A DNA stretch of 64,000 bases from contig NZ_CP086611.1 in NCBI RefSeq assembly GCF_020883495.1, positions 1 through 64,000 on the forward strand, written 5' to 3'. The DNA is from Shinella zoogloeoides (lineage in GTDB: Bacteria; Pseudomonadota; Alphaproteobacteria; Rhizobiales; Rhizobiaceae). The position numbers and the translations under genes were made by a program. Positions 1 through 64,000 of the stretch are shown here, in pieces; the first letter of the stretch is position 1, and each line of letters opens with the position of its first letter. The notes under the pieces were generated by a model, which worked only from the letters and a program-made list of their open reading frames with translations, had not been told where the DNA came from and made no database searches.

Positions 1-1209
1 ATGAATATGGCCGCAACGTTCGGACAGGCAATTTCCGAGGTCGATCAACTGATCATCGGGCAGGCGCACGAACTGTCAGACAAGCTGAAGCAGCACCGGC
101 TGGAAATGTTCCCGCCGGTCGCGCAGAAGAGCCTGCGCCAGTTCCAGCTCAGCGAGGCCGCCCATTTCCTCGGGGTGACCAGTGGGTATCTGCGCAACCT
201 TTCGCTCGAATCCAAGGGCCCGCTGCCGCAGGTGACGCCCTCCGGCCGCCGTTCCTATACGGCCGAGCAGTTGCAGGAGATGCGCGAATATCTCGAGCAG
301 AACAGCCGTGGCCAGCGCTATGTTCCGCGCCGGCGCGGCACCGAGCATCTGCAGGTCATCGCCGTCGTGAACTTCAAGGGCGGCTCCGGCAAGACGACGA
401 CGACGGCGCATCTGGCGCAGCATCTCGCGCTGACCGGTCACCGCGTCCTTGCCGTCGACCTCGACCCGCAGGCCAGCCTTTCGGCGGTGCATGGCTTCCA
501 GCCGGAATTCGACGTCAACGAGAACGAGACCCTTTACGGGGCCATCCGCTACGACGACCAGCGCCGGCCGCTGAAGGAAATCATCCGCAAGACGAATTTC
601 CCGGGCCTCGACATCGTGCCCGGCAATCTGGAACTCATGGAGTTCGAGCACGACACGCCGCGCATTCTCGCGCAGGGCAACAGCGGCGATTACGGCCGGA
701 TCTTCTTTGCCCGTCTCGACGAGGCGCTTTCCACCGTCGCCGACGATTACGACGTGGTGGTGATCGACTGCCCGCCGCAGCTCGGCTTCCTGACGATGAG
801 CGCGATCTGCGGCGCGACGGCCGTGCTGATCACCGTGCATCCGCAGATGCTCGACGTCATGTCCATGTGCCAGTTCCTGCAGATGCTGGGCGAGGTGCTG
901 AACACGCTGAAGAGCGCGGGCGGCAACATGAACCTCGACTGGCTGCGCTACCTCGTCACCCGCTACGATCCGGCGGACGGGCCGCAGACGCAGATGGTCG
1001 CCTTCATGCGCTCGCTCTTCAAGCAGCACGTCCTGACGAGCTCGATGGTGCGAAGCGTCGCCATTGCCGATGCGGCGCTCACCAACCAGACGCTCTACGA
1101 GGTCGACCGCAGCCAGTTCACGCGCGCCACCTACGACCGCGCGCTCGAATCCATGGAGGCGGTCAACGCGGAAATCGTCGATCTCATTCACAAGGCATGG
1201 GGGCGTTGA
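1..1209 (+). CDS. repA: RepA, ParA-type partitioning ATPase of a repABC replicon
   Basis: This is the Walker-type ATPase that segregates the replicon and, with RepB, represses the repABC operon. The 402-residue length fits the family. The N-terminal ~110 residues carry a MerR-like helix-turn-helix (SEAAHFLGVTSGYLRNL). A deviant Walker A motif, KGGSGKTT, lies at residues 126-133, and VVVIDCPPQLG follows as the Walker A'/B region. The start codon is the first base of the window, so the upstream promoter and operator cannot be seen; the sequence may have been opened at this gene. An alternative ATG lies two codons downstream. The stop sits two bases before repB, so the two genes are co-translated. 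Confidence 0.97.
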   Translation: MNMAATFGQAISEVDQLIIGQAHELSDKLKQHRLEMFPPVAQKSLRQFQLSEAAHFLGVTSGYLRNLSLESKGPLPQVTPSGRRSYTAEQLQEMREYLEQNSRGQRYVPRRRGTEHLQVIAVVNFKGGSGKTTTTAHLAQHLALTGHRVLAVDLDPQASLSAVHGFQPEFDVNENETLYGAIRYDDQRRPLKEIIRKTNFPGLDIVPGNLELMEFEHDTPRILAQGNSGDYGRIFFARLDEALSTVADDYDVVVIDCPPQLGFLTMSAICGATAVLITVHPQMLDVMSMCQFLQMLGEVLNTLKSAGGNMNLDWLRYLVTRYDPADGPQTQMVAFMRSLFKQHVLTSSMVRSVAIADAALTNQTLYEVDRSQFTRATYDRALESMEAVNAEIVDLIHKAWGR

Positions 1210-1211
1210 TC

Positions 1212-2234
1212 ATGGCGCGCAAGAACGTTCTCTCCAACCTGATCGCACCGGCCTCCGAGAAGTTGACGCCGGTAAACCCCGTTCAGGACGAGCACCGCCA
1301 GCATGTCACCTACAAGGGCATCGGCGCGCTCGGCGCGGTGACCCGCAGCATCGATGCGCTGGCGGCCAAGGCCGATGCGGCCAAGGAGATCGAGGCCAAG
1401 CTGACGGCCGGCGAGGTCGTCATCGAGCTGGAACCGGACCAGATCGAGGAATCCTTCGTTTCCGACCGTCTGGCGCATTCCGACCAGCAATTCCAGGAAC
1501 TTGTCGAGGCGATGCGCGTGCGCGGGCAGGATTCGCCCATTCTCGTGCGTCCGCATCCCGCGAAGGACGGCGTCTACCAGATCGCCTTCGGCCATCGCCG
1601 CGCCAAGGCCGCCCGCCTGCTCGGCCGGCCGGTTCGCGCCGTGGTCAAGGCGCTGACCGACCGCGATCATGTGATCGCGCAGGGCCAGGAGAACAGCGCG
1701 CGCGCCGACCTTTCCTTCCTCGAACGGGCGACTTTCGCCGGCGAGCTGGAAACGAGGGGCTTCGACCGCGAGACGATCATGGCCGCGCTCAGCGCCGACA
1801 AGACGACCGTTTCGAAGATGCTGTCCGTGGTCAACCGCATTCCCAAGGCCGTTCGCGCCGGCATCGGCCCGGCGCTCGCCATCGGCCGCGACCGCTGGCA
1901 TGAACTGGCGACCCGTTTCGACGAACCGGCCAATGAGGATCGCGCCGTCGAATTCCTCGCCCGCGAGCGTATCAAGGTCCGCTCGCCGGAGGAGCGCTTC
2001 AATCTCGTCAGCGGCCATCTCGCGAAGGGCGAGGGGTCGGCGGCGACGCACAAGCCCGCTCCCGCCACCTGGGAGCGCAAGGACGTCCAGGCCAATATCA
2101 AGGCCAATGGCCGCCAGTACACGATTGCGCTGAAAGCGGCCGATGCGGCCGGCTTCGGCGCTTACATCACACGCAATCTGGACCGCCTCTACGAGGCGTA
2201 TCGTTCGGAAAACAAACAGAAATCAGGAGATTAA
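1212..2234 (+). CDS. repB: RepB, ParB-type centromere-binding protein
   Basis: RepB binds parS sites and works with RepA in plasmid segregation. The ATG at 1212 (MARKNVLSNL) gives 340 residues, normal for the family; another ATG at 1197 overlaps the end of repA. The ParB/Srx-like domain contains GHRRAKAARLLGRPV, the family's arginine-rich motif. A helix-turn-helix follows (RETIMAALSADKTTVSKML), then a C-terminal region expected to dimerise. No palindrome of the usual repABC parS form (GTT-N10-AAC) was found by eye near the rep genes, so the centromere may lie outside the window. Confidence 0.96.
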   Translation: MARKNVLSNLIAPASEKLTPVNPVQDEHRQHVTYKGIGALGAVTRSIDALAAKADAAKEIEAKLTAGEVVIELEPDQIEESFVSDRLAHSDQQFQELVEAMRVRGQDSPILVRPHPAKDGVYQIAFGHRRAKAARLLGRPVRAVVKALTDRDHVIAQGQENSARADLSFLERATFAGELETRGFDRETIMAALSADKTTVSKMLSVVNRIPKAVRAGIGPALAIGRDRWHELATRFDEPANEDRAVEFLARERIKVRSPEERFNLVSGHLAKGEGSAATHKPAPATWERKDVQANIKANGRQYTIALKAADAAGFGAYITRNLDRLYEAYRSENKQKSGD

Positions 2235-2244
2235 TCCGCAAAAG

Positions 2245-2295
2245 AAAAAGGCCCCCTCAACGTTACCGTCGCGGAAGCCCTTCTCATCGTTTAGC
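2245..2295 (-). ncRNA. Antisense counter-transcribed RNA (ctRNA, incompatibility factor) of repABC
   Basis: The repB-repC gap encodes on the minus strand the small RNA that limits repC expression in repABC replicons. The predicted transcript of about 50 nt ends in an intrinsic terminator: arms GGCUUCC and GGGGGCC (plus-strand 2273-2279 and 2250-2256) followed by five U. The gap sequence closely resembles the conserved rhizobial repB-repC spacer. The exact 5' end is inferred from the promoter spacing. Confidence 0.85.
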
Positions 2296-2301
2296 AGCCT
2301 G

Positions 2302-2330
2302 AGAATCGCACTTCCCCGAATCACAGTCAA
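2302..2330 (-). promoter_or_regulatory. Promoter of the repABC antisense RNA
   Basis: On the minus strand a -35 hexamer TTGACT (2325-2330) and a -10 hexamer GATTCT (2302-2307) are separated by exactly 17 bp. The expected start is near 2295, inside the repB-repC spacer and facing repB. Confidence 0.75.
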
Positions 2331-2390
2331 GCCTTTTCGGCGCCGGTTTCGGTGATGGGGTCTCTTTTGCCTGTTGAAAGGTGAAGAGAC

Positions 2391-3713
2391 ATGGAGACGG
2401 ACGACATAACGACGCCCTTCGGGCGGCGGGCGATGACACTTGGCATGCTGGCAAGCCAGGCGATTGCGAAGACGGTTTCGCCGGAAGCGAGCGTCGACAA
2501 GTGGAAGCTTTATCGCTGGCTCTGCGAGGCGCGGCCGAAACTCGGCATCAGCGATCGGGCGCTCTCCGTCCTCAACGCGCTGATGAGCTTTTATCCGAAG
2601 ACCGAGCTTTGCGGCAATGAGGGCCTCGTCGTGTTCCCCTCCAATGCCCAGCTCTCGCTGCGCACCCATGGCATGGCGGAAACGACGCTGCGCCGCCATC
2701 TCGCCGCGCTGGTCGAAGTGGGCCTTCTGACGCGCAGGGACAGCCCGAACGGCAAGCGCTATGTGCGCCGCGACCGGCAGGGTGAGATCGGCGAGGCTTA
2801 CGGCTTTTCGCTTGCGCCCCTGCTTGCGCGGGCAGGGGAGATCGAGACCGTCGCGGCGGAGGTCACGGCAGAGCGTCTGCTGTTGCAGCGTATGCGTGAA
2901 CGGATCACGCTGGTTCGCCGCGATATCGCCAAGCTGATCGAGACGGCTTTGGAAGACGGCCTTCAGGGCGAGTGGATGCGGTATGAGGCGGAATATCGCC
3001 AGCAGGTTCTGGCGCTGCCGCGGGTTGCGACGCCCGAAATCCTGGCGCCGATCCTCGCAGCGCTCGAAGCCTTGCGGGAAGAAATCCTCAAGTGCATGGA
3101 ACAGCAGTTAATTTTAAGAAATACGGCTGGCAATGCCGACCATACTGAGCGGCACAAACAGAATTCAAAACCCGACTCCACTTCTGACTTTGAACCTCGC
3201 TTCGAACCGAAGCAGGGCGGCGATGGCGATATCCGACATGAAGCGCTGGAGGGTGGGCAAGCGGCAGCAGGTACAAGCCGAACCGCAGATGACCCAACAG
3301 ACGGTGCAATACCGGGCGACAGGGATCGCCGCCGCCAGCCCCGGCCGCCAACGGCCAGCGAGCCGCACAAGCCCTACCCGCTGGGTCTCGTCCTGCAGGC
3401 CTGCCCGGAGATTATCCCCTTCGGTCCTGGAGGGGCGATCTCCGGTTGGCGCGACTTGATGACGGCGGCCGTGGTGGTCCGCTCGATGCTGGCCGTCAGT
3501 CCCTCGGCTTACGAAAAGGCCTGCGAGGTGCTGGGGCCTGAAAATGCGGCGACGGTCATCGCCTGCATTTTCGAGCGCTCGGGACACATCAACTCGGCCG
3601 GCGGTTATCTGCGCGATCTGACCCGCAGGGCGGAGCGCGGTGAATTCGCTCTTGGCCCGATGCTGATGGCGCTGGTGCGGGCGAATGCGCATCCGGTGAC
3701 GCGTGCCGGATGA
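2391..3713 (+). CDS. repC: RepC, replication initiator of the repABC replicon
   Basis: RepC is the essential initiator and acts at an origin inside its own gene. The protein of 440 residues is slightly longer than the usual 400-430. The N-terminal two-thirds (about residues 1-260) has the conserved initiator sequence, including SVLNALMSFYPKTEL and the HTH-like region around TTLRRHLAALVEVGLLTRR. A low-complexity linker encoded by AT-richer DNA (3105-3190) precedes the conserved C-terminal domain (about 320-435). Translation is expected to be controlled by the antisense RNA encoded just upstream. The ATG at 2391 has a GGTGAAGAGAC leader as a weak Shine-Dalgarno sequence. Confidence 0.97.
   Translation: METDDITTPFGRRAMTLGMLASQAIAKTVSPEASVDKWKLYRWLCEARPKLGISDRALSVLNALMSFYPKTELCGNEGLVVFPSNAQLSLRTHGMAETTLRRHLAALVEVGLLTRRDSPNGKRYVRRDRQGEIGEAYGFSLAPLLARAGEIETVAAEVTAERLLLQRMRERITLVRRDIAKLIETALEDGLQGEWMRYEAEYRQQVLALPRVATPEILAPILAALEALREEILKCMEQQLILRNTAGNADHTERHKQNSKPDSTSDFEPRFEPKQGGDGDIRHEALEGGQAAAGTSRTADDPTDGAIPGDRDRRRQPRPPTASEPHKPYPLGLVLQACPEIIPFGPGGAISGWRDLMTAAVVVRSMLAVSPSAYEKACEVLGPENAATVIACIFERSGHINSAGGYLRDLTRRAERGEFALGPMLMALVRANAHPVTRAG
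3100..3200. other. Candidate origin of replication (AT-rich segment inside repC)
   Basis: Within repC this segment is clearly richer in A and T than its surroundings (for example TTAATTTTAAGAAATA at about 3108-3123). In characterised repABC plasmids the origin lies in an AT-rich stretch in the repC coding sequence. The assignment rests on position and composition only. Confidence 0.55.
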
Positions 3714-3744
3714 TGACAAAGCGGTGCGGCGAATCTGCTTTGGA

Positions 3745-3767
3745 AACCGCATGTTAACCATGCGGTT
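3745..3767. repeat. Perfect inverted repeat downstream of repC
   Basis: AACCGCATG and CATGCGGTT (9-bp arms) flank the 5-base centre TTAAC; flanking GGA/CC bases extend the match with one bulge (3742-3769). No T-run follows, so it is not a standard terminator. It could be a partition or protein-binding site or an mRNA 3' hairpin for repC. Confidence 0.6.
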
Positions 3768-3803
3768 CCTAATCATGGGCGGAAGACAAGGAAGCCCGAA
3801 TCA

Positions 3804-4082
3804 ATGCCGCCATCTGCCTCGGCCCAGCCGCGCCGCCATTCCGATACCGTCGTTCCGTTTCCGGCCGAGCGCCGTACGGCTCATGTTCGCCATTGTGCGG
3901 GGGAGCTGGATGGCTTGCAGGGTGAAGAGGCGCGCCATTACTGGATGCGTGTCTGCCGGGAGTTGGCGGAAGAGCTTCGCAAGCTCGGCTCGAGCGAGCA
4001 TCAGGCGCGCGCGGCCGTCTTTGCATTTCAGGACGAGGTGCAGCAGGAGCTGTCCCGTCTGCATCAGGCCGGGAACGGCTGA
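3804..4082 (+). CDS. Small DUF6074-like protein
   Basis: This 92-residue basic protein has no signal peptide or membrane segment. The pattern RRHSDTVVPFPAERRTAHVRH followed by a W-containing helical segment resembles the DUF6074 family, which I recall as small proteins found often on rhizobial plasmids and near repC. Function is unknown. Glu/Arg-rich helices around residues 45-85 suggest a compact helical fold. It lies 90 bp after repC on the same strand and ends two bases before the convergent LysE gene. The family assignment is from memory of the motif. Confidence 0.7.
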   Translation: MPPSASAQPRRHSDTVVPFPAERRTAHVRHCAGELDGLQGEEARHYWMRVCRELAEELRKLGSSEHQARAAVFAFQDEVQQELSRLHQAGNG

Positions 4083-4084
4083 TT

Positions 4085-4666
4085 TCAGATCAGGCTTGAC
4101 GCGCTTCCGACCAGCCCGGCCGAGAAGATGAGCAGGAAGACGGCGGCAATGCGGTAGACGAGGCGCGGGGACAGAACCGGCGCCTTGCCGACAAGGCTGC
4201 CAAGTGTCAGGAAGCTTGTCCCGGCTGCCAGCACGAGCAGGCTGAAACGCCCAAGTGCAGGTGCGATCTCCATGAGAGAGCCATGCGGCATGATGACCAG
4301 CCCGATGATCGGCGCTTTCGGATTGAGCATGGTCGTCAGGAAAACCTGGCCGATCGTTATCGGCGCCGCCTCGCGCTCGGCCTTCTGTTCCGAGGACACG
4401 CGCCAGAGACGCATCGCCAGGAAGAGCACCCAGCACGCAGCGGCGATCCGCAGACCGGCGGAAAGTGCGGGACGTCCGTCGAGAAGCGGGGCGGCGACGG
4501 TTGCAAGCGGAACAATCACGGCAAGATAGCCGAGAAGTTCCCCGGCCAGCAGCGGAACGCTCGCCCGCAGCCCGCGCGTTGCGGCGGCGACGGTCAGCAG
4601 CGTGTTGGTCGGGCCGGGCGTCAGCAGCAATGCGAGAATGGCGAAGGTGAAAAAGCTGTCCGGCAT
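4085..4666 (-). CDS. LysE/RhtB-family amino-acid exporter
   Basis: This is a predicted inner-membrane exporter of amino acids or derivatives, 193 residues long, close to the family norm of about 200. The N-terminus MPDSFFTFAILALLLTPGPT carries the family's TPGPTN motif in the first membrane segment. Further hydrophobic segments and a NPKAPI motif follow. The ATG at 4666 was chosen because the family motif starts within 20 residues; the open frame upstream of it has no family similarity. It is divergent from the UPF0303 gene and meets the DUF6074-like gene tail to tail. The substrate cannot be told from sequence. Confidence 0.9.
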   Translation of the reverse strand: MPDSFFTFAILALLLTPGPTNTLLTVAAATRGLRASVPLLAGELLGYLAVIVPLATVAAPLLDGRPALSAGLRIAAACWVLFLAMRLWRVSSEQKAEREAAPITIGQVFLTTMLNPKAPIIGLVIMPHGSLMEIAPALGRFSLLVLAAGTSFLTLGSLVGKAPVLSPRLVYRIAAVFLLIFSAGLVGSASSLI

Positions 4667-4802
4667 GATCGTCCGTCGGTCGGTGTGAAACTTCCCTACC
4701 CTATGGTCTTCGTGCAGGGCAACCTTGATCTCCGTCAACCCCCTTTCTCTCGGGCGCGAGTCCCGATAGGAACAGCGGACGGGTTTCGGCTGGGAGGCGA
4801 GA

Positions 4803-5303
4803 ATGACGGAGATGCTGGCTGAGGATATTCGCAGGCTCGAAGAGCAGGAACGGCTGCTGCGTTTCAGCCGGTTCAGCCCTGACGATGCCTGGGCGCTCGG
4901 CAATTGCATTCGGGAAAAGGCGCTGGCTCGCGGCGCCAGCGTCGCGATCGATATCTCCTTGCGTGACCGCACGCTTTTCCATTGCGCCCTCCCCGGCACC
5001 ACGACGGACAATGTCGAGTGGATCCGCCGCAAGCGAAACACTGTCCTGCGGCTTTGGAGCGCGTCCTATCTCGTCGGGCGCAGGCTTGCGCTTTCCGGGC
5101 GTGACCAGGTGGAGGCCCGCAACCTGTCCTATGCCGATTTTTCCGTGCATGGTGGCAGCGTTCCGCTTTTTGTCGCCGATCTCGGCTGTGTCGGGACCGC
5201 GACGGTCTCGGGCGTGCCGGAGCGGATCGACCATGCGATTGTCGTCGATGCGCTGGCCGATTTTCTCGGGATCGATCTTGGCGGGGCGCGCCTGCCCGAG
5301 TGA
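4803..5303 (+). CDS. UPF0303 / heme-degrading-domain (HbpS-like) protein
   Basis: This 166-residue soluble protein resembles the UPF0303 family, which has the HbpS/GlcG-like fold often annotated as heme-degrading domain-containing. Family-like segments are ALARGASVAIDISLRDRTLF near residues 40-59 and VHGGSVPLFVADLGCVGTAT near 115-134. No signal peptide is seen. GGGAGGCGAGAATG gives a good ribosome-binding site for the ATG at 4803. It stands alone, divergent from the LysE exporter. A biochemical role is not established. Confidence 0.88.
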   Translation: MTEMLAEDIRRLEEQERLLRFSRFSPDDAWALGNCIREKALARGASVAIDISLRDRTLFHCALPGTTTDNVEWIRRKRNTVLRLWSASYLVGRRLALSGRDQVEARNLSYADFSVHGGSVPLFVADLGCVGTATVSGVPERIDHAIVVDALADFLGIDLGGARLPE

Positions 5304-5307
5304 GGTC

Positions 5308-5337
5308 CCTCCCCTCCCCTCCCCTCCCCTCCCCTCT
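5308..5337. repeat. CCCCT tandem pentamer tract
   Basis: About six tandem CCCCT units lie between the UPF0303 stop and the sensor-kinase gene. The minus strand is therefore runs of four G separated by single A, a sequence able in principle to form a G-quadruplex. Such tracts are also prone to slippage. Confidence 0.85.
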
Positions 5338-5415
5338 AGGAAAGACGAGGCCCGCTCGGTAGGATAGAGGCGGCGGCCGGTCGGTCGCGGGGAAACGGAG
5401 AGGAGCCGTCATTCC

Positions 5416-7239
5416 GTGAAGCTGCGCCATGCCCTGGCTTTCGTGATCTTGCCGATCGTCTTGGTCCTTGCCATTCTTCAGGGCGGCACGTTGCTGACCC
5501 GCAGCTACATGGATGAAGCATCCCTGCAGGCGAACTCGGCTTTGCGCCTTGCCGTCGCGGCGCTTGCCGGTCATCTCGGCCGCTACGAGCCCCTCCCCGC
5601 GCTGATCGCCGATCACGATGACATCGAAGGCCTGCTGCAAGCGCCGGAAAACCCGGCGCTTCGCAAGGTAGCGAACAATTACCTTAAGGAAATCAATAGC
5701 CTGCTTGGATCATCCGATATCTATGTGATGACCCCGGACGGCAACACGGTCGCGGCGAGCAACTATGACAAGCCGGGAACCTTCGTCGGGGAGAATTTCA
5801 GCTACCGCCCCTATTTTCAGGATGCGGTCGCCGGCAGGCCGGCGCGGTTCTATGCGCTCGGCACGACATCGCTGAAACGCGGCTATTACTTCTCCTCGCC
5901 GGTGGAGGTCGCCGGAAAGATACTCGGTGTGATCGTCTTCAAGGTCGATATCGATTCCATCGAAAGTTCCTGGCGCGGCGGCGAATACAAGATTTTCGTC
6001 GCGGACCCGGAAGGCATCATCTTCATGACCGGCGCGCCGGAATGGCTCTATACCGGCATCCTGCCGCTCGACGGCCCGCGTCTTGCCCGCACCCAGGCCT
6101 CCCGGCGCTATGCGGAGGCGCAATTGCGGCCGCTCTCCGTCACCGAGTCGGTTTACCATGGTCAACATCTTCTGCGGATCGCCGGTGACGGGACGAGCCG
6201 GGAATATCTGCGGCTGTCGCACTATATGCCGGATGCCGACTGGACGGTGAATGTCCTGCTCGATACCGCGTCTGTCCGGGCGCAGGCGCGAACCACGCTG
6301 ATTGCGGTCCTGCTGTTCATCTGCCTTGCGGCGGCGGCGGCCGCGGTCATCTGGCAGCGCCGCGCCCGCGTCGTGGAGCGGCTTCGGCTTCAGGAGGAGG
6401 CGCGCAACGAACTCGAGCATCGCGTCGAGGAGCGCACGGCGGATCTGGCGCGCGTCAACGAGCAGATCGAGCTGGAGATCGCCGAACGCCGGCTGACGGA
6501 GCAGGAGTTGCGCAAGACGCAGGCCGATCTGATCCAGGCCGGCAAGCTGGCCGGCCTCGGCCAGATGTCTGCGGCACTCTCCCATGAATTCAACCAGCCG
6601 CTGGCGGCGGCGAAAACCTATGCCGACAGCGCCGGGCTGCTGATCGAGCGAGGTCGTGTGCCGGAGGCGCAGGATAATGTGCGCCGTATCTCCGCCCTCA
6701 TCGACCGCATGGCATCGATAAGTCGGCACTTACGCAATTTTGCCCGCAAGCCGAACGAGCGTCTGGGGTCGGTCCGCCTGTCGGATGCGATTGCCGATAC
6801 GATGGAGATCGTCGCGCCGCGCCTGAAGGCGGCGGATGCGCGGCTTGTCGTCGAACTGGAAAACCCGGACCTGGCGGTGCTGGCCGGTCCGGTGCGGCTT
6901 CAGCAGGTTCTCGTCAATATCATCAGCAATGCGGCGGATGCCGTGGAGGGACTTGCCGAGCGGGATATCGTGCTGACCGCGTGCCGTCGCGACGGGCGCA
7001 TCGGCATCGAGGTGCGCGACCGCGGCCCCGGTGTGCCGGGCGCGATTACCGAACGCATCTTCGATCCCTTCTTCACCACCAAGGGTGTCGGCAAGGGACT
7101 TGGCCTCGGCCTTTCCATTTCCTATAATATTGTCAAGGACTTCGGCGGAAGCCTCACGGTCTTCGACCACCCGGAGGGCGGTGCGGTCTTCCAGATCGTG
7201 CTGGAGGATGCGCGGACGGTTCAGGAGGCTGCCGAATGA
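5416..7239 (+). CDS. DctB-like membrane sensor histidine kinase
   Basis: This 607-residue kinase is predicted to sense an external carboxylate and phosphorylate the response regulator encoded next. A membrane segment at about 8-30 and another near 290-315 bracket a periplasmic dCache-type sensor domain (NYDKPGTFVGENFSYRPYF is typical of DctB). A coiled coil follows, then a HisKA domain with ALSHEFNQPLAA, the phospho-acceptor being His390, and an HATPase domain with DRGPGVPG and GKGLGLGLSIS. The start is GTG at 5416, preceded by AGAGGAG. The last four bases overlap the regulator gene (ATGA), indicating coupled translation. The downstream neighbour is a tct transporter rather than dctA, so the ligand may be a tricarboxylate. 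Confidence 0.92.
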   Translation: MKLRHALAFVILPIVLVLAILQGGTLLTRSYMDEASLQANSALRLAVAALAGHLGRYEPLPALIADHDDIEGLLQAPENPALRKVANNYLKEINSLLGSSDIYVMTPDGNTVAASNYDKPGTFVGENFSYRPYFQDAVAGRPARFYALGTTSLKRGYYFSSPVEVAGKILGVIVFKVDIDSIESSWRGGEYKIFVADPEGIIFMTGAPEWLYTGILPLDGPRLARTQASRRYAEAQLRPLSVTESVYHGQHLLRIAGDGTSREYLRLSHYMPDADWTVNVLLDTASVRAQARTTLIAVLLFICLAAAAAAVIWQRRARVVERLRLQEEARNELEHRVEERTADLARVNEQIELEIAERRLTEQELRKTQADLIQAGKLAGLGQMSAALSHEFNQPLAAAKTYADSAGLLIERGRVPEAQDNVRRISALIDRMASISRHLRNFARKPNERLGSVRLSDAIADTMEIVAPRLKAADARLVVELENPDLAVLAGPVRLQQVLVNIISNAADAVEGLAERDIVLTACRRDGRIGIEVRDRGPGVPGAITERIFDPFFTTKGVGKGLGLGLSISYNIVKDFGGSLTVFDHPEGGAVFQIVLEDARTVQEAAE

Positions 7240-8591
7240 CCGGCGCCCGTATTCTTCTCATCGACGACGAGGAAGAGATGCGCCGTTCCTCGGCGCAGGC
7301 GCTCGAATTGTTCGATCTTGCGGTGGAGACCTATTCGAGCGCCGAGCCGGTGCTGGAGCGGGTCGGTTACGCTTTCGACGGTGTCGTGGTCAGCGATATC
7401 CGCATGCCGGGCATGGACGGCATGACGTTGTTGCAGCATATCCGCGAGGTGGACCCGGAAATTCCGGTCATTCTCGTGACGGGGCACGCCGATGTGCAAC
7501 TCGCCGTCAGCGCCATGCGCGCCGGGGTCTACGACTTCCTTGAAAAGCCGTTCACGGCGCAGCATCTGGCGGTCATCATTCGCCGGGCGATGGACCGGCG
7601 AAGCCTCGTGCTCGAAAATCGCCGCCTGCGCGCGGTTGCCGGCAAGCGGGACGATATCGAGGCGCGCCTTCCCGGGCGCACGCAGGTGATGGTAGACCTA
7701 CGCTACCGGCTGCGGGCGATCGGTGCGACGGATGCCGATACGCTGATCATCGGCGATACGGGGGCCGGCAAGGAAGTCGTCGCCCGGGCGCTGCATGATG
7801 TCAGCGCACGGGCGAACAAGCCGTTCATCGCCATCAACTGCGCGGCGCTTCCCGAAAATCTCATCGAAAGCGAGCTTTTCGGTCATGAGGCCGGCGCGTT
7901 TCCCGGGGCGCTGCGGCCCCGTTACGGCAAGTTCGAGCATGGTCGTGGCGGCACGATCCTGCTCGACGAGATTGGCTCTATGCCCTTCGATTTGCAGGCA
8001 AAATTCCTCCGCGTCCTGCAGGAGCGGGTCATCACGCGGCTCGGTTCGAATGAGCCGGTTCCGCTCGATGTGCGTTTCATCGCGACAAGCAAGGTGGATC
8101 TCGGTGCGGAGGTGGCGGCCGGCCGCTTCCGCCCGGACCTCTTCTATCGGCTGAATGTTGCGACATTGCATGTGCCTTCGCTGGCGCAGCGCCGGGCGGA
8201 TGTCCCCCTCCTCTTCCTCCAGCTCGTGCGCGAGGCCGCGGCGCGCTATGGGCGCAGCGATGCCGATGTGCCGCCGTCAGTCATCACGGATGTCGCGGGC
8301 CGAAGCTGGCCCGGCAATGTGCGAGAGCTGCGCAATGCGGCCGACCGCTTCGTCCTGGGGCTGGACATGGCGGCCGAGAGCGCGTCGCCGGAGGCCGGCC
8401 CGCAGCGGCTGGCCGACAGGGTCGCTGCCTATGAGCGCGGCCTTATCGCCAGCGCGCTTGCCGCGCATGGCGGCAGTCTCAAGCCTGTTTACGAACAGCT
8501 CGGCGTTTCCCGCAAGACGCTTTACGAGAAGATGCAGAAATACGGCCTCGACAAGAGCCTCGGATATTCGGTGCTTTCCGAGGATATCTGA
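7236..8591 (+). CDS. DctD-like sigma-54-dependent response regulator
   Basis: This 451-residue NtrC-family activator has a receiver domain at about 1-120 with phospho-acceptor Asp54 (VVSDIRMPGMDG) and Lys104. An AAA+ domain follows with Walker A GDTGAGKE (173-180) and Walker B ILLDEIG (241-247). A Fis-type helix-turn-helix lies at the C-terminus (LKPVYEQLGVSRKTLYEKMQ). The loop that contacts sigma-54 reads GAFPGA at 220-225 instead of canonical GAFTGA. It is translationally coupled to the kinase gene. The likely target is the tctCBA operon starting 197 bp downstream, where palindromes and a -24/-12-like sequence are seen. Confidence 0.93.
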   Translation: MTGARILLIDDEEEMRRSSAQALELFDLAVETYSSAEPVLERVGYAFDGVVVSDIRMPGMDGMTLLQHIREVDPEIPVILVTGHADVQLAVSAMRAGVYDFLEKPFTAQHLAVIIRRAMDRRSLVLENRRLRAVAGKRDDIEARLPGRTQVMVDLRYRLRAIGATDADTLIIGDTGAGKEVVARALHDVSARANKPFIAINCAALPENLIESELFGHEAGAFPGALRPRYGKFEHGRGGTILLDEIGSMPFDLQAKFLRVLQERVITRLGSNEPVPLDVRFIATSKVDLGAEVAAGRFRPDLFYRLNVATLHVPSLAQRRADVPLLFLQLVREAAARYGRSDADVPPSVITDVAGRSWPGNVRELRNAADRFVLGLDMAAESASPEAGPQRLADRVAAYERGLIASALAAHGGSLKPVYEQLGVSRKTLYEKMQKYGLDKSLGYSVLSEDI

Positions 8592-8599
8592 GGCCGGAT

Positions 8600-8674
8600 G
8601 GGTGGAAATCCACCCGCCCTCGATGGGCTTTTGTCCCCGTTTCCACCCGCAGGGCGCAGTTTACGGCAGTAAAC
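8600..8674 (+). promoter_or_regulatory. Candidate upstream activator sites between the regulator gene and tctC
   Basis: Two palindromes lie in the 197-bp gap. GGGTGGAAATCCACCC is at 8600-8615, with a second half-site GTTTCCACCC at 8639-8648; GTTTAC-GGCA-GTAAAC is at 8659-8674. They lie about 70-145 bp upstream of the -24/-12-like element, where NtrC-family enhancers usually sit. Binding by the DctD-like protein is inferred. Confidence 0.45.
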
Positions 8675-8742
8675 AGGACTGGATATCCCCTACCCGTCTT
8701 GCCCCGAGCGTCGCGTGCTTCACTCTTGATGCATCCAGAACC

Positions 8743-8756
8743 GGCACGGGAGGAGC
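8743..8756 (+). promoter_or_regulatory. Candidate sigma-54 (-24/-12) promoter of tctCBA
   Basis: CGGCACG at the -24 position matches the TGGCACG consensus at six of seven bases, with GG and GC spaced by 10 bp (GGCACGGGAGGAGC). The -12 element GAGC is a poor match to TTGC. A start near 8768 would leave a leader of about 20 nt containing GGAGGA before the tctC ATG. Confidence 0.35.
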
Positions 8757-8788
8757 CGCGCCGGCTGGGATTTCATCCGGAGGATTCG

Positions 8789-9772
8789 ATGAAGACCTTG
8801 AAGACCCTTGCCGGCGTTTCCGCGGCGCTTGCCGTATCGCTGCTCGCCACATCCGCTTTCGCCCAGACCTATCCCGAGCGGACGATCACCATGGTCGTGC
8901 CCTTCTCCGCCGGCGGTCCGACCGACACGGTGACGCGCCTCGTCGCGGAAGCCATGTCGAAGGACCTCGGGCAGCAGATCGTCGTCGAGAATGTCGGCGG
9001 TGCGGGCGGCACGCTCGGTGCGGGGCGCGTGGCGAGCGCCGACCCCGATGGTTATACGCTGCTGCTGCATCATATCGGCATGGCGGCGAGCGCAACGCTC
9101 TATCGCAAACTGGCCTATGACACCCTGAATGCCTTCGAATATGTCGGTCTCGTCACGGATGTGCCGATGACGATCGTCGCCCGCAAGGACCTCGAGCCGA
9201 CCGATCTGAAGGGCCTGATCGACTATATGAAGGCCAACAAGGACACCGTCACGGTGGCCAATGCCGGCATCGGCGCGGCCTCGCATCTCTGCGGCATGAT
9301 GCTGATGAGCGCCCTGCAGACGCAGTTTACCACCGTCCCCTACAAGGGAACGGGGCCGGCCATGACGGACCTTCTGGGCGGTCAGGTCGACGTGCTGTGC
9401 GACCAGACGACGAACACGACGAAGCAGATTCAGGGCGGGACGATCAAGGCCTATGCGGTGACCTCCCCTGCCCGCCTCGGCAACCTGCCGGACATTCCGA
9501 CGGCGGAGGAAGGCGGCCTGCCCGGCTTCCAGATCGGCATCTGGCATGGGGTCTACGCCCCGAAGGGCACGCCCGCGGAGGTGACCGAACGCCTCTCCAA
9601 ATCGCTCCAGCTTGCCTTGAAGGACCCGAATGTCGTCGCCCGGTTCGCCGAACTCGGCACGACGCCCTCCTCCCAGGAGGATGCGACGCCGGCCGCGCTC
9701 AAGGCGAAGCTGGAAAGCGAGATCGCACGCTGGAAGCCGATCATCGAGGCCGCCGGCCAGTTCGCCGATTGA
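8789..9772 (+). CDS. tctC: TctC-type periplasmic solute-binding protein of a [10 protein letters not shown] tricarboxylate transporter
   Basis: This captures a carboxylate in the periplasm and delivers it to TctAB. The ATG at 8789 follows GGAGGATTCG and gives 327 residues with a clean Sec signal peptide (MKTLKTLAGVSAALAVSLLA, cleavage after AFA). The mature protein begins QTYPERTITMVVPFSAGGPT, the hallmark of the Bug/TctC family, and also carries YKGTGPAMTDLLGGQVD. It is the first gene of tctCBA, downstream of a two-component pair. A strong hairpin separates it from tctB and may keep its mRNA more abundant. The ligand is not predictable; citrate-like tricarboxylates and other carboxylates are all known for this family. 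Confidence 0.93.
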   Translation: MKTLKTLAGVSAALAVSLLATSAFAQTYPERTITMVVPFSAGGPTDTVTRLVAEAMSKDLGQQIVVENVGGAGGTLGAGRVASADPDGYTLLLHHIGMAASATLYRKLAYDTLNAFEYVGLVTDVPMTIVARKDLEPTDLKGLIDYMKANKDTVTVANAGIGAASHLCGMMLMSALQTQFTTVPYKGTGPAMTDLLGGQVDVLCDQTTNTTKQIQGGTIKAYAVTSPARLGNLPDIPTAEEGGLPGFQIGIWHGVYAPKGTPAEVTERLSKSLQLALKDPNVVARFAELGTTPSSQEDATPAALKAKLESEIARWKPIIEAAGQFAD

Positions 9773-9790
9773 GGCAGGACCCGCAGGAAC

Positions 9791-9824
9791 AGGCTCGCGG
9801 CGGCGCTCATGCCGTCGCGGGCCT
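9791..9824 (+). other. Intercistronic hairpin tctC-tctB
   Basis: A 14-bp RNA stem with two G-U pairs (left arm 9791-9804 AGGCTCGCGGCGGC, right arm 9811-9824) and a 6-nt loop lies just behind the binding-protein gene. No U-run follows, so it looks like an mRNA-stabilising or attenuating element rather than a full terminator. Confidence 0.6.
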
Positions 9825-9869
9825 CGACCGCCATCGCGGCCCGGAGAGGCCGCCGGGAAAGGGATATCC

Positions 9870-10331
9870 ATGAAACATGTGCAGTTCGACAGCACCAATG
9901 CGCTCTGCGGCCTGACATTCATCGCGCTCGGCTGCTTCTTTGTTTATCAATGCCTTAACCTTGAACTGGGCACCGCGTTCCGCATGGGGCCGGGTTATTT
10001 CCCGCTGATCCTCGCCGCCATTCTCACGTTGCTCGGCGTCGTTGTGCTGGTTCAGGCGATGCGGGTGGAGGGGGAACCGATGGGGCCGCTGGCGCTGCGC
10101 GGCATGCTCTTCATCCTCCCTGCCCCCGTCTTTTTCGGGCTGACGGTGCGCGGCCTCGGTTTCGTCCCATCGCTGTTCTTCACGGCCCTGATCGCCGCCT
10201 TCGCCTCGTCGCGCATGAAGCCCGGCATGGCGCTCGCGCTTGCCGCCGCCATCACGGTCTTTTCCGCGGCGGTATTCAGCTACGCCCTCGGCCTGCCGTT
10301 CGAACGGTTCGGCCCCTGGACCCGGCTCTAG
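9870..10331 (+). CDS. tctB: TctB, small membrane subunit of the [10 protein letters not shown] tricarboxylate transporter
   Basis: This 153-residue inner-membrane protein has four predicted hydrophobic segments (about 10-30, 42-62, 80-105 and 118-140). The motif FRMGPGYFPLILAAILTLLG between the first two is characteristic of TctB. The ATG at 9870 (MKHVQFDSTN) follows GGGAAAGGG. It is co-transcribed with tctC and tctA, whose GTG start lies 9 bases beyond its stop. It pairs with TctA to form the secondary-active permease. Confidence 0.9.
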   Translation: MKHVQFDSTNALCGLTFIALGCFFVYQCLNLELGTAFRMGPGYFPLILAAILTLLGVVVLVQAMRVEGEPMGPLALRGMLFILPAPVFFGLTVRGLGFVPSLFFTALIAAFASSRMKPGMALALAAAITVFSAAVFSYALGLPFERFGPWTRL

Positions 10332-10340
10332 GAGGCGCTC

Positions 10341-11846
10341 GTGGATCTCGTCAGCAATCTCGCGCTCGGCTTCTCCACCGCCGCCTCGCCCGCCAATCTC
10401 GCCTTCTGCCTCATCGGCGTCCTGCTCGGCACGCTGATCGGCGTTCTGCCCGGCATCGGCGCGACGGCGACCATCGCCATGCTCCTGCCGATCACCTTCC
10501 AGCTCGAGCCGGTCTCCTCGCTGATCATGCTCGCCGGCATCTATTACGGCGCGCAATATGGCGGCTCGACCACGGCGATCCTCATCAACATGCCGGGCGA
10601 ATCCTCTTCCGCCGTGACCGCCATCGACGGTTACCAGATGGCGCGCAAGGGCAGGGCCGGGGCAGCGCTATCCATCGCCGCGCTCGGCTCCTTCTTCGCC
10701 GGCACGGTCTCGACCTTTCTCGTGGCGATCTTCGCGGGGCCGCTGACGTCTATCGCGCTGGAGTTCGGCGCCGCCGAATATTTCTCACTGATGGTCGTCG
10801 GCCTCGTATCGTCCATTGCGCTTGCCCATGGCTCCATCGTCAAGGCACTGGCGATGGTCGCGCTCGGCCTGCTTCTCGGTCTGGTCGGTACGGATATCTA
10901 TACCGGCACGCCGCGCTTCACCCTGGGCATTCGGGAATATGCCGACGGGTTGAATTTCGTGGCGGTCGCCGTGGGCGTCTTCGGCATCGCGGAAATCCTG
11001 CGCAACCTCGAAGGGGAAAAGACGCGCAGCGTCCTGATGGCCAAGGTCTCCGGCCTGTGGCCCACCCGGGACGATTTCAGGCGCATGGTCGGGCCGGTGC
11101 TGCGCGGCACGGCCATCGGTTCGGCGCTCGGCATCCTGCCGGGCGGCGGGGCGATCCTGGCGGCCTTCGCGTCCTACACGGTTGAAAAACGCGTTTCCGA
11201 TCATCCGGAGGAATTCGGCAAGGGCGCAATCGCCGGCGTCGCGGGGCCGGAATCGGCCAACAATGCCGGCGCGCAGATGTCCTTCATCCCGCTGCTGACG
11301 CTCGGCATTCCCGCCAATCCGGTCATGGCGCTGATGGTCGGGGCGATGATCATCCAGGGCATCGTGCCGGGGCCGAATGTGGCGACCGAGCAGCCGACCC
11401 TGTTCTGGGGCATCATCGCCTCCATGTGGATCGGCAATCTGATGCTCGTGGTGCTGAACCTGCCGCTCATCGGCCTGTGGGTGAAGCTGCTGACGGTGCC
11501 CTACTACGTGCTCTTCCCGATCATCATGGCCTTCTGCTCCATCGGCGTCTACAGCGTGAACTCCAATGTCTATGATCTTTACGCGGTCGCGCTGTTCGGC
11601 CTCGGCGGCTATCTTCTGGTGAAGCTGCGCTGCGAGCCCGCGCCGCTGCTGCTCGGCTTCGTGCTGGGGCCGCTGCTGGAGGAGAACCTGCGGCGCGCCA
11701 TGATCCTGTCGCGCGGCGACCCGAGCACCTTCGTCACGCGCCCGATCAGCGCGGTGTTGCTCGTCATCGCGCTGGCGGTGCTGGTCGTGGTCTTCCTGCC
11801 CTCGGTCAAGGCCAAGCGTGAACAGGTCTTCCAGGAAGAGGACTGA
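10341..11846 (+). CDS. tctA: TctA, large permease subunit of the [10 protein letters not shown] tricarboxylate transporter
   Basis: This 501-residue polytopic membrane protein is the transport subunit. The family signature GTLIGVLPGIGATATIAMLL lies at residues 30-50, and the second, related GILPGGGAILAAF motif lies near 260-272. MPGESSSAVTAIDGYQMARK is also typical of TctA. The start is GTG at 10341 with AGGAGG just upstream. It ends the tct operon; the GC-rich hairpin at 11858-11877 behind it lacks a U-run, so termination may be Rho-dependent. Confidence 0.95.
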   Translation: MDLVSNLALGFSTAASPANLAFCLIGVLLGTLIGVLPGIGATATIAMLLPITFQLEPVSSLIMLAGIYYGAQYGGSTTAILINMPGESSSAVTAIDGYQMARKGRAGAALSIAALGSFFAGTVSTFLVAIFAGPLTSIALEFGAAEYFSLMVVGLVSSIALAHGSIVKALAMVALGLLLGLVGTDIYTGTPRFTLGIREYADGLNFVAVAVGVFGIAEILRNLEGEKTRSVLMAKVSGLWPTRDDFRRMVGPVLRGTAIGSALGILPGGGAILAAFASYTVEKRVSDHPEEFGKGAIAGVAGPESANNAGAQMSFIPLLTLGIPANPVMALMVGAMIIQGIVPGPNVATEQPTLFWGIIASMWIGNLMLVVLNLPLIGLWVKLLTVPYYVLFPIIMAFCSIGVYSVNSNVYDLYAVALFGLGGYLLVKLRCEPAPLLLGFVLGPLLEENLRRAMILSRGDPSTFVTRPISAVLLVIALAVLVVVFLPSVKAKREQVFQEED

Positions 11847-11921
11847 CGGAAAGGGGGAGGGGCGTCCACGGGCGCCCCGCCGCATTCGTGGGGGCCATCG
11901 CCAAGTTTACTGCGGGCAACT

Positions 11922-12698
11922 TCAGCCGGCGAGGGTGATGGTGACGCCGGCCGCCTTCAGCGCGGTCGAGATATCGCGGGGAGGGGCCTTCTCCGTGAAA
12001 AGGTCGGTCAGCGCATCGAACGCGCAGACGCGCACCAGCCCCTGCCGGCCGAACTTGCTGTGGTCGGTGACGACGATGGCCCGCCGGCCGCGCGAGACGA
12101 CGGCGCGGGCGAATTCGGCTTCTTCGAGGTCGTAGTCCATGATGCCGATGCCGGCGTCGATGGCGCCTGTCGTGATGACGGCGTGGCCGACGGTGAAGTG
12201 GCTGATGAATTCTATGGCCGAGACCCCGAAGGCCGCGCCATTGTCGCTGCGCAACTCGCCGCCGGCCATGTAGACGCGATTGCCGTTGACGGTCGACAGG
12301 GTGCGGGCGATGTCGGACGAGTTGGTCACGACGGTCAGTTGCCGATGGCCGAGAAGCTCGCGGGCAAGGTAGCTCGTTGTCGTGCCCGTATCGAGCATGA
12401 TGGAATCGCCGTCGCGGATCGTCGCCGCCACGGCCATGGCGATGGCTTTCTTGGCCTCGCTGTTCTCGCGCATACGCTTCTCGAAGGGGGCTTCGCCGAC
12501 GCTTGAGGCCAGCGCCACCGCGCCGTGCATCTTCACCACCGCGCCGCTGGTGGTCAGCGGCTTGATGTCCCGTCGCACGGTTTCCAGCGAAACATCGAGT
12601 TCCCGGGCCAGATCCGCAATCGAAACCGTGCCGTCCTGCTGGAGAAGCCGGAGGATGTCGCTGTGGCGTTTGGAATGGTTCATCGCTTTTCGACCCAC
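11922..12698 (-). CDS. DeoR-family transcriptional repressor
   Basis: This 258-residue regulator has a DeoR helix-turn-helix at about 25-55 (DGTVSIADLARELDVSLETV followed by RRDI) and a C-terminal sugar-phosphate-sensing domain with DTGTTTSYLARELL and a late DHSKFGR motif. The family usually responds to phosphorylated intermediates. Two starts are possible: GTG at 12698, which has GAGG seven bases upstream, and ATG at 12683 (MNHSKRH), where family similarity begins. It is divergent from the phosphotransferase-dehydrogenase pair and is therefore the likely repressor of that operon. Confidence 0.9.
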   Translation of the reverse strand: MGRKAMNHSKRHSDILRLLQQDGTVSIADLARELDVSLETVRRDIKPLTTSGAVVKMHGAVALASSVGEAPFEKRMRENSEAKKAIAMAVAATIRDGDSIMLDTGTTTSYLARELLGHRQLTVVTNSSDIARTLSTVNGNRVYMAGGELRSDNGAAFGVSAIEFISHFTVGHAVITTGAIDAGIGIMDYDLEEAEFARAVVSRGRRAIVVTDHSKFGRQGLVRVCAFDALTDLFTEKAPPRDISTALKAAGVTITLAG

Positions 12699-12789
12699 GA
12701 GACTGCCTCTGTTTCATACCCTTTTGCAGATCGCCTTGCAAGAAAACCGCAGAATCGGGCGTAAAGACAGAAAAAACCACAAGCCGGAA

Positions 12790-12818
12790 TTGACAGCCGC
12801 GCCCGTCCGGCATGACAT
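12790..12818 (+). promoter_or_regulatory. Possible promoter of the phosphotransferase-dehydrogenase pair
   Basis: TTGACA (12790-12795), a 17-bp spacer and TGACAT (12813-12818) lie about 70 bp before the phosphotransferase ATG in the divergent gap. The -35 is perfect and the -10 poor. Confidence 0.35.
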
Positions 12819-12885
12819 GGACGAACCGCGGCATCGACAAGAACAATTGGGGAAGACGCCGGGCGCACCTCGGGAGGGGGAGTGG

Positions 12886-13797
12886 ATGGAGGGCCTGACT
12901 ACGCCCGGCCGAACCGTGGAGGATCGCATCCGCGCCTTGCCCTGCTGGCGCGGGCGCATCGATATTGCGCCGCTGAAGGGCGGCATCAGCAATGAGAGCT
13001 ATCTGGTGGCCGACGGGGCGGGGCGTCATGTGGTGCGCTTCGGGCGGGACTATCCGTTCCATCACGTTTTCCGCGAACGGGAGCTGATGGTGGCGCGGGC
13101 GGCGCATGCGGCGGGTTTCGGGCCGGCGGTGCGCTATGCGGAGCCGGGGGTCATGGTCTCGGCCTATCTCGGGGCGCGGACCTTCGGCGCACAGGACGTC
13201 GCGGCGGAGCGTCGCCGTGTGGCGCTCCTGCTGCGCCGCTTCCACGCCGAAATGCCGGCCGAAATCAGCGGCGCCGCCTTTTTCTTCTGGCCGTTCCATG
13301 TGGTGCGCGACTATGCGCGCACGCTTGCAGCGGGCGGCAGCCGCATGATGGCCCGCCTGCCCGAATACCTTGCGCTGGCGCAGGAGCTGGAGGCGGCGCA
13401 GGCGCCGCTGCCCATCGTCTTCGGCCACAACGATCTTCTGCCCGCCAATATCCTCGACGATGGCGACCGGCTCTGGCTGATCGATTTCGAATATGCCGGC
13501 TTTTCCACGGCGATGTTCGATCTTGCCGGCGCGACCTCCAATGCAGGCCTGTCGGCGGAGGAGGCGGAGGATTTCCTCGCCGTCTACTTCGACGGCGCGC
13601 CGGCTCCCGCGATCCGGCGCGCGCACGCGGCCATGCAATGCGCCTCGCTGCTGCGCGAGGCCATGTGGAGTATGGTGTCGGAACTCCATCTTGCAGCGCC
13701 GGGGGCCGACTATGCCGGCTATACCGCGGAAAATCTCGCACGGCTCGACAGGGCGCTCGATCACTACAGAACGACATACGGGAAACCTACCACATGA
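12886..13797 (+). CDS. Choline/ethanolamine-kinase-like phosphotransferase
   Basis: This 303-residue protein of the APH/choline-kinase superfamily probably phosphorylates a small amino-alcohol or aminated substrate. The glycine-rich loop region is PLKGGISNESYLV, the catalytic loop is FGHNDLLPANIL (family HxDxxxxN) and the metal-binding motif is LIDFEYAG. The ATG at 12886 follows GGGAGGGGGAGTGG; the open frame upstream has no family similarity. The last four bases overlap the next gene (ATGA). The pairing with a dimethylglycine/sarcosine-type dehydrogenase points to catabolism of choline-like or methylated amines, but the substrate is not known. Confidence 0.85.
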   Translation: MEGLTTPGRTVEDRIRALPCWRGRIDIAPLKGGISNESYLVADGAGRHVVRFGRDYPFHHVFRERELMVARAAHAAGFGPAVRYAEPGVMVSAYLGARTFGAQDVAAERRRVALLLRRFHAEMPAEISGAAFFFWPFHVVRDYARTLAAGGSRMMARLPEYLALAQELEAAQAPLPIVFGHNDLLPANILDDGDRLWLIDFEYAGFSTAMFDLAGATSNAGLSAEEAEDFLAVYFDGAPAPAIRRAHAAMQCASLLREAMWSMVSELHLAAPGADYAGYTAENLARLDRALDHYRTTYGKPTT

Positions 13798-16235
13798 CCC
13801 TGCCTTCCCATGCCGGGATCGTCGTCATCGGCGGCGGCATCATCGGCTGCTCGACCGCCTATCACCTCGCCCGCGACCACAAGGCGGATGTCGTGCTTCT
13901 GGAGCAGGGGACGCTGACATCGGGCTCGACCTGGCATGCCGCCGGTCTCGTCGGCCAGTTGCGCTCCTCGGCGTCGATCACCCGCGTGCTGAAATATTCC
14001 GTCGATCTCTACAAGGGGCTGGAGGCCGAGACCGGGCTTGCCACCGGCTGGAAGATGACGGGGTGTCTGCGCCTCGCCACCAACCGGGACCGCTGGACGG
14101 AGTTCCGCCGCCTCGCCACGACGGCCGGAAGCTTCGGCGTGGAGATGCACTTGCTGACGCCGCAGGAGGTGAAAGCGATGTGGCCGCTGATGGAGGTCGA
14201 CGATCTCGTCGGCGCAAGCTGGCTGCCGACGGACGGTCAGGCAAGTCCCTCCGATATCACCCAGTCGCTCGCCCGTGGGGCGCGCATGCACGGGGCGAAG
14301 ATCGTCGAGAATGTGCGTGTCATCGGCTTCGACATGGAGAACGGCCGCATCCGCCGCGTGCGTACCACGATGGGCGACATTGCCTGCGAGAAGGTCGTCA
14401 ACTGCGCCGGGCAATGGGCGCGGCAGGTGGGGGCGATGGCGGGCATCAACGTGCCGCTCCAGCCGGTCAAGCACCAGTATATCGTCACGGAGAAGGTGCC
14501 GGGCCTTGCCACGGATGCGCCGACCATCCGCGATCCCGACCGCCGCACCTATTTCAAGGAGGAGGTCGGCGGGCTGGTGATGGGCGGCTATGAGCCGAAC
14601 CCGCAGCCCTGGACGACCGGCGATGTACCGGACGACTGGGCCTATCGCCTGTTCGACGACGACTTCGACCATTTCGAGCAGCATATGGTGCAGGCGATCG
14701 CCCGCGTGCCGGCACTGGAAAAGGTCGGCGTCAAGCAGATGATCAACGGGCCGGAGAGCTTTACGCCGGATGGAAACTTCATCCTCGGCGTCGCGCCGGA
14801 ATGCGCCAACATGTTCGTGGGCGCCGGCTTCAACGCCTTCGGCATCGCGTCCGGGGGAGGGGCGGGCTGGGTGCTGGCGCAATGGGTGGTCGATGGCGAA
14901 GCGCCGCTCGATCTGTGGACTGTCGATATCCGCCGTTTCGCCGCCATGCACCGCGACCGCCAATGGGTGCTCGACCGCACGCTGGAAGCCTACGGTAAAC
15001 ACTACACCGTCGCCTTCCCGCACGAGGAATATGACAGCGGCCGTCCGCGCCTCGTCTCGCCGCTTTACGAACGGTTGAAGGCGCGGGGCGCTGTCTTCGG
15101 CTCCAAGCTTGGCTGGGAGCGGCCGAACTGGTTCGCGCCGGACGGCATGGAGCCGAAGGACGTCTATTCCATGGGCCGGCAGAACTGGTTCGATGCCGTG
15201 GGCGAGGAGCATCGCCATGTGCGCGAGGCCGTCGGTATCTTCGACCAGTCCTCCTTCGCCAAGTACGAGATGACCGGCCCGGACGCACTGAAGGCGCTCG
15301 ACTGGCTCTGCGCCAACGACGTCGACAAGCCGGCAGGCCGGCTCACCTATACGCAGCTTCTCAATACCCGCGGCGGCATCGAGGCGGACCTGACGGTCGC
15401 ACGGCTTTCCGATGACAGGTTCTACATCGTCACGGGCACCGGATTCCGTACGCACGATCTTGGCTGGATCGCCGATCACATCCCCGCCGGCCTCGATGTT
15501 ACGCTTAGCGACGTGACGGAGGATTTCGGCACGCTCTCGCTGATGGGGCCGAAGGCGCGCGATGTGCTTGCGGCGGTGACAGAAGCAGATGTCTCCAATG
15601 CCGGTTTCCCCTTCGGTCATGTTCGCGAGATCGTCATTGCCGGCCATGCCGTGCGGGCGCTGCGCGTGACCTATGTCGGCGAACTTGGCTGGGAGCTGCA
15701 TATGCCGATTGGCGGGATCGGGGCGGTCTTCGATGCCCTGATGGCGGCGGGCGCGCCCTTCGGCATCCGCCCGGTCGGCTATCGCGCGCTGGAATCCTTG
15801 CGCCTTGAAAAAGGGTATCGCGCCTGGGGTTCCGATATCACGCCGAACGATACTCCCCTCGAAGCCGGGCTGGGCTGGGCGGTGAAGCTGCGCAAGGCCA
15901 CGGATTTCCTGGGGCGTCGCGCGCTCGAAGCCTTGCAGGACGCACCAAGCAGGAAGGTATTTGCCGGTTTCACGGTCGACGCCCCGGATATCGTGCTTGT
16001 CGGCCGAGAAACGATCCTGCGGAACGGCGAGCCAGTCGGCTATCTCACCAGCGGTGGCTATGGTTACACGCTTGGCCAGAACATTGGCTATGGCTATGTG
16101 CGAAACGCCGAAGGGGTGGATGCCGCTTTCCTTACGGGTGGCGTTTATGAACTTGTCGTCGCAATGGAACGCACACCGGCAAAAATTCATCTTGTGCCGC
16201 TTTATGACCGAGCATCCGCTCGTGTGAAAAACTGA
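13794..16235 (+). CDS. Dimethylglycine/sarcosine dehydrogenase-like FAD and folate enzyme
   Basis: This 813-residue two-part oxidoreductase is predicted to demethylate an N-methylated amine or amino acid and pass the C1 unit to tetrahydrofolate. The N-terminal DAO domain (about 5-370) starts with GIVVIGGGIIGCSTAYHLA. STWHAAGL at 46-53 contains a His at the position used for covalent FAD linkage in dimethylglycine dehydrogenase. A linker domain and a GcvT-like aminomethyltransferase domain follow (about 430-800, with YVGELGWELHMP and LEKGYRAWGSDI). The ATG at 13794 overlaps the phosphotransferase stop by four bases. Other candidates are sarcosine dehydrogenase or 4-methylaminobutanoate oxidase. 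Confidence 0.9.
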   Translation: MTLPSHAGIVVIGGGIIGCSTAYHLARDHKADVVLLEQGTLTSGSTWHAAGLVGQLRSSASITRVLKYSVDLYKGLEAETGLATGWKMTGCLRLATNRDRWTEFRRLATTAGSFGVEMHLLTPQEVKAMWPLMEVDDLVGASWLPTDGQASPSDITQSLARGARMHGAKIVENVRVIGFDMENGRIRRVRTTMGDIACEKVVNCAGQWARQVGAMAGINVPLQPVKHQYIVTEKVPGLATDAPTIRDPDRRTYFKEEVGGLVMGGYEPNPQPWTTGDVPDDWAYRLFDDDFDHFEQHMVQAIARVPALEKVGVKQMINGPESFTPDGNFILGVAPECANMFVGAGFNAFGIASGGGAGWVLAQWVVDGEAPLDLWTVDIRRFAAMHRDRQWVLDRTLEAYGKHYTVAFPHEEYDSGRPRLVSPLYERLKARGAVFGSKLGWERPNWFAPDGMEPKDVYSMGRQNWFDAVGEEHRHVREAVGIFDQSSFAKYEMTGPDALKALDWLCANDVDKPAGRLTYTQLLNTRGGIEADLTVARLSDDRFYIVTGTGFRTHDLGWIADHIPAGLDVTLSDVTEDFGTLSLMGPKARDVLAAVTEADVSNAGFPFGHVREIVIAGHAVRALRVTYVGELGWELHMPIGGIGAVFDALMAAGAPFGIRPVGYRALESLRLEKGYRAWGSDITPNDTPLEAGLGWAVKLRKATDFLGRRALEALQDAPSRKVFAGFTVDAPDIVLVGRETILRNGEPVGYLTSGGYGYTLGQNIGYGYVRNAEGVDAAFLTGGVYELVVAMERTPAKIHLVPLYDRASARVKN

Positions 16236-16248
16236 GCGATAACGGAGG

Positions 16249-16264
16249 AGGCCATCGGCCTTTT
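16249..16264 (+). terminator. Weak terminator after the dehydrogenase gene
   Basis: AGGCC-ATC-GGCCT followed by TTT lies 13 bases past the dehydrogenase stop. The stem is only 5 bp and the T-run is short. Confidence 0.3.
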
Positions 16265-16276
16265 CCCTCGGTGATC

Positions 16277-16304
16277 ATTATAGTATAGGGGGGTATACTA
16301 TAAT
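16277..16304 (+). promoter_or_regulatory. DmeR operator (CsoR/RcnR-type inverted repeat with G-tract)
   Basis: ATTATAGTATA and TATACTATAAT, perfect 11-bp arms, flank exactly six G. A G-tract between AT-rich inverted arms is the recognition form of RcnR/DmeR repressors. The site lies immediately before dmeR and covers the alternative upstream ATG at 16303, which argues for the ATG at 16321. Confidence 0.9.
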
Positions 16305-16320
16305 GAATGTGGAGGCGGCG

Positions 16321-16593
16321 ATGAGCCATACTGTTCAGCAGAAGGACCGGCTGATTGCCCGTGTGCGTCGTCTCAGGGGGCAGTTGGACGGCGTCGAGCG
16401 GGCGCTGGAGGCGGAGGCGGGCTGTGGGGAGATCTTGCGCCAGTTGGCATCTGTGCGGGGTGCGCTGGGTGGCCTGACTGCGGAGGTCATGGAGGATCAT
16501 CTGCGCCACCATGTCATGGCTGCTGAGACCAAGGCTGAGTGTCAGCAGGGCGGCGAGGAGCTGATCTCGGTTCTGCGGACCTATGTGAAATAG
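16321..16593 (+). CDS. dmeR: DmeR, nickel/cobalt-responsive CsoR/RcnR-family repressor
   Basis: This small all-helical repressor of 90 residues should release the dmeRF promoter when Ni(II) or Co(II) binds. Numbered from the ATG at 16321, the ligands known for RcnR all fall in place: His3, Cys35, His60 and His64 (MSH at the start, AGCGE, and EDHLRHH). This match, together with the operator overlapping the upstream ATG at 16303, supports the chosen start. The dmeF gene follows 23 bases later. A copper sensor (CsoR) is unlikely because the C-H-C ligand set is absent. Confidence 0.93.
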   Translation: MSHTVQQKDRLIARVRRLRGQLDGVERALEAEAGCGEILRQLASVRGALGGLTAEVMEDHLRHHVMAAETKAECQQGGEELISVLRTYVK

Positions 16594-16616
16594 CGAGCAA
16601 GCGAAAGGAATCTGTC

Positions 16617-17567
16617 ATGACACCCTCCATTTCCTGTCTCCTGCATGAACACGTCTTTCTGGGAGCGGATCACCATCGCAACGAACGCAAGGTCTGGCTC
16701 GTCATCGCGCTGACGGCAAGCATGATGGTGGCGGAAATCATTGCCGGCACGCTCTATGGTTCGATGGCGCTGGTGGCTGACGGCTGGCACATGTCCACCC
16801 ATGCCGGCGCCATGCTGATTGCGGCATTGGCCTATTCCTATGCGCGCCGACATGCGCGTGACCCGCGCTTCACCTTCGGGACGGGCAAGCTCGGCGATCT
16901 CGCCGGCTTTGCCAGCGCGATCGTACTGGTGCTGATTGCCCTGCTCATCGGTTGGGAGAGCTTTGTGCGCCTCGCCAATCCGGTCGCCATCAGCTTCGAA
17001 CAGGCGATTGCCGTGGCTGTTGCCGGTCTTGCGGTCAATCTCCTGAGTGCCTGGCTGCTGCGGGACGACCATGGCCATCACCACCATGGGCACGGCCATG
17101 CGCACGCGCATGATGAACATGGCCATGGCCATCACGGCCACCACGCCCGCGACAACAACCTGCGTGCTGCCTATCTGCATGTCCTTGCGGATGCATTGAC
17201 CTCGGTGCTTGCCATCGCCGCGCTGCTGCTTGGTCGCAGCTATGGCTGGCTTTGGGCGGACCCCGTGATGGGGATTGTCGGCGCGCTGGTCATCGCGCGC
17301 TGGTCCTGGGGGCTTATCCGCGAGACGGGCGGCGTGCTGATCGACGCCGCACCGCAAGGGGAGGGGCTGGCGGAGGATATCCGCGCCGAACTGGAACATG
17401 GCGGGGAGCGGGTCACGGATCTTCACGTCTGGCAGGTCGGCCCGGGGCATCACGCCGCGATCATCTCCCTTGCCTCGCCGGAGCCGAAAACCCCGGCGGA
17501 CTATAAGGCGCGTCTGGCTCATCTTGCTGGCCTCTCCCATGTGACTATCGAGATTCAGCGGGTATGA
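16617..17567 (+). CDS. dmeF: DmeF, cation-diffusion-facilitator Co/Ni exporter
   Basis: This 316-residue CDF transporter exports divalent metal from the cytoplasm. Six membrane segments are visible. A histidine-rich cytoplasmic loop near 157-182 (many HGH repeats) lies between segments 4 and 5. Metal-site motifs are ADGWHMSTHAG in segment 2 and HVLADALTS in segment 5, which fit the family's HxxxD/DxxxD pattern. It forms an operon with dmeR, matching the dmeRF pair described in Rhizobium leguminosarum for cobalt and nickel resistance. A perfect hairpin follows the stop. Confidence 0.94.
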   Translation: MTPSISCLLHEHVFLGADHHRNERKVWLVIALTASMMVAEIIAGTLYGSMALVADGWHMSTHAGAMLIAALAYSYARRHARDPRFTFGTGKLGDLAGFASAIVLVLIALLIGWESFVRLANPVAISFEQAIAVAVAGLAVNLLSAWLLRDDHGHHHHGHGHAHAHDEHGHGHHGHHARDNNLRAAYLHVLADALTSVLAIAALLLGRSYGWLWADPVMGIVGALVIARWSWGLIRETGGVLIDAAPQGEGLAEDIRAELEHGGERVTDLHVWQVGPGHHAAIISLASPEPKTPADYKARLAHLAGLSHVTIEIQRV

Positions 17568-17574
17568 ACGAGCC

Positions 17575-17603
17575 GGCAGGCGACGTATCGAGCGTCGCCT
17601 GCC
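17575..17603 (+). terminator. Terminator-like hairpin after dmeF
   Basis: GGCAGGCGACG and CGTCGCCTGCC, perfect 11-bp arms with a 7-base loop, start 7 bases after the dmeF stop. The bases that follow (ATTCTCT) are only moderately T-rich. Confidence 0.65.
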
Positions 17604-17649
17604 ATTCTCTGCGTGAAAGATATTTCAACGCGCGGCCTTGATTTCATCC

Positions 17650-17671
17650 TTTCAATATGAAATATATTTCA
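17650..17671 (+). promoter_or_regulatory. Overlapping palindromes upstream of the sugar/polyol operon
   Basis: TTTCA-ATA-TGAAA (17650-17662) overlaps the perfect 14-bp palindrome TGAAATATATTTCA (17658-17671). They lie just upstream of a TTGACA -35 hexamer. This is the best operator candidate for the SorC-type regulator encoded in the operon. Confidence 0.55.
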
Positions 17672-17685
17672 TTGTGTGAATTATA

Positions 17686-17714
17686 TTGACACGCAATGCG
17701 CCTTGCGGTTAGCT
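17686..17714 (+). promoter_or_regulatory. Possible promoter of the sugar/polyol operon
   Basis: TTGACA at 17686-17691 is perfect, but with a 17-bp spacer the -10 reads TTAGCT, a poor match. It sits directly after the palindromes and would give a leader of roughly 100 nt. Confidence 0.4.
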
Positions 17715-17762
17715 GCCCATACCGGACTTCGAGGAGGAAGTTCGGTCTTCATCGAGATCAGC

Positions 17763-17810
17763 GGCGTCGGAATGCGACGCCCATGGGCTTTTGGGAGGGG
17801 CTTTGGCCCC
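17763..17810 (+). other. Two leader hairpins before the binding-protein start codon
   Basis: GGCGTCG-GAATG-CGACGCC (17763-17781) and GGGGC-TTTG-GCCCC (17797-17810) lie in the untranslated leader. The second ends two bases before the AGGAGG ribosome-binding site of a gene with a rare TTG start, so it may influence initiation. Confidence 0.5.
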
Positions 17811-17821
17811 GAGGAGGATAC

Positions 17822-18850
17822 TTGCGCACTTTTTTGACGACGACCGCCATGGCGGTCCTTGCGACCACGCTTTTTGCCGGTTCCGCTTCCGCCGAGACGG
17901 AGAACCCGTTCCGCTGCAAGCCGGGTGAGAAATGCGTCATGAACGTCATGGTTTCGGGCGTGGAATACTGGTTCCCGGTCTATGAAATGTTCAAGCAGGC
18001 CGGCCAGCAGATGGGCTGCGAGACGGAATATACCGGCACGCCGGAATATGACGTCAACAAGCAGATCGCCACCTTCGACCAGGCGCTGGCGCAGAATCCC
18101 GCCGGCATTCTGGTCCATCCCATGAATTCCGACCCGTTCATCGAGCCGATCAACCGCGCCATCGATCAGGGCACGGCCGTCGTGACCTTCGCGGCCGACT
18201 CGCCGCTTTCCAAGCGCGTCTCCTTCATCACCTCGGACAACACCCGCGAAGGCACCTATGCGGCCGATGCGATTGCCGAGAAGCTGGGCGGCAAGGGCGA
18301 ATATGCGGTTCTGGAGAATCCCGGCCAGGACAATCACGACAAGCGCATCGCCGCCTTCATCGCCCGCATGGAGGAGAAGTGGCCGGAGATGAAGCTCGTC
18401 GGCCGCGCTGCCTCCAACCAGGATCCCACCAAGGCCTATCAGGGCCTGTCGAGCCTCATCCAGGCCAATCCGAACCTCGCGGCGGTCTTCATGCCGGAAG
18501 CCAACTCGGCCATCGGCGCGGCGCAGGCCAACAAGGAAGCCGGCGGCAAGGTCCTCATCATGAATGCGGACGTCAACGCCAATATCCTCGACATGATCAA
18601 GGCCGGCGAAGTTTTCGGCTCGATCAACCCGAACCAGGGCATGCAGGGCTATATGGGCTTCATGCTGCTGTGGCTCGCCAAGCACCCGGAACTCATCGAC
18701 CCGATGAACGACGCCAAGCGCTCGGGCTTCAACCCAATGAGCATCCCGGTTGTCGACAACGGCCTTTCCATCGTGACGGCCGACAATGCCGACGACTTCT
18801 ACTGGGACAAGTACCTGAAGCGTCGCGGCACCAAGGGCATCGAGGAGTAA
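17822..18850 (+). CDS. Periplasmic sugar-binding protein (type I fold) of a CUT2-like ABC importer
   Basis: This binds a sugar or polyol in the periplasm for the ABC transporter encoded next. The best start is TTG at 17822: AGGAGG lies four bases upstream, and it yields a proper signal peptide ([20 protein letters not shown], cleavage after ASA). The 342-residue product fits the ribose-binding-like family (Peripla_BP_4), with [20 protein letters not shown] and [20 protein letters not shown]. Two Cys in the mature N-terminus (FRCKPGEKC) could form a disulfide. A perfect hairpin separates it from the ATPase gene. Confidence 0.88.
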
Positions 18851-18865
18851 GCTCCCAGGCGAATG

Positions 18866-18892
18866 CCATCCGCGCCCCTGCGGCGCGGATGG
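18866..18892 (+). other. Intercistronic hairpin binding protein-ATPase
   Basis: CCATCCGCGCC and GGCGCGGATGG, perfect 11-bp arms with a 5-base loop, lie 15 bases after the binding-protein stop. There is no U-run. This is the expected place for an element that keeps binding-protein mRNA above transporter mRNA. Confidence 0.7.
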
Positions 18893-18917
18893 TCTCGAAG
18901 GGAGAGGGAGGAAGACG

Positions 18918-20444
18918 ATGGCGGAGCCGGTGCTCACCATTCATGGCGTGACCAAGCATTTCGGGGCGGTGAAGGCGTTGACGGATGTCGACTTCACGCT
19001 CGAACGCGGCGAGGTCCATGCGCTTTGCGGCGAGAACGGCGCCGGCAAGTCGACGCTGATGAACATCATCGCCGGCGTGCTCCAGCCGACCGCGGGCGAA
19101 ATCCGCGTCGACGGCCAGCCTGTCCGCATCCCATCCCCGGCCGCCGCGCAGGCGCTCGGCATCGGCCTCGTGCATCAAGAAATCGCCCTGTGCCCGGATG
19201 CGACGGTGGCCGAAAACATGTTCATGGCGGCCACCAATCGCCGCCGCTCGCCCTTCATGAATTACCGTGCGCTGGAGCGCGATGCGCAGGCCGTGATGAA
19301 CCGCCTTGCCGCTATCGATGTGCGCCGCAAGGTCGCGGACCTGCCGATTTCCAGCCAGCAGCTCGTCGAGATCGCCAAGGCGCTGACGCTCGATTGCCGC
19401 GTGCTGATCCTCGACGAACCCACCGCCGCGCTCACCGAAACCGAGGCGCAGCAGCTTTTCTCGATCATCCGCGACCTCAAGGCGAACGGCATTTCGATCA
19501 TCTATATCAGCCACCGCATGGCCGAGATTTTCTCGCTTTGCGACCGCGTGACCGTCTTCCGCGACGGCCGTTATGTCTGCACCGACCGCATTGCGGATGT
19601 GACGCCGGATGACGTGGTGCGCCGCATGGTGGGCCGCGAGATCACGCAGCTCTATCCCGAAAAGCTCCGCCCCGCAGAGGCGACGGGCGAAACGATCCTC
19701 GAGGTCGAGGGCATCGGGGACGGTGGGCGCTTCCATAATGTCAGCTTCAGCTTACGTAAGGGCGAAATCCTCGGCATCGGCGGCCTGATCGGCTCCGGCC
19801 GCACGGAGATCGCGGAAGGCATCTGCGGCCTGCGCCCCCGCACGGCGGGCGCGGTGCGCCTGCATGGCGCGGTGCAGAAGATCGCGGCCTATTGCGATGC
19901 GGTGAAGGCCGGCATCGTCTACCTTTCTGAGGACCGCAAGGGTTCCGGCGTCTTCCTCGACATGTCCATCGCGCAGAATATTGCCGTGCTGGACCTGAAG
20001 TCGCTGACCAATGCCGCCGGCCTGCTCGACGGCCGCGCCGAGGCGGCGCTTGCCGAGGATTTCGCAAGGCGGCTCGCCGTGCGCATGGGCGGCATCGAAG
20101 CGCCTGTCAAATCGCTGTCCGGCGGTAACCAGCAGAAGGTGGCGATAGCCAAGCAGCTTGCCGTCAAGCCTAAGGTCATCCTGATGGACGAGCCGACGCG
20201 CGGCATCGATGTCGGCGCCAAGACGGAAATCCACCGCCTGCTGCGCGAGCTTGCCCGTTCGGGCATCGGCATCGTCGTCATCTCCTCGGAAATGCCGGAA
20301 CTGCTCGGCCTTGCCGACCGCGTTCTGGTCGTACGGGAGGGGCGCATCGCCGGGGAACTCGGCGCTGAAGAAATGTCGGAAGAGGCCGTGATCCGCCTGG
20401 CATCGGGACTGGCTACGGCGCAGGCGACAGACAATGCCGCGTGA
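18918..20444 (+). CDS. Sugar ABC transporter ATPase with two nucleotide-binding domains
   Basis: This 508-residue RbsA/MglA-type protein powers the importer. The first domain has Walker [14 protein letters not shown] near residues 35-47 and Walker [15 protein letters not shown]. The second has the degenerate Walker [15 protein letters not shown], normal for this class, plus signature [15 protein letters not shown] and [29 protein letters not shown] precedes the ATG at 18918. It follows the binding-protein gene and is followed 22 bases later by the permease gene. The substrate must be read from the downstream enzymes. Confidence 0.95.
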
Positions 20445-20466
20445 AGAGAAGAGGGGAGACAGGGAA

Positions 20467-21456
20467 ATGGCAATCGACACCATGGCAGGCGCAGCGCCGA
20501 GGACATCGTCCTTCAAGCGCATCGGCACGATGCGCGAGGCCGGGCTGATCGCGATCATTCTGGCGCTTGGGCTGATCATGAGCTTCGCCTCGCCACACTT
20601 CCTGACGCTCGGCAATTTCCGCGCCATGCTGATGAGCTTCTCGGTGGAAGGCATCGTCGTCGTCGGCATGACGATCCTGCTCATCGTCGGTGGCATCGAC
20701 CTTGCGGTCGGCTCCGTCGTCTGCTTCGCCATGGTGCTGTCGGGTTCGCTCTTCCTTGCCGGGCTCGATCCCTGGACGGCCTCGCTGATCGGTATCCTCG
20801 CCAGCAGCGCCATCGGCGGCATCATGGGCTTCTTCGTGACGGTCGTCGGCCTCAATCACTTCATCACGTCGCTGGCGGCGATGGTGATCGTGCGCGGCCT
20901 CTGCCTCATCATCACCAAGGGCACGCCGCTCTCGCTCTTCACGCTGCCAGCCGGTTTCAAGGCGGTAGGGCAGGGCACCTTCTATGGCGTTCCCTATGTC
21001 ATCCTGATTTTCGTTGCCGTCGTCATCCTGTTCGATTTCCTGCTGCGCCGGGCGACCGCCTTCCGCAAGGTCTTCTATACCGGCAGCAACGAGAAGGCCG
21101 CGCTCTATTCCGGCATCAAGACCAATCAGGTGAAGTTCTGGGTGACGGTTCTGTGCTCGACGCTCGCCGGTGTCGCAGGCGTCATCTACATGTCCCGCTT
21201 CGGCGCGGCGACGCCCACCTTCGGCGTCGGCATGGAGCTGAACATCATCGCCGCCGCGGTCATCGGCGGGGCCTCGCTCAACGGCGGCTCGGGCACCATC
21301 CTTGGGGCCATCCTCGGTATCGCCCTGCTCTCGCTCGTCACCTCGTCGCTGATCCTGCTTAACGTCTCTGTCTATTGGCAGGACATGATCAAGGGTTGCA
21401 TTCTGCTTGCCGCCGTCTCCATCGATCATTTCCTGCACAAGCGGAAGGCTGCCTGA
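20467..21456 (+). CDS. Sugar ABC transporter permease (BPD_transp_2)
   Basis: This 329-residue inner-membrane permease, with about 8-10 hydrophobic segments, belongs to the ribose/xylose CUT2 class. VVGMTILLIVGGIDLAVGSV and IIAAAVIGGASLNGGSGT are class signatures. The ATG at 20467 (MAIDTMAGAA) follows GGGAGACAGGG; the open frame begins 11 codons earlier without a good ribosome-binding site. It works as a homodimer with the double ATPase. The SorC regulator gene begins one base after its stop. Confidence 0.93.
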   Translation: MAIDTMAGAAPRTSSFKRIGTMREAGLIAIILALGLIMSFASPHFLTLGNFRAMLMSFSVEGIVVVGMTILLIVGGIDLAVGSVVCFAMVLSGSLFLAGLDPWTASLIGILASSAIGGIMGFFVTVVGLNHFITSLAAMVIVRGLCLIITKGTPLSLFTLPAGFKAVGQGTFYGVPYVILIFVAVVILFDFLLRRATAFRKVFYTGSNEKAALYSGIKTNQVKFWVTVLCSTLAGVAGVIYMSRFGAATPTFGVGMELNIIAAAVIGGASLNGGSGTILGAILGIALLSLVTSSLILLNVSVYWQDMIKGCILLAAVSIDHFLHKRKAA

Positions 21457-21457
21457 T

Positions 21458-22456
21458 ATGCCGATTGCCAAACTGAAGCCCGCCCCGCGCGAAGAGATCG
21501 TCATTGCCCGCCAGATGCATCAGGCGCTCGTCCTGCACTTCCTGGAAGGGCTGACGCAGGCGCAGATCGCCGACCAGCTCGGCCTCTCGCACGCCACCGT
21601 CAACCGCCTCATCAAGCGCGGCCGCCAGCTCGGCCTCGTCGAGATCAAGATCAAGTCGCCGGTCGAGCCGCTGGTGGACATGGAAGAGCGGCTTCTGGCG
21701 CTCGGCGGCATCGGCCGCGCCGTCGTGGTGCCGACCGTCTCGGACAATCCGCAGACCGCGCTTCTCGCAGTGGGGGAGGCGGCCGCGCGGCTGTTGCTCG
21801 AGGAGATCGCCGATGGCGACACGATCTGCATTACCGGCGGCAAGGGTGTCGGGGCGGTCGTCGCCGGTCTTCAGGCGTCGCGCCGCTTCGATGTGGAAGT
21901 CATTCCCGCGACGGGCTGCGTGCAGGGCAAGCACTATACGGACGTCAATCACGTCTCGACGCTGATGGCCGAGCGGCTGGGCGGGCGTTCCTACCAGATT
22001 CACGCGCCGCTCTTTGCCGACGACGCCGCCCAGCGGGCGATGCTGATGAACATGCGTTCCGTCGCGGAGGTCTTCCAGCGGGCGCGGGAGGCCAAGGTGG
22101 CCGTGGTCGGCATCGGCTCGATCCTCAGCGCGGATTCCACCTATTACGACCTGCACCCGTCCTCCAGCACGGACCGCTCCGCCATCGAGCATTCCGGCGC
22201 GAGCGCGGAACTCTTGGCCCATCTGCTGGATGGCGAGGGTCAGGTCTGCGACTACAGCCTGAACCGCGCGCTGGTCTCCCTGACGCTTCAGGAATTCGCC
22301 TCGATCCCGACGAAGATCGGCGTGGCGAGCGGCCTCAACAAGGCCGGCTCCATCCTCTCCGTCCTGCGCGGCGGCCATCTCGATACGCTCGTGACGGACG
22401 AGGCGACCGGCGCGCGCATTCTCGACCTTGCATCCGAAGAAGGACTTTCCGCATGA
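21458..22456 (+). CDS. SorC/DeoR-type sugar-binding transcriptional regulator
   Basis: This 332-residue regulator has an N-terminal helix-turn-helix (EGLTQAQIADQLGLSHATVN at about 28-47) and a C-terminal SorC effector domain. GDTICITGGKGVGAVV resembles the family's sugar-phosphate-binding loop, and VVGIGSI follows. It resembles EryD, the repressor of erythritol loci, in architecture and position inside a polyol-type operon. The ATG at 21458 is one base past the permease stop and the last four bases overlap the reductase gene. Autoregulation through the palindromes near 17650 is likely but inferred. Confidence 0.88.
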   Translation: MPIAKLKPAPREEIVIARQMHQALVLHFLEGLTQAQIADQLGLSHATVNRLIKRGRQLGLVEIKIKSPVEPLVDMEERLLALGGIGRAVVVPTVSDNPQTALLAVGEAAARLLLEEIADGDTICITGGKGVGAVVAGLQASRRFDVEVIPATGCVQGKHYTDVNHVSTLMAERLGGRSYQIHAPLFADDAAQRAMLMNMRSVAEVFQRAREAKVAVVGIGSILSADSTYYDLHPSSSTDRSAIEHSGASAELLAHLLDGEGQVCDYSLNRALVSLTLQEFASIPTKIGVASGLNKAGSILSVLRGGHLDTLVTDEATGARILDLASEEGLSA

Positions 22457-23448
22457 GCGGCGAACAGTTGACCCGTGAAATCGGACGCTCCGGCGTCAGC
22501 GCCTCGGCCGTCGGCCTCGGCACCTGGGCCATCGGCGGCTGGATGTGGGGCGGCACGGACGAGACGCAATCCATCGCCGCCATCCAGGCCTCGCTCGATG
22601 CCGGCGTGACGCTGATCGACACCGCGCCGGCCTATGGCCTCGGGCGGTCGGAGGAGATCGTCGGCAAGGCCATCGCCGGCCGCCGCGACAAGGCCGTCAT
22701 CGCCACGAAATGCGGCCTCGTCTGGCACACGCAGAAGGGCAACCACTTCTTCGATCAGGACGGCAAGCCGGTTCACCGTTATCTCGGCCGAGATTCGATT
22801 ATCCATGAGGTCGAGCAGAGCCTGCGCCGGCTCGGCACGGACTATATCGACCTCTACATCACCCACTGGCAGGACCCGACGACGCCCATCGAGGAAACCG
22901 TCGCGGCGCTGGAGGCGTTGAAACAGGCCGGCAAGATCCGCGCCATCGGCGCGAGCAACGTCAACCGGACGGAACTCGAAACCTATATCCAGACCGGATC
23001 GCTCGACGCGATCCAGGAGCGGTTCAGCATGATCGATCGCGAGATCGAGGCGGACCTGCTGCCGCTCACTGTTCAAGGCGGCGTGTCGACGCTCAGCTAT
23101 TCCTCGCTGGCGCTTGGCCTGCTGTCCGGCGCGATAGGCCCGGAACGCGTTTTCGCCGGCGACGACCAGCGCAAGGACAATCCGCGCTTCTCGGTTTCCA
23201 ACCGGCAGAAGGCGACGGAGTTTGCCGAGGCGATCCGGTCGGTCGCCGAGCGGCACGGCGCGAGTATCGCGCAGGTCGTCATTGCCTGGACGCTGGCGCA
23301 GCCGGGCGTGACTTTCGCCCTCTGCGGCGCGCGCAGCCCGGCGCAGGCGCTCGACAACGCGCGGGCCGGCACCTTGCGGCTCGGGGCCGATGACCTTGCG
23401 GCCATCGATGCCGCGATCGCCGCGAAGCTGGCCGACATGGACGGATAA
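22453..23448 (+). CDS. Aldo/keto reductase
   Basis: This 331-residue NAD(P)H-dependent oxidoreductase has a TIM-barrel fold. The catalytic set is visible: Asp and Tyr in LIDTAPAYGLGRSEEIVGKA, Lys in KAVIATKCGL and His in YITHWQDP. The cofactor loop is near IAWTLAQPGVTFALCGARSP. It probably interconverts a carbonyl and alcohol form of the imported sugar or an aldehyde formed by the aldolase encoded downstream. It overlaps the SorC gene by ATGA. Confidence 0.92.
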   Translation: MSGEQLTREIGRSGVSASAVGLGTWAIGGWMWGGTDETQSIAAIQASLDAGVTLIDTAPAYGLGRSEEIVGKAIAGRRDKAVIATKCGLVWHTQKGNHFFDQDGKPVHRYLGRDSIIHEVEQSLRRLGTDYIDLYITHWQDPTTPIEETVAALEALKQAGKIRAIGASNVNRTELETYIQTGSLDAIQERFSMIDREIEADLLPLTVQGGVSTLSYSSLALGLLSGAIGPERVFAGDDQRKDNPRFSVSNRQKATEFAEAIRSVAERHGASIAQVVIAWTLAQPGVTFALCGARSPAQALDNARAGTLRLGADDLAAIDAAIAAKLADMDG

Positions 23449-23460
23449 CGGACTGCCATC

Positions 23461-25209
23461 ATGAACCGGAACGAGATATTGCACGGGCTGCGCCACAGCC
23501 CGAAGGTGGACGTTTGCGTCCTCGGCGGCGGCATCAACGGGCTCAGCGTCTTCCGCGAACTGGCGTTGCAGGGCGTCAACGTGCTGCTGGTCGAGAAGGC
23601 GGACTATTGCTCCGGCGCGAGCGCGGCGCTGTCGCGCATGGTGCATGGCGGGCTGCGTTATCTCGAAAACGGTGAATTCAGCTTGGTTCGGGAATCCCTC
23701 GTCGAGCGCGACCGGCTGCTGCGCAACGCGCCGCATTATGTCGCCCCGCTGCCGACCACGGTGCCGATCTTCGACACCTTCTCCGGCCTTGCCAACGGCG
23801 TCGTGCGCTTCCTCGGCCTTACCCGCCGTCCCAGCCGCCGCGGGGCCATCGCCATCAAGGCCGGTCTCGGCATCTACGATTTCCTGACGCGCAAGCGGGC
23901 GCTGATGCCGAAACACCAGTTCCGCAGCCGCAAGGCGACGCTCGGCAAATGGCCGGCGCTCAATCCGGCCATCCGCAACTCTGCGACCTATTACGACGCC
24001 TGGGTCAGTCACCCCGAGCGTATCGGTATCGAGCTTCTGCGCGACGGCCTCTCGGCCGGGCCGAATGCCATGGCGCTGAACTATGCGACGGTGGAGGAGA
24101 ACGGGGCCGGCACTTTCCTGCTGCGTGACGGTCTTTCCGGCGAGACGCTGCTTGTCCGGCCCCGGCTGGTGATCAACGCGACGGGCGGCTGGATCGATAT
24201 TGCGAACGGGGCGCTGTTCCCGCCGCAGGCCCGTCCCGCGCCGCTGATGGGCGGCACCAAGGGCTCGCACCTGATCGTCGACAATCCGGCCCTGCGCGAC
24301 ATGCTCGACGGGCACATGATCTACTACGAGAACGAGGACGGGCGCATCTGCATCCTGTTTCCCTATCTCGGCAAGGTGCTGGTCGGCTCGACGGATATCC
24401 GCGTGGACGATCCGGGCACGGTGCGCTGCGAGGCGGATGAGCGGGACTATATCCTCCAGTCGCTGGCCTTCGTGCTGCCGGGCATCGCTATCCGCCCGGA
24501 GGAGGTCGTCTTCCAGTTCGCCGGTGTGCGCCCCCTGCCGGCCAGCAAGGACAGCTTTACGGGCCGGATCCCGCGCGATCATTTCTGCACGGTGCTTGAA
24601 GGGGAGGGCGGCGGGCCGCCGGTGCTGTGCATGATCGGCGGCAAATGGACGACGTTCCGTTCCTTCGGGGAGCTTGCCGCGGACATGGCTCTGGAGCGGC
24701 TGGGGCTGCCGCGCCGTATCGATACGGCCGAGCGGACCTTCGGCGGGGGGAGGGCCTTCCCCAAGGACCCCGCTGGCTGGAGCCGCAAACTGGCGGCCGC
24801 GTCCGACCTCTCCGAGCAAAGGGCGGCGATGCTGTTCGAGCGCTACGGCACGGATGCGGAGGATGTCGCCGCTTTCATCGCCGCCGGCCCGGACCAGCCC
24901 TTGCCGCATGGCGGCTACAGCGCCCGGGAGCTTGTCTTCCTGATCCGCAACGAGGCGGTCGAGCATCTCGACGACCTGCTGCTGCGCCGCACGACGCTGG
25001 CGATTTCCGGCGCGCTTTCGCTGGCCATGGCCGAGGCTGCTCTGGCGCTGCTGGCGGCCGAAAAGGGCTGGTCCGCGCCGCGCACCGCCGAGGAGCGCGC
25101 CCGCTTCCTCAATCTCATGCACGAACGTCACGGCGTTTCGGAACAAACCCTTTCCGCAAGGAACGAACACAGGAGTGAACTATGCGAAACAACCGCAAGG
25201 TCCGGATGA
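23461..25209 (+). CDS. GlpD-like FAD-dependent polyol-phosphate (glycerol-3-phosphate type) dehydrogenase
   Basis: This 582-residue flavoprotein should oxidise a polyol phosphate to a ketose phosphate and feed electrons to ubiquinone. CVLGGGINGLSVFRELALQG (about 20-39) is the FAD-binding motif; MVHGGLRYLENGEFSLVRES is typical of glycerol-3-phosphate dehydrogenases. A C-terminal DAO_C domain starts near residue 425. In erythritol loci the GlpD-like EryB does the equivalent step on erythritol phosphate. The kinase and aldolase neighbours suggest the same here for an unidentified polyol. Its last 28 bases overlap the aldolase gene. Confidence 0.88.
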   Translation: MNRNEILHGLRHSPKVDVCVLGGGINGLSVFRELALQGVNVLLVEKADYCSGASAALSRMVHGGLRYLENGEFSLVRESLVERDRLLRNAPHYVAPLPTTVPIFDTFSGLANGVVRFLGLTRRPSRRGAIAIKAGLGIYDFLTRKRALMPKHQFRSRKATLGKWPALNPAIRNSATYYDAWVSHPERIGIELLRDGLSAGPNAMALNYATVEENGAGTFLLRDGLSGETLLVRPRLVINATGGWIDIANGALFPPQARPAPLMGGTKGSHLIVDNPALRDMLDGHMIYYENEDGRICILFPYLGKVLVGSTDIRVDDPGTVRCEADERDYILQSLAFVLPGIAIRPEEVVFQFAGVRPLPASKDSFTGRIPRDHFCTVLEGEGGGPPVLCMIGGKWTTFRSFGELAADMALERLGLPRRIDTAERTFGGGRAFPKDPAGWSRKLAAASDLSEQRAAMLFERYGTDAEDVAAFIAAGPDQPLPHGGYSARELVFLIRNEAVEHLDDLLLRRTTLAISGALSLAMAEAALALLAAEKGWSAPRTAEERARFLNLMHERHGVSEQTLSARNEHRSELCETTARSG

Positions 25210-26024
25210 ACCGGCTGTTCGGCAACGGCCGTTGCCTGGACGTGGCGATCGATCATGGCGTGTGCAACGAACCGTCCTTTCTCGACGGGCTGGAGAACAT
25301 GCCGGCCGTCGTGAAGGCGCTGGTCGACGCAAGGCCCGACGCGATCCAGATGAACTACGGCCAGGCCGACCTGCTGCAGGACATTCCCGGCAAGGACAAG
25401 CCGGCGCTCGTCATGCGCATCGATATGGGTAATCCCTATAACCGCATCCGCCACCGCGACATGTGGGCCGTTCTCCAGAACGAGGCCGAGCCGCTGGTGG
25501 GCGCGCTGGAGATGGATGCGGCCTGCGTGGTGGTGAACCTCTTCATGCTGCCGGATGAACCCGATCTCTTCCGTCAATGCGTGCAGAACATTTCCCGCGT
25601 CCGGGCGGACTGCGAGAAATACGGCATGCCGCTGATGATCGAGCCGCTGGTCATGCAGCCCGTCACCGAGCGCGGCGGCTACATGGTCGATGGCGACGCG
25701 GAAAAGATCGTCACGCTGACGCGGCTTGCCCGCGAGATGGGCGCGGATATCGTCAAGGCCGATCCGACGACCAATGCGGAGGATTTCCACCGGGTCGTCG
25801 AGGCGGCGCGCTGCCCGGTTCTGGTGCGCGGCGGCGGCAAGGAGGACCTTCACGCCGTCTTCGACAAATCCGCCGCCTTGATGCGGCAGGGCGCAATGGG
25901 CATGGTCTATGGGCGCAACATCTACCAGCACGCCAATCCGGGCGCCGTGGTGCGCGGGCTGATGGCGATCATCCATGCGGATGCGGGCGGCGAGGAAGCC
26001 TTCGCGGTCTACCAGCAGGGTTGA
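25182..26024 (+). CDS. Class I (DhnA/DeoC-LacD type) aldolase
   Basis: This 280-residue TIM-barrel lyase has the predicted Schiff-base lysine in GADIVKADPTTNAED, and LDVAIDHGVCNEPSF near the N-terminus, both typical of DhnA-type fructose-bisphosphate or LsrF-like aldolases. It likely cleaves or transforms the ketose phosphate made by the preceding dehydrogenase. AGGAGTGAACT places a ribosome-binding site before the ATG at 25182, inside the end of the GlpD-like gene. Length is near the family norm of 260-300. Confidence 0.87.
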   Translation: MRNNRKVRMNRLFGNGRCLDVAIDHGVCNEPSFLDGLENMPAVVKALVDARPDAIQMNYGQADLLQDIPGKDKPALVMRIDMGNPYNRIRHRDMWAVLQNEAEPLVGALEMDAACVVVNLFMLPDEPDLFRQCVQNISRVRADCEKYGMPLMIEPLVMQPVTERGGYMVDGDAEKIVTLTRLAREMGADIVKADPTTNAEDFHRVVEAARCPVLVRGGGKEDLHAVFDKSAALMRQGAMGMVYGRNIYQHANPGAVVRGLMAIIHADAGGEEAFAVYQQG

Positions 26025-26055
26025 TGGACGACACGGACCTTGGGAGGGGTTCACA

Positions 26056-27585
26056 ATGGGTGAGTATCTGTTGGGGCTGGACGCCGGCAACACCGTCATC
26101 AAGGCGGTGATCTTCGACCGGGCGGGGCGGGAACTGGCGCATGCCGGCGAGGAAGGCCATAGCCGCATGCCGCAGCCCGGCCATGTCGAGCGCGACCTGA
26201 ACGAACTCTGGGCCAATGCCAAACGCGTCATCCGCGCCTGCCTCGACAGGGCGGGCATTGCGGCGGACGATATCGCGGCCATCGGCTGCGCCGGGCACGG
26301 CAATGGCTTCTATGCGCTGGACAAAGACGGCGAGCCGCTGATCGGCATCCAGTCGCTCGATACGCGGGCGACCGGCCTCGTGGAGGAATGGGCGTCTGCC
26401 GGTGTCGGCGAGCGGACCTATCCCATCGCGCGCCAGCGCCCCTGGCCCTCCCAGACACCCACCCTGCTTGCCTGGCTCAAGCGTCACCGGCCGGACCTCT
26501 TCAAGCGGATCGGCACGGTATTCTTCTCCAAGGATTTCGTCGTCAACCGGCTGACGGGCGTGCGCGTCAGCGAGATGTCGGACATGTCCGGCGCGGGGCT
26601 GCTCGACCTTGCGGCGCGGCGCTATGACAGGGCGCTGATGGAAGCCTACGGCCTCGGCGACTGCATGGATATGCTGCCGCCCCTCATCGAAAGTGCCGAT
26701 ATCGCCGGACGGGTGACGGAGGAGGTGGCGCGGGAAACCGGGCTTGCCGCCGGAACGCCCGTCGTCGGCGGGCTGTTCGACGTCGTCGCCTCGGCGCTCG
26801 GCTCGGGCGTCTCGCGCACGGGTAGCGCCTCGGTTATCGCCGGCACCTGGAGCATCAACCAGGTGATCATCGACAAGCCCGATCTCGACGGGCCGGTCTT
26901 CATGTCCTCCACCTTCGACCATAGCCGCTATATGGCGATGGAAAACAGCGCCACCTCGGCCGCCAATCTGGAATGGCTGGTGCGGGAGTTCTTCGAGGGC
27001 GATCATCAGGCAGAGGTCTCGCCCTTCGATGCCTGCTGCGCGCTGGCGGCGGCCGTCGAACCGGCGGCGGACGATCCGCTCTACCATCCCTATCTCTACG
27101 GCGCGCAGCAGGACGGCCATGCGCGGGCCGGCTTCTACGGCATGGCCGGCTGGCACACCAAGGGCCATCTCGTCCGTGCGCTGCTGGAAGGCGTCGCCTT
27201 CGGCCACCGCCAGCATATCGAGACCATCCGCAAGGCGGGCGCGACCTTCGAGGAAGCCGTGCTTTCCGGCGGCGGTTCGCGCAGCCGGCTCTGGCCGCAG
27301 ATTTTTGCCGATGTTCTGGGCGTTCCCGTCTCGGTGGCGGTTTCACGGGAGACCGGGGCGCTCGGCGCGGCAATCGCGGCGGGCACGGGCGTCGGCCTCT
27401 TCGCCGATTTCACGGAAGGGGCGGATGCCATGGTGAAGGTCGACCGGCACTATAGGCCGAATGGCGCACTCGCCGCGCACTACAACAGGCGCTATGTGCT
27501 CTACAAGGACATGGCCGAGGCGATGGCGCCGCTCTGGCGGCGGCTCTCGGCATCGCAGAAGATGGCGACGGGAGTTGCGGCGTGA
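26056..27585 (+). CDS. FGGY-family carbohydrate kinase
   Basis: This 509-residue sugar kinase phosphorylates the imported sugar or polyol. [18 protein letters not shown] is the N-terminal phosphate-binding motif, and the C-terminal ATP domain contains [20 protein letters not shown], both typical of the FGGY family. The closest resemblance by eye is to L-xylulose/3-keto-gulonate-type kinases. The ATG at 26056 follows GGGAGGGG; the open frame begins earlier without similarity. It overlaps the GMC gene by four bases (GTGA). Substrate is not determined. Confidence 0.92.
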
Positions 27586-29207
27586 ACAGGCCTGTGGATG
27601 AAAAGCCGGTGGATGAGGGCAGCTACGATTTCATCGTGGTCGGCGCGGGGTCGGCGGGTTGCGTGCTGGCGAACCGGCTTTCCGCCGATCCGAAAAACCG
27701 GGTGCTGCTGCTCGAGGCGGGCGGCTCGGACCGCTACCATTGGGTCCACATCCCGATCGGCTACCTCTACTGCATGGGCAATCCGCGCACGGACTGGATG
27801 ATGAAGACGGCGGCGGAGGCGGGGCTGAACGGCCGCGCGCTCAACTATCCGCGCGGCAAGGTGCTGGGCGGCTGCTCGTCGATCAACGGCATGATCTACA
27901 TGCGCGGGCAGGCGGCCGACTACGACGGCTGGCGGCAGGCGGGCAATGCCGGCTGGGGCTGGGACGACGTGCTGCCCTATTTCCTGAAGTCCGAGGACAA
28001 CTATCGCGGAAAATCCGCCATGCACGGCGCCGGCGGCGAATGGCGCGTCGAGCGCCAGCGCCTCTCCTGGCCCATTCTCGACGCCTTCCGCGACGGGGCG
28101 GAAGAACTCGGCATCGCCAAGACCGATGATTTCAATGACGGCGACAACGAAGGCTCCGGCTATTTCGAGGTCAACCAGCGCGGCGGCCTGCGCTGGAACA
28201 CGGCGAAGGCGTTCCTGCGCCCGGCGATGAAGCGCGGGAACCTGCGCGTGCTGACCGGCGCGGAGACGGAGCGGCTGGAATTCGACGGCAAGGCCGTGAC
28301 GGGCGTGCGCTTCCGCCTGAACGGCCGGCTCTCTGTCGCGCGGGCCGCGCGCGAGGTGGTGCTTTCGGCCGGCGCGATCAACTCGCCGAAAATCCTCGAA
28401 CTGTCGGGCATCGGCCGTCCTGACCTGCTCTCCTGCCTCGGCATCCCGGTCCATCACGACTTGCCCGGCGTCGGCGAGAACCTGCAGGATCACCTCCAGA
28501 TCCGCACCGTGTTCCGCATCGAGGGCGCGCGCACGCTGAACCAACTCTATCACAACCTCCTCAGCCGCGCCGGCATGGGCCTGCAATATGCAATCAGCCG
28601 CTCCGGTCCGCTCTCCATGGCGCCGAGCCAGCTCGGCATCTTCGCCAAAAGCGATCCGGCCGTCGCGACCGCCGATCTCGAATACCACGTCCAGCCGCTC
28701 AGCACCGACCGGCTCGGCGAGCCGCTGCACCGCTATCCGGCCGTCACGGTCTCCGTCTGCAATCTTCGGCCGGAAAGTCGCGGCACGGTGCATGTGACGG
28801 CGCGCGATGCGGCGCTGCCGCCGGAAATCCGCCCCAACTACCTCTCGACGCCGGGCGACCGGCTGCTGGCGGCAAAATCCATCCGCCATGCCCGCAGCCT
28901 CATGGAGACAAAGGCGATCTCGCGCTTCCGCCCGCAGGAAATGCTGCCGGGCAGGGAATTCCAGAGCGACGAGGAGCTTGTCCGCCGCGCCGGCGACATC
29001 GCGACGACCATCTTCCACCCCGTCGGCACCTGCAAGATGGGCGGCGATCCGATGGCGGTGGTGGATGCGAAACTGCGCGTCCACGGCCTTGGCGGGCTTC
29101 GCGTCGTCGACGCGTCGATCATGCCGTCCATCGTTTCCGGCAATACGAATTCGCCGGTGATCATGATCGCGGAGAAAGCGGCGGAGGCGCTGCTGGAACG
29201 GGTCTAG
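27582..29207 (+). CDS. GMC-family FAD alcohol dehydrogenase (choline-dehydrogenase-like)
   Basis: This 541-residue cytosolic GMC oxidoreductase oxidises an alcohol group. [20 protein letters not shown] near 14-33 is the FAD motif; [20 protein letters not shown] and [20 protein letters not shown] are GMC signatures 1 and 2; the catalytic His lies in [12 protein letters not shown]. The start is GTG at 27582, overlapping the kinase stop. It is the last gene of the operon and has no signal peptide. It may convert an alternative alcohol into the pathway or oxidise the aldehyde/alcohol product of the aldolase. Confidence 0.92.
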
Positions 29208-29217
29208 GAAATGTCGA

Positions 29218-29246
29218 GCAATGCGGCATTTGCATAGCCGCATTGC
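29218..29246 (+). terminator. Hairpin at the end of the sugar/polyol operon
   Basis: GCAATGCGGC and GCCGCATTGC, perfect 10-bp arms with a 9-base loop, begin 10 bases past the GMC stop. AT-rich bases (ACAATAAATATTTT) follow, without an immediate T-run. Confidence 0.65.
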
Positions 29247-29372
29247 ACAATAAATATTTTCCATCCGGTCAAAAATTGGGCATATTGCACGTAGCTGATG
29301 CATATGGCGGTTTTCCTCCCAGTGCCGCCGCACCGGCTGTTCCCCTCTGGAGGTTTTTGACCTTCACACTTC

Positions 29373-29404
29373 ATGGGCCGCGATTTTCGCCGGCCCATTT
29401 TTTT
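29373..29404 (+). terminator. Strong intrinsic terminator in the gap after the GMC gene
   Basis: ATGGGCCG and CGGCCCAT, perfect 8-bp arms with a 10-base loop, are followed by six T. It lies 166 bases past the GMC stop and behind an earlier hairpin, so it may end a separate short transcript. Confidence 0.85.
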
Positions 29405-29654
29405 GTTTCACGCTGCTACATTCCGCCCGAAATGACGCAGATAGGATGCAATCTCACGGTTGTATTAGCTTTTTCATTACGCTCTCGTGCTTCAATCTGC
29501 CTGCTGAAGTCCCCGGTTTTCCGGTTGTGTCCTCGGCGAAGATAAGCACGGTGAGACGGGTGCGGCCTTTGGACGGGACGACAGCGATCGCTAGCGGAAA
29601 GACGGATCGGCCCGGAGCCGCCGCCGCGCGCTGCCGGCAAAGCCGGGGCCTTGC
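29405..29654. other. Intergenic region before the GGDEF-EAL gene
   Basis: The 447-base gap after the GMC gene (29208-29654) holds the two hairpins listed separately. In this remaining part I see no convincing gene; short open frames here lack ribosome-binding sites. No clear -35/-10 pair for the GGDEF-EAL gene was recognised. Confidence 0.6.
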
Positions 29655-31667
29655 ATGACGCGCTCGCCCAAGACAACGCTGCGCCTCCTCGCGGTCGCCT
29701 GGCCCTTCGTCCTCATCGTCATCCTGCAGACGGCGCTTGCGACCTTCAGCCTGCAGGTCACCTCGTCGCTGCGGGCCTTCGTCACCGGCGAGAGCCTGTG
29801 GTCGAAGGGGCAGCACGACGCGCTCTATTATCTCAACCGCTATGCCGAGTCCGGCAACCGTTCCTTCGTCGACCGCTATCATCAGGCCATCGCGATCCCG
29901 ATGGGCGACCGCGCGGCGCGGCTGGCGCTGGAGGCGAGCCCCGCCGACAATGCCGCCGCCTTCGAGGGCTTCCTGAAGGGCGGCAATCACCCGGACGATA
30001 TTCCCAACGTCATCTGGCTCTTCCGCTATTTCCGCTGGCTGCCGATCATGGACGCCAGCATCCGCGACTGGCGCACGGCGGAAGGCGTGCTGATGCAATT
30101 GCTGCCGATCGGCGAGGCGATCGATGCCTCGCGCCATATCGGCGAGGCCGACAGGCGCGAGATCACGCGCCAGCTCGACGAGATCAATGCGCTGGTGACG
30201 CCGCTGACCAGACGGTTCTCCGACCGTCTCGGCGAGGGCACGCGCCAGGTGCAGACGGTGCTCTTCGCCGTCAATTTGGCGATCGCGCTGCTCTTCATCG
30301 CGCTGACCGTCTGGCGGCTGAACAGTTTCCTCACCCATCGCCGCACCATCGAGGATCAGCTTTCGCACAGCGCGAACCACGACGACCTCACCGGCCTGCC
30401 GAACCGGCGGCTCTTCGAGGAGAAGCTGGCGGGCGTGCTCGACAATGCGGAGGCGCGCCATGCGCTGATGTTCATCGACCTCGACCAGTTCAAGGCGGTG
30501 AACGACAATGGCGGCCATGCGGCGGGCGACGAGCTGCTGCGCCGGGTCTCACGCGACCTCAGCAATGCCATTCGCGGCTCGGATGTGCTCGCCCGGCTCG
30601 GCGGCGACGAATTCGGTATCGTCCTGCCGAACTGCCTGCCGGACGATGCGCTGCGCATCGCCATGCGGCTGCGCGAGATCACCGAGGGCATCGATTTCGT
30701 CTGGAGCGGGCATCGCTACTCGATCAGCGCCAGCATCGGCGTGGTCCATCTCGGCGGGCGCGGCTATACCCTGCAGGAAGCCCTGCGCGCCGCCGACATC
30801 GCCTGCTACATGGCCAAGGAGAAGGGGCGCAACCGCGTGCATGTCTATGAGACGAGCGACGCGGCGCAGAGCCAGTTCACCGCGAACCTGAGCTGGGTGC
30901 AGCGCCTGCACCGGGCGCTGGAGGAAGATCGCTTCCAGCTCTTCTCGCAGGCGATCGTCGCCGCGGACGGGAGCGGGGAGGAGGGGGAGCACTGCGAAAT
31001 CCTGCTGCGGCTGGAAGAGAACGGCAAGCTGCTTTCGCCCGGCGCCTTCATTCCCGCCGCCGAACGCTACGGGCTGATGCCGTCGCTCGACCGCTGGGTG
31101 ATCCGCAACGCACTCGATCTCATCGGCCGCAATGCCGGCCCCGCCTCGGGCACCTATTCCATCAATCTCAGCGGCCTGACGCTGAAGGACGATACGTTCC
31201 TGCCGTTCTTCCGCGAGGCGTTGCAGCGCAGCCGCGTATCGGCGGGCGTGCTTTGCTTCGAGATCACCGAGACCAGCGCCATCGAGAATCTCGACGAGGC
31301 CATCGCCTTCATGAATGCGATGCGCGCCATGGGCTGCCGTTTCGCGCTCGACGATTTCGGTGTCGGCATGTCGTCGCTGACCTATCTGAAGCGCCTGCCG
31401 GTCGACTATGTGAAGATCGACGGCAGCTTCGTGCGCGACATGCTGTCGGACAAGACGGACTGGATGACCGTCGAGATGATCAACCAGATATCGCATCTCG
31501 CCGGCCGCCGGACGATTGCAGAATTCGTGGAAAGCCCGGAGATTCTGGCGGCGCTGCGCACCATCGGCGTGGATTATGTGCAGGGCTACGCCATCGCCCG
31601 GCCCGTGCCTTTCCAGCCGGGGCCGTCCGTTCCGGAAATCGAGCCGCGCCGCGCCAGCGTGGGCTGA
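29655..31667 (+). CDS. Membrane GGDEF-EAL protein (cyclic-di-GMP turnover)
   Basis: This 670-residue protein is predicted to make and/or break cyclic di-GMP. Membrane segments at about 8-30 and 198-218 enclose a periplasmic helical domain of roughly 165 residues. The GGDEF domain has an intact GGDEF (RLGGDEFGIVL) near 315. The C-terminal EAL domain has EILLRL instead of EALLR near 448, but keeps NLSG, ETSAIEN and DDFGVGMSSLTYLK. Synthase activity looks possible; phosphodiesterase activity is uncertain because of the EIL variant. It meets the GntR gene tail to tail, two bases apart. Confidence 0.93.
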   Translation: MTRSPKTTLRLLAVAWPFVLIVILQTALATFSLQVTSSLRAFVTGESLWSKGQHDALYYLNRYAESGNRSFVDRYHQAIAIPMGDRAARLALEASPADNAAAFEGFLKGGNHPDDIPNVIWLFRYFRWLPIMDASIRDWRTAEGVLMQLLPIGEAIDASRHIGEADRREITRQLDEINALVTPLTRRFSDRLGEGTRQVQTVLFAVNLAIALLFIALTVWRLNSFLTHRRTIEDQLSHSANHDDLTGLPNRRLFEEKLAGVLDNAEARHALMFIDLDQFKAVNDNGGHAAGDELLRRVSRDLSNAIRGSDVLARLGGDEFGIVLPNCLPDDALRIAMRLREITEGIDFVWSGHRYSISASIGVVHLGGRGYTLQEALRAADIACYMAKEKGRNRVHVYETSDAAQSQFTANLSWVQRLHRALEEDRFQLFSQAIVAADGSGEEGEHCEILLRLEENGKLLSPGAFIPAAERYGLMPSLDRWVIRNALDLIGRNAGPASGTYSINLSGLTLKDDTFLPFFREALQRSRVSAGVLCFEITETSAIENLDEAIAFMNAMRAMGCRFALDDFGVGMSSLTYLKRLPVDYVKIDGSFVRDMLSDKTDWMTVEMINQISHLAGRRTIAEFVESPEILAALRTIGVDYVQGYAIARPVPFQPGPSVPEIEPRRASVG

Positions 31668-31669
31668 GG

Positions 31670-32332
31670 TCAGGCCGGGTCCGAGGCGCGCTCCAGCGCC
31701 TTCAGCATGGTGCGTTCGGCAAGGTTGAGATAGGTCTCCATCTGCGCCGCGGCCTCGACGGGCCGGTTCTCCTCGACAAGCGACAGGATGGTGGCGTTCA
31801 TGTCGACGAAGGGGGCGTGCAGGTGCTCCGGGTCGTTCAGCAGGCCGAAGCACAGGCGAAGTTCCGCCGATATGCGCGCATAGAATTCGTTGAGCCGCGC
31901 GCTGTCGGACAGATCGACCACGGCGGCGTGGAAGACCATGTTGGCGCTGCCGACGCCGGTCCAGTCGCTCGCATCGCGCGCGCGCTGCCCGTCGCTAACG
32001 GACTGGCGCATGATCCGGATGGCGGGATGCTGCGGCCAGGCCTGGCGCAGCGCGCCGCATTCCAGCATGCGCCGCACCCGGTAGATATCGATGATCGAGG
32101 CCATGGAGGGCACGGCGACGAAGACGCCGCGATTGGCCTCGTGATGCAGCAGGCCATCCTTGGTGAGAAGACGGAAGGCTTCGCGCAGGGAATTGCGCGA
32201 AACGTCGAAGCGCTCGCTGAACGCGGCCTCGGAAAGGCGCTGGCCGGGGGAAAGCTCACCCGAAATCAGCAGCGCGCGCATGCGCCGCGCCAGTCGGTCG
32301 GCAAGCGGCAGGCCATCTGCGTCGTCGGTCAT
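31670..32332 (-). CDS. GntR-family (FCD) transcriptional regulator
   Basis: This 220-residue regulator has a winged helix at about 10-75 (ISGELSPGQRLSEAAFSERF and SRNSLREAFRLLTKDGLL) and an all-helical FCD effector domain from about 90 to 210, which usually binds a carboxylate with a metal ion. It is divergent from the pxp operon and is its likely repressor; a 13-bp palindrome lies in the shared 177-bp gap. The ATG at 32332 follows GGGAGAATGCA on the minus strand. Confidence 0.9.
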   Translation of the reverse strand: MTDDADGLPLADRLARRMRALLISGELSPGQRLSEAAFSERFDVSRNSLREAFRLLTKDGLLHHEANRGVFVAVPSMASIIDIYRVRRMLECGALRQAWPQHPAIRIMRQSVSDGQRARDASDWTGVGSANMVFHAAVVDLSDSARLNEFYARISAELRLCFGLLNDPEHLHAPFVDMNATILSLVEENRPVEAAAQMETYLNLAERTMLKALERASDPA

Positions 32333-32429
32333 TGCATTCTCCCTGTCCGCTGTGCCTTAGCATGAATGCGGGAACAAGGGAGGCGAAAAGTGCAGCCGAT
32401 CGTCCGTGTCACGAGAGAAGAATGGAAAT

Positions 32430-32471
32430 ATTGTTGAACAATGTTGACATTTTTGTCTGGCAGGGCATGAT
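32430..32471 (+). promoter_or_regulatory. Promoter and candidate GntR operator of the pxp operon
   Basis: The palindrome ATTGTT-G-AACAAT (32430-32442) ends one base before a perfect -35 TTGACA (32444-32449). CATGAT (32466-32471) is a fair -10 at 16-bp spacing. GntR/FCD regulators often bind short palindromes of this TTGT-type form. Confidence 0.6.
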
Positions 32472-32509
32472 CGGACGCTTTTAGAGGACTGCGCAAGACG
32501 GAGGAAACC

Positions 32510-33277
32510 ATGGCGGCGATCGATCTTAACAGCGATCTCGGCGAAAGCTACGGCGCCTGGCGCATGGGCGACGATGCGGCGATGCTCGCTATCGTCTCTT
32601 CCGCCAACATCGCCTGCGGCTTCCATGCCGGCGATCCGGCGGGCATCTACCGCACGGTTCAGGCCGCCGCCGCAAACGGCGTCGTCATCGGTGCTCATGT
32701 CTCCTATCCGGACCGTGTCGGCTTCGGCCGCCGCGACCTCGACGCGACGGCCGAGGAGCTGATTGCCGATGTGATCTACCAGATCGGCGCGATCAAGGGC
32801 ATTGCGGCCGCCGCCGGGACCACGGTGCGCTACGTCAAGCCGCATGGCGCGCTCTACAACCGCATCGCCTATGACGCAAAGCAGGGGCAGGCGGTGATCG
32901 ACGGCATCAAGGCGGTCGATCCGGCGCTGGTCCTGATGGGCCTTGCCAATGCGCCGATCCTCGATCTGGCGCGCCGCTCCGGCCTTGCCGTCGTCGCGGA
33001 AGCCTTTGCCGACCGCGCCTATACGCCGAAGGGCGAGCTTGTCTCCCGCCGCGAGGCCGGCTCCGTGCTGCATGACGAGAAGAAGATCGCCGACCGCATG
33101 GTGCAGCTTGCCCGCACGGGCACGCTGGAGGCCATCGACGGCAGCACGATCCGCGTCGAGGCCCAGTCGATCTGCGTGCATGGTGACAGCCCCGGCGCCG
33201 TCGCCATCGCGCAGGAAATCCGCCGTCGTTTTGAGGCCGAGGGCATCGCCATCCGCTCCTTCGCCGGCAAGGCATGA
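32510..33277 (+). CDS. pxpA: PxpA (LamB/YcsF family), 5-oxoprolinase subunit A
   Basis: This 255-residue protein matches the LamB/YcsF family, subunit A of the ATP-dependent prokaryotic 5-oxoprolinase that opens L-pyroglutamate to glutamate. The N-terminus [20 protein letters not shown] is diagnostic, followed by [11 protein letters not shown] and [23 protein letters not shown] precedes the ATG at 32510. It is the first gene of a three-gene operon under the divergent GntR regulator. The downstream biotin carboxylase raises the alternative that the complex carboxylates a different lactam or amide. Confidence 0.93.
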
Positions 33278-33281
33278 GGGC

Positions 33282-34889
33282 ATGGCGCGCTTTCTTCCCG
33301 TCAGCCTGACCACGATCCTCGTCGAACTGGCCGATCTCGATGAAACGCTGGCGCTCTTCGCCGCGCTTCAGGCCGATCCCATCGACGGTATTGCGGAAAT
33401 GGTGCCGGCGGCGCGCACGCTGATGATCGGCTTTCGCTCGGAAAAGGTGACGCCGGCGGCGCTTGCGGCGCGGATCGCCACCTACGACCTGTCGGCGAAG
33501 ATCGCGCCGTCGGAGCATCTGGTGGAGATTCCGGTACGCTATGACGGCGAGGATCTGGCCGATGTGGCGGCGCTGACGGGCCTTGCCGTCGATGAGGTCA
33601 TCCGCCGCCATACGCAGAGCGAGTTCACCGTCGCCTTCTGCGGCTTCGCGCCGGGCTTCGGCTATCTCGTCGGCGGCGATCCGGCGCTGCATGTGCCGCG
33701 CCGCAAAAGCCCGCGCACCCGCATTCCCGCCGGTTCCGTGGCGCTCGCCGGGGCCTTCAGCGGCGTCTATCCGCAGGCAAGCCCCGGCGGCTGGCAGATC
33801 ATCGGCACGACGCCGGTGAAGATGTGGGATATCGACCGGGAGCCGGGAGCGCTGTTCCAGCCCGGCTACCGCGTCCGCTTCTTCGACATGGCGGCCGCGG
33901 GCAAGACGATCAGTATTCCGCAAGCTACTCCCCGCAGGGAGCGCGTCGTTGCGCCGGAAGCGCCGCAATTTCGGGTGCGCGCCACGCCCATGCCCGCCGT
34001 CTTCCAGGATCGAGGCCGTTTCGGCCAGACGGGGCAGGGCGTCTCGGCCTCCGGCGCGCTCGACCGCGCCGCGTTCAACGCCGCCAACCGCATCGTCGGC
34101 AATCCCGCCGGCACGCCCGCGCTCGAACTCACGCTCGGCGGCTTTTCCTTCGAAAGCAGCACCCGCGCCGTGATCGGCCTTGCCGGCGCGGCCTTGACGG
34201 TGACGGTCCGCGATGCCGCCGGCCGCAGCCGGGACTTTCCGACCTACGCGCCGATTTCGCTGGAACCCGGCGATGTCGTGACCATGGGACACCCGCAGAA
34301 AGGCATGCGCGCCTATCTCGCCGTACGTGGCGGTTTCGACGTCGCGCCGGTTCTCGGCAGCGCATCGACCGATACGCTTGCCGTCGTCGGCCCGGAGCCG
34401 GTGACGATGGGGAGCGTGCTGGCCCTCAAGGAGGAGAGCATGGGGCTGGCGAGCGTTTCCCTCGACGAGCTCCCCGCCTTCGACCTGCCGGCTGCCGGTG
34501 ACGTCGTGACGCTCGACGTGGTGCTCGGCCCGCGCACGGAATGGTTCACGCAAAAGGGCATCGAGACCCTGACCGGCCAGATCTGGAAGGTCACGCCGCA
34601 ATCGAACCGCGTGGGCATCCGCCTTGCCGGCGCGGTGCCGCTGGAGCGCAGGGACAGCGCGGAGCTGCCGAGCGAGGGTACGGCGACGGGCGCGATCCAG
34701 GTGCCGCACAGCGGCCAGCCGGTCCTCTTCCTTGCCGATCATCCGCTGACGGGCGGCTATCCCGTCATCGGCGCGGTCGCCGATCATCATCTGGACCTTG
34801 CCGGCCAGATTCCCGTCAATGCCAGCATCCGTTTTCGCCCGGTCGGCCCCTTCGCCGAGATCGCCGCGCAGACTGGAGGAGCGCCATGA
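33282..34889 (+). CDS. Fused PxpB-PxpC (KipI-KipA) carboxyltransferase-like protein
   Basis: This 535-residue protein joins the two remaining 5-oxoprolinase subunits. The N-terminal KipI/PxpB part (about 1-215) contains [16 protein letters not shown] and [15 protein letters not shown]; the KipA/PxpC part (about 230-530) contains [20 protein letters not shown] and [11 protein letters not shown]. In many bacteria these are separate proteins. Together they are homologous to the carboxyltransferase domain of urea carboxylase. The ATG at 33282 lies four bases past the pxpA stop, and the last four bases overlap the biotin carboxylase gene. Confidence 0.92.
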
Positions 34890-36607
34890 AGAAAATCCTG
34901 ATCGCCAATCGCGGCGAGATCGCCGTGCGCATCCTGCGCGCCTGCCGCGACCATGGCCTCCAGTCGGTCGCCGTCTATGCCGATCCGGATGCCGACGCGC
35001 TCTTCGTGCGCCTTGCCGACGAGGCCTACGGCCTCGATGGCGTGCGCCCGGCCGAGACCTATCTCGATATCGGCAAGCTGATCGCCATCGCGAAGCGCTC
35101 CGGCGCGGATGCGGTGCATCCCGGCTACGGCTTCCTCTCCGAGCGGGTGGAATTCGCAAGGGCCGTGCAGGATGCCGGCCTCGTCTGGATCGGCCCCGAT
35201 CCGCAGGTGATCGAGGCGCTCGGCGACAAGGTCGAGGCGCGGCGCATCGCCGCCGGCGTCGGCGCGCCGCTCGTCGCGGGTAGCGACGGTCCCGTTTCCT
35301 CCGCAGCCGAGGTGATCGCCTTCGCCGAGCGCCACGGCCTGCCGGTCGCCATCAAGGCGGCGCATGGCGGCGGGGGGCGCGGCATCAAGGTGGCGTGGAA
35401 GATGGAAGAGGTCGCCGACCTCTACGAATCGGCCGTGCGCGAGGCGACGGCTGCCTTCGGGCGCGGCGAATGTTTCCTCGAACGCTTCCTCGACCGGCCC
35501 CGTCATATCGAGGCGCAGGTCATGGCCGACCGGCACGGCAATGTCGTGGTGCTCGGCACCCGCGACTGCTCGGCCCAGCGCCGCAACCAGAAGCTCATCG
35601 AGGAGGCCCCCGCGCCCTTCCTGACGCCGGAGCAGCGCGAGCGCATCCACGCCGCCGCGAAAGCGATCTGCGCCGCTGCGGGCTATTGCGGCGCGGGCAC
35701 GGTGGAATTCCTGCTCGGCGCGGATGGCACGATCTCCTTCCTCGAGGTGAACACGCGCCTTCAGGTGGAGCATCCGGTGACGGAGGAGACGACGGGCATC
35801 GATCTCGTCATCGAGCAGTTCCGCATCGCCGAGGGCAAGCCGCTGTGCGTCACCGAGACCCCGCAGCCGCGCGGCCATTCCATCGAATTCCGCATCAATG
35901 CCGAGGATCCCGGCCGCGGCTTCCTGCCGACGCCGGGAACGATCGCTGCCTTCGATCCGCCGTCCGGCCCGGGCGTGCGCCTCGACAGCGGTGTCGTTGC
36001 CGGCTCGACGATCCCCGGCGTCTTCGATTCGCTGATGGCCAAACTGATCGTCACCGGCGCGACGCGCGAGGAGGCGCTGCGCCGCGCCCGCCGGGCGCTG
36101 CGGGAATTCCGCATCGAGGGCGTGGCGACGGTGCTGCCGTTCCACCGCGCGGCCATCGATACGCAGGATTTCATCGGCGCGGACGGCTTCAAGGTGCATA
36201 CCCGCTGGATCGAGACCGAGTTCGCCGCCATGCCGGACGCCATGGCCCGGCCGGAGCCGGCTGCCGATCCGTCGCTGATCCGCACCCATCTCGAAATCGA
36301 CGGCCGGCGTGTCGCGCTCGCGCTGCCGAGCCTGCTCCTGGCCGGCCTTGGCGCCGTGGGGCAGGGCGGGGCGCCTGCGAAGGACAAGGCGGCCGACGAC
36401 GGCATCGCCGCCCCGGTTTCCGGCACCCTGCAGGCTTTCGGCATCGCCGATGGCGCGACGGTCGCCACAGGCGACGTGGTCGCGGTAATGGAGGCGATGA
36501 AGATGGAAACGCAGGTTCTCGCGCCGAAGGCCGGCCGCTTGCGCCTTCGGGTGAAGGAGGGCGATTATCTTCAGGCGGGCGATACGCTGATGGTGTTCGA
36601 GGACTGA
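34886..36607 (+). CDS. Biotin carboxylase fused to a biotin carboxyl carrier domain
   Basis: This 573-residue protein carboxylates its own biotin using ATP and bicarbonate. It starts [20 protein letters not shown], as biotin carboxylases do, with ATP-grasp motif [10 protein letters not shown] near 158-167 and [18 protein letters not shown] near 286-303. A biotinyl domain follows at about 500-573 with the target lysine in [11 protein letters not shown]. Housekeeping AccC lacks the carrier domain, so this enzyme is specialised. Coupling to PxpBC suggests they form one carboxylase-carboxyltransferase. The ATG at 34886 overlaps the previous stop. Confidence 0.93.
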
Positions 36608-36715
36608 ACGGAGGAACGCCGCGTCGCCTCCGACATTTCTTGACACGTTACATCATGTTAAATTAGGCGGATCGTCGTGGCCGCGGCTGGCTGCGAGATG
36701 CGTGAGGCCTAGTCG

Positions 36716-39304
36716 ATGTCCCTGTCTTTCATCCGCGCGTTCGAGGCACGAGGCGAGCGGCCAGCCCTCGTCCTTCCGGGCAACCGCGTCGTCACCTATG
36801 CGGACCTAGCCCGGCGTGTCGCAAGCCGCGCGGCGCTTCTGGGCGGCGGCCGCCGTCTTGTGGCGATCGAGGCCGGCACCTGCGAACATGCGATCGTCAC
36901 CTATCTGGCGGCGCTTTCGGCGGGACATGCGGTGGCGCTCCTGCCGCCCGGGCAATCTTCGGCGCTGGACGCTTTCTGCGAGGATTTCCGGCCGGAAACC
37001 GTTTGCCGCCTCGTCGATGGCCGCTGGCGGATGGATGCCGGCCTTCATCCCGATCCGCAGCCGTTGCATCCCGACCTTGCCCTGCTGCTTTCGACCTCGG
37101 GCTCCACCGGCATCAGCAAGAGCGTGCGGCTCTCGGCCGCCGCCATCGAGGCGAATGCGCGGTCGATTGCCGATTACCTGCGGATCGGCGCGGATGACCG
37201 TGGCCTGCTACTCCTGCCGCTGCACTATTCCTACGGTCTCTCCGTCCTGCACTCCCATCTCGCGGTCGGTGCGAGCCTCTTCGTGCCGCGCCATGCGGTT
37301 CTGGATACGGGGTTCGCGGACGATATCTCCGCGCATGGGGTGACCAATATTGCCGGGGTACCCTTCAGCTACGATCTTTTCGAGCGCATCGGCCTGCGCG
37401 ATCACGCCCTTCCCGCGCTGCGCTTCATGACGGTGGCGGGCGGGCGGCTTTCGCCGGACCTGATCGACCTCTATCGCCGCCGGATGGAAGGTCGTGGCGG
37501 GCGGTTCTTCGTCATGTACGGACAGACGGAAGCGACGGCGCGGATCGCCTATGTGCCGCCGGAGCATCTGGCCGGGCACGAAGACTGCATCGGCATCGCC
37601 ATCCCGGGCGGCAGGCTCGCCCTTGCCGGAGACGACGGGGCGGCGATCACCAGGCCCGGCATGACGGGCGAACTCGTCTATTCCGGCCCGAATGTCATGA
37701 TGGGCTATGCGGGCGGCCGGGCGGACCTGTCGCGCGGCCACGAGACGGGTGACCTCAGGACCGGCGATCTGGCCGAACGGACGGCGGACGGCCTTTATCG
37801 CGTCGTCGGTCGCCTGAAGCGCTTTTCCAAGATCGCCGGCCTGCGCATCGCCCACGATGCGGTCGAGCAGGCGCTGGCCCGCAGCGGCCTCGATGTCGTC
37901 GTGACGGGCACGGACAGCCATCTGACGGCCTTCTTCACCGCCGCCGCCGGTGAAGGCGATGTGCGCGCCCGGCTTGCGGAGGCCAGCGGCCTGACCCTGC
38001 TGCATGTGAGCGCCCGGCGGATCGCCGCCTTTCCCCGCAATGCCAGCGGCAAGATCGACTATGCGGCGCTGGCTGCCCTGTCCGCCGCGCGCCCGGCCGA
38101 GGCCGGTGGCGTGCGCGAGGCCTTCCGGCGCGCCTTCTTCCCGAAGATCGTCGGGGACGACGACAGCTTCGTTGCGCTGGGCGGGGATTCCCTGCGGTTC
38201 GTGGAGCTGTCTCTCGGGCTGGAGCAGGCTCTCGGCGCCCTGCCGGACGACTGGGACCGCATGACAGTCGGCGCGCTTGCCGCCCGGGAGCCGCAAACGG
38301 CGGTCTTGCCGAGGGTCGGTGCCGATATTGCCCTGCGGGTCTTCGCCATTCTGCTCGTGGTCCTGCATCACGAAATGCTCTGGCCGATCCCGGGCGGCTC
38401 CGCCCTGATGCTGGTTCTGGTCGGCTTCTCGCTGGCGCGGTTCCAGCAGGCGAATTTCGCGGAAGGCGACTGGAAAGCCCTGTTGCGGCCGCTCGTCATG
38501 GTGTTCGTGCCCTATGCGGCGGTGCTGGCCGGCTATGCGCTGGCATGGGGCGCGGTTCCCTGGGCGTCGGTGTTCCTGGTCGGGAACTTCGGCTTCGCCG
38601 ATCCGGTGCGCCATACCATGCTGCCCTATCTTTACTGGTTCGTGGAGCTTTTCACGCAGATCCTGCTGCTCTTCGCCGTACTTTCCTTCGTGCCGTGCGC
38701 GCGGACCGCCGTTGCGCGCAACCCCTTCGCGGCCGGGCTTTTCGTGCTGGCCTTCGCCGTCTTCCTCCGCTTCTCGGCGCCGCTCGTCGTGGATATCGGC
38801 AACCGGCAGATTTTCACGCTGTACTGGAACCTCCACCTCGTCGCCTTCGGCTGGTGCGCCTGGCTGGCGCCCGGGCCGCGCAGCAGGGCGCTTCTCGCCA
38901 CGCTCGCGGCGGCCCTGTTCTTCGTTCTCGGCTTCGTCGATGGCGTGTGGATCGGCACGACGGTGAAATACCTCGTCGTATTCAGCGGCTTCCTCGCGCT
39001 TCTCTTCCTGCCGGCGCTACCGGTGCCGCGATGGCTGTTTGCCGCGCTGATGCCCGTGGCGGCGGCGAGCTATCATATCTACCTGTTCCACCGATTGGTG
39101 CCGGAAGTGCTGATGGCGCCCCTGCACGGTACGGGCATCGCGCCTGCGCTCTTCCATGGGGCCGCCATTCTCGGCGGCCTTGCCGCCGGCATCGCCGTAT
39201 GGGCGCTCCAGCGGGTCGCCGTCCGGCGGCTTGCCGCCACCCGCCTCGAAGCCCCGGCCTGGAAGGGTGTTTCCAGGCCGGGGGCGAAGCGGGCGCTTTC
39301 CTGA
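36716..39304 (+). CDS. Adenylation-carrier-membrane acyltransferase fusion protein
   Basis: This 862-residue protein combines three parts. Residues ~1-455 are an AMP-forming adenylation domain with LLLSTSGSTGISKS at 123-136, MYGQTEATARIAYVPP and FPRNASGKIDY. Residues ~460-530 are a carrier domain with FVALGGDSLRFVEL, whose Ser (about 491) would carry phosphopantetheine. Residues ~535-840 are a hydrophobic domain with about 8-10 membrane segments, starting LRVFAILLVVLHHEMLWPIP, resembling acyltransferase-3 proteins. It would activate an acid in the cytosol, load it on its own carrier and transfer it across or onto a membrane or envelope acceptor. The substrate is unknown. It appears to be transcribed alone; TTGACA lies about 35 bases upstream. 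Confidence 0.85.
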   Translation: MSLSFIRAFEARGERPALVLPGNRVVTYADLARRVASRAALLGGGRRLVAIEAGTCEHAIVTYLAALSAGHAVALLPPGQSSALDAFCEDFRPETVCRLVDGRWRMDAGLHPDPQPLHPDLALLLSTSGSTGISKSVRLSAAAIEANARSIADYLRIGADDRGLLLLPLHYSYGLSVLHSHLAVGASLFVPRHAVLDTGFADDISAHGVTNIAGVPFSYDLFERIGLRDHALPALRFMTVAGGRLSPDLIDLYRRRMEGRGGRFFVMYGQTEATARIAYVPPEHLAGHEDCIGIAIPGGRLALAGDDGAAITRPGMTGELVYSGPNVMMGYAGGRADLSRGHETGDLRTGDLAERTADGLYRVVGRLKRFSKIAGLRIAHDAVEQALARSGLDVVVTGTDSHLTAFFTAAAGEGDVRARLAEASGLTLLHVSARRIAAFPRNASGKIDYAALAALSAARPAEAGGVREAFRRAFFPKIVGDDDSFVALGGDSLRFVELSLGLEQALGALPDDWDRMTVGALAAREPQTAVLPRVGADIALRVFAILLVVLHHEMLWPIPGGSALMLVLVGFSLARFQQANFAEGDWKALLRPLVMVFVPYAAVLAGYALAWGAVPWASVFLVGNFGFADPVRHTMLPYLYWFVELFTQILLLFAVLSFVPCARTAVARNPFAAGLFVLAFAVFLRFSAPLVVDIGNRQIFTLYWNLHLVAFGWCAWLAPGPRSRALLATLAAALFFVLGFVDGVWIGTTVKYLVVFSGFLALLFLPALPVPRWLFAALMPVAAASYHIYLFHRLVPEVLMAPLHGTGIAPALFHGAAILGGLAAGIAVWALQRVAVRRLAATRLEAPAWKGVSRPGAKRALS

Positions 39305-39314
39305 AGGCCGCCGG

Positions 39315-40097
39315 CTACATGGCGTGGCCGCCGATATAGCCGAGCGATGCGGCGGCCATCCACACGGCCATGGCGATCATCATCAGGTTCTCCGTCAGCG
39401 AGATGAAGCCGAGCGGAACGTTGCTCGCGCCGCCGACGCAGGCGCATTTCAGTTCGCGCCGGTCGATATAGACGGCCTTGAAGACCGAGGACGCGCCGAC
39501 CGTGCCGATGAACAGGGCGACCGGAACCGACAGCCAGTTGAGCGCGCCCGCCACCATCAGCACCCCGGCAAGCCCCTCGGCATAGGGGTAGATGTAGCTA
39601 TAGGGCACCCAGCGCCTGGCGAGCAGGTCGTAGTTGAGGAACATCGTGGCGAAGCTTTCGACGTTCTGCAGCTTCAGCATGGCGAGCACGACCATCGAAA
39701 AGGCGATGAACCATTCCGCCGCCTTCAGCGTGAAGGGCGAGCCGCTGGCCGCGAAGCTCGCCGCCATGGCCATGAACGCCGTCAGCGTGAACAGCACGAT
39801 GACCGGGCGATAGGTGGTCGCCGCCGGGTCTGCGACGGGCTTGCCGAGATAGCGGCGCAGGTCGTCGTAGCCGCCGATGCGCGCGCCGTCGATGAAGACC
39901 TGCGGGGTGGTGGCGACGCCGTGCTGCGCCTTGAAGGAGTCGGTCTCCTCACGGGTCGTCAGGTGGCGGTCCTCGACCTCGTAGCCCGAGCGGCGCAGGA
40001 GGTCCTTCGCCTTCAGTCCGTAGGGGCAGGTATGGTGCGCCGTCACCATGCGGTAGAGGATGGCCTTGCGGCCGGCGTTCTGAACCTTGTCCAACAT
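39315..40097 (-). CDS. Glutaredoxin-MauE fusion membrane protein
   Basis: This 260-residue protein has an N-terminal glutaredoxin-like domain (about 1-85) with TCPYG, a single-cysteine variant of CPYC, and TTPQVFIDGARIGGYDDL. A four-segment MauE/DoxX-like membrane domain follows (about 98-255), with CACVGGASNVPLGFISLTEN as the conserved cysteine/proline region. MauE-type proteins support disulfide or redox handling at the membrane. The ATG at 40097 is preceded by AGGAGACGTGAG. The promoter is a mer-type element shared with the divergent MerR gene, so it should be induced by a thiol-binding metal or redox signal. Confidence 0.88.
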   Translation of the reverse strand: MLDKVQNAGRKAILYRMVTAHHTCPYGLKAKDLLRRSGYEVEDRHLTTREETDSFKAQHGVATTPQVFIDGARIGGYDDLRRYLGKPVADPAATTYRPVIVLFTLTAFMAMAASFAASGSPFTLKAAEWFIAFSMVVLAMLKLQNVESFATMFLNYDLLARRWVPYSYIYPYAEGLAGVLMVAGALNWLSVPVALFIGTVGASSVFKAVYIDRRELKCACVGGASNVPLGFISLTENLMMIAMAVWMAAASLGYIGGHAM

Positions 40098-40131
40098 CTC
40101 ACGTCTCCTGTCTTGTGAAACCGTTGGATGG

Positions 40132-40163
40132 GTTATAGGTTCCGTACCATGGTACGGAGTCAA
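40132..40163 (-). promoter_or_regulatory. MerR-type operator-promoter with over-long spacer
   Basis: On the minus strand TTGACT (-35, 40158-40163) and TATAAC (-10, 40132-40137) are 20 bp apart (19 bp if CTATAA is used). The dyad TCCGTAC-CATG-GTACGGA (40141-40158) fills the spacer. The half-sites and TTGACTCCGTAC context match the classical mer operator as I recall it from Tn501/Tn21. Confidence 0.85.
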
Positions 40164-40553
40164 TACCCTGAAGAGCTGACAATCGGAAAACTTGCGGCCG
40201 CCGCCAATGTCGGCGTCGAGACCGTGCGTTTCTACCAGCGTCGCGGTCTGCTTTCGACGCCAAGGCGTATCGAGGGTATCCGCCGCTACGGCGAGGCGGA
40301 TGTCTCGCGTCTGCGCTTCATCCGGCAGGCGCAGACGGCGGGCTTCACGCTGGAGGAGATCCGCCAGCTCCTTGCGTTCGATTCGGGCGAGGACCGCGCT
40401 GCGGCGCGCGAAATGGCGACGAAGCGCCTTGCCGAACTGGATGCCCGCATGGAGGACCTGCAACGGGCGCGGGCGTCGCTGCAGACGCTCGTTTCGGAAT
40501 GCGCGGTCGGCAAGAAGGGGCCATGCCCCATCCTGAAATCCTTCGAAACCTGA
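40149..40553 (+). CDS. MerR-family regulator
   Basis: This regulator of 134 residues from the ATG at 40149 has a MerR helix-turn-helix (LTIGKLAAAANVGVETVRFY then QRRGLL), a dimerisation helix and a C-terminal SECAVGKKGPCPILKSFE. Two cysteines resemble the metal-loop pair of mercury MerR, but the third ligand cysteine at the start of the long helix (about position 82) is missing and the loop is one residue shorter. It is divergent from the glutaredoxin-MauE gene. The ATG lies inside the operator dyad, so the message may be nearly leaderless; an ATG at 40128 is the alternative. Confidence 0.88.
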   Translation: MVRSQYPEELTIGKLAAAANVGVETVRFYQRRGLLSTPRRIEGIRRYGEADVSRLRFIRQAQTAGFTLEEIRQLLAFDSGEDRAAAREMATKRLAELDARMEDLQRARASLQTLVSECAVGKKGPCPILKSFET

Positions 40554-40731
40554 GCAGCGGCCCCTGATGCGGTGCGAAGGGGCGTCTTAACGGTCTGTTG
40601 GCCTAGTCTTGCAACAGGCATTTAGGAGTCTGGCGTTAAGGTGCGGGCATGGGCGGCGCGTGCGCGCCGCGTTTGCATGCCGGCGCCTGCGGCGGCCCGG
40701 CGATCCGCAGGATGGGGAGATCGCGTTGGCG

Positions 40732-42027
40732 ATGGATGCGCAGACCATATTCACGACGGCTTCCGTGATGGTGCTTGCCAACGGCGCCATCCTGACGGCC
40801 ATGGGCCGGGAACTGCCGGCGAGCCTGCGGCCCGCCGCCATCCACTGGTGCCTCGGCACGTTGCTGATCGCGTTCGGCTGCGTCGTGTTCGCCTTCGGCG
40901 GGCCGCTGCCGCGCCCGCTGATGCTATCGGCCGCCAATATGGCCTTCGCCTTCGGTCTGACGGTCTATCTCGTGGCGATCCGCCTGTTCCTGCGGCTGGA
41001 GATCAAGGCCTGGTTCTTCCTGCCGGCTCTGGTGGCTTCGGGTGCGGTGGCCTGGTTCTCGGCCGTCATGCCCAGCTTTTCCGCCCGCATGGTCATCGTT
41101 TCCATCGTCTGGGCCGGCCTGATGCTGGTGTGCGTGAAGGACCTTGCCGATCCGTCGCGCGGAAATCCTTCCCTTGCGCGCTCGATCCTTGGCGCGATGT
41201 TCGCCGTGGTCGGCCTCTATGCCGTTGCGCGCTGCGGTTTCTATCTCCTCGCCGCGCCGCCCGCGGACTTCGCCGTCGAGGCCGGCGGCAACTGGCTGAA
41301 CGTGCTGTCGGCCCTCCTGATGACGCTGCTGCCGGTCATGGGCACGACGGCCTTTCTGCTGATGTGCTCGGACCGCCTGCGGCGCGGGCTGGAGCGCGCC
41401 GCGGCGACCGACTACCTGACGGGCCTTCCCAACCGGCGCAGCCTTGCCAAGGCAGGGGCCGACGCCTTCGTCGAGGCGCGGGCCGGAGGCGGCGAGTTCG
41501 CCGTCGCGGTCTTCGACGTCGACAAGTTCAAGGCGGTCAACGACAGCTATGGGCACGACACCGGCGACCGCGCGCTGATCCACGTCGCCAACCGGCTGAG
41601 TGGGCAATTGCGCCCGACGGACATCATCGCCCGCACGGGCGGCGAGGAATTCGTCGTGCTGCTGCGGGTGCTTGCTCCGGATGATGCGCTTGCGATTGCC
41701 GAGCGCATGCGCCTCGCCGTCGAACAGAGCGATTTTTCCGTCGATGGCCGCAGGGTCGGGCTGACCATCTCGGCGGGCCTTGCCGTCCGCATCGCCGGCG
41801 ATGCGGACTATGACAGCGTGCTGCGCCGGGCGGACGATGCGCTCTACCGCGCCAAGGAAAACGGCCGCAACCGCGTGGAGACCGCGCCCGGCGACGTTTC
41901 ACCGCCGGACGATCCGGCGTCCGGGCGGCTGGTGATCTGCGATCCGCCGGCTATATCCGGCGAGGACTGGCCCCTGCCGGAGGAAGGCCCGCAGGCCCGC
42001 CTCCTCTACGGTCAGATTTCGAGATAG
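40732..42027 (+). CDS. Membrane-bound diguanylate cyclase (GGEEF)
   Basis: This protein of about 431 residues makes cyclic di-GMP. Six or seven membrane segments fill residues 1-215; the GGDEF domain follows with ARTGGEEFVVLL near 303 and an inhibitory I-site RPTD five residues earlier (LRPTDIIARTGGEEF), so product inhibition is expected. The start is ATG at 40732; TTG at 40726 is also possible, with GGGGAGA upstream. The 3' end overlaps the convergent octapeptide-repeat gene by 16 bases. Confidence 0.92.
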   Translation: MDAQTIFTTASVMVLANGAILTAMGRELPASLRPAAIHWCLGTLLIAFGCVVFAFGGPLPRPLMLSAANMAFAFGLTVYLVAIRLFLRLEIKAWFFLPALVASGAVAWFSAVMPSFSARMVIVSIVWAGLMLVCVKDLADPSRGNPSLARSILGAMFAVVGLYAVARCGFYLLAAPPADFAVEAGGNWLNVLSALLMTLLPVMGTTAFLLMCSDRLRRGLERAAATDYLTGLPNRRSLAKAGADAFVEARAGGGEFAVAVFDVDKFKAVNDSYGHDTGDRALIHVANRLSGQLRPTDIIARTGGEEFVVLLRVLAPDDALAIAERMRLAVEQSDFSVDGRRVGLTISAGLAVRIAGDADYDSVLRRADDALYRAKENGRNRVETAPGDVSPPDDPASGRLVICDPPAISGEDWPLPEEGPQARLLYGQISR

Positions 42028-45000
42028 GACGAAATCAGCGCGGCGATATCGGACTGCGGGTCGCTGGCGGCCGGCGGCTCCTCCGTCACGATCTCCGTGT
42101 CGCCTGCGGCAGCGCCGTCGCCCGCTCCCGTCAGGCTGAAGGCGAAGCCCGATACGCCCGGACCGCGCGGCAGGGCCGCGATCTGCGACGAGGTCATGGC
42201 CGCAAGCTGGCTCGGCGTGAAGGCGTTGGCCTGTTCGTTGGTCAGCCCGGCAAGGGCGGCGGTGCCGAGACCGCCGATGGCGTTCGGGCTGAGCGCGAGG
42301 ATATGCTCCACCGAGAAGGCGCCGAGGTCGTCGGCCCCGAGCGCCGCGGCCTGGGTCGCCGTCAGCGCGCCGACCTGCCCGGTCGAGAGCGCGGCGACCT
42401 GCGAGACGCTCATGGCGCCCATCTGTCCATAGGTGAGGGCGGCCAACTGGTCCTTTGTCAGGGCGGCGACGCTTTCGGTCGGCAGAGTGCCGATGACGGA
42501 TGACGAAAGCCCCTTGATGGCCGTCGCGCTCATGGCGGCAAGCTCGGCGGTGGAGATCGTCTGCATCTGCGCGGTCGAAAGGCCCGACGTGCCCGGTATG
42601 GTCAGGGCGGATATCTGGGCGAGCGACAGGGCTTCGACCTGTTCGGTCGAGAGCGCGGCGACCTGGGCGCTGCTGAGGCCGGCGATGGCGCCCGTGCCGA
42701 GGGCGGCGATCTCGGCCACCGTCAGCGTTGCGACATAGCTCGCCGGCAGGCCCTTGATGGCGGCCGGGGCGATGGCTGCGAGCTTGTCCTTCGAGAAAGT
42801 GTCGAGCGCCTCGCTGGAGAAGCCGCCGATTGCGGCGGCGGTGAGCGCGGCGATCTGGCCGGTGCCGAGGGCTTCGGCCTGTTCGAAGGTGAGGCCGGCG
42901 GCCTGCGTGCCGGTGAGGCCGGCAAGGCCGCTTGCGCTGAGCGCGGCGATCTGGCGGGGTGTCAGGGCCGCGATGTCGGCGACCGCGAGCGCCGCCACCT
43001 GCTTTGAGGAGAGCGCATTCACCTGCGCGGTCGAGAAGGAGGCGATCTGGCCCGGCGCGAGCGCCGCGATCTGCCCCGTCGTCATGCCGCCGATGCCCGA
43101 GGGGCTGAGCGCCTCGAGCTGCTCGGGCGAGAAGCCGGCAAGGATCGTTTCCGAAAGGCCGGGCATGGCGACCGAGCCGATGGCCGCGATGTCGGCAGGC
43201 GAGAACAGCGCGATGTCGGCCGCGTCGAAGGCCGCCATCTGGCGGGAGGTGAGGGCGCCGATCTGCGTTGCGGTCAGGGCTTCGACCTGATCGGCGCTGA
43301 GCGCGGTGATCTGCTCGCTCGACAGGCCGGAAATGCCGGCCGTGCTGAGGGCGGCGATCTGCGCGGTGGTCAGCGAGGCGATCATGCCGGTCGTCAGGCC
43401 CGTCACGGCCCGCGATCCGATGGCCGCGATATCGGCGATCGAGAACAGGGCGAGGTCGTCGGCGCTGAGCGCCGCGATCTGCCGCGAGGAGAGCGCGCCG
43501 ACCTGCGCCGGGGTCAGGGCCTCGGCCTGCGCGGTGCTGAGGGCTGCGACCTGATCGGTGCCGAGCGCATGGACACCGTCCGTGCTGAGCGCCGCGATCT
43601 GCCGGGGCGACAGCGCCGCGATATCGTCCGTGCCGAGCGCTGCGATCTGCGCGGAGCCGAATGCGGCCATCTGGAGCGTCGTCAGGGCCTCGAACTGGGT
43701 GCTGCTCAGCGCGTCGATCTGCGCGCCGGTAAGGCCGGCGGCGTTGATCGCGGCGATCTGGCCCGGCGTGAAGGCGGCGATGGCCGCCGTCGGAAGCCCG
43801 GCAAGGGCGCGCGAACTGATCGCGGCGATTTCCGCGGTGGTGAAGGTTTCGAGATTTTCGGCGCTGAGCGCCGCGATCTGCGTGGAATTGAGCGCTGCGA
43901 TCTGCGTGCTGCTGAGCGCTTCGGCCTGCGCGGCCGTCAGGGCGCCGATCTGCGCGCCGGTAAGGCCGGAAACGCCCGCAGAGCCGAGCGCTGCGATCTG
44001 CGCGGGGGAAAGCGCCGCGATATCCTCGGTGCCGAGGGCCGCGACCTGCCGGGAGCCGAGGGCGGCGAGCTGCGTCGTTGTGAGCGCGCCGACCTGGGCG
44101 GAGGAAAGGGTGGCGACCTGGTCGCTCGTCATGCCGGAAATGCTGGCCGCGCCGAGGGATGCGACCTGCGCGGTCGTCAGCGCGGCGAGCATGGCGGAGG
44201 TCAGGCCCGGCACGGCGGCGGCGCCGATTGCGGCCATGTCGGCGGTGGAGAAGGTGGCGATCCCGCCAGCGTCGAGGGCGGCGATCTGGCGCGAGCCGAG
44301 GGCCGCGACCTGCGTCGGCGTCAGGGCCTCGGCCTGGGCGCTGGTGAAGGCGGCGACCTGCTCGGGCGAGAGCGCGCCGATGGTGGCGGCGCTGAGGGCG
44401 GCGACCTGCTCGGGCGAGAGCGTCGCGATATAGTCCGGTCCGAGAATGGCGATCTGGCGCGCATTGAGCGCGCGCATCTGCTCCGGTTTCAGGGAATCGA
44501 TCTGCTCGCTGGTGAAGGCCGCGACCTGCCGTGGCTCCATGCCGTTGATGGCGGCGGTGCTGAGCGCCGCGATCTGCGCCGTCGAGAGCGATGCGACCGT
44601 CGCCGTCGACAGGCCCGTGATGGCGTCCGCGCGGATGGCGGCGATTTCGCGCGGGGCGAAGGTGGCGATATCGCCGCTCGAGAAGGCGGCGATCTGCGCG
44701 GCGCTCAATGCGCCGATCTGGGCGCTCGTCAGCGCCTCGGCCTGCGCGGTGCTGAGCGTGGCGATCTGGCCCGAGGTCAGTCCGCTGACGCCGGCAGAGC
44801 TGAGCCGTGCGATCTGGGCGGTCGTGAGCGCGGTGATGGTGTCGCTCGTCAGGCCCGCTATCGCGCCGGAGGTGATGGCGCCCATCTCGGAAAGGGAGAA
44901 GGTCGCAAGGTCGTCCGGGCCGAGGGCGGCGACCTGGCCGGAGGTGAGGGCTGCGATCTGGCCGGCGTTGAGCGCTTCGGCCTGCGCGGTGCTGAGGGCC

Positions 45001-48000
45001 GCGATCTGCTGGGTGGTCATCGCGCCGACCGCCGCCGGGTTCAGGGCGGCGATCTGGGACGTGGTGAGGGCGGCGATGACGGCCGGCGACAGGCCGCGGA
45101 TGGCCTCCGAGGTGATCATCGCCATGTCCCGCGCCGTGAAGGTCGCGATGTCGTCGGCGCCAAGTTCGGCGATCTGTTCGGATTTCAGCGCGCCGACCTG
45201 CACGCTGGTCAGCGCCTCGGCCTGGCTGGTGGTGAGTGCGCCAAGCTGCTGCGAGGTGAAGCCGGCGATGCTGCCGGCATTCAGCGCGGCGATCTGCGCG
45301 GCCGTCAGCGCGGCGATCTTGTCCGTGCCGAAGGCGGGAATCTGGCCGGAGGTGATTGCGCCCATCTGGCGGACGCTGAGCGCTGCGATCTGGCCTGTGC
45401 CGAGGGCGGCGATCTGGCCGGAGGTGAGGCCGGCGATGCCGGAGGCGCTGAGCGCGGCGATCTGCTGCGTTGTCAGCCCCGCGACATCGCTCGCCTTGAG
45501 GGCGGCGACCTGCTTGGACGAGAGGGCCGCCACCTGAAGCGTCGTCATGGCGGCGAGCTGGTCCGGGGTGAGGAGGCCGATCTGGTCTGTGCGCAGCCCG
45601 CTGACCGCCGACGGGCTGAGACTGCCGATCTGCGCGGGGGAAAGAGCCTTGAGGTCGTCGTCGAGCGCGGCGGCCTGTGTCCCCGTCAGGGCCTTGAGCT
45701 GGGCGGCGGAGAGCTGGCTGACCTGCAGCGAACTCAGCGCCTCGATCTGGCTCGGCGTCAGCCCGGCGAAGCTGCCGGTGGCAAGCGCAGCGATCTGATC
45801 CGACGTGAGGGAGGCGAAGAGATGCGGCGAGAGGCCGGAAACCGCCCCCTTGTTCAGCGCGGCGATCTGCGCGGTGGAAAGGGCGGGCATGTCGCGCGCC
45901 TCGAGGCCGGCGATCTGCGCGGAGGTGAGGGCGGCGATCTGTGCGGTGGTGAGCGCGGCGATCTGCGCCGTGGACAGCGCTTCGATCTGGTCGGCCGTCA
46001 TGGCGGCCAGCGCGGCGCGGTTGAGCGCCGTGGTCTGGGTCGGCGACAGCCCGGCGAGCGCATCGCCGCTGATGCCCTTGACGGCCCGGTTGCCGATTGC
46101 GGCGACATCCGCCGTCGAGAAGGTCGCAAGGTCGGCCGCGCTGAGGGCGGCGAGCTGGGTGGAGGAAAGCGCCGAAATCTGCCCGGGCGTCAGCGCCTCG
46201 ACCTGCGCGGTAGACAGCGCCTCGATCTGGTCCGGCGTCATGCCGCCGATGCTGGTCGCGCCGATGGCTGCAATCTGCGCCGTCGTCAGCGAGGCGAGGA
46301 AGTCCGGATCCAGCGAGGCGATCTGCATGGGTGTGAGGCTGCGGATCTGCGTGCTGGTGAAGGCGGCGATCTGGTCGGGCGAAAGCTCGGACAGGGAAAG
46401 GCTGTCGAGGCCTGCCATGGCCTGGGTGCTGATTGCGGCGAGATCGTCGGTGGAGAAGGTGGCGATGCCCTCCGGCCCGAGGGCGAGAAGCTGCCGGGCG
46501 TTCATGACGCGGACCTGGCCCGGCGTCAGCGCCTCGATCTGGTCGGTGCCGAGCACGTCGATCTGGCTGGTGGAGAGGCCGGCGATCACGCTCGGGCTGA
46601 GCGCGGCGATCTGGTCTGGCGTCAGCGCGGCGATGACGGCGGTGGGCAGGCCCGCGACGGCCCTGCTGCTGAGGGCGGCGATATGCGCGGTGGAGAATTC
46701 CGAGAGCGCGTCGGAGTTCATGGCCGAAAGCTGCACGGAGGTGAGCGCGGCGATCTGCTTGAGCGACAGCGCCTCGATCTGCTCCGGGCTCATCGCGCGG
46801 ATCTGCGCTGCGCCGAGGCCGGAAAGCGCGGCCGTGGCGATGGCGGCGATCTGCTCGGAGGAAAGCTCCGCGATGGCGTCGCTGCGGATGCCGACGATGG
46901 CCTTGGCGGTGAGAGCGGCGATATCGGCGGTGGAGAAGGTCGCGAGCGCCTCGCCCGACAGCGCGGCGAGATGCACGGCGCTGAGGGCTTTGACCTGGGT
47001 GGGTGTGAAGGCCTCGACTTGTTCGGCGTCGAGGGCTGCGATCTGCGTGGACTTGAGGGCGGCGATCTGGACGACGCTGAGGGCGAGGATCTGGTCGGTG
47101 GAGAGCGCGGCCATCGCGTCGGAGCTAAGGCCCGACAGCGCGGCGGTCTGGATCGCGCCGATATCCGCCTTGGAGAAGCGCTTCAGCGCTTCGGGGTCGA
47201 TGGCGGCGATCTGCTTGGCCGTCAGCGCGCGCGTCTGGAGCGGCGTGAACGCCTCGATCTGTTCCTCGCTCATCGACGCGATCTGCGCCGGCGTCAGCCC
47301 GGCGATCGCGCCGACGCTGAGCGCGGCGATCTGCGCCGTGGTCATGCCCGAAATCGCGTCGGTGGTGAGGCCCGAGAGCGCGTTGGCCGAAAGCGCCGCG
47401 ATCTTCGCGGGCGTCATCGCCGCGACGTCGTCCTCGTCGAATGCGCCGATCTGCTGGGCGGTGAAGCCCCTGAGCTGTGTCTGCGAGAAGGCTTCGATCT
47501 GGCTGGGCGTCAGCGCGTCGATCTGCGCCGAGGTCAGCCCCTTGACGGCGGTGCTGGCGAGCGCGGCGATCTGGCTGCTGGACAGCAGTTCGATCGTGTC
47601 GGTGCTGAGGGCGGCGACCTGCCGAGCGTCGAGCGCGGCGATCTGGCCCGGCTTCAGGGCGCCGGCCTGCTCGTCGGACAGGGCGGCGATGGCGGCGGTG
47701 CCCAGCCCCTTGATGCCGGCGACCGAAAGGGCGGCGATGCTGTCGCTGGAAAGCTCGGCGATATCGTCGGTGCCGAAGGTGGAAACCTGTGCGGCGGTGA
47801 GAACGGCGAGCTGCGCGGGCTTCAGGCTGGCGATCTGCTCGGGGCTGAGCGCGTTCATCTGGGCGATGGTCAGGCCGGGCAGCGCCTGCAGGCTGATCGC
47901 CCCGAGCTGCTCGACGGTGAGGCTGGCGATCGTCTCCGTGCCGAGACCGGGTATGGCCTTTGCGGAAAACGCGGTCAGCTCGTCGAGCGAGAAGAGGGCG

Positions 48001-48815
48001 ATATCGTCCGCGCTCATAGCCGCGAGCTGCGGGGCGCTGAGCGCCCTGGACTGGGCGGCCGTCAGAGCCTCGATCTGCTCGTCCTCGAGGGCAACGATCT
48101 GCCGTGGCAGCAGGCCCGTGATCGCACTGGTGCTGAGCGCGGCGATCTGCCCTGTCGAAAAGGCCATGACGGCCTCGTCGCTGAGCGCGGAAATCTGGGC
48201 GGGCTTGAGCAGCGCGACCTGGGCGGTGGTGAGCGCCTGGATCTGGTCCGAGGTGAGGCCGGCGACCTGAGTGGCGGTGAGGCCGGCAATGGCGAGCGGG
48301 CTCATTGCCGCGAACTGCTCGCTGGAAAGGGCCGCGAGCGCTTCGTTGCCGAGCCCCTGCACGCCCTTGTAGCTGATCGCCGCCATGTCCTCGGCCGAGA
48401 AGGTCTGGAGGTCCTCGATATCGAGGGCGGCAAGCTGGGCCGCGCTCAGCGCCTGGACCTGCGAGGCCGTCAGCGCCTCGGCCTGGGCGGAGGAGAGCGT
48501 GTTGATCTGCTTGGTGGTCAGCGCGGCGATCTGCCCGGAGGTCAGGCCTTCGATCTGGCCCGTCGTGCTCCGGTTGAGCGCCCCGATCTGGTCGAGCGAC
48601 AGGCCGACGATAGCGCTTTGCGAAATGGCGCGAATCTGGCTGGCGCTGAGGATTTCGATATCCTGCGCCTCCAGCGCGGCGATCTGCCGGGAGGAGAAGG
48701 CGCCGATCTGGCTCGACGAAAGCGAGGCCACGTCTTCCGTCGACCAGGCCCTGATCGCATCCGTCGAGAGCTGCCGGATCTGGCTGGGGCTGAGCGTGGA
48801 AACGATCGACGTCAT
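42012..48815 (-). CDS. Giant octapeptide-repeat protein (2267 residues)
   Basis: Nearly the whole protein is an 8-residue repeat, [L/F/I/M]-[S/T]-x-x-[Q/D/E]-[I/V]-x-[A/G], for example LTTAQIAA, LSSRQIAA, LSTAGISG. I can follow about 270 units from residue ~8 to ~2207 with only a few breaks: an 11-residue unit near the N-terminus (LNRSTTGQIEG), a 7-residue unit (LDDDLKA) and a 5-residue remnant (INAAG). A super-repeat of mostly ten units (80 residues) is visible, marked by a unit ending IAT/LAT followed by FSTADIAA. There is no Sec signal peptide, no Cys in the octad array and few aromatics. A unique acidic tail of about 55 residues ends ISSYLEI and could be a type I secretion signal. ATG at 48815 (MTSIVSTLSP). 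Function unknown; a surface or secreted adhesin/solenoid is possible. Confidence 0.85.
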   Translation of the reverse strand: MTSIVSTLSPSQIRQLSTDAIRAWSTEDVASLSSSQIGAFSSRQIAALEAQDIEILSASQIRAISQSAIVGLSLDQIGALNRSTTGQIEGLTSGQIAALTTKQINTLSSAQAEALTASQVQALSAAQLAALDIEDLQTFSAEDMAAISYKGVQGLGNEALAALSSEQFAAMSPLAIAGLTATQVAGLTSDQIQALTTAQVALLKPAQISALSDEAVMAFSTGQIAALSTSAITGLLPRQIVALEDEQIEALTAAQSRALSAPQLAAMSADDIALFSLDELTAFSAKAIPGLGTETIASLTVEQLGAISLQALPGLTIAQMNALSPEQIASLKPAQLAVLTAAQVSTFGTDDIAELSSDSIAALSVAGIKGLGTAAIAALSDEQAGALKPGQIAALDARQVAALSTDTIELLSSSQIAALASTAVKGLTSAQIDALTPSQIEAFSQTQLRGFTAQQIGAFDEDDVAAMTPAKIAALSANALSGLTTDAISGMTTAQIAALSVGAIAGLTPAQIASMSEEQIEAFTPLQTRALTAKQIAAIDPEALKRFSKADIGAIQTAALSGLSSDAMAALSTDQILALSVVQIAALKSTQIAALDAEQVEAFTPTQVKALSAVHLAALSGEALATFSTADIAALTAKAIVGIRSDAIAELSSEQIAAIATAALSGLGAAQIRAMSPEQIEALSLKQIAALTSVQLSAMNSDALSEFSTAHIAALSSRAVAGLPTAVIAALTPDQIAALSPSVIAGLSTSQIDVLGTDQIEALTPGQVRVMNARQLLALGPEGIATFSTDDLAAISTQAMAGLDSLSLSELSPDQIAAFTSTQIRSLTPMQIASLDPDFLASLTTAQIAAIGATSIGGMTPDQIEALSTAQVEALTPGQISALSSTQLAALSAADLATFSTADVAAIGNRAVKGISGDALAGLSPTQTTALNRAALAAMTADQIEALSTAQIAALTTAQIAALTSAQIAGLEARDMPALSTAQIAALNKGAVSGLSPHLFASLTSDQIAALATGSFAGLTPSQIEALSSLQVSQLSAAQLKALTGTQAAALDDDLKALSPAQIGSLSPSAVSGLRTDQIGLLTPDQLAAMTTLQVAALSSKQVAALKASDVAGLTTQQIAALSASGIAGLTSGQIAALGTGQIAALSVRQMGAITSGQIPAFGTDKIAALTAAQIAALNAGSIAGFTSQQLGALTTSQAEALTSVQVGALKSEQIAELGADDIATFTARDMAMITSEAIRGLSPAVIAALTTSQIAALNPAAVGAMTTQQIAALSTAQAEALNAGQIAALTSGQVAALGPDDLATFSLSEMGAITSGAIAGLTSDTITALTTAQIARLSSAGVSGLTSGQIATLSTAQAEALTSAQIGALSAAQIAAFSSGDIATFAPREIAAIRADAITGLSTATVASLSTAQIAALSTAAINGMEPRQVAAFTSEQIDSLKPEQMRALNARQIAILGPDYIATLSPEQVAALSAATIGALSPEQVAAFTSAQAEALTPTQVAALGSRQIAALDAGGIATFSTADMAAIGAAAVPGLTSAMLAALTTAQVASLGAASISGMTSDQVATLSSAQVGALTTTQLAALGSRQVAALGTEDIAALSPAQIAALGSAGVSGLTGAQIGALTAAQAEALSSTQIAALNSTQIAALSAENLETFTTAEIAAISSRALAGLPTAAIAAFTPGQIAAINAAGLTGAQIDALSSTQFEALTTLQMAAFGSAQIAALGTDDIAALSPRQIAALSTDGVHALGTDQVAALSTAQAEALTPAQVGALSSRQIAALSADDLALFSIADIAAIGSRAVTGLTTGMIASLTTAQIAALSTAGISGLSSEQITALSADQVEALTATQIGALTSRQMAAFDAADIALFSPADIAAIGSVAMPGLSETILAGFSPEQLEALSPSGIGGMTTGQIAALAPGQIASFSTAQVNALSSKQVAALAVADIAALTPRQIAALSASGLAGLTGTQAAGLTFEQAEALGTGQIAALTAAAIGGFSSEALDTFSKDKLAAIAPAAIKGLPASYVATLTVAEIAALGTGAIAGLSSAQVAALSTEQVEALSLAQISALTIPGTSGLSTAQMQTISTAELAAMSATAIKGLSSSVIGTLPTESVAALTKDQLAALTYGQMGAMSVSQVAALSTGQVGALTATQAAALGADDLGAFSVEHILALSPNAIGGLGTAALAGLTNEQANAFTPSQLAAMTSSQIAALPRGPGVSGFAFSLTGAGDGAAAGDTEIVTEEPPAASDPQSDIAALISSYLEI

Positions 48816-48957
48816 GGGCAAAGTCCTGGAAAAAACAAACGGATGAACACACAAATCCATAGTCTGGCAGCTTGCTCGATACAGATGTGAGCTTGCCTGA
48901 GCCTGTAGGTGTGTTCCCGCCTGTCGGACTTGCACGCGGGCCGTGTGGCCGGCCCGC

Positions 48958-49104
48958 TAGGACCAGTCGACATTCAGTTCAGGCTGAGCCGAAAATGGTG
49001 CTTTTGCGGGATCCGGAGCACAGCGTACTTTCGGTACGTGAGCACCGGAAGCCCGGGAAAGTGCCGTTTGCAGGCCGGCATGGACCGAATGTCGATTGGT
49101 CCTA
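48958..49104. repeat. Palindromic intergenic element (RIME/REP-like candidate)
   Basis: TAGGACCAGTCGACATTC (48958-48975) recurs inverted at 49087-49104 with one mismatch. Inside is a further long imperfect hairpin centred on CGTAC-TTTCG-GTACG (about 49024-49038). The block of about 147 bp looks like a mobile-type intergenic palindrome of Rhizobiaceae. It separates the cupin gene end from the octapeptide gene start and could also terminate the polyamine operon. Confidence 0.6.
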
Positions 49105-49112
49105 AGCCGGCG

Positions 49113-49472
49113 TCAGACGCCGCCGGCAACCATGGTGTAGATCTTGCGGGTGCGCTCGTGGATCGTCCACTCGCCACGCCAGCCATGCGGCAGCACGAAC
49201 ATCTCGCCCGCGCCGATGTCCCGGCTCGTGCCGTCGCCGTTGTGTAGCGTCACGCGGCCGGTGAGCAGGTGGCAGATTTCGGCGATCTTCGTGCGATCGG
49301 CGGTGAAGCGGCCGGGCGTGCATTCCCAGATGCCGGTTTCCATCTTGCCGTCCGGGCTGGTCCACAGCACGGTCGCCGCCTCCTGCTGGTCGCCCTCGAT
49401 GGAGGTGGGCTTGGGCGCGAAGGCGCCGATGTCACGGCTGATAAGCTCGCCGAAATTGTCGACATGGATCAT
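49113..49472 (-). CDS. Cupin-domain protein (cupin_3/DUF861 type)
   Basis: This 119-residue single-domain cupin is the last gene of the polyamine-type operon. The beta-barrel motifs are visible: TGIWECTPGRFTADRTKIAE and GAGEMFVLPHGWRGEW. Small cupins of this family often occur next to gamma-glutamylputrescine oxidoreductase-like enzymes; their activity is not settled. The ATG at 49472 lies 18 bases past the oxidoreductase stop, in the same operon. Confidence 0.88.
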   Translation of the reverse strand: MIHVDNFGELISRDIGAFAPKPTSIEGDQQEAATVLWTSPDGKMETGIWECTPGRFTADRTKIAEICHLLTGRVTLHNGDGTSRDIGAGEMFVLPHGWRGEWTIHERTRKIYTMVAGGV

Positions 49473-49490
49473 GGTTCTGTCCCCTGGATA

Positions 49491-50876
49491 TCAATGGCCG
49501 GTGATGCTGTCGGCGATGGCCGCGAGCTTGGAGGTGTGCGGCAGGCCGGCGAATTCGCGTTCGTCGGCGATGCGGTAGAGCTGGTACATGGAATGGACGC
49601 CGAGCCAGCGGAACGGCTCCGGCTCCCATTTGCGCACCGTGCGGTTGACCCAGGGAAGGCGGGTCAGCTCGGTGTCGCGACCGAGCACGAGATCGGTAAG
49701 CGTGCGGCCGGCGAGATTGGAGGAGGAGACGCCGAGGCCGACATAGCCGCCGGCCCAGCCGATGCCCGTCGCCCGGTCGAAGCCGGCCGTCGTGCACCAG
49801 TCGCGCGGCACGCCGAGCACACCGCACCACGCATGGTCGATCTTGAGCGATTTCGTCTGCGGCAGGAGGCGCGTGAGGATCGCGTGCAGCGCATCGATGG
49901 TCGCCTGCTGCGTCTGGCCGTTGACATCGGTCTTCGAGCCGAAGCGGTAGGGCACGCCGCGCCCGCCCATGGTGATGCGGCCCTCGCGGGTGCGCTGGGC
50001 GTAGCAATAGGCGTGCGCCGCATCGCCCAGCAGTTCATGGCCCTGCCAGCCGATCTCCTCCCAGAGCGCGGCGGGAAGCGGCTCGGTGACGATCTGCGCG
50101 CTGTTGAGCGGCAGCCAGGTGCGCTCCTCGCCGGGGAATCCGGCCGTAAAACCTTCCGTCGCGCGGATGATGACGGGCGCGCGCACGGTGCCGCGGTCGG
50201 TCGTCACGCGGCCCTTCTCGAAGCCCGTCACGGACGTGCCTTCGAAGATCGCCACGCCGAGACCTTCCACCACGCGTGCAAGACCCCGCACCAGCTTGGC
50301 CGGCTGCACGCGCGCGGTGTCGCGGATGACGAAGGCGCCCTTGATGTCGGCGATGCGGATGCGCTTCGCGGCGTCTTCGGCGGACAGCAGCTCGATGCGC
50401 TCGGCCGGCATCTGCCAGTCGAGATAGAACTGGTACTCCTCGCGGGCGCGGTCGAGCTGCGGCTGGTTGGTGGCGACGGTGATGTTGTCGGCGCGGATGA
50501 TGTCGGCGTCGATGCCCTCGGCCTCGGTGACGCGGATCACCTCGTCCACCGTGCCGGCCATGGCGCGCTGCATGCCGACGACCGCCTCGCGGCTGGAGGA
50601 CTTGAGGTATTTTTCCCGCGACCAGCCGAAGCCGCCCGAAAGCCAGCCGCCATTGCGCCCGGATGCGCCGAAGCCGGCGAATTCCCGCTCGACGACGACG
50701 ATGTCGAGCGCCGGATTGGCCTTCTTCAGATAATAGGCGGTCCAAAGGCCCGTATAGCCCGCGCCGATGATGCAGACATCGGCGTTCCGGTCGCCGGGAA
50801 GGGCGGGGCGCTTTTGCGGAATGCCGCCGATATCGGCGTACCAGAAGGAGATGTTGCCGTTGGTCTTGACGTCCAT
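49491..50876 (-). CDS. FAD-dependent amine oxidoreductase (PuuB/DAO family)
   Basis: This 461-residue DAO-family flavoprotein resembles gamma-glutamylputrescine oxidase. The FAD motif is ADVCIIGAGYTGLWTAYYLK near 28-47, followed by FGASGRNGGWLSGGFG, a segment characteristic of this subgroup. ITMGGRGVPYRFG lies near the C-terminal FAD contact. It probably oxidises the amine imported by the adjacent ABC system. It starts 16 bases after the ATPase gene stop. No gamma-glutamylputrescine synthetase gene is seen nearby, so direct oxidation of a polyamine or another amine is possible. Confidence 0.9.
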   Translation of the reverse strand: MDVKTNGNISFWYADIGGIPQKRPALPGDRNADVCIIGAGYTGLWTAYYLKKANPALDIVVVEREFAGFGASGRNGGWLSGGFGWSREKYLKSSSREAVVGMQRAMAGTVDEVIRVTEAEGIDADIIRADNITVATNQPQLDRAREEYQFYLDWQMPAERIELLSAEDAAKRIRIADIKGAFVIRDTARVQPAKLVRGLARVVEGLGVAIFEGTSVTGFEKGRVTTDRGTVRAPVIIRATEGFTAGFPGEERTWLPLNSAQIVTEPLPAALWEEIGWQGHELLGDAAHAYCYAQRTREGRITMGGRGVPYRFGSKTDVNGQTQQATIDALHAILTRLLPQTKSLKIDHAWCGVLGVPRDWCTTAGFDRATGIGWAGGYVGLGVSSSNLAGRTLTDLVLGRDTELTRLPWVNRTVRKWEPEPFRWLGVHSMYQLYRIADEREFAGLPHTSKLAAIADSITGH

Positions 50877-50892
50877 GGAAGAGGCTTTCGGT

Positions 50893-52008
50893 TCAGGTCA
50901 GCGTCACATCGGCGCTGGCGTCGTCGGGAAGAAGGGTGAGATCGGCGGGCGTGAAGGCCAGGTCGACGGTCTCGCCGATGGAGAAATCGGCCGCGCCGAG
51001 CGGGCTGCGCACCACGGCGACAGTGCCGTCCCGCAGCCTGATCTCGTATTTCGAGCCGGAGCCGAGATAGATCGCCTCGGCGACGGTGCCCGTCAGGCGG
51101 TTCTCGCCGGCAACCGTGTCCGCGCCGGGCCGCTTCAGCGCCACGCGCTCGGGCCTGAGCAGGATGACCGGGCGGGCATCGCCGGCAAGGCGGCCATGGG
51201 CGAGGACCTTCTGGTCGCCGACGGTCATCACCGTGTCGTCACCGGCCGCCTCCGCTGCGCCGCGCAGAACGGTGGATTCGCCGATGAAGCGGCCGACGAA
51301 GAGCGTTGCCGGGTTGTCGTAAAGCTCGCGTCCGGTGCCGATCTGCTCGATGCGCCCGCCGTTGAACACGGCGATGCGGTCGGACAGCACCAGCGCCTCT
51401 TCCTGGTCATGGGTGACATAGACGAAGGTGGTGCCGAGTTCGCGGTGGATACGCTTGATCTCGAGTTGCAGCCATTCGCGCAGCTTCTTGTCGAGCGCGC
51501 CGAGCGGCTCGTCCATCAAAAGCAGCGGCGGATCGAAGACCAGGGCGCGGGCGAGCGCCACGCGTTGCTGCTGGCCGCCGGAAAGCTCGTTCGGGTAGCG
51601 ATGGGCGAAATCGGCCATCTTCACCATGTCGAGCGCGCGCCTGACCCGCTTGTCGCGGTCCTCTCCCTTGATGCCGCGCAGCGCCAGCGGATAGGCGACG
51701 TTCTTGCCGACGGTCATGTGCGGGAAGAGCGCGTAGTGCTGGAAGACGACGCCGATATTGCGCTTGTGCGAGGGCAGGCCCGTCACGCTCTTGCCGCCGA
51801 TTTCCAGCGTGCCCGAGCTGATGTCGGTGAAGCCGGCGATGAGGTTGAGCGTCGTCGTCTTGCCCGAACCGGAGGGGCCGAGCAGCGTCATGAATTCGCC
51901 GGGGCGGATGTGCAGGTCGATATCGTTCAGGGCCGTGAAGGCGCCATAGCGCTTGGAGGCCTTGCGGATTTCGATGGCGGCGCCGGCGGAGCGTTGGGGA
52001 GCGTTCAT
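50893..52008 (-). CDS. Polyamine-type ABC transporter ATPase (PotA/PotG-like)
   Basis: This 371-residue ATPase energises the importer. Walker A is GPSGSGKTTTLNLIAGF near 40-56, the signature is LSGGQQQRVALARAL, and Walker B is LLLMDEPLGALDKKLRE. A C-terminal TOBE domain (about 285-365) is typical of the spermidine/putrescine class. It is translated two bases after the inner permease gene and followed by the oxidoreductase. Confidence 0.95.
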   Translation of the reverse strand: MNAPQRSAGAAIEIRKASKRYGAFTALNDIDLHIRPGEFMTLLGPSGSGKTTTLNLIAGFTDISSGTLEIGGKSVTGLPSHKRNIGVVFQHYALFPHMTVGKNVAYPLALRGIKGEDRDKRVRRALDMVKMADFAHRYPNELSGGQQQRVALARALVFDPPLLLMDEPLGALDKKLREWLQLEIKRIHRELGTTFVYVTHDQEEALVLSDRIAVFNGGRIEQIGTGRELYDNPATLFVGRFIGESTVLRGAAEAAGDDTVMTVGDQKVLAHGRLAGDARPVILLRPERVALKRPGADTVAGENRLTGTVAEAIYLGSGSKYEIRLRDGTVAVVRSPLGAADFSIGETVDLAFTPADLTLLPDDASADVTLT

Positions 52009-52010
52009 GG

Positions 52011-52796
52011 TCAGGTCCTTCCGCGGCGCATGCCGAAGAGCAGGCCGGCAATGATGATGAGCGACGTTGCGAAGAACAGCAGCGTGCCGACGGCGGCGAC
52101 GGTCGGGTCTGCGTCACGCGTGATCGACGTGTAGATCTGCACCGGCAGGGTCTTGAGATAGGGGCTGGTGATGAAGAGCGCGACGATGATCTCGTCGAAC
52201 GAGGTGATGAAGGCGAAGAGCGCGCCGGAGAGCACCCCCGGCAAGATCAGCGGCAGCGTGACCGTGCGGAACACCGTCAGCCGGTTCGCGCCAAGGCTGC
52301 CGGCGGCCGTTTCCAGCCGGCGGTCGAAGACCTCCAGGCTTGCCTGCACCGCGATCAGCACGAAGGGGATGGCGAGCATGGTGTGGGCCAGCACGAAGCC
52401 CGTGACGGTGCCGACGAGATGCGTGTCGAGATAGACCGCATAGATGCCGATGGCGAGCACCACGCCGGGTACCACCATGGGCGTGATGAGCAGGGCGCGC
52501 AGCAATCCGCCGGTGCGGGCGGCGGCGCGGGTGACGCCGAAGGCCGCGAGCGTGCCGACCGTCGTCGCCACCACGGCGACGATGAGCGCGATGAACAGCG
52601 AATTGGTGAAGCTCGTCGTCCAGTCCGGATTGGTGAGGAAGTTCTCGTACCATTGCCAGGAGAAACCGTCCGGCGGGAAGGCGAGCGACTTGTTGCCGTT
52701 GAAGGACATCGGGATCACCACCAGCGTCGGCGCGAGCAGCAGCACGGCGACGAGCAGGCAGAAGAGGCCGAGAAGGACGCGCGGGAAGGACGGCAT
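52011..52796 (-). CDS. Polyamine-type ABC permease (PotC/PotI-like)
   Basis: This 261-residue permease has about six membrane segments and the binding-protein-dependent EAA-like loop ETAAGSLGANRLTVFRTVTL. The N-terminal APTLVVIPMSFN and late SFDEIIVALFI are typical of PotC/PotI. It lies between PotB-like and ATPase genes with gaps of only 2-3 bases, so translation is likely coupled. Confidence 0.94.
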   Translation of the reverse strand: MPSFPRVLLGLFCLLVAVLLLAPTLVVIPMSFNGNKSLAFPPDGFSWQWYENFLTNPDWTTSFTNSLFIALIVAVVATTVGTLAAFGVTRAAARTGGLLRALLITPMVVPGVVLAIGIYAVYLDTHLVGTVTGFVLAHTMLAIPFVLIAVQASLEVFDRRLETAAGSLGANRLTVFRTVTLPLILPGVLSGALFAFITSFDEIIVALFITSPYLKTLPVQIYTSITRDADPTVAAVGTLLFFATSLIIIAGLLFGMRRGRT

Positions 52797-52799
52797 GGT

Positions 52800-53666
52800 T
52801 CAGGCCTCCCTGCGCGCGGCGGAATGCTTCTGGCGCATCAGCGGGGCGGCCATGGCGAGCAGCACGAAGGTCGCGACCAGCAGCACCACGCCCATCGCCC
52901 CGCCACGGCCCCAGTTGAGCAGGCTCAGCACCTGGTTTTGCACCAGCGAGGAGAGCATGGTCGAGCGCGGACCGCCGAGCAGGGCCGGCGTGATGTAGAA
53001 GCCGAGCGACAGGATGAAGACGATGATGGCGCCGGCATAGACGCCGGGCAGCGACAGCGGCACGTAAATCTGCAGGAAGGCGCGCCATGGCTTTGCACCG
53101 AGGCTGCGGGCGGCCTGGAGGAGGCGTGTGTCGATGCCCTTCATCACGGAATAGATCGGCAGGATCATGAAGGGTAGCAACACCTGCGTCATGCCGATGA
53201 CGACGCCGGGCAGCGTGCGGATGAGCTTGACCGGCGACAGGCCGAGGCCGCGCAGGATGGAATTGATGACGCCGGAATCCTGCAGCAGGATCACCCAGGC
53301 GAGGGTGCGCACCACGCCGCTCAGCCAGAAGGGCACGAGCACGCACAGGATGAGCGCGAGGCGCATGTTCCGGCCGGCGATGGTCATGGCGTAGGCGTAA
53401 GGATAGGCGCAGATGAGGCAGGCGAGCGTCACCCAGCCGGCGACGATGAAGGTTCGTTGCAGCACCGTGCGGTTCACGGCGGACTGGAAGAACCAGACAT
53501 AGTTGTCGATGCCGACAGCCGGATCGGTGAAGGAGCGCCACACGACGATGGCGAGCGGATAGGCGAGCACGAGGAGCAGGATCGCCACGGCCGGCGCGGC
53601 GAGCCAGACCGCACCGCGCGGGCGCAGCCGGGTGAGAAGGGCGGGTCGGTCGGGCATGGCGGTCAA
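52800..53666 (-). CDS. Polyamine-type ABC permease (PotB/PotH-like)
   Basis: This 288-residue permease has about six membrane segments and the EAA-like loop QAARSLGAKPWRAFLQIYVP. It pairs with the PotC-like subunit. A start at 53657 (MPDRPALL) is also possible. The gene follows the binding-protein gene after a 61-base gap that contains a perfect 10-bp hairpin. Confidence 0.94.
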   Translation of the reverse strand: MTAMPDRPALLTRLRPRGAVWLAAPAVAILLLVLAYPLAIVVWRSFTDPAVGIDNYVWFFQSAVNRTVLQRTFIVAGWVTLACLICAYPYAYAMTIAGRNMRLALILCVLVPFWLSGVVRTLAWVILLQDSGVINSILRGLGLSPVKLIRTLPGVVIGMTQVLLPFMILPIYSVMKGIDTRLLQAARSLGAKPWRAFLQIYVPLSLPGVYAGAIIVFILSLGFYITPALLGGPRSTMLSSLVQNQVLSLLNWGRGGAMGVVLLVATFVLLAMAAPLMRQKHSAARREA

Positions 53667-53688
53667 GGTCGTCTCCCGTGGTTCAGGG

Positions 53689-53712
53689 CAGGCCCGGCCG
53701 GAGCCGGGCCTG
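53689..53712 (-). other. Intercistronic hairpin binding protein-permease
   Basis: CAGGCCCGGC and GCCGGGCCTG, perfect 10-bp arms with a 4-base loop, lie 15 bases downstream of the binding-protein gene end. There is no U-run. It is placed as in the other two transporter operons of this window. Confidence 0.7.
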
Positions 53713-53727
53713 CGGGCCGTCAGAGGC

Positions 53728-54798
53728 TCAGTTGCCGGAGAGAAGCGCGTTCCACTTCTCGCTGGCGAGGTCGAAGTTCTTCACCCAGAACGGGATGTTC
53801 TGCTGGTAGCCCTGCGCGATGCGCTCCGGCGTCGAGGTGAGGAAGGCGGCCGTCGTCTCGTCGACCTTCGGCTTGGCGTCGAGGTTGATCGGCGTGTAGG
53901 AGGTCTTCTCGGTGAGGATTTCCTGCGAGCGCTGGCCGAGATAGGCGTTGAGCAGCGCATAGGCCGCATCCGTGTCCTTGACGCCGACCGGAATGGTCAT
54001 CTGATCCATCACGACCATCCAGTCCTGCCAGACGGGCGTATAGGCGGCGCCGTTCTTCACGGCGGTCATGGCGCGGCCGGTCCACATCATGATCATGTCG
54101 GCTTCGCCGGATTCGGCGAGCTGCTGGGATTCGGCGCCCGTCTTCCAGTAGATCGTGTCGGGGCCGAGGTCGCGCAGCTTCTGGATGCCCTTCTCGATGT
54201 CGTCGGCCGTCATCGCCTTGGGATCGCCGCCCGTCGCCTTGAAGCCCTGCTCGATCAGCGCGCCGATCGGGTCGCCGCTGCCGTCGATGGCGCGGGTGCC
54301 GGGGAATTTCTCGACATCGAGGAAGTCCTGCCAGTTCTTCGGCGGATTGTCCTTGTAGGTGTCGTTCTTGTACATCAGGATCATGCCGTAGTTCATCGCC
54401 GGGACCGAGCATTCGCCGACCTGGCCGGGCGGGATCTTCGAGACGTCCAGCTTGGAGAAGTCGAGCTTCTGGAACAGCGTGCCGCAATGGATGTAGGGCG
54501 GCAGGTCGGCGGTATCGACCACATCCCAGGTGACGTTGCCGGCATCGACCTGCGCCTTCAGCTTGGCGATCTCCGTCGGCCCGTCGTTGAGCAGCGTCAC
54601 GCCGGATTTCTCGACGAATTCCTGAAGGGCGGCGACCTGGCCGTCCTGATAGATGCCGCCGTAGGAGACGAAGGTCAGCGTCTTGCCCTTGAGCGAGCCT
54701 TCCTTCACCGCGCCGGCGACCGGCTTTTCCTGTGCAAGCACCGGCAACGCCAGGGCGCACGTCATCGTCAGGGCCAGAGCCCCTGCAAATTTCCTCAT
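53728..54798 (-). CDS. Periplasmic polyamine-type binding protein (PotD/PotF-like)
   Basis: This 356-residue binding protein has a Sec signal peptide (MRKFAGALALTMTCALALPV, cleavage after LAQ or near it). The mature part has KTLTFVSYGGIYQDGQ and VTWDVVDTADLPPYIHCG, typical of the bacterial spermidine/putrescine-binding group. It should be the most strongly expressed gene of the operon given the downstream hairpin. The ligand could be putrescine, spermidine or a related amine. Confidence 0.92.
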   Translation of the reverse strand: MRKFAGALALTMTCALALPVLAQEKPVAGAVKEGSLKGKTLTFVSYGGIYQDGQVAALQEFVEKSGVTLLNDGPTEIAKLKAQVDAGNVTWDVVDTADLPPYIHCGTLFQKLDFSKLDVSKIPPGQVGECSVPAMNYGMILMYKNDTYKDNPPKNWQDFLDVEKFPGTRAIDGSGDPIGALIEQGFKATGGDPKAMTADDIEKGIQKLRDLGPDTIYWKTGAESQQLAESGEADMIMMWTGRAMTAVKNGAAYTPVWQDWMVVMDQMTIPVGVKDTDAAYALLNAYLGQRSQEILTEKTSYTPINLDAKPKVDETTAAFLTSTPERIAQGYQQNIPFWVKNFDLASEKWNALLSGN

Positions 54799-54844
54799 CG
54801 CTGATACTCCCAGTAGCGCTCGCTTCCAGTTGTTCCTGCCGCGG

Positions 54845-55462
54845 CTACGAGCCCGGCCGTGGCAGGTATTGGTCGAGGTCGGCCGCCACGCTGGTGGGCG
54901 GGGCGATCATCCAGATCACTTCGGCCGGCTCCGCGCCGGTATTTTCGGTCTTGTGCGGAACCGAGCTTGGATATTCGATGCTGTCGCCGGCCGACAGCAC
55001 ATGGCGCTCGTCGCCGAGCGTCAGTTCCACCGTGCCGCGGACGACGAAGAAAAGCTCGTGCGAATCCCCGTGGCTGTAGGGCTGCTCGCCCGTCGAGCCG
55101 CCGGGGTCGAATTCGCCGATATAGACTTCCATGTCGCGGATCGGGCGGCGCGACAGCAGCATCTTGCGATAGCCCTCGGCCGGCGGCAGCGCCGGGCGCT
55201 CGGCCTTGCGCAGAACCCGGCCGACGGGCGGCTCGTCGTCGTCGAACAGATCGGTGAGGCGGATGCCGAGCGCTTCGGCGATGCGCATCAGCGTGCTGGT
55301 GTTGACGCCGCTGAGGCCGCGTTCGAGCTGGCTGAGGAAACTCGCGGTCGTGCCCGTGGCCTCGCCGAGCGCGCGAAGCGACATGCGGCGGGCGGTGCGG
55401 AAGGCCTTCACCTTGTCGCCGACGGCCCCCTGCTTCGCTGTCACGGCCACGAAATCGTCCAT
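54845..55462 (-). CDS. XRE-cupin transcriptional regulator (PuuR-like)
   Basis: This 205-residue regulator has an XRE helix-turn-helix at about 20-75 (MSLRALGEATGTTASFLSQL then ERGLSGV) and a C-terminal cupin_2 domain at about 125-195 (PYSHGDSHELFFVVRGTVEL and LSAGDSIEYPSSVPHKTENT). This architecture is that of PuuR, the putrescine-responsive repressor. It heads the polyamine operon, 46 bases before the binding-protein gene. A 7-bp inverted repeat lies just upstream of its start. Confidence 0.93.
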   Translation of the reverse strand: MDDFVAVTAKQGAVGDKVKAFRTARRMSLRALGEATGTTASFLSQLERGLSGVNTSTLMRIAEALGIRLTDLFDDDEPPVGRVLRKAERPALPPAEGYRKMLLSRRPIRDMEVYIGEFDPGGSTGEQPYSHGDSHELFFVVRGTVELTLGDERHVLSAGDSIEYPSSVPHKTENTGAEPAEVIWMIAPPTSVAADLDQYLPRPGS

Positions 55463-55473
55463 GGATCACTCCT

Positions 55474-55494
55474 CACTTAACAACATATTAAGTG
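55474..55494 (-). promoter_or_regulatory. Candidate operator of the XRE-cupin regulator
   Basis: CACTTAA-CAACATA-TTAAGTG, perfect 7-bp arms with a 7-base centre, lies 12 bases upstream of the regulator start in the 219-bp gap shared with the adenine deaminase gene. It is well placed for autoregulation. Confidence 0.65.
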
Positions 55495-55681
55495 GCTGAC
55501 GGATTAGCAACCGCGAAATTGTGCCGGAACGACTTTTGTTTCGGCCCGTTATTTATCGTTCTCGAAAAGCGCACGATATGCGCGAAAAATACTGCTTTTC
55601 GGAAGCGGTTCAATCGCGTTCTATCGCCGCCAAGAGGAGCGGGGGCATGAAGCGCCGCTGTGGCCGACCGGAGGAAAAATC

Positions 55682-57409
55682 ATGAATGCTGAAGAAACGG
55701 TACACTACGACAAGGTTCGTGCGATCTACGCGATCCTGCAGGGGGAGCGAGAGGCGGATCTTCTTTTGAAGAACCTGAACATCCTGGATGTGCACGGCGA
55801 GACGGTCTACCAGGGCTCGATCCTGGTCTACGACAAGCGCATCGTCGCGCTGAACCCGGACGAGAGCGTGGTGAAGGTCAAGGAGGTCTTCGACGGCAAG
55901 GGGCTCTATGCCATCCCCGGCCTGATCGACGCCCATATCCATTTCGAATCCCAGCTCGCCCATCCGACGGCGCTTGCCGAGGCGATGGTGCCCTGCGGCA
56001 CCACGACTATCTATTCCGAATGCCTCGACCTTCTGAGCGCGGCCGGCGAGGAAGGCGTGGAAGCGGCGGAGAACCTCTTCCGCGACTACGACAAGCTGCC
56101 CTACCGCCTCTACGCCTTCGCCCCCGGCAAGAAGGTCTCGGCGGCGGTGACCAACCGGGTGCTCGACATGGAGCCGGTGATCGGGCTGGGCGAGTTCGAA
56201 CACTTCACCTATTCGTCGGGCAATGACGACGACTTCCGCAAGGCCGCCTGGGTGCGCGCGCGCGGCGGCTTCATGAACGGCCACTGGGGCGTGACCGCGC
56301 TCTCCGACATGGTGCTGAACTACCTGCCGGCCATCGGCTGCTCGAACAACCACGACGTCTGGAACGAGAAGGACATCGAGAAGAGCATCCGCTACGGCTT
56401 CCCGACCCATATCAAGTTCGGTGTCGGCAGCGCCGAGGTGATCAAGGTGCTGCTGCGCGCCATCGTCGACCGCAAGTGGCCGACGGACAATTTCATGCTG
56501 TGCACGGACAACATCTCCATCGAGCGCCTGCTGACGCAGGGGCATATGGACTGGATCATCTCGCTGTGCGCGGAGATGGGCATCAACCCGATCCATGCGA
56601 TCAAGATGGCGACGCTGAACACGGCGCGGTCGTTCCATATGGAGGACAAGCTGGGTTCGCTGACGCCGGGCCGCTTCGCCGATATCGTGCTGACGGACAG
56701 CCTGTCGAAGATCAACCCGCTCTATGTGTTCAAGGACGGGGAACTGGTGGCGAAGGATCGCAAGATCCTGAAGAACGCCGAGATCGACTACTCGGGCATG
56801 TGCAAGAAGGGCGTGCCGGGGCTCGCCGACCTCACCCCCGACCAGCTCGACATCGTGCCGCTGGAAGTGTCGGAAGACGGCAAGTCGGCGAAGGTCTATC
56901 TGTTCGACGTCTATGGCCGTGGGCATGCGAAGTTCTACCAGGAGGTCTGGGTTCCGTTGAAGGACGGCCGGATCGTTCCTGAGGTGGACGGTGTGAAGTA
57001 CAGCCGGCTTTCGGTGGTGCAGCGCTATGCGGATGGCAAGCGGCATATCGTCAACGGCCTGTTCAAGGGCGTTTCGATCGACCGGGGTGCTGTTGCGACC
57101 TTCTGGCCTGCGCCGAAGCCCTACTTCGTGATCGTGGGCGAGGACAGTGCGGAGATGTGCCACTGCGTCAAGCAGGTGGACAGCCATGCGGGCGCCTGCA
57201 TCGTGACGGAGAACAAGCAGGAGAAGGCGGTTATGCCGCTGGAGATCTACGGCGTCATGGCGAACATGACGGTGAAGGAGCTGACGGCGGCGGCCAGTTC
57301 CATCGATGCGGCGCTGGAGGACCTCGGCAACCGCAACGAGGGCGAGCCCGTCGTCAACAAGCTCCTCTCCCTCTTCATCTCCCTCCACAGGTTCAGGCTC
57401 ATGCACTGA
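55682..57409 (+). CDS. ade: Adenine deaminase
   Basis: This 575-residue amidohydrolase converts adenine to hypoxanthine and ammonia. The metal-binding motif GLIDAHIHFESQLAHPTALA lies near 80-99, and LGEFEHFTYSSGNDDD and CTDNISIERLL match the adenine deaminase group; DSHAGACIVTENKQEKAVMP is in its C-terminal domain. Length matches the family (about 570-600). GGAGGAAAAATC precedes the ATG at 55682. It is divergent from the polyamine operon and followed by a membrane protein gene that may belong to the same transcript. Confidence 0.92.
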   Translation: MNAEETVHYDKVRAIYAILQGEREADLLLKNLNILDVHGETVYQGSILVYDKRIVALNPDESVVKVKEVFDGKGLYAIPGLIDAHIHFESQLAHPTALAEAMVPCGTTTIYSECLDLLSAAGEEGVEAAENLFRDYDKLPYRLYAFAPGKKVSAAVTNRVLDMEPVIGLGEFEHFTYSSGNDDDFRKAAWVRARGGFMNGHWGVTALSDMVLNYLPAIGCSNNHDVWNEKDIEKSIRYGFPTHIKFGVGSAEVIKVLLRAIVDRKWPTDNFMLCTDNISIERLLTQGHMDWIISLCAEMGINPIHAIKMATLNTARSFHMEDKLGSLTPGRFADIVLTDSLSKINPLYVFKDGELVAKDRKILKNAEIDYSGMCKKGVPGLADLTPDQLDIVPLEVSEDGKSAKVYLFDVYGRGHAKFYQEVWVPLKDGRIVPEVDGVKYSRLSVVQRYADGKRHIVNGLFKGVSIDRGAVATFWPAPKPYFVIVGEDSAEMCHCVKQVDSHAGACIVTENKQEKAVMPLEIYGVMANMTVKELTAAASSIDAALEDLGNRNEGEPVVNKLLSLFISLHRFRLMH

Positions 57410-57423
57410 GCGGTGTGGAGGAC

Positions 57424-57449
57424 CCGGCGGGCGCTCCAGCGCCTGCCGG
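57424..57449 (+). other. Hairpin after the adenine deaminase gene
   Basis: CCGGCGGGCGC and GCGCCTGCCGG pair over 11 positions with one G-U and a 4-base loop, 14 bases after the stop. No U-run follows, so it may only partly terminate before the next gene. Confidence 0.55.
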
Positions 57450-57564
57450 ACCGGAAATAGCGTATTGACCGGGAGGTGGAGTTCCCGGACATGCGCGAAA
57501 CGAATTATGCTGCGGAAGGCCGGGAGTGACGGGTGGCCCCGCGCAATGCCATCGGGAGGAAATC

Positions 57565-58275
57565 ATGGCACATCATGCGGCGGAAGCCGAAATCGTCGAT
57601 ACCGGCAGCCTGACCCGGCGCTGGATCATGTACGTCCTGGGTATCTATATCCTGACCTTCGGCGTCAGCCTCGCCATCCGCGCCGGCGTCGGCATCTCGC
57701 CACAGAGCAGCCTGACGCGCACCATGACGCTCGTCTACACGCCGCTCAGCCAGGGCACCTACAATTTCATGCTCGAGCTGATCATGCTCGGCCTGACCTA
57801 TCTGGTCCTGCCGAAGGACTTCAAGCTGAAGAACTTCGCCTCGCTGATCCCGGCCTTCGTGCTGGCGGTGTTTCTCGACCTCAACCTCAAGCTCACCGAG
57901 TTCATCGTGCTGGAGGAATATGCCCTGCGTGTCGCGCTGCTGGTCTTCGCAGACGCCGCGCTCGCCTTCGGCCTCTTCCTGATGATCCGCGCCAACCTCG
58001 TGCTGATGCCCATCGACATGTTCGTCAACACGATCTTCAAGCGCACCGGCTGGAAGTGGGGCAACATCAAGACGGGTTTCGACTGCACGCTGCTGGTCAC
58101 CTCGGCGCTGATCGGCCTCGCCTTCCTCGGTGAGATCAAGTTCATCCGCGAGGGCACCATCCTCAACGCTATCCTCGTCGGCCAGTACATCCGCCTCTAC
58201 TTCTTCCTGTACAAGAAGATGAGCGCGAAGAAGGACGTGGCCGAAACCGGCAAGCTCGAGACGGTCGCAAGCTGA
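57565..58275 (+). CDS. YczE/YitT-like (DUF6198) membrane protein
   Basis: This 236-residue protein has about five or six hydrophobic segments (from residue ~18). YILTFGVSLAIRAGVGISPQ and LVLMPIDMFVN match the YczE/YyaS/YitT-like family of uncharacterised membrane proteins. The ATG at 57565 follows GGGAGGAAATC. Its place behind adenine deaminase suggests a link to purine or nucleobase handling, but this is context only. A strong terminator follows. Confidence 0.82.
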   Translation: MAHHAAEAEIVDTGSLTRRWIMYVLGIYILTFGVSLAIRAGVGISPQSSLTRTMTLVYTPLSQGTYNFMLELIMLGLTYLVLPKDFKLKNFASLIPAFVLAVFLDLNLKLTEFIVLEEYALRVALLVFADAALAFGLFLMIRANLVLMPIDMFVNTIFKRTGWKWGNIKTGFDCTLLVTSALIGLAFLGEIKFIREGTILNAILVGQYIRLYFFLYKKMSAKKDVAETGKLETVAS

Positions 58276-58299
58276 AGACGCGATCTTCCTGAACAGACG

Positions 58300-58330
58300 A
58301 CGGGGCGCTCTCAGCGCCCCGTTTTCGTTT
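58300..58330 (+). terminator. Intrinsic terminator after the YczE-like gene
   Basis: ACGGGGCGCT-CTC-AGCGCCCCGT, perfect 10-bp arms, is followed by TTTCGTTTT. It lies between convergent genes and touches the end of the MFS gene. Confidence 0.85.
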
Positions 58331-59658
58331 TACTGCTGGTCGAGCGCCCGGGTCAGCGTCAGGGCGGCGAGGGTGCAGATCGCGCCGGAGATCAGGTAGC
58401 CGCCGATGAAGATGATGCCGAAACTGGAGGCAAGGCCGAGCGCCACGAGCGGGGCGAAGGCCGCGCCGACGAGCCAGGCGAGGTCCGAGGTCAGCGCCGC
58501 GCCGGTATAGCGGTAATACTGCGTGAAGCGCGAGGAGACGGCGCCCGAAGACTGGCCGAAGGTGAGGCCGAGAATGAAGAAGCCGATCAGGATATAGGCG
58601 TCCTGCCCCCGGCTGCCGGCATCGAGCAGGAAGGGCGCGGAGAAGGAGAAGACGGCGATCAGGATCGCGCCGAACATCAGCTCCGAGCGACGGCCGATGC
58701 GGTCGGCGATGAAGCCGGACAGCACGATGCCGACGGCTCCGAGCGCCGCGCCGGCAACCTGCATCCAGAGGAACTGCTGCACCGGCTGGCTGCCGTGCAG
58801 CACGACCCAGCTCAGCGGGAAGATGGTGACGAGGTGGAACAGGGCGAAGCTTGCCAGCGGCACAAAGGCGCCGAGCACAACGTCCATGGCATGCTTGCTC
58901 AGCATCTCGAAGATCGGCCGGGCTTCCAGTTCCCGCGCTTCCATGGCCGCGCCGAACTCCTTGCTGGCGACGATGCGCAGGCGTGCGAAGAGTGCCACGA
59001 CGTTGATCGCGAAGGCGACGAAGAAGGGATAGCGCCAGCCCCAGGCGAGGAAGTCCGCCTCGGAAAGATGGCTGACGAAATAGCCGAAGAGCACGCTTGC
59101 CAGCGCAAAGCCGATGGGCGCGCCGAGCTGCGGGATCATGGCGTACCAGCCGCGATGGTTCGGCGGCGCGCTGAGGCTGAGCAGCGAGGCCAGCCCGTCC
59201 CACGCCCCGCCGAGGGCGAAGCCCTGGCCGAGCCGGAAGAGCGCCAGCAGCGCCACCGCCCAGTAGCCGATCGCCTCATAGCCCGGCAGGAAGGCGATGG
59301 ACGCCGTCGAGCCGCCGAGAATGACCAGCGCCGCCGTCAGCTTGACGCCGCGGCCATAGTTGCGGTCGACCCACATGAAGACGAAGGAGCCGACCGGGCG
59401 GGCGAGAAAGGCCAGCGGAAACAGCGCGAAGGACATCAGCGTGGCGGCCACCGCGCTTCCCGCGAAGGGGAAGATCAGCTTGGGGAAGACCAGGATGGAG
59501 CCGATGCCGTAGACGAAGAAGTCGAAGAATTCCGAGGTGCGGCCGATGACGACGCCGATAGCGACGCTGCCGGGCGAGAGCGGCCTGTCGTCGGCATGCA
59601 TGCGGCGGGCATCGCGCTCCAGACCGGACGATGTGGGGTGTTGGGCAGCCGAACTCAT
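58330..59658 (-). CDS. MFS transporter, MHS (metabolite:H+ symporter) type
   Basis: This 442-residue permease has about 12 membrane segments and imports an organic acid or similar metabolite. GRTSEFFDFFVYGIGSILVF near residue 35-55 and FLARPVGSFVFMWVDRNYGR (the first intracellular loop) are typical of the MHS subgroup that includes ShiA and ProP-like proteins. The ATG at 59658 (MSSAAQHP) has GGAGGAG just upstream. It is divergent from cyoA across a 264-bp gap. Substrate unknown. Confidence 0.88.
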   Translation of the reverse strand: MSSAAQHPTSSGLERDARRMHADDRPLSPGSVAIGVVIGRTSEFFDFFVYGIGSILVFPKLIFPFAGSAVAATLMSFALFPLAFLARPVGSFVFMWVDRNYGRGVKLTAALVILGGSTASIAFLPGYEAIGYWAVALLALFRLGQGFALGGAWDGLASLLSLSAPPNHRGWYAMIPQLGAPIGFALASVLFGYFVSHLSEADFLAWGWRYPFFVAFAINVVALFARLRIVASKEFGAAMEARELEARPIFEMLSKHAMDVVLGAFVPLASFALFHLVTIFPLSWVVLHGSQPVQQFLWMQVAGAALGAVGIVLSGFIADRIGRRSELMFGAILIAVFSFSAPFLLDAGSRGQDAYILIGFFILGLTFGQSSGAVSSRFTQYYRYTGAALTSDLAWLVGAAFAPLVALGLASSFGIIFIGGYLISGAICTLAALTLTRALDQQ

Positions 59659-59756
59659 GAACTCCTCCGCGCGGATTTGCGTCATGTCACTGGACTGTTG
59701 ATCAATCCGCGCCCGATGGCAAGGACAAGTAGGCCCCGCTGCCGGGAACGCTGAAA

Positions 59757-59785
59757 TTGACAACATGCATTTCTATTGCGCTAGT
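59757..59785 (+). promoter_or_regulatory. Possible promoter of cyoABCD
   Basis: TTGACA (59757-59762), 17 bp, then GCTAGT (59780-59785), about 140 bp before the cyoA ATG. The -35 is perfect and the -10 weak. Confidence 0.3.
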
Positions 59786-59922
59786 ACAAACGCGCATCGA
59801 CAGATAGCCCCCGATTGACTACCCTCCTGCGACAGAATGCTGCGCTGCGACGATGGACCTCATTTTCAAGCGCCATCGTGCCCGATTATTGCCGACTAGA
59901 CAGAACGCAAGTTGAGGCCGAA

Positions 59923-61029
59923 ATGCCGAAGCAATTCAGTTTAGCCCGACGCTCCCTCCTTCTCGCCCCGATGCTCGGCGCCCTTTCGGGCTGCAACATG
60001 GTGGTCATGTCGCCCTCGGGCGACATCGCGGCGCAGCAACGAGACCTGATCGTTGTCTCGACGATCCTGATGCTGGTCATCATCGTGCCGGTGATCGTCC
60101 TGACGCTGTTCTTCGCCTGGCGCTATCGCCAGTCGAACACGGCCGCCACATACGATCCCGAATGGCACCATTCCACCGGCCTCGAGGTCATCATCTGGTC
60201 GGCGCCGCTCGCCATCATCATCGCGCTCGGGGCGATCACCTGGGTCAGCACCCACAAGCTCGACCCCTACCGTCCACTCGACCGGATCGACGCGGCGCGC
60301 CCGGTGGCCGCCGAGACGAAGCCGCTCACCGTCGAGGTGGTGGCGCTCGACTGGAAATGGCTGTTCTTCTACCCGGATTACGGCATCGCCACCGTCAACG
60401 AGATGGCCGCGCCCGTCGACGTACCGATCAACTTCAAGCTCACCGCCTCCTCGGTGATGAACGCCTTCTACGTTCCCGCGCTCGCCGGCATGATCTACAC
60501 CATGCCCGGCATGGAGACGAAGCTGCACGCCGTCATCAACAAGGCCGGCGAATACGAGGGCCTGTCGTCCAACTATAGCGGCGACGGCTTCTCCCATATG
60601 CGCTTCAAGTTCCACGGGGTCGACCAGGCCGGTTTCGACGCCTGGGTCGCCCGGGTGCGGCAGACCGGCACGGCGCTCAACCGCGACGCCTATCTGAAGC
60701 TCGAGCGGCCGAGCGCCCGGGAGCCGGTGCGCTACTTCTCCTCCGTCGACGAGGGCCTCTACCAGGCCATCCTCAACATGTGCGTGCGCGAGGGACAGAT
60801 GTGCATGCGGGAAATGATGCATATCGACATGACGGGCGGCGCGGGCACAGACAGCCACGAGAACCGGGAGCGGCTGCGGCACGACAACCGCCATGCCGCC
60901 GAAGCGGCGCCCGGCGCCACCTTCCCCGAAACCGGCAATCCCGCGCGCAGCGAAGAGCCGGCCGAGGGCGTGGAGACCCGGCAGGAGGAGCCGGCCGCCA
61001 CGGACCACGACGCGCACCAGTCGCACTAG
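59923..61029 (+). CDS. cyoA: Cytochrome o ubiquinol oxidase subunit II (lipoprotein)
   Basis: Subunit II of the heme-copper quinol oxidase. The ATG at 59923 gives 368 residues with an N-terminal lipobox ALSGC near residue 20. Two membrane segments follow (about 40-60 and 85-105) and a periplasmic cupredoxin domain (EVVALDWKWLFFYPDYGIAT). The CuA ligand set CxxxC is absent, as expected for a quinol rather than cytochrome c oxidase. A charged tail of about 50 residues rich in Glu, His and Arg extends beyond the Escherichia coli length of 315. It is the first gene of cyoABCD. Confidence 0.94.
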   Translation: MPKQFSLARRSLLLAPMLGALSGCNMVVMSPSGDIAAQQRDLIVVSTILMLVIIVPVIVLTLFFAWRYRQSNTAATYDPEWHHSTGLEVIIWSAPLAIIIALGAITWVSTHKLDPYRPLDRIDAARPVAAETKPLTVEVVALDWKWLFFYPDYGIATVNEMAAPVDVPINFKLTASSVMNAFYVPALAGMIYTMPGMETKLHAVINKAGEYEGLSSNYSGDGFSHMRFKFHGVDQAGFDAWVARVRQTGTALNRDAYLKLERPSAREPVRYFSSVDEGLYQAILNMCVREGQMCMREMMHIDMTGGAGTDSHENRERLRHDNRHAAEAAPGATFPETGNPARSEEPAEGVETRQEEPAATDHDAHQSH

Positions 61030-61089
61030 ATTCCCATCGCCTCCGCCTTAAGCGGCGGGGACGCATTCGACACGCTATTGGACGATCCC

Positions 61090-63093
61090 ATGTTCGGTGA
61101 CATCAGCTTCACGCACTTCCTCTTCGGGCGGCTCACGCTGGAAGCGATCCCCTATCACGAGCCGATCCTCGTCGCGACTTTCGCGGCCGTGGCGGTCGGC
61201 GGCCTCGCGCTTCTTGCGCTGATCACGAAGTTCCGGCTCTGGGGCTATCTCTGGCACGAGTGGTTCACCTCGGTCGATCACAAGAAGATCGGCATCATGT
61301 ACATCGTGCTCGCCATCGTGATGCTGCTGCGCGGTTTCGCCGACGCCATCATGATGCGCATCCAGCAGGCCATCGCCTTCAACGGCAGCGAGGGCTATCT
61401 CAACCCGCACCACTACGACCAGATCTTCACCGCCCATGGCGTGATCATGATCTTCTTCGTGGCGATGCCCTTCGTCACCGGCTTCATGAACTATGTCGTG
61501 CCGTTGCAGATCGGCGCGCGCGACGTGTCCTTCCCCTTCCTCAACAACTTCTCCTTCTGGATGACGACGGCGGGCGCGGTGATCATCATGATGTCGCTGT
61601 TCGTGGGGGAATTCGCGCGCACCGGCTGGCTCGCCTATCCGCCGCTTTCCGGCGCGGATTACAGCCCCGGCGTCGGCGTCGATTATTACATATGGGGCCT
61701 GCAGGTGGCGGGCGTGGGGACCACGCTCTCGGGCATCAACCTCATCGCGACCATCGTGAAGATGCGCGCACCGGGCATGACCTTCATGAAGATGCCGGTC
61801 TTCACCTGGACCTCGCTCTGCACCAACATCCTGATCGTCGCGACCTTCCCGATCCTCACCGCCACGCTCGCGCTGCTCTCGCTCGACCGCTATGTCGGCA
61901 CGCATTTCTTCACGAACGATCTCGGCGGCAATCCGATGATGTATATCAACCTCATCTGGATCTGGGGCCATCCGGAGGTCTACATCCTCGTGCTGCCGGC
62001 CTTCGGCATCTTCTCCGAGGTGGTGGCGACCTTCTGCGGCAAGCGCCTCTTCGGCTATACGTCGATGGTCTACGCGACCTGCGTGATCATGATCCTCTCC
62101 TACATCGTCTGGCTGCACCACTTCTTCACGATGGGCTCGGGCGCCTCGGTCAACGCCTTCTTCGGCATTACGACCATGATCATCTCGATCCCGACGGGGG
62201 CGAAGATGTTCAACTGGCTCTTCACCATGTATCGCGGCCGCATCCGCTACGAGGTGCCGATGCTGTGGACGGTCGGCTTCATGGTGACCTTCGTCATCGG
62301 CGGCATGACGGGCGTCATGCTGGCGATCCCGCCGGCCGACTTCGTGCTGCACAACTCGCTCTTCCTCATCGCCCACTTCCACAATGTCATCATCGGCGGC
62401 GTGCTGTTCGGGCTGATGGCGGGCGTCGTCTACTGGTTCCCCAAGGCCTTCGGCTACAAGCTCGATCCCTTCTGGGGCAAGATGAGCTTCTGGTTCTGGC
62501 AGATCGGCTTCTTCTTCGCCTTCATGCCGCTCTACGTGCTCGGCCTGATGGGCGTCACCCGCCGCGTCAGCCAGTTCGAGGACCCCTCGCTGCAGATATG
62601 GTTTATCATCGCCGCCTTCGGCGCCTTCCTGATCGCGCTCGGCATCGGCTCCTTCATCGTCCAGCTCGTCGTCAGCTATCTGAGGCGCGACCAGCTTCGC
62701 TGCGACAGCGGCGATCCGTGGGACGGCCGCACGCTCGAATGGTCGACCTCCTCGCCGCCGCCGGACTACAACTTCGCCTTCACGCCCGTCGTCCACGATC
62801 ACGATAGCTGGTACGACATGAAGAACCGCGGCTATGTACGCCCGCTGGAAGGCTTCAAGCCGATCCATATGCCGAAGAACACGGGGACGGGCGTTATCCT
62901 CGCCGGCCTCTCCGTCGTGCTCGCCTTCGCGCTGATCTGGTACATCTGGTGGCTGGCGGCCGTTTCCTTCATCGCGATCCTCGCGGTGTCGATCGCCCAT
63001 ACTTTCAACTACGACCGCGACTTCTTCATCCCCGCCGAAACGGTGACGGCGACGGAAGAGGCGCGCACCAAACTGCTTGCAGAACGGACCTGA
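61090..63093 (+). CDS. cyoB: Cytochrome o ubiquinol oxidase subunit I
   Basis: This catalytic subunit of about 667 residues (E. coli 663) carries heme b, heme o3 and CuB. The active-site motifs are present: [19 protein letters not shown] with the CuB His and cross-linked Tyr, [19 protein letters not shown] with the CuB His pair, and [13 protein letters not shown] near the heme ligands. The ATG at 61090 (MFGDISF) was chosen because E. coli CyoB also starts MFG; TTG at 61078 is the alternative and has no clear ribosome-binding site. The cyoC gene begins four bases after the stop. Confidence 0.96.
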
Positions 63094-63096
63094 GCC

Positions 63097-63720
63097 ATGA
63101 GCGCGACCCAAGTCCACAACCCGGACGAAAAGCCGGTCTTCTACCTGACGCAAGAGTATCACCCGGAAAACAGCACCACGCTGGGGTTCTGGCTCTACCT
63201 GATGAGCGACTGCCTGATCTTCGCCGTGCTCTTCGCGACCCATGGCGTGCTCGGCCGCAGCTATGCGGCCGGTCCCTCGCCGGCGGACCTCTTCGACCTC
63301 AACCTCGTCGCCATCAATACGGCGATGCTGCTCCTGTCCTCCATCACCTATGGCTTCGCCATGCTCCAGATGGAGCGCAATGCGAAGATGGAGACGCTGG
63401 TCTGGCTCGGCATCACCGGCGTCTTCGGCGCGGCCTTCCTGGCGCTGGAGCTTTACGAGTTCCATCATCTGATCGCCGAGGGCGCAGGCCCGACGCGCTC
63501 GGCCTTCCTGTCGTCCTTCTTCACGCTTGTCGGCACGCACGGCCTGCACGTCACCTTCGGCATCCTCTGGCTGGTCACGCTGATGGTGCAGGTGAGAAAG
63601 CACGGCCTCACTCATGAAAATCGCCGCCGGCTGACCTGCCTTTCCATGTTCTGGCATTTCCTCGATGTTATCTGGATCGGCGTCTTCTCCTTCGTCTACC
63701 TCCTGGGAGTTCTCGGATGA
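63097..63720 (+). CDS. cyoC: Cytochrome o ubiquinol oxidase subunit III
   Basis: This 207-residue subunit (E. coli 204) has five membrane segments. FWLYLMSDCLIFAVLFATHG and ALELYEFHHLIAEGAGPTRS match CyoC, and GTHGLHVTFGILWLV is the family's conserved helix. ATG at 63097, just after the cyoB stop; the last four bases overlap cyoD (ATGA). Confidence 0.96.
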   Translation: MSATQVHNPDEKPVFYLTQEYHPENSTTLGFWLYLMSDCLIFAVLFATHGVLGRSYAAGPSPADLFDLNLVAINTAMLLLSSITYGFAMLQMERNAKMETLVWLGITGVFGAAFLALELYEFHHLIAEGAGPTRSAFLSSFFTLVGTHGLHVTFGILWLVTLMVQVRKHGLTHENRRRLTCLSMFWHFLDVIWIGVFSFVYLLGVLG

Positions 63721-64000
63721 GCCACGAAAGCGCTTCTGACGCCCATCACTCGCACAGCCATGGCCACGAGGCCGGCCACGGCTCCTTCCGGGGCTACATG
63801 ACCGGCTTCGTCCTGTCGGTCATCCTGACGGCCATTCCCTTCTGGCTGGTCATGGCGGGCGTGCTCGACAGCAAATTGCTGACGGCGGTCATCGTCATGG
63901 GCATCGGCGTCGTGCAGATCGTCGTTCACATGGTCTATTTCCTGCACATGAACCCGCGTTCGGAAGGCGGCTGGACGATGATGGCGCTGATCTTCACGCT
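63717..64000 (+). CDS. cyoD: Cytochrome o ubiquinol oxidase subunit IV (3' end outside the window)
   Basis: The frame starting at the ATG at 63717 begins MSHESASDAHHSHSHGHEAG, then GSFRGYMTGFVLSVILTAIP as the first membrane segment and VIVMGIGVVQIVVHMVYFLH as the second, matching CyoD. The gene is open at the window edge after about 94 codons; E. coli CyoD has 109 residues. The N-terminus is unusually His-rich. Confidence 0.92.
   Translation, partial: MSHESASDAHHSHSHGHEAGHGSFRGYMTGFVLSVILTAIPFWLVMAGVLDSKLLTAVIVMGIGVVQIVVHMVYFLHMNPRSEGGWTMMALIFT

Follow-up and report, generated by a model that had tools for sequence, protein, structure and literature searches.

The octad-repeat gene and its family

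The window, a 64,000-nucleotide stretch of contig NZ_CP086611.1 of the soil bacterium Shinella zoogloeoides, carries on its minus strand a 2267-residue reading frame made up of 7 leading residues, 274 octads and a 53-residue tail. Its ATG lies at 48815; GGDEF and cupin genes adjoin the frame. From the 5′ end of the gene, the features are as follows.

48824..48827, minus strand: AGGA, a likely ribosome-binding site 8 nt ahead of the ATG (by inspection)
42012..48815, minus strand: coding sequence of the ALTTAQ-repeat protein, 2267 residues, long form with the W mark (open reading frame and start; PF20080 match)
48795..48815, minus strand: leading peptide, residues 1-7 (MTSIVST), with similar starts in relatives
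48744..48746, minus strand: codon of Trp24, the sole Trp of the protein (the "W mark"), invariant in 18 long orthologues
42174..48794, minus strand: array of 274 octads, residues 8-2214, with few interruptions of 3-7 residues (from the parse)
42015..42173, minus strand: tail, residues 2215-2267, a Gly/Ser/Pro-rich linker of variable length and then a conserved end (orthologue alignment; linker pLDDT < 50)
42018..42059, minus strand: predicted C-terminal helix, residues 2253-2266, with the IISSYLEI-type end common to many orthologues (pLDDT only ~50)

Two other frames were considered. A longer mechanical frame (GTG start, 2307 aa) is unlikely because the downstream start is shared across the genus, being common to the window protein and 17 orthologues and reading MTS in 17 of these proteins and MPS in one. 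An antisense frame of 1773 aa was ruled out as a gene since the octad pattern, the conserved start and dN/dS all favour the minus strand. A promoter scan returned none on the gene's strand, and terminator candidates were no more numerous than in shuffles. Judged by eye, the leading peptide has no hydrophobic Sec-type signal. Across the long-class loci of the genus (n=19), no neighbour cluster was common to more than 9.

Octads were delimited by a dynamic-programming parse, which placed 280 in the whole protein and 274 ahead of the tail; the final six are forced matches inside the tail. Over the 280 parsed octads, position 1 is L/F/I/M in 275, position 2 is S/T in 200, position 5 is Q in 154, position 6 is I/V/L/M in 256 and position 8 is A/G in 225. 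Self-identity of the protein at lag 8 is 0.31; outside multiples of 8, the median over lags is 0.09. The preliminary description had given this octad pattern, with about 270 units and a tail of ~55 residues, and the parse bears it out.

The same description recognised no named family, which is contradicted by a match to the Pfam profile PF20080 (ALTTAQ repeat) at 1100.7 bits over 87 stretches, against a curated cut-off of 26.4 bits. Judged by this profile match, the repeat is PF20080, an already-named family with no function in its name; a literature search found no paper naming ALTTAQ or PF20080. The PHROG family phrog_15773, of unknown function, also matches the protein strongly (E 2e-42). 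Pfam matches to CAAP1, Sigma70_r4_2, LRR_EndoS and others, NCBIfam matches below their cut-offs, and LRR chains matched in the PDB were set aside as repeat-composition effects. The expectation of only unannotated rhizobial hits failed, as the ALTTAQ repeat is also present in further classes and phyla and is frequently accompanied by modules of extracellular type. Comparison with a large protein database, with scoring limited to candidates that had most words in common, returned distant relatives and no rhizobial orthologue among the matches listed (120 of 255 and 120 of 244). A Caulobacter match turned up within the control genomes.

Array conservation and predicted fold

The length of the array is almost fixed across 18 long Shinella orthologues at 57-93% identity. 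Apart from one octad-sized deletion (L025), array indels in these proteins are of 1-3 residues only, and the tail holds most indels of the orthologue alignment. Three proteins (L032, L038 and L051) have C-terminal ends that differ from the IISSYLEI type. Octad position 5 is invariant in 166 of the 274 aligned octads, and dN/dS between the window gene and 8 tested of 17 orthologues is 0.15-0.48, which upholds the earlier claim of selection at the protein level.

Two AlphaFold2 models, covering 698 of the 2267 residues, predict nearly every octad as one short helix (pLDDT 89 and 86). These predictions reproduce the solenoid that the preliminary description had envisaged, built of one helix per octad with S/T as the N-cap residue. 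The distinction it drew from beta-type octapeptide solenoids also held, with no beta strand in the two models and no ice-nucleation-type Pfam match. The abundance of S/T at position 2 is explicable as helix N-caps and is therefore not proof of acceptor use. Foldseek TM-scores were low against the PDB entries listed.

A second period of 3.3-3.5 octads (~3.4) was present in 78 of 112 distinct arrays, in a scan over 2-5 octads of which this band makes up 5.8%; the other 34 arrays peak elsewhere, mostly at 2.4 and 2.0 octads. The array probably has a superhelical pitch. The count of Ser/Thr shows no 3.36-octad periodicity.

The GT41 partner and export context

Eighty loci were kept by GT41 similarity alone (549 confirmed GT41 stretches in all). 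An ALTTAQ frame is present at 74 of them, the nearest at a distance of at most 1518 bp in all 74 and at most 1 kb in 67, and the octad detector gave no call when run over ~1.9 Mb of control sequence. At the remaining six loci, PF20080 occurs elsewhere in the genome. W-mark proteins are found at 24 of the 80 loci, together with the other class at 9. A tree of 51 GT41 sequences contains a clade of 30 (support 100/99) that holds 28 ALTTAQ-linked rows along with G002 and G020, two genus rows whose genomes carry a long ALTTAQ gene; GT41 sequences without such linkage, sampled in the same genomes, lie outside this clade. Among 61 relatives, GT41 is present in all 24 genomes with ALTTAQ versus 7 of 37 without it, and in a class sample it is present in 5 of 6 genomes with ALTTAQ versus 147 of 385 overall (PF13844; p 0.03). 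The glycosyltransferase partner of ALTTAQ genes is a single clade of TPR-OGT enzymes (GT41). The linkage is patchier outside the GT41-picked set: across 18 distant ALTTAQ stretches, GT41 occurs in six (L092, L095, L096, L100, L102 and L103) and weakly in L105. No GT41 was seen within the stretches fetched for the other 11 (L090, L091, L093, L094, L097, L098, L099, L101, L104, L106 and L107), of which L101 is the far end of the gene in L102, and L091 and L097 gave no ALTTAQ call with the octad detector.

The partner enzyme combines PF13844 (Glyco_transf_41, 239.7 bits) with TPRs, and in the PDB it is most closely matched by human OGT and XcOGT. His278 and Lys447 are invariant in 8 aligned GT41 members and align with the active-site His and Lys of these two enzymes. 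The genome of the window has a single GT41 gene, which adjoins a shorter ALTTAQ paralogue and lies on a different replicon from the window's ALTTAQ gene, the link between them being in trans only. The presence of glf at 55 of the 80 GT41 loci suggests galactofuranose somewhere in a putative glycan. TPR-OGT-like enzymes are common in bacteria, as the 147 class-sample genomes indicate, and the consulted part of one bacterial OGT paper names no native substrate. The near one-to-one partnership with an orphan repeat family would provide a direct, testable substrate.

Among the matches listed, ALTTAQ shares proteins with RTX, TPS, ESPR, calpain and Ig-like types and with autotransporter names. PF00353 is present in some of these other ALTTAQ proteins; the window protein has 0 GGxGxD nonapeptides of this family, and the TPS domain PF05860 is absent from its Pfam matches up to E 10. 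ABC and HlyD genes adjoin ALTTAQ in L092, L103 and L105, and OEP, HlyD and ABC genes do so in L102. The domain partners and the type I secretion genes at some distant loci point to a surface or secreted nature for ALTTAQ proteins. No ABC, HlyD or OEP gene lies among the immediate neighbours of the window gene, and inspection by eye of the 22 most frequent neighbour clusters at the 80 GT41 loci picked out no type I secretion gene. Such genes can also work in trans, and three PrtD-type ABC exporter genes lie elsewhere in the window's genome, with nothing to tie them to the window gene.

Proposed function and comparison with known systems

The reading we favour, with moderate confidence, is a long superhelical ALTTAQ rod that would be O-glycosylated by GT41 in the cytoplasm and exported to form a surface or released filament. 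We infer the glycosylation, export, location and biological role of the ALTTAQ protein along the following lines. The window gene would encode a superhelical rod of great length, each octad of which forms one helix of 4-6 residues capped by the position-2 Ser/Thr, with ~3.4 octads to one screw turn. A dedicated cytoplasmic TPR-OGT (GT41) would add sugars to some of the many Ser/Thr side chains, export would proceed with no Sec signal, type I secretion being the likeliest route, and the glycosylated surface or released filament would act as a spacer, an attachment or a coat. The Shinella window protein would be served in trans by the single GT41 next to the shorter paralogue in the flagellin cluster. 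A more specific version, which we advance tentatively and judge just short of an even call, is that ALTTAQ proteins are dedicated substrates of a bacterial TPR-OGT clade, forming an O-glycosylated, exported Gram-negative screw of several hundred capped mini-helices at ~3.4 per turn; the near-fixed length of the 274-octad Shinella member would then follow from its being a molecular spacer of set reach. The second period, the GT41 association and the near-fixed array length in Shinella are new here.

GT41 could instead be a flagellin glycosyltransferase, with the short ALTTAQ protein a flagellum-associated partner (exported like flagellin or aiding the enzyme) and the long paralogue an unrelated surface protein, an arrangement we regard as unlikely. 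The short gene of Shinella does sit between flagellin and mot genes, its product starts with MTSII, resembling the MTSIL of flagellin, and Caulobacter FlmG, a TPR protein, is presented in the consulted part of PMC7591256 as an O-glycosyltransferase of a new class that acts on flagellins. G002 and G020 have GT41 in the flagellin cluster with no ALTTAQ gene there, and in G005, a genome that lacks ALTTAQ, the flagellar cluster includes a divergent GT41; for these reasons flagellin may be a GT41 substrate. However, a flagellar gene match is present at 10 of the 74 ALTTAQ-linked GT41 loci and missing at 64 (some stretches being shortened by contig ends), and the linkage extends to distant families with no flagellin match in the stretch. 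A flagellin-mimicking N-terminus was ruled out since non-flagellar loci of Rhizobium commonly show the MTSI start too.

OGT acts in the cytoplasm, and TPR superhelices bind elongated peptides. Both points count for an ALTTAQ protein that stays inside the cell as a scaffold or inhibitor of GT41 and is not a secreted substrate, as do the lack of a Sec signal by eye, the lack of secretion genes beside the gene, and the cytoplasmic action of the GT41 enzyme HMW1C (described in part of PMC3983070). We consider this rather improbable in view of the RTX, TPS, ESPR, Ig-like and autotransporter associations among the matches listed and of the type I secretion genes adjacent at several distant loci. A GT41-glycosylated, surface-exposed protein that serves mainly to coat or shield the cell against phage or predators, and not as an adhesin or spacer, draws on support identical to that of our preferred reading, and we give it a low probability. 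Expansion of octads by slippage in a protein without constrained function is very improbable: GT41-linked proteins at 13 genus loci range from 806 to 1551 residues, several with strong 17-octad self-similarity, and the long gene of G002 is split into two frames (L026), yet the indel pattern of the 18 long orthologues, the dN/dS values and the invariance at position 5 all argue against it.

For the glycosylated rod that we prefer, several known systems offer comparisons. HeliScrew4 (PDB 9zem), presumably a designed protein to judge by its name, matches the window protein by sequence far better than any other solved structure (E 1.8e-17 over 109 residues), the next best being an LRR kinase (E 2.3e-5). 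HeliScrew4 has 120 residues and is likened by sequence alone, being absent from the structure-search results. If our reading is true, ALTTAQ would be a natural solenoid with a single short helix in every octad, and HeliScrew4 seems to imitate it. The mesothelin/stereocilin superhelix gave TM-scores of 0.18-0.35 (mesothelin rows) and Z in the range common for repeats, with no sign of kinship.

FlmG is similar to the partner GT41, by description only, in joining TPRs to a glycosyltransferase that acts in the cytoplasm on exported proteins (PMC7591256, in the part consulted). The HMW1/HMW1C system likewise places a GT41 gene at the same locus as a very large secreted protein, and HMW1 is modified in the cytoplasm at many sites ahead of export; HMW1C differs in being N-linking, in its AAD domain and in serving a two-partner-secretion protein (consulted part of PMC3983070). 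Unlike HMW1C, the Shinella partner enzyme has TPRs and matches OGT/XcOGT and, unlike HMW1, the window protein has 2 N-X-S/T sites per 2267 residues and no TPS match.

The serine-rich repeat glycoproteins of Gram-positives use Gtf enzymes. They are alike in their Ser/Thr-rich repeats, intracellular O-glycosylation and surface display (PMC6973325 and PMC7948813, in the parts consulted), the sugar and the display being our proposal for ALTTAQ. The trait of a linked or co-inherited O-glycosyltransferase is present for ALTTAQ as well (74 of 80 loci linked, the other 6 co-occurring), with the window gene related to its enzyme in trans only. The window system differs in its Gram-negative host, its TPR-OGT and its predicted regular helical solenoid. 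If our reading is true, ALTTAQ proteins would give Gram-negative bacteria a structured equivalent of these serine-rich repeat glycoproteins.

The octad array and its second period

The octad repeat noted in the preliminary description is real: after 7 leading residues the window protein runs through 274 octads (residues 8-2214) and closes with a 53-residue tail. It had been placed in no named family, yet a Pfam profile search assigns the repeat to the catalogued ALTTAQ family, PF20080 (1100.7 bits), and AlphaFold2 models support the suggested solenoid of one helix per octad.

42012-48815, minus strand: coding sequence of the 2267-residue protein; ATG start, AGGA 8 nt upstream

Ser and Thr together account for 460 of its residues (20%), Trp occurs once (Trp24), Cys is absent, and the calculated pI is 4.1. 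Its best sequence match with a solved structure is HeliScrew4 (9zem, E 1.8e-17), which from its name looks like a designed protein; our literature search found no paper naming ALTTAQ, HeliScrew or PF20080. A strong match to phrog_15773 (E 2e-42), a phage family with no assigned function, was also recorded, from which this octad appears to exist in certain phages as well.

The 18 long Shinella proteins, the window's included, span 2218-2269 residues, the others being 57-93% identical to the window protein. Their alignment contains a handful of 1-3 residue indels and one 8-residue deletion (locus L025), with the remaining changes in the tail only. Across the 274 octads, position 5 is the most conserved, with 166 invariant columns, followed by positions 1 (115) and 8 (112), and dN/dS of the window gene against 8 orthologues is 0.15-0.48. 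The long gene of L026 (genome G002) lies in two frames, as the result either of a break that happened recently or of an error in sequencing.

Ten octad features of the window protein were subjected to a Fourier test, with significance judged against the maxima of 500 shuffles. Gly8 peaked at 3.36-3.37 octads (power 25.9 against a shuffle-maxima mean of 6.4, p 0.002), as did Glu7, charged position 4 and Ala5 (p <=0.006). Peaks fell at 8.6 octads for Gln5 and Asp/Glu5 and at 9.7 for the Ser/Thr count, and three of the ten features had no significant peak. Among 112 distinct arrays, 78 peak at 3.3-3.5 octads, a band covering 5.8% of the scanned frequency range (2-5 octads), 20 at 2.4 and 8 at 2.0; related arrays are not independent. 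The strongest super-period of 110 distinct arrays was 17 octads in 53, 10 in 32, 34 in 8, 24 in 6, 7 in 5, 48 and 27 in 2 each, and 14 and 31 in 1 each, always a multiple of 3.4 octads (+/- 0.4). We read this second period of ~3.4 octads as the pitch of a predicted superhelix.

Partnership with a GT41 glycosyltransferase

The sole GT41 gene of the host genome (5 contigs, 4.85 Mb), of the TPR type, stands with glf beside the shorter ALTTAQ paralogue, which is flanked by flagellin and mot genes on contig 1. Flagellar-cluster ALTTAQ genes in L110, L112 and L113 (G001, G008, G019) have a shorter, diverged form, with ~720-residue frames starting MSIISAL.

Among 61 relatives, GT41 occurs in 24/24 ALTTAQ-positive genomes versus 7/37 negative ones (Fisher 5e-11, by genome), or by genus in 5/5 versus 6/36 (6e-4); in a class sample it occurs in 5/6 positive genomes versus 147/385 of all (p 0.03). 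In other families the enzyme gene adjoins ALTTAQ in L060, L095, L100 and L102, and in L092, L096 and L103 the two are ~4-6 kb apart. The 18 distant stretches fetched yielded GT41 in 6 and weakly in L105, and it was not found in the other 11.

A tree of 51 GT41 proteins, in which G029, G034 and G035 are represented by part of their enzymes, contains a clade of 30 (support 100/99) with 28 linked rows. Its other two members come from G002 and G020, whose long ALTTAQ gene lies elsewhere in the genome; L103 is the single linked row outside, together with all unlinked enzymes sampled. Since tree rows were partly selected by ALTTAQ presence, the linkage was retested without that selection, by searching named genomes with 8 aligned linked enzymes and keeping the best 80 of 549 confirmed stretches. 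Judged by record titles, most of these come from Rhizobiaceae and therefore do not count as independent loci. An ALTTAQ frame was present at 74 of these 80, never more than 1518 bp from the enzyme frame (<=1 kb in 67, <=200 bp in 44), and the genomes of the remaining six (L144, L145, L147, L183, L196, L207) all contain PF20080. The octad detector made zero calls in the 57 kb of the window outside this gene, at 20 GT41 loci without linkage (70 kb), in the 80 loci reversed (1.56 Mb) and in the flanks of long-class loci (220 kb).

Proteins bearing the W mark, which is Trp24 in the window protein and invariant in all 18 long ones, occur at 24 of the best 80 loci, at 9 alongside the other class; outside Shinella the window protein's kind is thus regularly found beside GT41. 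At 13 Shinella loci the linked proteins measure 806-1551 residues, unlike the long orthologues; the two smallest (L045, L050) carry the mark, which is therefore not restricted to long proteins. In L116 (G016) and L148 (Shinella fusca) GT41 and glf adjoin a pair of neighbouring ALTTAQ frames, of which the larger bears the mark; duplication and mixing of the classes thus take place within Shinella. Contig ends cut the ALTTAQ gene in, for example, L151, L152, L155, L158, L181, L197, L201, L202, L209 and L214, and draft assemblies may consequently under-report these proteins. The long Shinella gene, on another contig than GT41, would be served in trans.

Recurrent genes at the best 80 of 549 loci are glf (at 55 when scored by similarity and at 41 by clustering), a galE-like gene recognised by eye (8) and one for an unassigned ~440-residue protein (20; e.g. 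L155:4012-5325). The last, with only a weak, partial Methyltransf_FA (PF12248) match, possibly belongs to the same glycan system. The partner enzyme resembles GlcNAc transferases, and glf suggests galactofuranose in the pathway.

Surroundings of the window gene

2238-2284, minus strand: ctRNA_p42d antisense RNA (Rfam)
2325-2393, plus strand: S-element (Rfam)
29293-29402, plus strand: ar15 alphaproteobacterial small RNA (114 bits)
36716-39304, plus strand: 862-residue protein with AMP-binding and phosphopantetheine domain matches
39315-40118, minus strand: glutaredoxin domain fused to a MauE-type membrane domain (domain matches)
40609-42027, plus strand: GGDEF diguanylate cyclase gene, convergent with the ALTTAQ gene

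The first two are repABC marks, placing the start of the window near a plasmid or chromid origin. By eye, the 862-residue protein has a long, acyltransferase-like hydrophobic C-terminal part, and the glutaredoxin fusion gene diverges from a MerR-like regulator. The GGDEF and ALTTAQ genes overlap by 16 bases at their 3' ends, and a relative of the former is also found in L026, L029, L041 and L056.

Possible export and comparison with known systems

No Sec signal was seen by eye in the window protein. Type I secretion genes adjoin ALTTAQ in several distant loci: OEP, HlyD and ABC genes in L102, ABC and HlyD genes in L092, L103 and L105, and a candidate ABC frame resembling these in L096. By eye, no type I secretion gene was recognised among the 22 commonest neighbour clusters of the best 80 of 549 GT41 loci; the host genome has three PrtD-type ABC genes over the cut-off, none close to the window gene. 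Other ALTTAQ proteins contain RTX, TPS, ESPR, Calx-beta, Ig-like, G8 and calpain domains, some of these names being what we take the accession numbers to denote.

Because the TPR-OGT is co-inherited, the best explanation, which we consider somewhat favoured, is that the window protein would be an O-glycosylated exported solenoid, its modification, export and function being putative. By analogy, the nearest working model for ALTTAQ and GT41 is HMW1/HMW1C, in which a giant adhesin is modified in the cytoplasm by a GT41 enzyme and exported afterwards (PMC3983070). The window protein is not of the HMW1 kind, as it has no TPS domain hit and lacks the many N-linked sites, with 2 N-X-S/T motifs in all. 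The Gram-positive SRR glycoproteins offer a second analogous model (PMC6973325, PMC7948813).
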